Of a stretch of 64,000 bases of DNA, positions 1-64,000 are shown piece after piece. Position 1 is the first letter of the stretch. The number at the start of each line of letters is the position of its first letter. The stretch spans positions 1 to 64,000 of the forward strand of contig VXCM01000300.1 in assembly GCA_014773175.1 (NCBI GenBank), given 5' to 3'. The notes below the pieces were generated by a model. It was not told the origin of the DNA. It ran no database searches and worked only from the letters and a program-made list of their open reading frames with translations. This DNA comes from Lucifuga dentata (Eukaryota; Chordata; Actinopteri; Ophidiiformes; Bythitidae). The position numbers were made by a program, and so were the translations under genes.

Positions 1-1124
1 GGAGGCAGATGATTCGCTGTGGTGACCCCTGAAGGGAAAGCCGAAAGGAAAAGAAGAAGATGTGGGTCACACACATAAAATATATATTTAGATATATGTT
101 ATTACCTTCTCAAAGAGTTTTCACCTATGTGTTTGATTGTTAGCAGGATTATTCAAAACTGTTGTACATTTTAACAAAACTTGGTGGAAGGGAAGAATAA
201 GTTACCTTTGCACATTGGAAACATAAGTAACTATCGTTGATTTTTGTTTTTTGTTTTTTTTTTAAGTCAAACTTTGCTCTTGAGAAATATGGTTGTGCAA
301 GTTCACTACATTTTTCTCAAATTATCATATTACTCTTGTTTGTTGATATGGAGTGTTTTTTAAATTGATAATCTAGAAATTTATTTTACTGGATAATAAA
401 TGTACAACCCTGACTAGCCACCTGGACTTACATCATCCCTATTCTCTATATATCATGAACCACAATGGAAATAAGTCTTAGACATGGTTGTCTTATCCTT
501 GACATCTGAGATGTGTTTATTTTCTGTCTCATAATGTAATATACATTAAACTAAACTAAACTAAACTGAACTCATTAAAATGTTGGTGCTGATTACAATT
601 GGGAACAGATCCAAGAATTTCATAAAATCTTTTTTTTTAATAATAATCCTGCTAATAAACAGAAACAAATAAACCAACCAAATGAGTGAAAAGTATAACC
701 TCTAAACAAATAAAAGCATTTAAGTTCTATTATCATAGTTCATTCTCTTTAGGTCAGTAAGTTAGGGCTTTGGCAAGATTTTGTTTATATATGTAAAATA
801 CCTATATGTAAATTTACTGTACTTTTATTGCTTTGAGGTATAGAGGCTCTCCCTCTGGCCTCCCCTAATAGTATCAGGAGGTAGCTTCTAAATTTACCCT
901 AATCGGCACGGAAACATGGAAACAACTTCTCAGAGGCTGCAAGTTGTTTCCCCTATGCTATAATTAGTCCAGTTTGTTGTCCTTGATTGTAGACAAAATA
1001 TTTTGTGTTCTCATGCAGCCACTCACACTGACAGACACCTTTAGGCTTTAAGGTCCAGACCCTCTTTCTGTCAGCTGTGTCCGCTCAGGATGATTGAATC
1101 ACTGTGCATGTCCTGATACAGACT

Positions 1125-1640
1125 TAGGCTACTTTCACATGACAGGCCTTAAAGGACCATACTGGCAATCATGCATGTTTGAGCCCAATGTGTACAACCC
1201 ACATATATGGTAAGTTACTGTCAAACAAGTTCAAAAACATAAAATCGTGCTTTAGTTTTCATGTTATTTTTTCAAATCCTTAATCTTTCAAAATCAAATG
1301 TTTAGGTGATACAACAAAAACCTTAAAATTCTGTATTTTGCCTTCTAACACATATGCACACACGGCCGTTTTAATTTCTTGGTAAGCTGTCTTCTCCTCA
1401 GACTATATTTCCTGGTGGAGGTGTACATTTTCTTCCATGTCTTCCAGAGATCAGACATGAATCAGATATATGAACACATATGCAGAGTGGCCCAAATCCA
1501 ATAAGAAAAAAAATCTGATTTGGTCTATACACTGCTTAGAAAAAAAAAATTAGACCTGTGTGGCATGTAGGCAAAAAATAAATAAATAAAATAAACAGAT
1601 CTAGGTCACTTCAGTCCGTAATGTGAATGTAGTCATAACC
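1125..1640. repeat. Nested transposon debris left of kdr (family A copy 1 inside a hAT-like element)
   Basis: GCTACTTTCACATGACAGG (1129) and CATTACGGACTGAAGTGAC-type text (near 1600-1625, opposite orientation) are the ends of a hAT-like MITE. A family A element starts within it at 1148 (TTAAAGGACCATACTGGC). No genes in 1-2325; the rest is AT-rich non-coding DNA plus (CA)n runs. Confidence 0.4.
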
Positions 1641-1994
1641 TGAGCCTTTAAATTTAGGTTGCCTAGGATTATCATTAATCCAAAAAATGCATGAGCAAAG
1701 TGAAAAAAGAATGAGGCATCATGCAAAAATTCAAAACTGCCACAGTATTGTCATGATTGGTGGAGGATGGTGTTGGGTTGAGCAGGAATGTTTTGAAAAA
1801 GAGAAGCCACATCCCTTTGTGGAATTTGATCGTATTCAGGCTCTTAAACTGTTTTTTTTTTTTTTTTTTTTTTTTTAATGTCACCTTTATTTTGAAAATC
1901 AAGTAACTTGACTGGGCTGTTATGGAGATGTATTCTTAGCCAAATACAATACCCAAGGTTGAAAGAGTATTGTTCCTTTGACATGCACACAGGC

Positions 1995-1998
<4 letters not shown>

Positions 1999-2038
<40 letters not shown>

Positions 2039-2148
2039 GTAACCAAGGCTGAGAAAGTATTGTTTTGTTTGGGCCACACAGAGAAAGGAAATGAGAGGTA
2101 CACCAGACTAGGGTACAAATATACACATACCAAGACACATGCCAGCAT

Positions 2149-2200
<52 letters not shown>

Positions 2201-2206
2201 ACACAG
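1999..2206. repeat. Two (CA)n microsatellites
   Basis: Runs at about 1999-2035 and 2152-2206 separated by unique sequence. Confidence 0.9.
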
Positions 2207-2325
2207 AAAATACAAATACAGTCACAGATGAACACAATTGAGATGTACTGGAGATTCTCAGTTTTGCCATGTTAAACAAAAGCAGAAAGAGAAATCAGCT
2301 AAAACGCTCAGAATCTGTGAGTATT

Positions 2326-2331
2326 TTTATT
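2326..2331 (-). terminator. Candidate kdr polyadenylation signal AATAAA
   Basis: AATAAA on the minus strand about 555 nt downstream of the kdr stop. The stretch between (2332-2884) has no coding content and is taken as 3' UTR; it includes a homopolymer A run interrupted by an N at 2486. Cleavage has not been shown. Confidence 0.4.
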
Positions 2332-2884
2332 TTATAAAACTAGTTACATTATTGCTGGTTTAGTCAGTACACTTTCTATAAAATACTGTTAAGTCATATG
2401 AATAAACTAACTGTACAGTCAAGAGATGGTGTTGAAAGTGATCTAAGTGAACAGCTTTCCTGTAAAAACAAAAAAAAAAAAAAAANAAAAAAAAAAAAAA
2501 AGACTGAGAAAAGAAAGAAAACTTTTTTCGATTCAATTATCTAAAAATTCCAGTTGCCGTTTCCTCTAGCAGAGGAAGTAGGTGGGTTGCCCCTCAGGAA
2601 GTGGGCGTGTCCTCACGTCTAGGTTCCACAGACCTTCCACTCGCTGTGTAAACATGATAGCTGAGAGCTGAAAGAGAGCCGCTCTACACAAAGATCACAT
2701 ATCTTGTACATACAACCTTCATTTTTCCCAAATGAATGATTAAGTGTCTCTTGACAACGTCACAGTGAACAAAGCTCTATTGCATGTGATGTCATTGTTC
2801 TGAAAATGTAATACCTGTGGAAGGTAAACAAAATACTGTACAGTAAAAAGACTCTGAGGGAGGGGTTTTACTGGAGGTTTGGGG

Positions 2885-22789
<19,905 letters not shown>

Positions 22790-23075
22790 CCGACAGAGTC
22801 CACATGAATCCAGCAAAAAGGTTCAATCCACTCAAAATAATCCTACACACTCATTATTCATCCATTCATCGGTGATGCTTTGTATTCCGCTCCAGTGACG
22901 AGTGTGTGAAAGCTAGCCGCGCAGCAAAGTCATAAGGAGTACAGAGAGCGATGATCAGAAGCGTGCAAAGTGTGTGTAGGTGTGTGTCCATGGAGCTGAA
23001 GGTTCTGAGGATGGAGCGCAGGAAGGAGCGTCACGCTGCGCTCCGTGACATAAACACACTGTTTATACGAGACGC
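22790..23075 (-). promoter_or_regulatory. kdr 5' UTR and proximal promoter with upstream ATGs
   Basis: A TATAAAC element lies at 23067-23061 on the minus strand, about 275 nt upstream of the start codon. The downstream leader contains GGAA/TTCC cores (for example around 23022-23030) compatible with ETS-factor sites, which are typical of endothelial promoters. The leader contains six upstream ATGs, at 22991, 22869, 22865, 22861, 22854 and 22805. The first opens a 41-codon frame ending at 22866; the last overlaps the kdr start out of frame. Confidence 0.45.
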
Positions 23076-23499
23076 GACTTCACTTCTTGGGGATTTTTGA
23101 ACAAAACAACCAGTTTATAAAATGGAAACTTATTTAAAGAAGTTTAATGTTAAAGAACGGATTGTAGAGTTAGAGATGACAAATGTCACCTCCCCACAAA
23201 TAATGACTAATAGGAAAGAGAAGTCTGTGGGGAACTTAGGGTCATTTTTATGATCCCTTATCCAGCAAAAAGTTTGGTCTGATGATTACAGTCTGATGAC
23301 ATTTTGAAACCTACACAAATTACTTAAATAAAATGAAATTAAACAGAACTATTCTTAATTAAGTGCTGGATTACTGATTGGGACATGTAAAAATATGCTT
23401 CATTGAATAATATTTTATGCAATTTTTTTTTCGACAAAAATGTTAAAGAAACCACCAAAAACAGACATACAGATTTATTCAGGGTTCTATTTTGTAACC

Positions 23500-23945
23500 T
23501 TTGCAATACTTTCATGTTCAAAACAACACACTGATCCATTCTCTGCAGCCCCGCTGTGCACACTGAGTGAAAACAATCAGTTTTAACTACTGTCTCTGCC
23601 ACCCTCCCCATTCTGAGAGGCCGGCTGCATTGGATTTGAGCCGGTAACACTCACAAATTGGAAAACAGGGGACCCCTAGCCAAATTCATTCGCTGGCCTT
23701 GTATTTTGTGGGTGTGTTTAACCAAAAGTGTAGGCAGGTAAATTCAACGTTACATGTTGATGTTAACAGAAGTAAAGGACTAATCAAAACAAAGCTTTCA
23801 GCTGCAGTTCAGGACTGGTGGGTTTGTCATCGAATACATTTCTATCTACTTCAACTTTTGACACTTTGACAATGCCTCAGTTCTTATACTTATTATACTG
23901 TACATGTACTATAAAAAATAACTAAAAGTATAATGTGTCCCTACA
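23500..23945. mobile_element. Family B element, copy 3, upstream of kdr
   Basis: GTGCACACTGAGTGAAAACA, CGCTGGCCTTGTATTTTGTG, AAAGGACTAATCAAAACAAA and the end AGTATAATGTGTCCCT match family B. Confidence 0.55.
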
Positions 23946-24912
23946 TACATCTACACATCCACTCTGTCTTCCTCACTGATGCAGCTTGTAACACTAACTT
24001 TTGACAAAGCTAGCTGCCTGAATCAAACAATGTATGATGTTTGCACATTCATATCAGTGACTATGATTGGTTTCCATTTATTTGATGTCACCAATCACGT
24101 AGACGCTTGTACATTCATGCAGATCATCAACCTAGATTTCAGCGACAACAGGAGAATTTTCCTATTTCAGTAGATGAATGCAAAAACACTTTCGCATGAC
24201 AATTGCACATTTACATCAGTCTGCGCAGTAAAAGTCAAACAGAAGGAAAACCACATTTTTGGGTGGAAGCAGCCTTTAAATTCAAATTAAATTTAAATTA
24301 ATTTTTTGCCTCTAAACAGAAAATGCATTGTGGTTCAGTCACTGACTAAAACATTGGTTTAATATTCATTATTTCACAGGAACTCACTTTTAATCTCAAC
24401 ATGATAAATGCAGGTTTGGTTTTGATGTTTGCAGGGATTTAGGAGGGTTTGGGGAGACGGGGGTTAGTTGTTATGTGTTATACCCACATGTTTCCTGGCC
24501 CGGTCACTTCTAGAGGGATGCTCTGCCCACTAAGCTGCCCACCATTCTCCAAACCAACACTTCCTGGAGGGCACTCCGACACATCATGCACCTTTGGAAA
24601 AGCTGGAAACAAAAACATTTTCCAATTTTTTTTCATCTGCTTTTGTTTTCCAGAATTCTCAAAGTGGAGTAATTGCTTTGAACTCTGGCACATTTAAAGA
24701 CAAAGAGACACATAAGCGATGATTTTAAAAGGTATTTGGGGAAAAAATAAAAAGAAGGCAGGGAAATGTTTATAGCTCTGTAGAAAATATCACTTTATGT
24801 CTTACTTGTAAGTTTTGAGTCTTTGCCAAGCTTAATGATTAAAGCAATTCACATTAAATGTTGTTTTCCTATATTTTTTTTCCAATGGCTAATACAAAAA
24901 TTAAAAAAAANA

Positions 24913-24946
<34 letters not shown>

Positions 24947-25311
24947 TAATTTAATTTATAATAATAAATATATATCAGATAATTGGTAATATCTGAGTTT
25001 ACTACTACAGAGTGGTTTGGATAATATAGTGAGTAAGTATTGAGGCATTTCAAAGTGTCAAAAGTTGAGGTAGATGCCTACAGAAATCCTATATCACAAA
25101 CCCACACCCACAACCCACATAACAGACAGCACTGAAATCATATCATGGACCTGAAAAATTCATATTTAAGGGTCTTCACAAGTAAAACACCCTGGATTCT
25201 ATCTGTATCCTGTAGTTTGTGTTTATGCTCTGGGACCACAAGAGGCATTTCAAAGGTCAGTGTCTGACAATTCAACACAGCTCTGAATAGGCACAAAGTG
25301 TATTGTGTGTT

Positions 25312-25355
<44 letters not shown>

Positions 25356-25460
25356 CGTGCTGTAATTGTAAATTGAGGAAGAAAAGAGTGAATAATTAAT
25401 TAGTCAGGAAATAATCTATACAGTCAAAATATACGCAACCTCACCTACCAACAAGACACC

Positions 25461-25462
<2 letters not shown>

Positions 25463-25496
<34 letters not shown>

Positions 25497-25531
25497 GTTT
25501 CCATGTGTGTCTGTACACACCCACACAGTCN

Positions 25532-25563
<32 letters not shown>

Positions 25564-25597
25564 GTTTCCATGTGTGTCTGTACACACCCACACAGTC
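25463..25597. other. Assembly duplication across single N (25531) with (CA)n
   Basis: The 37-bp unique text at 25494-25530 recurs at 25561-25597, each preceded by a CA run, with N between. Confidence 0.85.
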
Positions 25598-26308
25598 CAC
25601 AGAATATGTCAAATCAGCCAAAATGATTGAAAATGCATGTGTGGGTGTGCATGGCCTGTACAAAGAATCGTGAAGGTGTAAGACGTCTCACCCTCAAAGT
25701 CAACAATCAGCATATAAAGATGCCAAACAAGCTGATCACAGTCCTGAGAAAAGTTTTTTATTCAGGACTCATGGGTGCACAGAACATTAGCAACATGTAC
25801 AACAAGCTTACAGAATCTGTTTATGTACCTATATGTGATTATTCTTACAAAGAACACAAGCTGATAGAACTGCAGCAGCTACGATAAAGCAAAGAATTTA
25901 TGTCACAGATGACCTGACTACACGTCACAGATGCAGTTCATTTAGTACTTTCTAAAGTGAATATCTGCTATGAACAATATATTTAGCTGAGGATCCCTGA
26001 AACTTTCAACTTAAAACAATCAGGATTTTTAAGCAGAACATTAAAATAGTAGACATATTAGAAAAGACAAAATGATCAAAGTCATCTCAAATGCTCCTAA
26101 GACAGAATCTCAACCAAAAATGTCTTTCAGGTTACCCATCAAAACTATCTCTCTACTTTCTTCTTCTCATACTATGTTTGAATCTGTTCAAGTTGACTTT
26201 GGTTTTCCAGAATACAAATCATAGTGTACTGCTGTGCCCATGGAGCAAGATTCTGCCATCAATGGGCCAGGGGCTGCTGAAGGTCCAGCTCTTGGAACAT
26301 TAAAAAAC

Positions 26309-26309
<1 letters not shown>

Positions 26310-26360
<51 letters not shown>
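26310..26360. repeat. (GA)n microsatellite
   Basis: Pure GA run in the spacer between kdr and srd5a3. Confidence 0.9.
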
Positions 26361-26363
<3 letters not shown>

Positions 26364-26714
26364 AGGATGGGGAAGGCGGGAAGCAGGAAACTGTGCGCAT
26401 TTCCTTAGACAGGATACAGAGCTCCTCCAAGAGGCATCCTGGAATCACATGCCTCAAAGACCTTACTTGGTCTTTCAAACAAACACAATGATTTTCTTTT
26501 GAAACATTATTGCACTGAAGAAAGAGACAACTCTACAGTTATGTTACAAAAAATTTTGAGTTATAGGAAAAATCAAGCGGCATTATAGATGGCAGCTAGG
26601 GGGGATTTGTTGAGGGCACCAAACTTCATTGTTGTGTCCAAATTTGTTCACTTTTCGCTGTTTTAGTGTTTCACATTTTGTAGTGTTGCCCAAATTTGTA
26701 GAGAGAATTATTGC

Positions 26715-26935
26715 ACCTTTGCTCAGCAGTTCTCAGTCCTGGTCCTGGAGTACCTGAGCACTGCATAATTTCCATCTCTCCCTGCTTTACTTACACTTCA
26801 ATGGCTAAATCACGTGTCCACTTGATCGAGATCTTGATTAGTTAAATACTCCTGATTTAGCTGACCAGACGTGGATAGAACAGGGGAGAAATGAAAAATA
26901 TGTGTTGGAGACTCTGAGGACCAAGAATTGTGAAA
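26715..26935. mobile_element. MITE with inverted ends upstream of srd5a3
   Basis: Left end AGCAGTTCTCAGTCCTGGTCC and right end GAGGACCAAGAATTGTG are imperfect inverted copies enclosing about 200 bp of non-coding DNA, a pattern typical of common fish DNA-transposon derivatives. Confidence 0.45.
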
Positions 26936-27394
26936 AAAACAGTTTACACATTAGAGGGTGTCACCAAACAGCAGGTTACTTGGCGTGGATGCTGATACAG
27001 CAGCACAGTCCTGTTAGGAAGCCAAATCTGCTAAATTAAGAGATAAAATATTATTATTTCTATTATTACTATTACTACAGTCATTATTATTATTTTTATG
27101 TGCTGACTGTAGTACTACTGCAGTCATACAGAACTTGTTGCAGATCCTGGTGCTGCCACCTGCTGTACATTGTTTTCCCCAGAGTCCAATAATTCTAAAT
27201 CCTAATTTAAATAGATATTACAGCGGACACTGAATCTTACGTATTTTCTATAAACAACTGTTAACTGATTAAGTCATCGCATTTAAGTGGCTAATTTGCA
27301 TTTCCTGTCAGTACGCGTCAACCGGAACTGTTATGACTGTTTTCCATCGGTCTCTTTTCGGTGTTGCACAAAACAATGCGCACATAGCAGTGAG

Positions 27395-29718
27395 ATGTTT
27401 TGGAGTTTAGGCAACGTTAGTGTTGTTGATACGTTTTGGTTATTTTTGTCAACATGTTTCTTATTATCTTTTTATGCTCACATAATCTTACGTAATTTGC
27501 CGGAAAGATTTGAAAGCTCTGCCATTTATGTGTTATTTCAGGATCTTATTCGGTACGGAAAAACCAAGCAAAGTATCAAACGACACGACTGGTTGCGTGT
27601 GTTTGATATCCCAAAAAGGTAAAGGCTATTTCGGAACACACACACAACTTTGGTTTCACTTCTTAAAAATATTCATATACCATTAAAGATCCGTCTTATG
27701 TGCTATGTTTCTTTTTTCAGATGGTTCTGGCACTTCTATGCGATCTCCGTTGTCTGGAATGGTTTTCTACTCGCCTTGCACCTGAACGTCGCACATGTGT
27801 CATATCCATTATGGCTGACCTGGATAATGGACATTTTGACAGGTCTACCGAGCACTGAGAATAAAGGTACAGGAGGCTGACACACCTCTGCTATGTTAAA
27901 GCTGATACCTTCCTGTTTTTGACTTGACTGTCTGATATTGGTTCTGCCTTTAGCTCCACAGCTGTCTGTTGTTCTGGTCCAGATGTTGCTCTGGCTGCAT
28001 TCCCTGAGGAGGTTGCTGGAGTGCTTGTTTATCAGCATTTTCTCGAATGGAGCCATTCACTTGGTGCAGTATGCATTCGGCCTGGGATATTACATGGCAC
28101 TGGGATTGACAGTGCTCTGCTCGGGCAATCTGGAAAAAGGTGAGACTGAAATGAGTCATCAGTAATCAGTCTCCAGTGGTTCTGTGTGTGTGTGTGTGTG
28201 TTTATGTTTATGGTCGGTGATTCTCTTTTCAGAGAATGTTTCACTACTCTCCCAGCTGGACTGGTTCCATGTAGCCGGAATTGCACTTTTCATATGGGCC
28301 TCACTGCTGCAGCATCATTCCATCGTCCTGCTGGCCAGGCTTCGCACTGGAAATTCAGGTAAGCATGTGTCTGAATACTACATCTGTCACTACAAATTAT
28401 TTATATTTCATTAATGATGACCATTTTCAAAAGTACACTATATCTACCTACGTCAGTGAATGTTGTTTTACTGCATTCAGAAAGTGATTGGTTGTCATTT
28501 ATTTCAGGATGTTACATTATTCAGCTTGCAGAATCTTAAAATGGGCTTACTTTGATAATCCACAACAATCAATATTTTGTCTGATTTAAGGTCATTGGGA
28601 TTATGTCACTAATGCATGATGATATCCCTGCAATATAAGATATATATCAGTGTACATATTATCACATATGCAAAAATAAATTGCAGCATACAAATGTTAT
28701 GTCTGCAGTTTTGTATATTTGACTGTTAATATGTACAGTTACTATTGTTATATTTCTTCAATTTATAGTTAATATTTATTAATGTCATTTCTGGTAAAGT
28801 TTCTTTTTTTTTTTTTTTTTNTTTTTTTTTTTTTTTTTGGTTATTTTTTAAACATTCTTGCCCTTGTCTTTGATAATTAAGTTTATTTTTCAACTCTGAA
28901 ACATCCTGCCTCAGTTCATATCTTTTTCAACATTTTATAACCAACTTTGAAGAACCATGACAAAAAAATGTTTGTTTATGTTGTGTATACTGTATTTGAA
29001 ACCACATCAGACAATATAAAAATCAAACAACAGCAAATTGTTTGATATTTTTTTTCTTTTTCTTTAGTCTTAAATCCAGTATCAGTAAAGATCTTGTGGA
29101 GATGCATTTAAAAGTGCAGACAGATTTGAAAAGTCTGCACTGTACCACACAAAAATAACATGAAAATGACAAAATAAAGCAAAAATGAAGTTGACTGTTT
29201 GATTATTTCTTCTCATTTTGTTAAAATGAAATCAAAGAACCATGTTATGCTTTTGGAAAATGAAAAGTACTAATATAAAGTATAGATCATTTGTAGCAAA
29301 CTGGAAAATAACATGCAAAAACTCTGATGTGGTCTATTAAAATAATGCATACAATACACATTAATCATATGAGTAATAGCATAAATCGCAATGATATATC
29401 GAATTAACCAGTTTAACCAAGGACTGATGTATTTTCTGTTTCTTTTGATAACTTTCAGGAAAAGTGGAGACTCTGGCTCACAGAATGCCAAAGGGAGGCT
29501 GGTTTGAGCTCGTGTCATGTCCACATTACTTTGCTGAGCTGCTAATCTACATCTCGCTGAGCCTGGTTTTTGGAGGACTTTCTCTCACCTGGTGGTTTGT
29601 TGTCCTTTACGTGTTCTTTAACCAAGCACTGGCTGCACAGCTTTGTCATGAGCTTTACATTAGCAAATATGAATCATACCCACAGCATCGAAAAGCATTT
29701 ATACCTTTTATGTTGTGA
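27395..29718 (+). CDS. srd5a3: Steroid 5-alpha-reductase 3 / polyprenol reductase, 5 exons
   Basis: ER membrane enzyme that reduces the alpha-isoprene unit in the polyprenol-to-dolichol route, needed for dolichol-phosphate and N-glycosylation. Exons: 27395-27618, 27721-27866, 27954-28139, 28233-28358, 29459-29718. All are GT-AG and in phase, giving 313 residues. Start [15 protein letters not shown] is the first ATG that puts a hydrophobic segment at the N-terminus. Family landmarks: [35 protein letters not shown], and the conserved C-terminal 5-alpha-reductase domain with [31 protein letters not shown] and the terminal [14 protein letters not shown]. Intron 4 (28359-29458) contains a poly-T run broken by an N. 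The gene is divergent from kdr, about 4.6 kb between start codons. Confidence 0.96.
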
Positions 29719-30564
29719 CTTATACCAGTCGGACTATGAGCCCTCTTTGATGTCAGAGCTGTGATGGAATGTAAATAGAATTTTCATCCCAGCAACACAA
29801 AGGTCTTATTGAAAATCCCATAATTGCATCACACAGAAAAAGTAAGTCCTAGATGAACATGGATATCATAAAAAGTCATCAAAACAAAAAAGCACAAATA
29901 AGTTGGCACGAACAAGTTGGCAAAATATACAACACTAATACCACAGGCAGGCACAGACACCACACAAATGCACACAGAGGCCTCAATTCACAATCTCTCC
30001 AAGCCACTACAATCAAGAGCATTGAGGCATCCCATAAAACAGACTAATGATCCTCCAGAACTTAAATGTTTATTATCCCACATCTCTCCTATCTTATCTT
30101 GTTTTTGTAAGCAGAAAATGATTTAGCCCATGGAAATCTACTACATTCAGGAAAGTACAGTTCTACCGCTCAAATCGGTTACTGTGTTCTATATAACATT
30201 ACCAGCAGTCTAACTATGGTAAACAAAAATCTTCAGGGTCCATAGAATTGTGAGCAAAAAACTGTTAGGATGCAGACTGACACCTCCACTGTGAGAAAGC
30301 TCATAGTTTTGGTTGGGATTTGCTTTGCATGCAGGCAAATGATAAGCCTGTGTGCAATGAAAAGCTACTGTCAGATGTGGCTTTATGATAAAAACGTAGC
30401 GTGGGAGCTTGGTGGAATTCAAAGAGTTTTTCTTTTTGAACCTGGATGCAAATGCCTTCTATGTCAAAGTTGTGGCAGAACGTTTTTTTTTTACATATAC
30501 AGTCAGATATAGCTTAGTTTTTGGCAACAATTTTCTTTTTGTTTCCTCATCACTTACCATAAAT

Positions 30565-31099
30565 AATCTTCCAGGGAATGCTACCGCATACATGTTAGGT
30601 TACTGCCAACAATTTTCCAATGAAAATATTTAAATTGTGTTTCCTACCTGCCAGACTGCCATTGGTTTCAGTTCATTACAGTACGCTATAAAAAAAATCA
30701 GCTTGTAGAGATTTGAAACATGCTTGAGATGTTCCTTTACAGTGAACAAGACATTAGATATTTTGTCGAAGTAACTTTATGTAACTGGTCCAACACAGAA
30801 CCACACAGAAGAAAATGTATGTCTCTGCCAGGGAATATAGTCCCAGGAGAAGAAGGCTTTTACCAAGAAATTAAGAATTAACATCCCTTCTACACTCGGA
30901 CATATGTGTTAGCATGTAAATCATTGAATTTTTTTAGGTGATTTGAACATTTGATTTTGAAAGATTGGGGGATTTGGCAAAATAACGGAAAAAAAATACA
31001 TTTTTATGTTTTGGAAAATGGTTGTCAGTAACAAAATGTGTGTGCAGGTAGTATTTATTGGGCTTAAACATGCAAATTTACAGGTATGGTCCTTTAGGT
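30565..31099. mobile_element. Family A element, copy 4 (left end decayed)
   Basis: Right end ACAGGTATGGTCCTTTAG and interior words GAACATTTGATTTTGAAAG and GAAAATGGTTGTCAGTAAC match the other copies; the left inverted end is not recognisable. Confidence 0.6.
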
Positions 31100-31223
31100 A
31101 AAATTAATAGTGGATCTTTAACTACTTTTACTCTATTTTTTTTTTCTAATGGACAAGTTGTACTTGCAGAAAGTAAGTCTTAATATGATAGCTCTACATT
31201 TACTCGAGTATGGCTTTGAGGTA

Positions 31224-31573
31224 CTTTATCCACCACTGGAGTTATCCTTGTGATAGTGTTGTGAATGGTGTCTCTTGTTATTCTGTTCTCCCTTACTGGG
31301 AACAATATTCTGCTGGACAGATGTCACAGATGCTGGCTCAAGACTTGAAGGTGCAGAACTAAAATTCTCTATCTGAAAACTGAGTGGCAAGTACATGTAG
31401 CTCTTGACCAAGATACTTTCATGTACAAATGTGGATTGTTCACTGTACTCCTCAGCTATTTGTGCAGGGTGTGGATCTCCTTGAATGTGAAACTTGGCAG
31501 TACTGTTAATATTCTTGCTCGGCGTGACTCTCCAGGTGAGAGGCACATTAGGAGGAATATATTGATTATCATA
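31224..31573 (-). CDS. Unidentified exon-like open segment
   Basis: Preceded by an acceptor TGTATTTTTCAG, the minus strand is open for about 115 codons to a TAA, with text such as YDNQYIPPNVPLTWRVTPSK and KFHIQGDPHPAQIAEEYSEQ. The frame is closed by stops just upstream of the acceptor, as in a real last exon. I do not recognise the family and see no partner exons nearby. The 3' end overlaps a common fish repeat motif (about 31170-31225, GGCTTTGAGGTACTTTATCC), so this may be an exapted or relic exon. Confidence 0.3.
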
Positions 31574-32199
31574 CTGAAAAATACAACATTATTTGTCGTG
31601 AATAACTTCGTGTCAAAACATTTCCAGCAGGTTTGTGTTAAATAAATCTGATTACAAACTACACAGCAAATGAAGTTTTTTGTCATTAAGTATACTACAG
31701 TTACAACTAATAAAACAAAGATTATTGTATGTATCTTCTGAAAATTAATTTATTTTTACTTCAATATTACTTTTGTTAAATCTGTGACCTTGCCTTGAAG
31801 GAATGTTCTGGAGGGTGTCATAATGCTCATCTCCAATAATGACTGAAGATTACACTAAATCAATCAAAATGTTGCTTTAATTATTATAATTTTCACAACA
31901 TATAAGGTGCTCCACGCTGAAATATAACATAGGTATTTGTTGATTTCATGTTTATTGTTCTGATGAAATATTATTTAGTATAGGTTTACTGCAAATAATG
32001 CATAAGCATTCAATAAACACATGTTTGAGCAGTTATTACTCCTTTTTAATTAACTTTAATAATTTACTACAGGTGTCTTGTGTAATTACTAGTGACGTAA
32101 CGCTAGTAACTTCCTCACTTCTTTTTTCTTTTTCTCTTTTTTTTTTTTTTTTTTTTAATTAATTTTGCAAGCCTTTCAAGCTTTGCCCATATTTTCCAC

Positions 32200-32521
32200 A
32201 TCACGTTAGCACGGAAGTGACAATAAAGGCAGCCAATGAAATGTGAGAATAGTGCTTACGTCATCTTAGAACGCCAACGCTTCCCCTTTAACGGTCCAAT
32301 CATCTCTCTATTTCCTCCTCCATGTGGCAGCAGGTTTGTAACTTCCGTGAGTTGGCTCGGTGGATATGATTGTGTATCACCCCGGTCTCCCTTTAATTTT
32401 TGTTAATTGCTAACATGAAGTTAAGATAGTTTTGCTGTCAGTTTCCTCAAGTGATTTACGGGGGGGACAAATTAACAAGCAAATTGTATTTTGTCAGTGT
32501 TTTGAAGGGTTAGGGTTAATT
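32200..32521 (+). promoter_or_regulatory. tmem165 promoter and 5' UTR
   Basis: The segment just upstream of the gene holds CCAAT-type boxes (around 32232 and 32306) and two short GC-richer patches without a clear TATA box, consistent with a housekeeping promoter. The transcription start is not determinable from sequence. Confidence 0.35.
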
Positions 32522-35500
32522 ATGCCTGTCATGGTGAGCCGAGGAGATGGACGGGCTCATAGAAATGTGATGTGCGTCTTGTGTCCGCTTGTTGCCGTGT
32601 TGTTGTTGTCAGTCGGAGTTTCTGCTATTCCGGAGGAGCACAAACATGTTCAAGAGCAGCCACCGCAAGAGGTACGAGGTTTTAACTCTTTATCAACGAT
32701 AACAACTTCGTGGTTTTCGGCTTTAAATGAGTCTTGGAGCCGGTGTTGCTGCTGTTGAGTAGCGCTTCCTAGCTCGCTAGCTAGCACATGCTAACGGAGC
32801 CTTATCATTTTGTGTTCCGGGTTTACCTATCTCAAACAGACGTCTTTTCTAAACAGCAAGCCATTGTTTGACCTAAATTAAGACACGTTGACATCCTTGT
32901 AAGTGTAGCTGCTGAAGACAGATCTGCCTGATCAAGCTGACATACCCTTAAGTTTGTGTACATTCTGTGTAAAAGTCATTTACCCAATAAAGGTATAACC
33001 ATGTGTTCTGGATTAAACTGTATCCAAATACAACCGTAAAACTATACCACCAACAAGAAATATTCGGCGAACTGGTAATGTTGCACGATGGTAGGTTCTT
33101 TTTTTAAATTTTTTTTCTTCTTTAACGCAAATGCGACTGTTCAACAAGTTAAGCAATTCTAGAGATTCAGAGAAGTTCAGAATAGGTTTGTATTAAGTAT
33201 GTTAATAAGTACAATAAGTCATTTGGGGTAAATTCAAGTAAGATTTTATTTGTATAGCCCAGTATCATATATAATGTTTCAAAGGGCTTTACAGGTGGTT
33301 TCAGTTCTCAACCTAGCCCAAGATTTCTGAGAACACAAAGAAATACTCCCTAAAACCCTTATTGTCTAAGCTGAAAAGTGAAAGAAACCTCACAATCTGC
33401 CATTCAGAGAGCGAGAGAGAGATCTTATTTTCTTCAACAGCCAGGTGTGTAATAGGAGCCATAGGTGGGGAAGTGGGCAGTTACAAAGAAAGAAGACAAT
33501 TTGTTAAAATCGAGGATGATCCATAATACAGCGATGAAGCCGTGATCCAGTAGAGATACTAATTAATCTGAAACATCATAGTTTTAATTTTTTAAAAATG
33601 TGTATGGTTACAGCTAACTGTTGCTGTGTTACGTTTCTTTGCAGAAAGCTGTCAGTCCACATGCCATAGGCTCAGTAGTCAGCGAGGATGACTCCGGCAA
33701 AGGAAACCTGGGTTTCATTCATGCCTTTGTGGCATCTCTATCCGTCATCATTGTCTCCGAATTGGGAGACAAGACATTCTTCATCGCGGCTATCATGGCC
33801 ATGCGGTACAACCGTCTCACCGTGCTGGTGGGCGCCATGCTGGCTCTGGGTGTCATGACTTGTCTTTCTGGTTGGTAGAAGTGGATGTTTTGCTTTTCGA
33901 TTATAACTCAGAAAGCAATAATTTGGTGTTTCACTGAGCATTTGTTAAGTAATCATTCCCACCCCTGTCCAGTGCTGTTCGGCTATGCCACCACCATCAT
34001 CCCTAGAATCTACACATACTATGTGTCCACCGCTCTGTTTGCCATCTTTGGTGTGCGCATGCTGAGAGAGGGGCTGAGGATGAGTCCAGATGAAGGCCAG
34101 GAGGAGCTAGAGGAGGTGCAGGCAGAGATCAAGAAGAAGGATGAAGAGGTAAAGTTCAGCACTACAGGGAATAACTTTAGATTTGTAGGCCTAAGTTACA
34201 CTCACACCACCGAATCAAACTGGCGTGACTCAAGTGTGAGCACAAGTAAATAGGAACGGTTTGTGTCATTTATTAGAAAAAACATGCACCTAAAATTCCT
34301 TCAAGTGGTTCCCCTTTTTTACAGGAAGTACTCTTGTCTTTTTGTTCCTGCTGTGCACAAATTGCATCAGGATCACTGACGCTGCTTTTTAGAAGAAGAT
34401 ATGATATATTAGATTGAACAGGAGAAAACTGGACTGTAAAGCAGTAATTTATTTGCTACTCAAAACTATTCTGAAAAATACCCCAGGCACCTTCTCAGCA
34501 GTTTTTAGTTGTAATGAGATGAATTGTGATCACAAGGAGGCTCCCATGTGACCTTTACTGTTTCAGGCACAGCTGGTATGGATTAGAGTTTTGGGTTTCC
34601 TAGAGGGCTCTGTGCTATTTTCCACGACCTGACCAACTGATCTGTTGTCATAAATGGTTTTCATTATCTCAAGTAGTTGGACTGTTACAGCCTTCTCATC
34701 TCTGTGCCTCCTGCTACTCTGAAATATGAAGTCAGTGTAGTACTTGAAACAATACTCGGACTGAAGGATAGTGTCCTGGAGACTGAGCAAAGCTCCGATC
34801 AAATGTAAAACGATTTTTATAAAGCAAGTAAACCCATTCTGGAGGGCTGACACTTAATCTGCCAGGGGCTGATGTGAGGACCTTCACTCACCTCAAAGCT
34901 GCTTCTGATTTTGCTAAGCAACCAGTGACCTCCTCGGTGACAGCAGAGGAGGTCATTGTTCTACTTTTGTTGCAAAGGTGAAGAACAACAACAGAGACGT
35001 TGCATGAGGCCATTAAACATCCACACCGATTTATGAGATCGCTGCTTCCAGTAAACTTATATTAACAAAATTTTGTACTGTGTTTTGCTGCTGATGTCAC
35101 TTCACTAACGTTTTCAATACTGCCCCCTGTAATTTTTGTAGGTACTGCATCTCACATACATGTCAAAAACCAACCTTGGATACACATGGCAGCCATCTTT
35201 CATGCTTAGATGCATAGTTAATATGAGTTATAAATCAGGATTTAGCCAGCTCCTTACTTCATACTAACAGCATCACTCAGAGCTCCACCAAACTAGATAA
35301 TTGTTTTTGAGTCACACATTGTTTCTGCATCTAAAGAAAGGCATGTATGTAGTGTTTTAGTAAAATATGCGTCTTTGCAGCTCCAGCGGACGAAGCTGGC
35401 TAACGGGGCCCCGGACGTGGAGTCTGGCTCAGCCCCTACCCTTCCCCAGAAAAAGTGGCACAGCTTCATCTCGCCTATCTTCATTCAAGCCTTCACCCTC

Positions 35501-36010
35501 ACCTTCCTGGCAGAGTGGGGGGACCGCTCCCAGCTGACCACCATTATTCTAGCAGCCCGAGAGGTTCGTTCAACAGTCCCAATGTACCCAGATTTTCAGC
35601 TTAGGGGATCCCAGCGGGAATCAAACCTTTAATGTGTTGGCAGTACTTGATCGGTGCTCTTTTTGAGAACATTGCTTACTGCTCTCGTGATGTTTTGTTT
35701 TCCCAGGATCCTTTTGGAGTTGCAGTGGGTGGCACGTTTGGACACTGTCTCTGCACAGGACTGGCTGTGATAGGAGGAAGAATGATCGCCCAAAAAATTT
35801 CCGTCAGAACCGGTGAGCTAAGACATCTGAAAATTTTTCCTTGATTTTAACACAGTCTTATTTGTCTTGCACCACTCTATACCCAAATTACTATGTGAAA
35901 ATTATTTCTTTTTTTCTTGTTTTGTTTCCATAGTTACAATCATTGGAGGGATTGTTTTCCTGGCATTTGCCTTCTCTGCCCTTTTCATCAAACCTGAAGC
36001 CGGTTTTTAA
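32522..36010 (+). CDS. tmem165: TMEM165-family Golgi cation/proton transporter, 6 exons
   Basis: UPF0016/GDT1 family Golgi membrane protein that maintains lumenal Mn2+ and pH for glycosyltransferases. Exons: 32522-32671, 33645-33870, 33973-34148, 35381-35563, 35707-35812, 35934-36010. All junctions are GT-AG and in phase, giving 305 residues. Exon 1 encodes a signal-like hydrophobic leader (CVLCPLVAVLLLSVGVSA). The two family signatures are intact: SELGDKTFF in exon 2 and AEWGDRSQL in exon 4, each at the start of a three-helix repeat. Between them is an acidic/basic loop (MSPDEGQEELEEVQAEIKKK). The protein ends KPEAGF. Start 32522 is preferred; 32534, the next in-frame ATG, is an alternative. 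A possible ATTAAA signal is at 36883-36888. Confidence 0.95.
33228..33425. repeat. Dispersed fish repeat in tmem165 intron 1
   Basis: Contains AAGATTTTATTTGTATAGCCC, CAAAGGGCTTTACA and AGAAACCTCACAATCTGCC, words of a repeat common in fish genomes. A shorter relative with AAAGTGCTTTACAACAG lies near 38080. Confidence 0.5.
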
Positions 36011-37382
36011 TCTGAAGAAAGACTTTCTGGTTCCTTCTGTACATAACTCTAAAACTCAGTTCAGTTGCTGTAGAAAGGTCGTAGTTTGACTCCCGTGTGT
36101 GTGCGACTAGAAGTGTGACTGTCAGAGTAAGAGCTGTATTCTCATTGTGTGTGTGTGTGAGAGAGAGAGAGAAAGAAGACTGGATTGTTACGGATTCCTG
36201 CCCTCTGACCAGGTCTTATAGTTCTGCAGCTCAGAATCAGAACGCTCCTCACTCTCAGTCCTGGCAGTTTGGTACAGAGTCTTTTTTTTTGGTCTTTTCT
36301 TTGCCTTTCTTGTTTTTAAATATCGAACGATTGATTTTCCTCTATGTAAAGTGAACTCAAGTGTTGTCAGGCGACTGATGGAATATGAACTCTGGAAAAG
36401 GAAAGTTAAATCTGCTGAGTCTCCTCAGAATGCATCTATCATTCAAGGCTGGTGTTTCTCAGCTGTTTTTTCCGTCACGCTCCCTGATGATCCTTGCGCT
36501 ATCCTCAGTTTTGGATAGACACATTAGATGCTCGAATGCATTATATGGCCTAACAAGCGGCCCTTCCTTTATCATCTTTACGATCTTTATCAAGATCATG
36601 TATGAAATTAATGACGTTTTACTTTCTGCCATGAGAAAAAAAATGTTTATTTCCTTGATATATTGCTTTTGCCATCCGATTTGAGATTTTATGCGAGGCA
36701 GAAAACTCCTGCCATTGTTCCTCTCACTGCACACATAGGACTAGTCTTGAGACTACAGCACGAAAGCACAGATGTCAAAACCGTTCCATGGAGGGCCGAG
36801 AGGCTTCAGAGTTTCCATCCAAAAACACCTCCAGGTGAATTCAGTGATTCGCTCCTCCATTCTGATCAAGAGTATGCTGATCATTAAAATCAGCAGGTGT
36901 GTTGTCCAGTTGGACTGAAATCTCGCAGCTTCCCTGCCCTCCAGAGCACATAGTTTGGCATGTGTGCGAAAGGCTGGTAATGTGTCCTGGTGTCACCTTA
37001 CCTGTACCTGTCCGTGGTGTTTGCGGTTTCTGTGTGGGTGAATTGTAACTCCAGAATCAAGGGTAGGCGCAGCCGCTGCAACACCGACCGGTCTGTCCCG
37101 TTTCCAGACAACAAGAAAGTCAAGCAACAGTAACACTACAGAGATTAGCTCCATTCAAGTACAAACCTCTTAGTTATCACCCCGTATCACAAAGTGTTCA
37201 TGAGAGAATGTAAATGTGATTACTTCAGGTACACAGTGGCTGTTGGAATTACCTAAACCACAGAGCCATGTTACTTTGCAGTGTTGATGCTACAGCAAAT
37301 GGGCAGAAACCTACACAGAACTACAAGTCATTCATTAGCAGCTACAGTGTAGCTACAGTGATGCCTCAACACAGCAATGGCA

Positions 37383-37897
37383 TTTAAAGGACCATACCGG
37401 CAATTTCGCATGTTTAAGCCCAATAAATACTACCCGCATACGCGTTACACTACTGACAATCATTTTCCAAAACATAAAATCATATTTTAGTTTTCTTGTT
37501 ATTTTGCCAAATCCTCTAATCTTTTAAAATCAAATGTTCAGGTGATATGCACACTTTAAATCTCAGTGTTTCGCCAGCTAACACGTACGTCTGATTTAGA
37601 AGGACAGTTTTTAATTTTTCAGTAAAAGCCATCTTCTCCTGGGACTATGTTCCCCGGCTGAGACATACTTTGTCTTCCGTGCAGCTCCGTGGTTAAATAA
37701 AGCACTGGTTAAATAAAGTTTCTTCGACAAAAAAATTTTAATACACGTGGTGTAGCTGTGGTGGATTACTTATCTCAAGCGTGTTACCACTCCATCAGTG
37801 TATTTTGGGAAGTGGTTGTCAGTAACGTAGCATGTACTGTATGCAGGTTGTATATATTGCCCAAATATACAAAATCACTGGTATTATCCTTTAAACT
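37383..37897. mobile_element. Family A element, copy 5 (opposite orientation)
   Basis: Left TTTAAAGGACCATACCGGCA, right CACTGGTATTATCCTTTAA, TTAA on both flanks. Carries AAAATCAAATGTTCAGGTGA, the complement of the interior word in copies 2-4. Confidence 0.65.
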
Positions 37898-39085
37898 CAA
37901 AGGCCCTGCACACCCACACAGGCTTTCTTACTTATCCTGGATTATTAGACCTCTTCAGGTGCAAGGTGGTGGAACTATGCAAGGAGTTGCTTGTCACTGA
38001 ACTCCCATCTACTTAGAATCATATATAATAGGAATGATAGTAAATTTAAAGAGCACTTTTAGGAAAAACAGTATCAAAGTGCTTTACAACAGAACAATTT
38101 AAAGAAAGCAGCAATTTAAGTAAAATACAGTCAAACGATACAAGGACTGAGTTGTTAAAAACCCTAAAAGTAGTTAAAAAATAATAGCTGCTGAGAGGAC
38201 ATGTTGAGTTAAAGATGAAATGAATCTATCAGGAGAGAGAGAGAGAGATGTCAATCAAGCACAGCGTGTACACCCACACAGTCCTGTAAAGTCAAATCAG
38301 TGAAAACAGCTGTATGGGCGTTCTGTGGGTGTGCAGGGCTTTTAAGGTACACATTATATGTAAAGTGGTTTGTATTTAGCTTCAGAGCACATACATTTTC
38401 TTTCATTTTAACTATGTACTGTAGGGGGAAAAAAGGGTGGAAAACGTCACAATAAACAAGGAATGGAAATATTTTTTAAGTAAATGGGCTAATGGCTAAT
38501 GAATCTGCGTTGTCAATATTTGACAGGATGTGTCCAGCTGTGAAATTCTTCTGTATGGTGTAGGTGCACATTGGTTGAAATGCCTGAAATGCTCAATAAA
38601 ATGTTTCATGTGCTGTCTGATTTCACAAATCATCAAAATCAAATAAATTAACATAGACACTTGGTTTAGCACACCAGAGCCTTTTTAAATTTATTTAATG
38701 TGAGCAAATGATTCATACATTTGCCTTAAAAATGGTTATGTGATGTTTCAATTTAGTCTTGCTCTAGAAATAAATGACACACTTGTCACAGGCATGTACC
38801 TCTGAAAGGTGCCTCTATTGTTTTTATACCATTACATCATAAGTTACAGCTTACTGAAAAATTCAAAAATATACCTGCAGGACCATTTCGCAATTTTAAG
38901 AATGGGATGCTATTGTTTTCTATGAAAGAACAGTATTCAGAGAGATTCGAAAACTAAAAGGGAATCTATCCTCAAAGTAACCAGCAGGTGGCAACAGTGG
39001 CTGTGAAGAGTGCATTTACTCTCAAATCTTGGTTCTTAAATGCAACGTGAGAATAGAAAATAAACATTTGACTGATTTAAATCCG

Positions 39086-39238
39086 AATATATATATATAT
39101 ATATACACACACGCACACACACAAACACATATTTATACAGAATGTATTGTATGTATATACACACATATACATATATACTGTATATATACACACACGTGTG
39201 TGTGTATGTATGTATGTGTATACATATAGATATATATA
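39086..39238. repeat. Compound (TA)/(CA)/(TG) microsatellite
   Basis: Alternating TA, CA and TGTA tracts of about 150 bp next to the large palindrome. Confidence 0.85.
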
Positions 39239-39447
39239 TGGCACCACTACCAATATATTTTAAAAGAGCTGTGGGTCCATAATATGAGGTCGAGCTCACA
39301 TCACAGATTGGACAACACACAGAATAAATCAGGTATTGACTTAAAGGGAGATTCCACTGATTTTTACATATCAAATTCAGTTTTATTTCTGGAGGTGGGA
39401 AGCATCATTCAGCACAAGACATACTTCAACGAAAGGTTTTAGTTTGA

Positions 39448-40158
39448 GGTCCAGGTTTTCCCTTGAAGACTGAGCAGTGTCAGTTAATAGTTGGAACACA
39501 TTTTCCAGTGCCTTATTTTAAAAATTGAACCATTATCCTGTCAGCCAAATTAGAGGCTCTGTTCACAAAGTAAAGATGACACAATGATCAACCATCAGCC
39601 GCTGCGGCATAACAATCTTCAGCCTTCCCACCACCTGATCCAATTCTTCACCAAACGATGACCAGTTGATGGCTCAGCCTTTTCTTCATGTGGGTGAAGG
39701 AGCCTGAACATATGTCCACAGGACTGATGAATCAACTATACAGGTGACTCTGACCTTTGCCCAAGGTGTCAGGTACCTTGAATACTTAAGCATCTCCTTG
39801 TATTTTAGCATCATGTTCACAATAGGAAATTCATGTCCGAAATCCAAAGGTTAAAGGTCACCAGTGTGGTTGGTTCATCGGTCCTGTGGTCATATGTTCA
39901 GGCTCAGACCCTCACAGGAAAAGCTTGAGCGTCAGCTCGTCATCTTTTGAAGAAGAATCAGATCAGGTGGTGAGGAGGCTGAAGATTTTTCAGCTGCAGG
40001 GGCTGATGGCTGATCATTGTGTCATCTCGACTTTGTGAACAGAGCCTCCAATTTGGACAATAGGATAACGGTCCCATTTTCAAAATAAGGCACCCAAAGG
40101 TGTGTTCCAACAAGTGGAGGATGCTGCTCAGCCTTCACGAGAAAAAGAAAACCTTGAC
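39448..40158. repeat. Large imperfect palindrome between tmem165 and clock
   Basis: Left arm about 39448-39762 and right arm about 39841-40158 are inverted copies. Matching pairs include GAGGCTCTGTTCACAAAGT against ACTTTGTGAACAGAGCCTC, and CCTGAACATATG-CCACAGGA against TCCTGTGG-CATATGTTCAGG. The spacer is roughly 80 bp. No terminal signature of a known transposon was found. The arms are diverged but continuous. Confidence 0.75.
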
Positions 40159-40275
40159 CTTAAAGTTATTGCAGATTCTGTTCTGATTGCTGAACGCTGG
40201 ATCAGCTTTTTAAACATTTTATCAAAGCTTGCAAGGAATTTGCAAATGTTTCTGTTATGTTTTTGGATTTGAACA

Positions 40276-41082
40276 TTGAAGGACCATACCAGCAATTGTG
40301 TGTGTTTGAGCCCAAAGTATACAATCCACATACAGTTACATTACTAATGTATAATCAATTATTCAATCAGCTGTATACACTGCCATACAGCGTTACCAGT
40401 CAGAGGTCTCCGGTTCCAAAGTTTTGGATCTTATCCAAAACAGAGTTGTGGTAAACCTACCTGAACCCGACTTGCATACATTAAAGGACAATACCAGTGA
40501 TTTAGCATGTTTGAGCCCAATATAAACAACTCACATACACGTTACATTACTGACAACTTTTTCCCAAAATATACTGAAACGGTAAATTTTAGATGTTTTT
40601 TCTACCTTCCAGTCTGCCATTGGCTTCAGTTCATTTTAGTACGTTATTAAACTCAACTTGTAGAGAATTGAAATACACTTGAGATACGTAATCCATCACA
40701 GTGAACATTATGTCTATTAGTTTTTTTTTGTTTGTTTTTTGATGAAGTAGCTTTGTTTTAATGATCCAGTATGGAGCTGCATGGAAGACAATGTATGTCT
40801 CCACCAGGGAATATAGTCCCAGATGGTTTTTACTGAGAAATAAAAACAAAAAAAAAAAACAGAAAACATCACTTGGACAATCATGTATAAGTGTTAGAAG
40901 ACGAAATACTGAATTTTAAGGTGGGTGAACATTTGATATTGAAAGATTAAAAGATCTGAAAAAAATAAATTAAAATACAATTTAATGTTTTGGGAATTGG
41001 TTGTCAGTAATGTAACATACTGTATATGTGGGTTGTATATGTTGGGCACAAACAAGCACGATCGGCGGTATGGTCCTTTAAG
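40276..41082. mobile_element. Family A elements, copies 6a (fragment) and 6b
   Basis: A left-end fragment at about 40277-40340 (GAAGGACCATACCAGCAATT) is followed by a full copy at 40480-41082 (ATTAAAGGACAATACCAGTG to CGGTATGGTCCTTTAAG). Confidence 0.6.
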
Positions 41083-42230
41083 ACTGGATTAACTACTTTT
41101 TAACTTTGTCACCTCTCTGTGATGTTGCAGCCATGGATGGGACATCATGGCACAGCTGAGGCCCGGACAGTGTTTGATTCAGCCACGTTTTGATGGCATC
41201 GCTGACGAGTATGGAAACATTTTCCATCTGATTGTGTGACATAACAGTCAGAACGAGGTCATTCCTGAGGACATTTTTCACTCCTCCAGTTTAAAGACAA
41301 GCAACGGTGGAGAAGTTCAGGTATCTTGGTATTTTCATCTTGAGTGAAGGCATAATGTTGCTGTTGTGCCATTCCATGGTGAAGAGTCACATTCTTACCA
41401 CAGGCCACAAGCTCTGAGTCATTACCAAAAAAAAAAAAAAAANAAAAAAAAAAAAAAATAAAACAGGGTCTCCACAGGTATCTTCTCTCCAAAAACACAG
41501 TTCTGGTTCCAGTTCTTGTGCTCAGCTCAGCCCTTCTAAATACTGGCCATTCACACTAGCTTGGGAGCTGAAAAAAACGAGTACAGTCCAGTTTTACTTT
41601 TGCAGAGATCTCTCTTGCAGTCCCTGTACACCTTTTAATTCTCCGTTCTGTCCTTTTCTTTTGCTTATTTACTATTTGGTCTGTCGATTGAGCCACACCA
41701 GCTCACGTCCCATTTCTTCAGGTATCTTTTCTTTTCATTGCAAAGTTTCCAACCTGTCCTGGATCTCTCTACTGCACCATATTGCCAGTAATACAGTGGT
41801 TCTTCCACTGAATTCTTGTTATTTTCCTACTGAAATGCTGCTCATCACTGTTGTTAAAAAATTCTGATTCAACAACTGGTGTTTTCTGCTTTTGTGACAT
41901 CACAGTTTCTTTGTTCCAGGACAGCAAGTTTATAGGGCTGAAAAAAGCAATACAGGAACCTTTTTTTTTTTTTTTTTANTTTTTTTTTTTTTTTTAGCAG
42001 TGTTCAGCCCTAAACGGTTCAGAATGTGGCTCCAGCACCACCGCATGGACACTGGCTTTACTCTTCCAGTCATATGGGAGGACCTTTCTGTCAGCCCACC
42101 GCTTCTTCACACAGAGAGTTAGTTAAGGTGGAGGATTCTGGGAAAGAAACATCTTAGCTGCTCTGCTTGACCTTAGACTCAGATAAGTAACTAAAAACTG
42201 GATGGATGATTCACATGATTATCTCCATGC

Positions 42231-43366
42231 TTTATTCAAACGCAGACTGAGAAATATCAGTCACGATTTAGCAGCTTGATTTTATATCTATTAAGATTAC
42301 AATACATATTTAAAGGGACAGATAGGTCAACTGAGGCCATTACAGATACAACAAAGACATTACTGAAGCCTCCAAAATGTGGGAATCCCAAAAGAAGTAT
42401 TGAAAATAAAAAATATATAAGAAGGTTTGAGATATTTTAGTACACATTTAGCTTAACCTTGGCAAGCCTTTATTCCATTCACAATAGTTGGATTTAGAGT
42501 GCTTAGTGTACAGTTTTAAGCACTTTAAAAGCTAAAAATACTCTTTCATTTTTACAGTTTTATGAAAATATGGGTCAAGAATTCAACAAACTGTGACACA
42601 ACAAGCAGCATCAGCATTGTCTGCTATGCAGACTTACACATCCCCTAAGAGAAAAAGTCTGTGGAAAATATCAGCCACTGAGCGTTTTAAGGTCTTTTTT
42701 CCAAAAGTACTACAAAAAAAGCATATTCAAAGCTGCAAATAACAGACTACACATTTCATTTCATGCATCATATAAAATAGTAGTTCTTCCTGTCTTTTTC
42801 CATATATTTACATAATATATTACACAGTAATGTTCTGTACAGTAAAAGTTGTACACGACATTCTTAAAAATATTTTCTGACCCATAACTATGTTGACATG
42901 AAAACAAAAAAGGAGAAAGCGCTGTTCTGCAGCTTACAGAAGCTCCACAGCATCAACTGAACAGCTCTGCATTAAATAATCCTGTGAGAGTGACTATTGT
43001 GCGCACACACACGAAACACACAAGGACAAGACTGGGGTGGGAGGTTAGGGGTGTCTTTTACAGGGATTGTGGCTCCTCGTTATTTTGGAGAAAAGGCCTC
43101 CATTCCAAGAACCACAGCCTGCAGCCAGAGCCACGCCGGGCTGAGTTGTGGGTTCTCTGTGCTCATGAGTTAAGTGCAAACAGCAAAAATAGGAGAGGAA
43201 GTCACAGACTACCACCCAGTCGCTCCTCAGCCTCTGAGGCAGAGGTCTCAGTGCTGCGCTTTTACTGGTGTCTTTCTGCAGCAGCAGAAAGACACCAGTA
43301 ACAAAGACATTCATGCCTCGGTTTGGCCTCATTCCACTTCTGATTGTCTTTATCTTTGTCTTTCAG
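42231..43366 (-). other. Probable clock 3' UTR
   Basis: Non-coding continuation of the last clock exon, ending at an AATAAA signal (42236-42231 on the minus strand). It contains a perfect 18-bp inverted repeat at 43262-43301. The open frames in this interval overlap the UTR and show no recognisable domain. Confidence 0.5.
43262..43301. other. Perfect 18-bp hairpin in the clock 3' UTR
   Basis: Left arm TTACTGGTGTCTTTCTGC (43262-43279), loop AGCA, right arm GCAGAAAGACACCAGTAA (43284-43301), no mismatch. It lies 66 nt beyond the second clock stop codon, so it would be transcribed as part of the mRNA. Confidence 0.75.
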
Positions 43367-43660
43367 CTACTGTGGCTGTGACTTATTGCGATCAGACAAA
43401 CTTTCAGCTCTGAGCTGCTGCTGCTGCTGTTTCTGTTGCTGTAACTACTTCTTCTGCTGCTGTTGTAACTGTTGCTGTTGCTGCAACTGCTTCTGCTGCT
43501 GCTGTAACTGTTGCTGTTGCTGCAACTGCTTCTGCTGCTGCTGTAACTGTTGCTGTTGCTGCTGTTGCGTTGCAGTAGTGAAGGGGCCTTGCTGCTGCAA
43601 AGGGAACGCTGCCTGCAGGATCAACTGGGTGGACTGGTTTCCGTGGAGGAGCCGAGGAGC
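43367..43660 (-). CDS. clock: clock terminal exon: polyglutamine tract with internal TAG and conserved tail
   Basis: Starts [20 protein letters not shown], well conserved in CLOCK, then enters a Gln/Lys/Leu tract built from a 39-bp unit. In the third unit the frame reads AAG-AAG-TAG, placing a stop at 43447-43445. The same frame then runs 25 more codons ending RAESLSDRNKSQPQ and TAG at 43369-43367; this resembles the usual vertebrate CLOCK C-terminus as I recall it. Either this allele loses the last 25 residues, or the TAG is a polymorphism or a sequence error in a hard repeat. The CDS entry for the gene stops at the first TAG. Confidence 0.85.
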
Positions 43661-46600
43661 CTTAAACCAAAACAGTAAAGTTAGTGGGTAAGAGGGATGT
43701 TAAGCTTTTATCACATATAAAAGATATCTGGAGCTTGTTAACTTTTCTTGAAATTTAAATTTTTTTTTACCATACTTTTGGTTTGGTTATTTTGAATAAC
43801 CAAAAAGTTGAAAATCAGATTTAAAGGACAATACCTGCAATACCACATACATGTTACGTTACTGACAACCATTTCCCAAAAATTAGCACTGGAGCTGTAA
43901 ATTTTAAAATTTTCTTCCTACCTTCCAGACTGTCACTTCATTCCACTATGCTATTAAAATGCAGAGACTTGAAAAGTGCTTTGAGATAAATAATGCATCA
44001 CAGCAAACACTATGTCTATAAAAAATATTTGTCGAAGTAACTTTATTTAACTGTCCAACATGGAGCTGCACATAACACAATGTATGTCTCCGCCAGAGAA
44101 TCTAGTTACAAGAGAAGATGGCTTTTACCAAAAAAGTAGAAACAACCTTTCCTTCTACAGTTGGACACATGTTTTGGCAGGTGAAACATTTGATTTTAAG
44201 GGGGCTGTATCACCTGAACATTTGATTTTGACAAATTAGGAGATTTGGCAAAAAAACAGGAAAACAAAGTATGGTTTTATATTTTGGAAAATGTTTGTCT
44301 GTAACCTAATATGTATGCAGATAGTATTTATTGGGCTTAAACATGCAAAATTGCCAGTATTGCCTTTTAAAACGTAACAGAAAATACCATATACAACAGT
44401 ATCTGTGTGGATAAAATAAAACATTTGCATTTGCATTGTTTGGGTTTATGTCTTCCTAGGAAGACATATTTGCACAGTTAGCAGCTCATTTACAATGTCC
44501 CTAGTATCCCTTTTACTTTCCACTCAGAACTGTCCTCTCCTCTAGATGATCTCATTCATCCCTGTGAATGACCTGTGATGGTCACCTGCAGGAACTGTGT
44601 TTGCTGCTGGCTCAGAGTGGTCTGCGCTGTCTGCATGGCTGCGGCCTGTGAGTGTGTCTGTCCCTGATGCTCCTGCTGCTGCTGCTGTGGCTGCTGGGAG
44701 ATGCTGATGGTTTGGGTCTGGCCCTGCTGAGGAGTGAAGGCCGTCACCACTTGGCCCATGAACATCGTTGTGGGGACCATGACCGCCCCACACGCCATCT
44801 GACCTGTCACTAGCTTGGTGAGCAGCTGAGGACCGGTGGGAAACCTGTCAGAGAGGAAAGGGCAAACGTCAGGCTGGAGAAAGTGAATCATGTGAGGTGG
44901 CTTTGGACTAAAAGTTCAGAACTAAATTAGAAATTATTTTACCCAGAACAATCTGGAATACCAACTATGTGGTTCCTTCAGTGATGACATCAACACTGCG
45001 ACAGCCGAGTGATTTCCACAGACACACAGCTAACTTTCAGTAACAATTCCTCTTCCACAGGGACCACAGTCTTGTTTCAGTATTTAATTTTTTTCTGCAC
45101 AGCTTTGCATTTTGAGTAATTGCGAGATCAGATAAATCTGAAACAGCAAGATCTTTTTCTTTAGCTGAGTGCAAAAAGCAAGCTAAATGTAAGTATTTTA
45201 AAATGTTGGCTGTCCACTGAGGAAGCTTGCATCAGGACAATTAGTGATGCTCTGTCTTGTGTTCTGAGCTACACCCAGCAGTTCCTGAACCACTGAGGAG
45301 TACCTACCCATACTAAAATATGTATGTATTTATTTATTTATTTAACAAAAAAAAAGAATCCACCAGGAATCATTTTCAAATCATTTACAGGAATCAAATG
45401 GTTCCTGGTTCCTTAGAAACAAAGGAAAGTTCCTGCATTCCTGGAAAGATTTCTGAGTTCCTGAAAAAGTTCCTGCACTGCAAAAGGAATACATGAGCTT
45501 TAGTTTTGATGTGTACAGTGGTGGAACTGTGTTGTAGAAATACCTGTACTGCACCAAATAATAGTAGTTGGCAGCTTAGCGGTATAATGACCCTTTTTTT
45601 TAGCAGGAAAAGACACTGAATCACGATCAGATAACAAAGCACTGTCGTTGCCCATACTCTCTGACCTTTGACCTGTCTGATAAGGGGAAAAGGAATTGTG
45701 ATCCCCGTGGATTTATACTAAATGACAACAAATTCACTTAAACTGTAACTATGAAAACACAGTGACTTCGTATGAAGATGCAAACCTAATCTGAGCCGTG
45801 CGGTCCTGTGCAAACGTAGCCACAGCGGGAGTGTTGTGGCCGGTGTTCTGGGTCAGGCTGGTGGCAATCTGGACCACGTTGGCTGGGCTTTGCTGACGGA
45901 TCATCATTGTGTTGTAGAGAGACACGGGCAGTGGATTTTGCTGAGGCTGCAGCGTGAGGGACGTTCGCTGAGGCTGAAATACGCAGAACCAGAAAAAGTG
46001 GCAAGATCTATAGTGTGGCGTTAAGGTGAGAACAAAATTAGCCAAAAATGTGTTGATTGTTTCAGACAGCAAAAACGAGAAGTATTTTCATTTATCCAAC
46101 CTGTGAGAGTGCTGCGCTCTGGAGGCTTTGTTGCTGAGATTGTGGCTGAACGGCATGTTGTTGTTGGATGGTGTTCTGTAGCGTCCCTGCAGAGACCATT
46201 TGGCCCGGCATGCTGAGGGCGCCTCCCTGCTGCACGACATTCCCCTGGGCCATCTGAACAGAGCCGAGATTTAGTCCTGCAGCCCCTTGCTGCAAGAGCA
46301 TCTGCAACATAACAACACAAATTATGCTTCTGTCTGTTTTTTAAGGCAGACAATTACGCAAGGAAAAATCCTAATATACACAAATACATCCTTAAACAAA
46401 ATAAGCAAAACTAAGCTAAGCTAAACTAAAATAAGCTAAGATAACCGAAGGCAAAACAAGAATCAAAATGGCCGGTCTTACCTGCAGGCTCTGTCCCTGC
46501 ACCCTCTGCAGCTCGTCCTGGATCTGCCGCAGCTCGTCCTGCTGCCGCTGAATGTTGGTCTCGATGATCCTCGTCCTCTGCTCCAGCTGCTCTTTCAGGT

Positions 46601-47803
46601 GATGCATGGCGTCTAACTGGCTGGAGAACTGCAGCATTGGCTGTCAAAAAGCAAAGACGTGGGAGCATATCAGCAACTGAAATGGCACTTCATTTAAAAA
46701 AATGTTTAGTAGTGCTAGTGAAGTTTACACAAACTGCCTGTTTCAGACTGTAAGTAGACTGAAACTGGAACCTATTGCAGCTTTCTTCTTCAGACTAGGC
46801 CTATCCTATATTTGAGTATTTTGAGATCATCTTTGTTTTTGCGTAGGTCATTTCTAATTTGAATTGGGGCTGCAATACTCCTGGTACTTTATGTTATGTA
46901 ACAGTAAGGCAGCCTTTAAAGGCCCATACGGCTGATTTTGCATGTTTAAGCCCAATAAATGCTATCTACATACATGTTATATTACTGACAACCATTTTCC
47001 AAAACACAAAAATGTATTTTAGCTTTCATGTTATTTTGCCAAACCCAAGTAAATGACTCCCATTGTCATATGTTCAGAGTTATAAGCCTTCATTTTTGGG
47101 TATGCCATGTAGGCGGAAACTGCTCAAAAAACACCTCAGGCAGTATAGGGTTAAAATCAAATGTTGAGGTGATAAAACCATCTTAAAATTCAATGTCTCT
47201 CCTGCTAACACACGATTCCAAATGTAGAAGGCATGGTTGATTTTAATTTCTCTATAAAAGTCGTCTTCTCTTGGGGCTATATTCCTATACATTTTCTTCT
47301 GTACAGCTTCATGTTGGACCAGTTAAATTAAGTAGCTTCGACAAAAAAATAAGAACGTTTCGTTTGCTGTGATGGATGACTTATCTCACGTTTCAAATCT
47401 GTACAAGTTGATTTTAAATGTGTACTGAAATAACCTGAAACGAATGGCAGCCTGGAAAGTAGGAAAACAAATTTAAAATGTACCTCTATAGTAGTATGTT
47501 TGTTGAAAATGGTTGGGCAGTAATGTAACATGTAACAATTATTAGGCTCATACATGCAAAATCATTGATATGTACCTTTAAAATGAGGAAAACACATTTG
47601 ATAACAAGATAAAGATTAAAAAAAAATCCTCAAAGATAATAACTAGTCCAATGTCTTTTGAATGCAGTATCATTTTTAAATACCATGTGCCTTTAACTCA
47701 GCTTTGTTTAAGTTGACACATCATTTAAATGTGTCAGCTCATTCCCCTAAGAATCTATTCAGGTAGCAGAGATGAGCTGTGACATCACCGCCACGTCCCC
47801 GGA

Positions 47804-47834
<31 letters not shown>

Positions 47835-48174
47835 CAACTAACACAGTTGCTAGGATGGAAAAAGGGGTAGCTGTTACCTGAAGCAACATGGGAGAGATTA
47901 TCAGGTGTGAAATCTGAGCCTGTGAGACCGGCTCAGATCAGCACCTTTATAAAGATGATAACACCCTTTGTGTGCTATCAATTCTTTACAAACAATTATA
48001 AGTTCTGTGGTCTGGTACGTTTTAATGGATGGCTGCATGTAATTCATTTGCTTATTTGTGAAATGTTACTATCATGTTTTCATACTGCTTGACTAAACAG
48101 TTGTTTGCATTGTTTTCCTCTCTCTCTCTCTCTCTCTCCTCCACACCTACTTTATCCTCCTCTGCACATCTTCN

Positions 48175-48220
<46 letters not shown>

Positions 48221-51200
48221 CACACCTACTTTATCCTCCTCTGCACATCTTCGCTTGGCCGATCATCAGTGAAGGTGTACTTTCACACAAACGTCGTCTG
48301 CATTGTTTCAAAAATCAAGTGGTGCGCGACCACGCAGCGACCCTCATTAGCGGCCTCCGCAGTCCCTGTTTTGGCCTAAATTACTTCCTAGGCTCTCTCC
48401 CCAGTAACCAGGGTACATACCAGCAAAGACACTTCCACGAGGCTCTCAGCATTGAAAAATCCTCTTCCCACCCCTTCCACACATTCTTTTCCCTCATAGC
48501 AAGTGACAGGCAGGAGGCGCTGTAGCATAAATCCTGCACCATCATGCTGTTAGACTCGGTGCCTCTTCTGCAAATGCACCTTATCTGATATAAACGTACA
48601 CACAAGCACAGATGCACGCAAGCAACAACCTGCTCGAGCACTTTACTCCACAGCACCCAAATCACATACCCATCCCTTACTATTATAATGGCTCAAGACA
48701 CAATTACACTTTTCTAAGCATCTTCTATTGTGTTTATCACACAGTGGAAAAATAAAATCAGGCCCCTGTGGTGGAATCTGCAGGATTTGGGATGAACGGC
48801 AAAATTTCTGCGTGGCACACAAGACGAGACGATGTCTGCATTATAAATGAATGAGGAAAATATCTTACTTGGCTGCTGGTCTGAACTTGTTGTTGCTGTG
48901 AAACCATGGATGCCGTCATGTTTTGTGTCGTGTTTTGGGAGCTCATAGATTGCTGATGGAAACAGTATCGAAACCAAAATGAAATAAAGCAAAGCAGGAC
49001 AGGGATACACAGAGAACAAGTTCTTTAATCTATTTAACAAGTTCTCTCATTTTTACATAATTATATATATAAATTATAATTTTTATATAAATACATAATT
49101 TTTATAATTTACTGAATAATTTTGACAATTTTCTAATTTTTTTTATTTTTAAAACTCGTTTCAAGTGTTTAAATGGTCTGGCTCCAGAATCGGTGTCTCA
49201 GCTCATTAAACAGAAAGATTATAGTGGGAATATGACAAGAGGAGTAACTAGCTAGAACTGTAGAGTCCCAATACACAGAACGACTTTTAGCCAATCATCC
49301 TTTTCAGTAAAAGGAACACACATTTGGAACACTTTACCAGCAGAAATCAAGTCTCAAATAGAATTGAAGGTGTTTAATTCAAAAGTCAAACTCTGGCACA
49401 AGCAACAACAGAGATGTGAGCATTAATGAGGTCACAAGCTCACACAAACACAATTTTTATGTCAATTTGATTCTCTATTTTAATGTGTATTTTGTATGAA
49501 TTGTATAATTGTTTCTTATTGTATAAATTGTTTTATTGTATTTAAAAGCCTGACCAGGGACAAGGACTGCAAATTAGCTTAANTATTGTATAAATTGTTT
49601 TATTGTATTTAAAAGCCTGACCAGGGACAAGGACTGCAAATTAGCTTAATCTAGACGCCTTATACATTGCATTTTCCACATTTGTCTTTGGCGATGTTGT
49701 ATGTATTCGTCCCCGCCAAATAAACAATAAATAAGTAAATATCAGTAAGTTAATCCCTCCAGATGAAGTACATAATCGCAGCTCCAGTGACTGACCTGAC
49801 TGCTGATAGATGATCTTCGTTGTGACGTCATCTCAATGGCAGAGACAGACTGGCGTCCCGGCGTACTGCTGTCTCCCTGAAGCTTCATCTGTGATGCTGA
49901 GGAAAATATAAACATGTAGCTCTTGGTATAAAATAATTTTAGACACGTTGATTCCCTTTTTTTAGGGTGTCAGCGTACAAAATGGCGAGCATGCTTACAT
50001 GCTGGATCAGACACAGCTGTGTGTGAGGATTTGCGTGAGCTGCGAGAGGAGGCGGAGGGAGTGTGACTATGGTCGAAGCGCTCCAGAGCCTCCTTCAGGC
50101 TGGAGGTGTTGAGCTGGGACTCGGACCCAGAGTCCTGAGACTGCTGTGAGGAGACAGAACTGATGGTCAGTGTCGGTATTACAAGATATTATTACAGATT
50201 ACTGATACATCAGCTCTTATTAAAAAAAAACAAAAAACTTACCTGACACACCTTATCTACTGTGATTTCAGGCGGAGATTCTTCAATTCCAAGCTCCCTG
50301 CGCTGTTCTGCTCTAACTTCGGCATAGCTATCAGGCAAAGATGGCAAATTAAATACACACGTGGCATCTTGATCAAAAAAATTAGACTTTTACTTAGAAT
50401 CTGTGATATTGTTAGCTTCTACATGTAATGTTACAGCATTCCTCCTTTTTGCACCTGCTCACAGTGAATCCTTCATGTACCTTACAACAGTGTGTGTGCA
50501 AACGATGAACTCTGGTCTGGAGTTCCACTGGTGGTAGGTGATGTAGTAGTGGGTCTGAAGCCAAATCCACTGCTGCCCTTTGGTGAGGAATCTGTAGTAG
50601 CATGACTTTCCTTTGCCATACTGCATTACTGCAAAGATACAAGGAGCTGACTGACTTTCACAGTTTGGGAAAAAGAGGCAGCTGACAATGATTCATAAAC
50701 TCCCTGAAACGTTGCATGAATCTCAAGAAAGTTTCCAAAAAAATGCAGAAAAAGAAAATGCCAAATCAGCGTTTCCATTAACTACAGATTCTTATGAGAA
50801 AACAGAAAGATCATATCATTAAAAAGTCACAAGAAGCTCATTTTCATTGTTGCTTCCCACCTAAGATGTCACTTATGCTACTTTAAAGAAAGAATGTCCC
50901 CCTCTCCACATAAGGAGTGTAAAGTTTTAGTCCAACAGAGATTTGATTCAGTTATTTTATGAAAGATTCAATAATTCCTAAAATCTCACATTCTGCTTAG
51001 TTTGATTTGACTGTATTCCGTAAATTTTGCTTCTTTCAAAAAGTACAAAAACTCTACAAGGGAAAGTTGTAAAAAGCAACTGAAGCGTTTAAGTAAACAA
51101 TAATTAAAGACATCTTGTTAGTGTGTCTGAACATTTTCAGCAATTTCATTCTTTCTTCCATCTGAGCTCTGCACAATAACCTTTTCTAACTTCCCTGTCA

Positions 51201-54200
51201 AAACCAGAGCTGTTGCAGTATTTATTAGCTTTGTTAACTGTGTTCAGTTTGTAGAAACACCTTCTTCCATTGTGAATGGATCGACATTCCACTTTCTACT
51301 CGCTTCAGTGTTTCTTACACCTCCACACACACCCTGTGGTGTTTTTTTTTTTTTTNTTTTTTTTTTTTTGGTCACAAGAGTTTTATTCTTAATTTTTCTT
51401 TGGGGGTGTATGTGGGGTGGGGGCTTGTAACAGTGGGTGGCAGCAATGCGCTGATGCTGTGTGCGCAGAAAGAAAAAGCAGGTACCACAATGTTCTCTTT
51501 ATTAGAAAATAAAGTTTCTGTCAGATTTGATGACATATTCGTATTTATAGACCAAATTTTCCTCTGTAAAGCATAAATACATTCATGAGATATTTTCCAA
51601 ATGGCTTAAAGCGTGCTTCTGACAGAAGTGTACTCACAGTGTTCATGGCATTTGGCCAAAGTCTCCAGGTCGTCTACATGGTAGTAGTCATATCCGGATG
51701 TACCCAGTACCTCAAACGGGAGGTAACCGATAATGGGTGGAGCTCTGGACGTAAATACATGACAATGTCAGTGACAAACTATCTCCTATTGAAAAGTGCA
51801 GATTGTCCTGTAAATAAGTCTAATGTAAAGCCTTTATATAGGAGTGTAACTGTTACAAAGTTTTCACAACAGCAGAAAATTTAAGTGCTCTAGCGCTGCT
51901 CCCAAAGGGCTCAGAAAAAAATTCCTAAGGAGAGCAAAGAGCTTCACTGACTGAGGCAAGAACTTATCAAACCGACATGGAATTTGAGATTATTTTTGAT
52001 ATGCTTGGCAATAATTAGATTCGTTTGCAATTTTTAAGAAAAAAACTGGCCCATCATGACTGATCAACAGACTCCACCCACCATCCCACCTATTAAAATA
52101 TGTAATGTAATGTAATATGTAAAATATCTAAAATATGGACTCATGCACAACAAAGGTATTAGAGAACTTCAGCCAATATTTGAAATAAAGTTGGTATTCG
52201 CTAAATCAAGTGATACATATTAATAAAAATATCAGTTACTGACAATGTTTTAATGTTGTCTATACATAAGTGTCACATCAGCACATTTGAAGTTTTAATA
52301 TCTCCAACAAACTCCTTGAAGATAATTACTCTAAGTCAACTTAGTGATGATTTTCTGTGCTACTTCCGTACTAAATCTACGACTAATGTTAAACAATCAA
52401 TAACGCGAGTCAGAGTCTGTTTCTGAAGCCATTTTCCTCTGACACACATTTTTCTGAAAGATGTGAGAATTGACCAATCCACTGAGTCTTTACAAGCGCT
52501 ACTGAATAATGAGTGATCCTTGATAAAGTCTTACGATCTAAAAACATATTAAATTTCAAAAAAGAGAAAAACATACATAAACAAAAATATATTTATCTGA
52601 AAATTTGAGACAATATTCTTTTTGAGGGGGCATCTATAAATGCAGTAGAAAGTATACCTGTGGTCCAAGAAGAGAAATTTCCACTCTAAACTATGTCTGG
52701 AGGTGAATTCCTCATTAGGCTCTTCCACTGTGCACATCTCCTGTGGACAACAGAGAAAGGGGTGCAATGAGTCATTTTAAATCTCCAAAGGAAAGATATT
52801 TTTAATCAGATAGGGCCCAAAAGTAACGTTTCAAGATGATGTGAGACCAGCAACCCAGCATCAGCTTCAGCTTCAACTTTTGGTTGCCAAAGTTGACAAA
52901 GTTGTTGCCACTTTGTTTGTTGTTACAGTGTCAATGGTCATGTTAAATTATATGCTATAGTTCTGTAATGGAAAAAGTGGAAAAGAAAAGAACACATACT
53001 AAACATTAATTTCGTATTCTGTTACACTGGCAACGACAAAATTCCAAGTTTTGATGAAGTTTTGTTTCTCGGTCATTTAGGTTCAGTTGTCTCGGTACCA
53101 CTACTAATATGAATAATATAACAACATGAATGATAGGTCTTCATTTACATCACGATTTTTCACACGAGCAACTTGTTATGTTACCCGAATTGCTCAGCCC
53201 TTTTTCACACTAATTTTCTGTCGTTTAGCCGTTTCTGAGGGCGAGATAATTCTTACTTTGATAAACTGTGGCTTGGCTAGCCTCACAGTCGCTACGAGAC
53301 ACACTCTGTCTTCACAAGCAGAGTGAAGCGATCGCTGGATCACTCCTTCAAAGCCATTTCGGGTACAGTTAGGCACTGAGGGAGAACAGAAGAAAAGACA
53401 AATTCAGCCTTACAGCCAGGAAAACACAATTCAAAGCACAGAGGCTGTTTTGCATGACTCACCATTATTCAGGGACTTGAAGTTTCCAATGAACTTCACG
53501 TATTCATACACAGGGGGCTCTTTGGGGTCGATTGTCCCACGGACCATGTGGCAACAGAATTCTAACTGATTTTTTGCTGAAAGCAAATGAGCAAATGTGT
53601 TAAACGTTTAAGAAATGGCACCAAGGTCCAAAGAGGAACTTAGTATCTATTCACACAGGCTGAATAATTACAACAATATAAGACTACAATATAGTACTCA
53701 AATGTACATGCTGAGATACAAATAAAAGACTCAAGTGAAAAAGCTGCAGCACTTACTTTTCAGATATTCAGGCGTCAGTGTCTCTCCATCCAGTATATAA
53801 GAGGACAGAGTTTTGTATATATCTGAATGTTCTCCCATTGGTAGAAAATTCAGCAGGTTCTGATCTACAAGATCAGACTGAAAGGCATAAAAAATAATAG
53901 CTGTAGCACAACTGAATCTACCAGCAGCTACATATCTTAAGTGTATCAAGAAATAACAAAGCAGTAGAGCAATACTGTTCATCCATTTGTGGCCACTATT
54001 ACAGAACATTCATCACTTTTTTTTTTCAGTATATAAATTTTAGACCATAATTTTTTTTTCCCCCAGAATATACGTAAATTAAGTCATGACAGTTCCACTT
54101 CCCTCTGATTACTCAAATTATTCTGAAAAGGCAATGCTGCCTCCGTATTAATTCGTTAATCAGAACTACATCATATTATACTTACAGGTAAGTGTTCCAG

Positions 54201-57107
54201 CAGGGAAGTCACACTCTCAGACACATAGATAATATTCCCATCTGTCATAATTGCAAGGAAAAATCCATCCAATGCCTGATACAAACAAACAAAAACATTC
54301 TTATTTTACTTTTATTTCGAAATGTAAAAAAAGAAAAAAAAAGGAAATGACATAGAAAACTACTGCACTCCACGTTTAACACCCTGCTACCAGCTCACCT
54401 CCAACATCAGCTGCGTGAACTCTTCATTACTAAGGAAAGGAGGCTTCCAGTCTTGTCTGATCTCTGTTGATTCAGACTGAGCAGCAATTTCTGATGATTA
54501 AAAAAAAAAAAAAAAAAAAAATNTTTTTTTTTTTTTTTACCTTTGTGTTTGTGCAGAAAGTCGATGCTGTTTTGCAAAATAGCAGACTTGTCCATCTTCC
54601 GGGTGTTGCCCGGCAACATGGTACCCAGCTCCTTGATAAGGACATTGAACTGGTCTCTGCGCTTCTTTTCAGATTTGTTACGGGACACACTATGGATTAA
54701 CACATTAAAAAAAAAATAAAAAGAAAAAAGAAAAATTCTATTAACTACCCACTACAATCTGGGCGTTGGTTAAATTTTCATTAGCAATTTGCACTAATGT
54801 CACTGTCATAAAAGGCAGCAATTCAATTCAATTTGTGTGTGACTTTCTCTTTTTGTCCACATTGGACAAAAAACATTCAAATTTTTGCAAATAAGCCAAA
54901 TTTACATAAAATCAATGGAACTGTGCCCCTACTGTATTTTTACAACAAATCTTTGTGTAATAATCAAACAAATATATAATTATTGTTCCATAAAAACTAA
55001 CATTGTAATATCTGTTTTTATCTAATCTGTTTTTTTTTTAATATTCCTGGAAATATTAATTTCTGTGTTTTCTTAATGCTAGTATGTGACTGAATGTCTT
55101 TTATCCAAGCACAACGTACAGGGATCTTACCGTTTTGCTTTATCTTTTTCATCTTCTTCCATTAACCCATCAAAGATAATGCTGTCATCCCTGCAGAGTA
55201 AACAAACTACTGATTAGACCAAAACCATTAAGCAGGATTATGGCAACATTCAAAACTTAATTCCATACCAATCAAGACCTATCAATGGAGCAGGTTTGAC
55301 ATACAGTATATACAAACATACTGTACATATATATGTCAACAAGAAACACAACCTGCCAGCTTAATAATTGGAATCAACTGGGTTAGATGAATAAAAAAAC
55401 ACAAAGTTAGAATACAAAATACCACATGGGCTATTTTGCTGTGGGTGTATGACAACAGCAAGTCAGTATTGTACACCATATCATGACCTGTAGGCTCACC
55501 TGCCTCTGCTCAGACTATAAGTCAGAAGTCTTGATAGTATTTCTTCCCATTCAAAAGCCATTCAGATCTCCAAAAAACACCTGAATACCTGAGAAAGGAT
55601 TTTAGTGATGCATCTATCTATCTGCTAACACTGAACATAATGAAGCACCACAATTCAAGTTAGAGACAGAATAGTTAAAAGGTAAATACCAGTATCCATA
55701 CATATGCAGATGAGGCTTTGCAGTCTCTGCAAAGCAGGCTAATCGTGACAAATGGTGATTAATTTGTCAGCTCAGGGCTAGACGCAAACCGGTCAGCTTT
55801 TATTTTTATTTGGCAAGTCATCATCTATGCTGTATGACCGTAAAGGAGCCACATCATCAGTGGGGTTCCTCACGTTGGACTACTACTACTGTGGGTGGAG
55901 TCAACATCATGTTAGAGGTTAACTTTTTTTCCTACATGGCACACAGTGTATGGATGGGTTTTCCTCTTTTAATCCAGGCAATGGTCAAAGGAGCCAATAA
56001 TTACAGATCCAGAGAGTAAATGGTTGTTAATCATTAATCATTAATTCTAGCAGCAGTAGACATAATAATCTCTCTCTTGCATGTTAAAAATACTCAAACT
56101 GTGTGACTTCTTGAGTCCTGTGATCACCCCCCTTCACTTAGCTAAACTAAAAGAACTCCCCTTACATGAGGTCACATTCATTTGTTTTCAAGCCACTGCT
56201 TTAGAGCAGCTCTAATGACAGCAGAAAGACAATCAAGGTCACTATTTACTCCAAATGAAGAGTTGGTCAAAGAGTCTGAAACAATGGAAATCTCCTTCCT
56301 TCCTGACTGAAGGGCTGCATCTCCCACTTTTTGGAACCTTCTGGGTCATTCAATTCTGATCGCCATGTTCATCATGAACAGAATATGGAAGTTCAAGTGC
56401 CACCTGCTGCTGAAACAGAAGCAAAGTGTCCAGTTTTTCCTTATTACATTATATTTATAATCCAAATCAGATCTGCTCTCAACACTTGCTGATGTAAATT
56501 ACAGTGTTTTCAATCAACAGAGGTTTGGAAATTGATCAGATGTTACATAGCCAATACTAATAAGTGAACAAAAATGCCTTAATCAATGCTGATCCTGCAG
56601 GTTGGGACATTCATAGAGGAAAGCTTCTTCCTCCATCTCCTGTGGTTCTCAAGCCTTTATTGCTAAATAAAAGCTATGAATTAACACTGAAATGATGACT
56701 TAATTAATCTATTAGTCAACTGACAGAAAATGTATCAATTTTCCTAAGAAATTATTCAATCAAGTGATAATCAACTAAAGAATTGAATCCATTAATTCAA
56801 TTATTTAAATTTTTTAACAATGAAAATATAAGCATTTTGAAAGCTTCTCAAATTTGAGAATTCGTAGCCTTTCTGTATTAGATATAAAAGGAAATTGAAT
56901 ATCTTAAGATTTGTGGACTGAGATTGAAAAAGTAATCTGAAGACATTACTTTCTAGTAGCTTGTGATAGGCATTTGTCATTAATTTGATGCAATAAAGAC
57001 TAAAACTAACCAATTATTAGCAAAATAACTGATGAGATTTTTTCCCGAGTGGTCGTGTATCAAAGCCAGATAAAGTGTTTAACTCACCGGTCAATACTAG
57101 AGGTCAT
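43445..57107 (-). CDS. clock: CLOCK circadian bHLH-PAS transcription factor, 20 coding exons
   Basis: Nuclear activator that pairs with BMAL1 on E-boxes to drive per/cry genes. Exons 5' to 3': 57088-57107, 55131-55190, 54541-54689, 54399-54490, 54186-54275, 53757-53877, 53463-53576, 53257-53375, 52658-52740, 51638-51744, 50481-50628, 50243-50327, 49999-50143, 49796-49896, 48869-48952, 46482-46640, 46101-46301, 45786-45973, 44586-44844, 43445-43660. All phases agree; 2,541 nt gives 846 residues to the first stop, or 872 to a second stop at 43367. The N-terminus [16 protein letters not shown] resembles the short N-terminus of fish Clock. Teleosts carry duplicated clock genes; I cannot tell clocka from clockb here. 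Confidence 0.95.
43447..43562 (-). repeat. 39-bp coding tandem repeat in the clock polyQ tract
   Basis: Unit of 13 codons, TTA then four CAG, AAG, CAG, TTG, then CAG/CAA codons. Two near-identical copies, then a third, diverged copy in which CAA replaces one CAG and AAG-TAG-TTA replaces CAG-TTG. It encodes [13 protein letters not shown]. Repeats of this kind are length-polymorphic. Confidence 0.85.
43818..44372. mobile_element. Family A element, copy 7, in clock intron 19
   Basis: Left TTTAAAGGACAATACCTGCA and right TTGCCAGTATTGCCTTTTAA; interior words shared with the other copies. Confidence 0.65.
44586..46301 (-). CDS. clock: clock exons 17-19: glutamine-rich transactivation region
   Basis: Exon 17 begins [20 protein letters not shown]; exon 18 contains [18 protein letters not shown] and ends FAQDRTAQI; exon 19 has [37 protein letters not shown] and a Gln-rich stretch, ending QFLQ before exon 20. 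The exon 19 donor is CTGCAG-GTGACC, chosen because it gives the phase 0 junction into [16 protein letters not shown]. Confidence 0.88.
46482..46640 (-). CDS. clock: clock exon 16: coiled coil equivalent to mouse exon 19
   Basis: 53 residues: [20 protein letters not shown] followed by [20 protein letters not shown] and [12 protein letters not shown], a heptad-like amphipathic coiled coil. It corresponds by sequence to the 51-residue segment deleted in mouse Clock-delta19, which binds CIPC and supports transactivation. Exon length (159 nt) is a multiple of three and both junctions are phase 0, so skipping would stay in frame. Confidence 0.9.
46914..47583. mobile_element. Family A element, copy 8, in clock intron 15
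   Basis: Left TTTAAAGGCCCATACGGCTG and right AAAATCATTGATATGTACCT with TTTAA flank. About 120 bp longer than the other copies, with an internal insertion near 47080-47150. Confidence 0.6.
48119..48252. other. Assembly duplication across single N (48174) with (CT)n
   Basis: The 36-bp unique text at 48138-48173 recurs at 48217-48252, each preceded by a CT run. Confidence 0.85.
48869..50327 (-). CDS. clock: clock exons 12-15: linker and phospho-serine cluster
   Basis: Exon 12 encodes [19 protein letters not shown]. Exon 13 contains [20 protein letters not shown] and the serine cluster [17 protein letters not shown], which in mammals holds regulatory phosphorylation sites. Exons 14-15 are serine/glutamine-rich ([18 protein letters not shown], then [16 protein letters not shown]). 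The exon 13 acceptor reads CACAG-CAG, a tandem NAGNAG acceptor that could add or drop one Gln. Confidence 0.9.
49155..49740 (+). mobile_element. LINE 3' end (reverse transcriptase C-terminus) in clock intron 14
   Basis: Plus-strand text [18 protein letters not shown], then [19 protein letters not shown] and [10 protein letters not shown], is the familiar C-terminal pattern of non-LTR retrotransposon ORF2, with internal stops. It is followed by a non-coding tail (CTGACCAGGGACAAGGACTG) and ends in AATAAATAAGTAAAT. Antisense to clock. Sequence 49584-49649 duplicates 49517-49582 across an N. Confidence 0.7.
49517..49649. other. Assembly duplication across single N (49583)
   Basis: Identical 66-bp copies at 49517-49582 and 49584-49649, inside the LINE tail. 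Confidence 0.9.
50481..54490 (-). CDS. clock: clock exons 4-11: PAS-A and PAS-B domains
   Basis: PAS-A is carried by exons 4-8: [54 protein letters not shown] and [24 protein letters not shown] is carried by exons 9-11: [60 protein letters not shown] and [20 protein letters not shown]. These mediate BMAL1 dimerisation and PER/CRY binding. Agreement with vertebrate CLOCK is near continuous. Confidence 0.95.
54541..54689 (-). CDS. clock: clock exon 3: basic helix-loop-helix domain
   Basis: Encodes [20 protein letters not shown], the DNA-contacting basic region and helix 1, followed by [15 protein letters not shown] and helix 2 [13 protein letters not shown]. Helix 2 differs from the mammalian sequence as I recall it (ILQKSIDFLRKHK) at two positions (K to N, R to H). 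The acceptor side joins CG+T to give Arg; the donor is directly followed by an A/T homopolymer with an N at 54523. Confidence 0.93.
55500..55561 (-). CDS. clock: Candidate alternative first coding exon of clock
   Basis: Inside clock intron 1: ATG at 55561 opens [20 protein letters not shown] and ends in phase 2 at a strong donor AG-GTGAGC. Spliced to the next clock exon (55190) the codon AG+G gives Arg and continues DDSIIFDGL, the exact frame of Clock. This would replace MTSSID with 20 different residues. The sequence supports only phase and donor; it may be chance. Confidence 0.35.
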
Positions 57108-57179
57108 TTTGTATCCTGTTCAGGGTCGCAGTGGTCGAGAGGGGTCTTTTAGTCGTGAGGTAGACATTTGTGAATGAAC
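57108..57179 (-). other. 5' UTR part of the first clock coding exon
   Basis: The exon carrying the start ATG at 57107 extends upstream to an acceptor TTTCTCTCAAAG ending at 57180. No upstream ATG in the clock frame is needed. The next exon upstream probably ends at the GTAAGAGC donor near 57293. Confidence 0.55.
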
Positions 57180-57290
57180 CTTTGAGAGAAAGATCACATT
57201 AAAGGACAAAACACAACAGCGTTGTCTCTACCGACTGCAGCAATTCAAAGCTACTGATCAGTTCAAATCAGGGCTCTGTTGGAGCTCTTA

Positions 57291-57423
57291 CCTCGGGTAC
57301 AGCCAGTCCTTACAGAGGATGACGAAAGGTGTGTGGGATGAAGATCGGGTCTGGGTNCCTCGGGTACAGCCAGTCCTTACAGAGGATGACGAAAGGTGTG
57401 TGGGATGAAGATCGGGTCTGGGT
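57291..57423. other. Assembly duplication across single N (57357)
   Basis: 57291-57356 and 57358-57423 are identical 66-bp copies either side of one N. Confidence 0.9.
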
Positions 57424-57580
57424 GGAGACACTGTGGTGATGGTGGAGATCTGTGAGTTTTGGAGGGGAGACACTGCAAGTGTCCTCAGTCAGAAGGTAGA
57501 AAGCTGCTGAAAGGCCTTTGATGAGCTGCGTCTTTCGTCTGCTTCGGATCTGAGCGTGGCACATGGCAGCAACATCTGAG
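57294..57580 (-). other. Candidate clock 5' UTR exon containing an assembly duplication
   Basis: Minus-strand segment between an acceptor-like CTTTCATAG (about 57581) and a donor GAG-GTAAGAGC (about 57293). Spliced to 57179, it would lie just upstream of the start codon. It has an open frame beginning MCHAQIRSRRKTQL, of unknown meaning. The single N at 57357 sits between two exact 66-bp copies, so the true exon is probably 67 bp shorter. Confidence 0.45.
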
Positions 57581-58854
57581 TCTATGAAAGTTTAGAAAAG
57601 CATCTTTTAAAAAATATTTCTACAAGTTATCAGGGTCCAAGATAGAGATGCTGGAGATATCTCAGTCCTCACAGTTATGCTGCTGTGAGGACTGAACATC
57701 TCTACCACCACTGATGATAGCACAATATCATTGAGAATATCGATTTTCAACACATACTGTGAGTCAAAATTCTCAGGACTAGCCCTGATATACGGTGAAA
57801 CTTTCTGTGTTCAAAATTAAGCAGGTATAGAGGAAATGCTACAGTAAATAGCAATAAAGGCATAAAGATATTGAAAGGGAGGCCTGATGGTGGCGCTACA
57901 GAACACAACTACTTTGTATGTGGTCAGACAAAATTTAGGGCCCATCCCATACATCTGTTTGACGCTGGGTTGCTCAACTTTTAACCTTTAAGATCCATGT
58001 TATTAGTTATTTCCATCATGATGACATTACACTGGCGTCACACACAGTTTAATATGCACTATTTTCTTCCTACAATCAATTAGCTACTTCAAATGAGATG
58101 GCCCATTGGCTCTCTAGCCTTAATACACTATTCAACCAATTTATCCATTTACCCATTTACTGTATGAACCTCCAGACCTGCATAGGAGGTTCTCTCATCA
58201 TAACCGCTTGTGTGGTGATGAAAAATTCCCTTTGATGTCATTCTCTATGCTTCATGGCATGCCGTTTCTGTGTCATTCACATTTTTCTTTTTGCTCTGGA
58301 AATATCTTTTTTCCTACTTGAGAGATTTATATCACAGTCATTTTTGCATATACAGTATATTCATAAAAAGTAAATAAGATCATGAGAGCAACGTTTGGCA
58401 AAGCAGTAATACAACAAAGAACATACCTGCACACCAAAACTGCAAATGGGCACAGGCCAAAAAAAAAAATTAACGGTAATTGAATTTAAAACAATAAACC
58501 CACCCTACATATTTTAGTGCTGTTTAATGTTGCAACTTCATAATCAATAAAATATGTTTTCCTCACATTACTGTTGCCTACTTAAAGATAAAATAGTTTA
58601 AGGAAATACATAAAATATACTTTTGGTATCTGAACAACATCATAAAAAGAACATTTTATAGCTTTTGTTATTTTCCCAAATTTCAAAACTTGAGGGTTTA
58701 CACCTATTGAAATGCATCCAGTTAGGCCCTGAAAACATCATTTTTGATTCGTCCTTTATTTTTGTAATGTTTTCATCCAAATGTAACATTTGAAATTATC
58801 CTCCTACAAACTCGGTCAAACAATCCACAACGTATGAGGCTAGTGAGTGTAGGG

Positions 58855-59060
58855 TTAACATCTTTATTCTGCAGTTCGTGAGTGTTGCCAGCTCAGACCT
58901 GATGTATCTGGCCAATCAGAACAGACTTTTCAGGAGGCGGCTTTAAAGAGACTGTACCTAAATTACCCTGCTTTCATTCAGTGTGCACAGAGGTGCTGCA
59001 GAAAGGGACCCTAGAAGTGGATCAGTGTGTTTTTCTGCAGATTAACACACTGCATAGGTT
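58855..59060. mobile_element. Family B fragment, reverse orientation
   Basis: GGCCAATCAGAACAGACTTT and TTTCATTCAGTGTGCACAGA are reverse complements of family B interior words. Only part of the element is present. Confidence 0.4.
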
Positions 59061-60262
59061 TAAAAATAGACCCCTGAAAGAAAATAAGTACTTGGAAATT
59101 TGTATAATGTCCAATTTAAAGTTCTTATGACCAGTTCTCCAAGAACGCTTTAGTCTTATAACACAACACACAGCAGATGCTGGAGGGAAATTCCAGGCAT
59201 TTGTACCTGTGTAACGATTAACAACCCAATTTGTGTTGAGATGTAAATGAATTAAAATTCTGCTTACTTGTCATTGCTCTTATCTTAACCAAAACAAAGA
59301 AAGAAAGCCAGAACTGTATGAGTACACCTACATATTATGGCATGCAAATGAAATATAAAATGACTAGAATCATCTGAATAAGATCAAGAGAAGGATCAAG
59401 CTGTATCATGACTAAATAACTAACGGCTATGCTCTGTTATTTTAGTATGTGTGACAAAGAAGTTGAAAAGAATGGGTATCTAAAGTCATGTTGTTAGTAA
59501 TACAAGTGGGCTTTGCGGGAGAGTTAGGACCTCTAGTCAGTATTTCACTTCTCACAGTGATCCTGTAACAGTGGGATACACACTAGCCACAGTGTGTTAG
59601 CGTTTCTGTTTTACATCTTCTTGAAAACAGTCAGGCTAAGTGAAACAAGAACCAAGAATGAAAAATAAACATCAGATACAAGACAGAGAAAAGAATGTAG
59701 AAACATGCGAGATGCTGAGACTGCGGAAGCAGCAGAAGCAGCTTGTTGTGCAACAACCTTGTTGTGTAACCAAGAGAGGACAGGTTGTATAACTGTGATG
59801 TCATGTGTGCTTCACTGACCTGCTGGCCCAATGACCTACTTTTCTCCTTCTTCAATCTAACACAAACACAGCTTCACCAGCAGAACCTTCCAATTCATAC
59901 CAGTAACAGGTACACTCCGTACCAACGTAAACCCCCCATAAAGCCATAGTAAGTGCCAAACAAAAGCTGAAAGCAGGTAGTCAGACTGTTAAGGATCACA
60001 TTTTATTCACTTAACAAGGTTTATAAAGGTGCTCTGTTTACCACAGAAGTCAGGTGAGCAATGCAGATGTGTAAAGGTGCTGAATTTCAACCACCAATCA
60101 GCTATCAACTTTCAGTTATCAATAATGTCACAAGTTGAAACTAGCATTTTAGCATTTTTCATGCTGAAACACATGGGCTCACTGAATAAAAACACAAAAA
60201 TGAACATTTGCATCGTGGTTTTTTTCTACCACTCACACAGCATTGTTGATGAATGTCTCTGA

Positions 60263-60526
60263 GTGTGTGCAGATTCAGATGTAGGGCAGCAGAGCTCTGA
60301 GGATCTGACTCACTCTGAAGTGGATCCATGGCACCGCTCATCGCACGCCCCGCCACACCCCACGCTGAGACGCNACTCTGAAGTGGATCCATGGCACCGC
60401 TCATCGCACGCCCCGCCACACCCCACGCTGAGACGCCAGCACAGCAACAGTGCCAACAGCAACTCCATAGCAACCAGCCTTACTGTGCAGAGTAAAAATA
60501 ACCCGGCTGAATTCCTCCACAGCTGA
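60263..60526 (+). other. CpG-rich island with ambiguous coding or promoter character
   Basis: A GC- and CpG-rich patch in an AT-rich region. On the plus strand it is open after an acceptor-like GTGTGTGCAG (60272) with text such as SSHAPPHPTLRRQHSNSANS, ending FLHS and TGA at 60524-60526. On the minus strand the same DNA has a good start context at 60331 (GGTGCCATGG, MDPLQ) and a donor-like AGA-GTGAGT (60314), as expected for the clock promoter and non-coding exon 1. I favour the promoter reading because clock lies immediately downstream on that strand. An N at 60374 separates two 62-bp copies, an assembly duplication. Confidence 0.35.
60312..60436. other. Assembly duplication across single N (60374)
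   Basis: Identical 62-bp copies at 60312-60373 and 60375-60436. Confidence 0.9.
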
Positions 60527-61382
60527 TACTCCTTTGATTATAGACTGAGAATTATTAAAACACCGAGCGACTCCTTTTGTCATTTCGGAAACTTCCTCAA
60601 TATGGATGTAAACACTTTGCAGATGGATTTTTTAATACATGTGCAGCATAGTAATCAGAAATGTGTCATGTAAACGTTACTGACTGCAAAAGCAAAAGAA
60701 AGAGCAAAAAGGAATCCCTTGTTCTATCCTTAATCTAAAGCAGATTCTCTCAATCAAGGAAAGTGTTTTCCCTATTCAGTTTGCAGACAGCGCAAAAGGA
60801 GCAGAACAATCACGAGAGCCAAATGGAGGGACAGAACATGGCTGAGCTGAAAGGCTTATTCTTGGGGGTCAGTAAGCTCAGAAATTCCAATAAAGGGTGA
60901 TATATTAAAAGCACAATGTGAATAGCCAAATGAAAGTCAAAAATTGGATATCATTTTGGGCTTTTTTACTCCTCCAGAGAGGATAATTGCCATTAGAACA
61001 TCACTCCAATTACGGCAGAGACTACTATTGATATGCAAGGGTTGGACTGACAGTACTAATGGTCGGACTGAGTTAACAAATTTTCTTGTCATCGTAAATG
61101 TCAGGATGGACCCTTCATCCATCCACAATGCTTCCAAAACAAGCTACTGGACACACCTGTTTGAAGTACATTTTGTGCCATTTTTCTGCTTCAGTTCTTA
61201 AATGTTCCAATAAGTTATAACTGGCAAGAAAAGTACCTTTCTCTTTCAAACTGATTTGTGTATTGTGCGGTACAGCACTGTAAAGGGCCGGAACATTCCA
61301 GGGAACTTCCATATCACTTGTGTAATTTTGTACAAAATACTTGCTTAAAAAAAGCTAATAAAGCACAAAAGTTTAAAAATTT

Positions 61383-61550
61383 AAATATAATATAATATAA
61401 TATAATATAACACATATATACACATATATATATATACACATATATATATAGTTTTATATTTAAATTTTACATAAATTTGTATGTATAAATTATACATAAA
61501 TTTATGCATACATACATACATACATCACACACATACACACACACATAAAT
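61383..61550. repeat. AT-rich compound microsatellite
   Basis: TATAA units, then ACATATATA, then ACATACATAC and CACA tracts. Confidence 0.85.
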
Positions 61551-62942
61551 ATTGCAGATGTGGGCAGTATAGACTATATGGAGTTAATTTCATTCCCAGT
61601 GAAGGTGTTAAGTAATCTATAATCAGTCACAAGGTCATGTGGAGTATAGGTATTACATATCTGCAGAAGCTGAGGCCTTTTGGAACATCCCAGATTAAAG
61701 GATTTGCTGACTGAGCTCACAAATCAACTGTCTGTTTCAACAAACCTGAAATCTGAGTTCATCCTCATGACATTTATTTGCATTTTGCAGCCATTTTTAG
61801 AGATGGTGTGACTGAAATATGTAAGTGGACACAACAATGTTCCTTTTAAATGTTATTTACATTTATTATCTTTCAAGTCATTATATGGGGATGGAGGGAG
61901 AAACAGAAAGAGGAAGAGAGAGAAAGAATAAATTGGTATGTGTGTGTGTAGGATTCTATATGTCAGGGTTCTCTCCCCTTCCTGGACAATGATGTCAACT
62001 ATCACCTCTTTTGTCAAAGTGAAGATCCTGTGCCACCGCAGATCCAAACCAGGAGTTTACGTGCCTAAAGAGAGGAAAGCAGCCAGTTGTGTACTGCTGT
62101 CTAACACAGGTGAAGCTGTTGTTGGATACAATAAGCTCAAAGTGAAGCTATAAACGATTGCATGAATAGCAATAATGAGCATACATCACGTTGGCTTATC
62201 CAACAACAAAAAATTGGCCATGCAAACTGAATTTAATGGGTTATTCTCAGAGAGAGAGAGAGAGAGAGAGAGATTTTTAATGTGCCAATCTCAAAAAAGA
62301 AAAAAAAAAAAAAANAAAAAAAAAAAAAAAAATCAAGAAACTGCATAGTTTGATCCAGATCAGGATTTGGCAAACTAAAATATATGCTTGGACATTAATG
62401 GAATCCCTGTATTTTAACAAATACGGCTAAAAACATGTAGCAACCACTAATGTTTAGCTAAGATGATGCTAATTCAGCAACATGAGAACAGCTTTGACGC
62501 ATCTATAAGAGATGTTCCACCTAATTACTCAATTATCATTTATGATAGTTGTTTTTTCTCTTTAGGTCAATATATTATTAGAAAAAGAGTAATTATGTTT
62601 TGGCTTGTTTGTCCCTAATGAGCCCTTCTTTCTCATTGAGTTATTTCTTCAATGTCAATTTCAAACATATTGTTCATGGACCTTAACAAAAATTGTCAAT
62701 GTAATCACCCAAAATTACTTAAAACTTTCCAATATTCTTCAGAGACATTTTTGCAGATCATTACCACCATAACTGCAATACCGTCTGGTAAGCAGGGTGT
62801 CACATAATTAGGCAAACTGTGGTGTCATGGAAACACTTGTGTTTTGTTCATCATGTCATGTCAGCCCGACATCTGAGAGCAGGAAAGCTGTGAACCTTCA
62901 GAGCCCACACCTCACAATACAGACTAATGCTTTTACAGCATG

Positions 62943-63275
62943 ATAAAGGACCATATCAGTGATTTTGCATTTTTCAGCCCAATAAATACAACCCGCATAC
63001 AAGTTATGTTAGTAACAGCCAATTTCCAAAACATAAAACTGTCTTAGTTTTGTTATTTTCCCAATCCAGTAATCTTTCAAAATCAAATATTTAGGTGATA
63101 CATGCGCCTTAAAATTCCATGTTTCGCCTTCTAACACTTATACTGTAAGAGGCACAATCATTTAAATTTTTTGGTGAAAGCCGTCTTCTCCTGGTGGAGA
63201 CATACATTGTTCTGTGCAGCTCCATGTTGGACCAGTTAAATAAAGTTACTTCCACAAAACATTTAACATATAGGT
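62943..63275. mobile_element. Family A element, copy 9 (right end missing)
   Basis: Left ATAAAGGACCATATCAGTGA, then the standard interior to TAAATAAAGTTACTTCCACA, after which similarity stops. Confidence 0.55.
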
Positions 63276-63426
63276 CCAGATTCATAAAAAATGGCAATAA
63301 GGAATGTCGCGTCACCTTAATGTGCGCCGTGATAATTTAGGGTCATTCATAAAACTTCTCTTATAATAATCAGCGCACCGTTGTCACATGAAGGCAGCAT
63401 TGCGTTACCTGTGTCAGGTAAAAGCC

Positions 63427-63561
63427 AATGAAGATCAGTATGTTAATGAGCTGCTGCATATTTATCAGCCAACATTTATCCTGATTTATCTGANAATGAA
63501 GATCAGTATGTTAATGAGCTGCTGCATATTTATCAGCCAACATTTATCCTGATTTATCTGA
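63427..63561. other. Assembly duplication across single N (63494)
   Basis: Identical 67-bp copies at 63427-63493 and 63495-63561. Confidence 0.9.
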
Positions 63562-63805
63562 TTTTAAAGCCACAAATCCGTAAAGGAAACATACACTTTG
63601 CTTTAGAGATCCTTGTTTTAAAAGACTGACATGAAAATAACAGGTAAACGTTTATTTTTAACCATAGTGCAATCGCGCTGCATATGTGTGTGTGTGTGTG
63701 TGGGGGNGGGGGGGGGGGGGTTTGAGGAACTCAGACATGCACAGCAGGTGAGGTGATTGAACAGAGTGCCGGAAAAGAATCAGATTAAAACTCACCATTT
63801 AAAAC

Positions 63806-63930
63806 TGACTGATCAGCTGAGTGAGTTTATCTATCAAAGTTATTGATCACTAACACGTGAGGCAAATNTGACTGATCAGCTGAGTGAGTTTATCTATCAA
63901 AGTTATTGATCACTAACACGTGAGGCAAAT
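63806..63930. other. Assembly duplication across single N (63868)
   Basis: Identical 62-bp copies at 63806-63867 and 63869-63930. Confidence 0.9.
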
Positions 63931-64000
63931 AAAGTTTTAAACATCGCCCAGATCTCATACCGCTGGAATTTATCACCGGACTGAAGCAGGTCTTAATTTT

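Follow-up and report, generated by a model that had tools for sequence, protein, structure and literature searches.

Loss-of-function mutations in circadian genes have been sought in dark-living and other fishes. The sequenced Lucifuga dentata, a cave brotula from Cuba, is blind and depigmented (PMC7826195), and a lesion in one of its clock genes is the more interesting because its host is a blind cavefish. Policarpo et al. (2020) retrieved 36 of 42 clock genes, dropped the incomplete ones and reported no loss-of-function mutation in the clock genes of either Lucifuga species; the absence of circadian lesions was also invoked when judging the reliability of L. dentata lesions (PMC7826195). No rule for excluding late stops was found in the sections of PMC7826195 consulted. 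A later paper with overlapping authors discarded stops in the last 5% of the protein (PMC10983663), and a survey of perciforms based its calls on the central 80% of every reading frame (PMC12154703). The latter work, a preprint, lists clocka as lost in sticklebacks and a hadal snailfish (PMC12154703). No prior report of a stop in L. dentata clocka was found in the open-licence PMC literature searched, supplements aside. The stop described here is an in-frame TAG in the last exon of a clock gene, and it plausibly represents a small truncating allele of that gene in a cavefish.

The clock gene and its last exon

The window is the 64,000-nucleotide stretch of L. dentata DNA that was analyzed (contig VXCM01000300.1, positions 1 to 64,000), and the gene lies on its minus strand. 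The product assembled from the window has 99% identity over 94% of the query to P0001 (LDENG_00052780, Lucifuga dentata), the annotated product. The other 119 of the best 120 of 2256 protein matches show at most 88% identity to the assembled product; the best fish CLOCK models fall at 81-88%, and one of these is named 'clock circadian regulator a'. Two other clock-like loci in the L. dentata genome show lower similarity across most of the exons. The minus-strand gene is taken to be a clock gene, and provisionally clocka by best match. P0001 residues 7-775 align collinearly with the window between 55192 and 44586, and a GT-AG solution that yields the P0001 residues was obtained for each of the 18 introns up to the last exon when these were checked singly. 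No location was found for P0001 residues 1-6 in the window mapping. Matches to Pfam HLH, PAS and PAS_3/PAS_11 exceed their cut-offs in P0001, which thus has the bHLH and two PAS domains of a clock gene. These matches agree with the preliminary description, in which the stop was said to spare the DNA-binding and PAS domains and to remove only the extreme end.

Divergence across the gene was assessed in an alignment with 42 other genera, hand-picked from 125 other proteins as one complete-ended model per genus. L. dentata has private changes in 4 of 288 scorable columns (those otherwise invariant and gap-free), and the other 42 genera have 0 to 11. Exons encoding tyrosine kinase and immunoglobulin domains lie at 5844-13614 on the same strand as clock and probably belong, we assume, to a receptor tyrosine kinase such as kdr. 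A kdr-like receptor tyrosine kinase is a neighbor of clock in other vertebrates.

Table 1. Positions of the clock features in the window
Feature	Position	Strand	Basis or remark
Last coding exon, up to the ancestral terminus	43367..43660	-	TTTAAG acceptor in frame; orthologue similarity
Q-rich tract, chiefly a 39-bp tandem array	43418..43567	-	Third copy bears the stop
Premature TAG	43445..43447	-	Read directly in the clock frame
25 open codons past the stop, with the conserved CLOCK tail at their end	43370..43444	-	
Ancestral terminus TAG	43367..43369	-	
Remaining mapped clock exons, 18 segments, P0001 residues 7-775	44586..55192	-	GT-AG in 18/18 introns

The reading frame of the last exon is genuine. 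The TTTAAG acceptor at 43660 joins the exon at 44586-44840 in frame, and orthologues align with the first part of the last exon. In this frame the exon encodes an N-terminal part, a Q/K/L tract, the premature TAG, the 25-codon peptide LQQQKQQQQQLRAESLSDRNKSQPQ and the terminal TAG (Table 1). The premature TAG is preceded by AAG AAG and followed by TTA CAG CAA CAG AAA. The in-frame TAG, its exact coordinates on the minus strand, the continuation of 25 codons and the TAG that closes it had all been given in the preliminary description, and the new reading reproduced each of them, peptide and count included. The exon carries a premature in-frame stop, as a loss-of-function allele would. The truncated product has ~775 + 71 = 846 residues in P0001 numbering and loses ~26 of 872 possible positions (~3%). 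The Q-rich tract is in this product, and the conserved tail lies beyond the stop. A promoter and terminator scan of the last exon, designed for bacteria, gave no signal.

The conserved tail and the origin of the stop

A tail-like C-terminal pattern was detected in 109 of the 126 proteins examined, many of which are isoforms of one species; the pattern is loose, and the 109 include one or more false positives, P0024 among them. The tail is present in 42/42 other genera of the alignment, where the models were chosen for complete ends. The tail is thus no chance resemblance, and the counts support the earlier claim that the sequence after the stop is a recognizable CLOCK tail. The refuting case given with that claim, in which related species all have the stop and no conservation behind it, is not the pattern observed in the orthologues. 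Among the 17 proteins without the pattern, P0030-P0033 and P0035 break off within the tail, the end of P0001 is a predicted one, and the others resemble partial or alternative models. The carp models P0056 and P0060 end in QQLQQGF, and such ends may be real. The paddlefish CLOCK P0140 has a similar ending. The tail is retained in the cavefish model P0063 (Garra = Phreatichthys andruzzii). No stated function of the CLOCK tail was found in the open-licence PMC literature searched.

The A-P-H-like residues that precede R in most other genera are missing from the L. dentata tail. At its E, N, K and S the tail departs from the commonest residues, but each of the four occurs at the same place in some other fish, which indicates that the tail, missing residues aside, shows no special decay. 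The N occurs elsewhere only in P0123, RADSLSDRNISQPQ. P0123, a last-exon protein that may belong to an ophidiiform relative, ends like L. dentata in the uncommon RNxSQPQ and carries no stop.

The first two copies of the 39-bp array are identical, and the longest exact repeat is 60 bp. The third copy ends AAG AAG TAG TTA where the other copies have AAG CAG TTG. The L. dentata tract has two KQL units; of the 100 scorable tracts among 120 fish tracts examined, 78 contain no such unit and 22 contain a single one. The 39-bp unit (43448-43567) is judged to be expanded in L. dentata. A single C-to-T step from CAG had been proposed as the source of the TAG, and this origin is plausible. The orthologue motif QKQLQQ(Q)KQ occurs in 9 of 72 distinct last exons, and against this motif the stop occupies a Q codon one C-to-T change from CAG, with an extra AAG. 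The codon relationship on which the proposal was based stands, and the motif is consistent with it. The top-scoring alignment against the repeat unit instead favors a 3-base deletion, which would bring T and AG together to make TAG. Derivation of TAG from TTG in the plain repeat register was rejected, the ungapped alignment scoring worst (38.0 versus 50.4 and 48.0). The ancestral residue was also sought in a global alignment of the 72 last exons, which has a gap at the stop position in 52, Q in 10 and another residue in 10; with 52/72 gaps, the orthologue alignment does not decide the ancestral residue. With 11% of the codons, the last exon accounts for 27% of the nonsense target when transitions are weighted by the ratio of PMC7826195, as converted by the present analysis. 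The CAG/CAA-rich tract is an easy site for a stop to arise, and loss of the tail would be tolerated.

Status and expected effect of the stop

The TAG is probably a real truncating clocka allele of the sequenced L. dentata, and its likeliest status is a real, recent and mild truncation. The evidence for it is one draft assembly (597.9 Mb in 8189 contigs). No N lies within 1.4 kb of the TAG, and the sequence word around it is unique in the window. In the assembly the complete last exon occurs once, a 30-base segment of the tail has a single exact match, and no haplotig with an alternative allele was found. Ranked by span, the next match to the exon is to the second clock gene (74%), with the remaining 136 confined to the CAG-rich part. 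No Lucifuga-like sequences were found among the short predicted proteins retrieved as possible transcript or relative evidence (6 + 48). Many contigs (L025-L031 and others) carry tandem arrays with 67-81% similarity to the CAG-rich stretch of the exon, and the CAG-rich array is apparently a repeat type common in the L. dentata genome.

A stop in the last exon leads to escape from nonsense-mediated decay, and the clocka mRNA should escape for this reason. The expected product is a stable CLOCKa of ~846 residues that keeps bHLH, the two PAS domains and the greater part of the Q-rich end. Pairing with BMAL and binding to E-boxes should be preserved, which would set this protein apart from the dominant negatives produced by large C-terminal deletions. 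The effect of the TAG is probably small and buffered by other clock genes. A second clock locus was found on C873 (P0002 residues 28-215) and C3737 (residues 216-815); the complementary P0002 ranges suggest that the two contigs hold one gene, presumably clockb. Its last exon retains the tail, ending SSHRTDSVSSQPQ followed by TAA with no early stop. One of its 17 aligned stretches has a stop, located where the alignment overruns the exon end, and several exons are uncovered. A third clock-like locus, presumably npas2, is on C639. Since clocka is listed as lost in sticklebacks and a hadal snailfish, trimming of the gene can probably be tolerated.

It is unlikely that the assembly or its consensus is wrong at a difficult repeat and that the fish itself has a sense codon at this site. 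The tract is repetitive, the draft has 18 single-N joints in 64 kb, and a published statement holds that there is no such mutation (PMC7826195). Six of the 18 joints (25531, 49583, 57357, 60374, 63494 and 63868) have unmerged exact overlaps of 62-67 bp in their flanks, and unmerged contig ends of this kind leave artificial tandem duplications. However, none of the single-N joints is close to the TAG, the 60-bp exact repeat of the array is shorter than the 62-67 bp overlaps, the word around the TAG has no second copy in the window, and the rest of the gene is in frame. If the allele is real, its age has also to be considered. Among the protein matches listed there is no named ophidiiform besides L. 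dentata, and the stop might therefore predate the species or be absent from most individuals. Five population groups of L. dentata show strong differentiation (FST 0.46-0.91; PMC4833296). An older terminus, in which the stop or a shorter CLOCKa is common to L. gibarensis or to ophidiiforms generally and is unrelated to caves, would fit this sampling and the missing A-P-H-like residues. It is nevertheless improbable, since the tail is still recognizable and P0123, which has the same uncommon ending, continues to the full tail. Fixation of the stop in L. dentata and its absence from the small-eyed L. gibarensis, with the CLOCKa end trimmed and the rest kept, can be put forward only tentatively. 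If true, the positive limb of the clock would bear a type of lesion left uncounted by surveys that discard late stops, and the allele would offer a natural test of the role of the tail.

Readthrough had been among the options raised in the preliminary description. With a mutation rate of 1e-8 and ~370,000 generations since the release of vision genes (PMC7826195), ~0.28 neutral changes are expected in the 75 bases, and 0.75 in a million generations. An open and recognizable tail is thus expected over this time with or without readthrough, and it does not support that option. Continued production of the tail, through readthrough of the TAG or splicing around it, is accordingly a very remote prospect, even with 25 codons open and a predicted P0001 intron, from ~43607 to 43157, that skips the tract and the stop. 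This intron would drop the tail as well, leaving an end that does not resemble the orthologues, and it looks like a prediction artefact. The deposited P0001 end, EPTTQPG...KRHP from 43155-43048, is predicted and resembles no orthologue. TAG-TTA is not a strong readthrough context, which counts against readthrough. A functional change, in which a tailless CLOCKa would be weaker and would contribute to damping of the clock in darkness, is also highly improbable. Conservation of the tail among fishes, the blind cavefish host and the listing of clocka as lost elsewhere (PMC12154703) are in its favor, but only ~3% of the protein is lost, the literature searched gives no function for the tail, and purifying selection has been argued for most L. 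dentata clock genes (PMC7826195). A real, recent and mild truncation remains the preferred reading of the TAG.

Comparison with known clock lesions

A late clocka stop leaves the published statement of no clock lesions standing, yet it shows what surveys may miss. An allele that naturally lacks the tail, in a genome whose second clock gene has an intact tail, would make the function of the tail testable. The L. dentata gene has the homologous domains, exon order, Q-rich end and tail of teleost clocka, and it stops 26 positions early. Its tract also differs in having two KQL units, where the scorable teleost tracts have none or one. The dominant-negative CLOCKa of zebrafish is likewise truncated at the C terminus with bHLH and PAS kept (PMC5147766). 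That form is without the whole glutamine-rich transactivation domain, whereas L. dentata CLOCKa is without the last 26 positions only, and the zebrafish protein is for this reason no model for the smaller loss. Circadian decay described in per2, the cry genes and stickleback clocka likewise concerns dark-living fish or the same paralogue (PMC7826195, PMC10983663, PMC12154703). Those genes decayed through frameshifts, insertions and losses of many exons, whereas L. dentata clocka is trimmed at its end and is otherwise whole.
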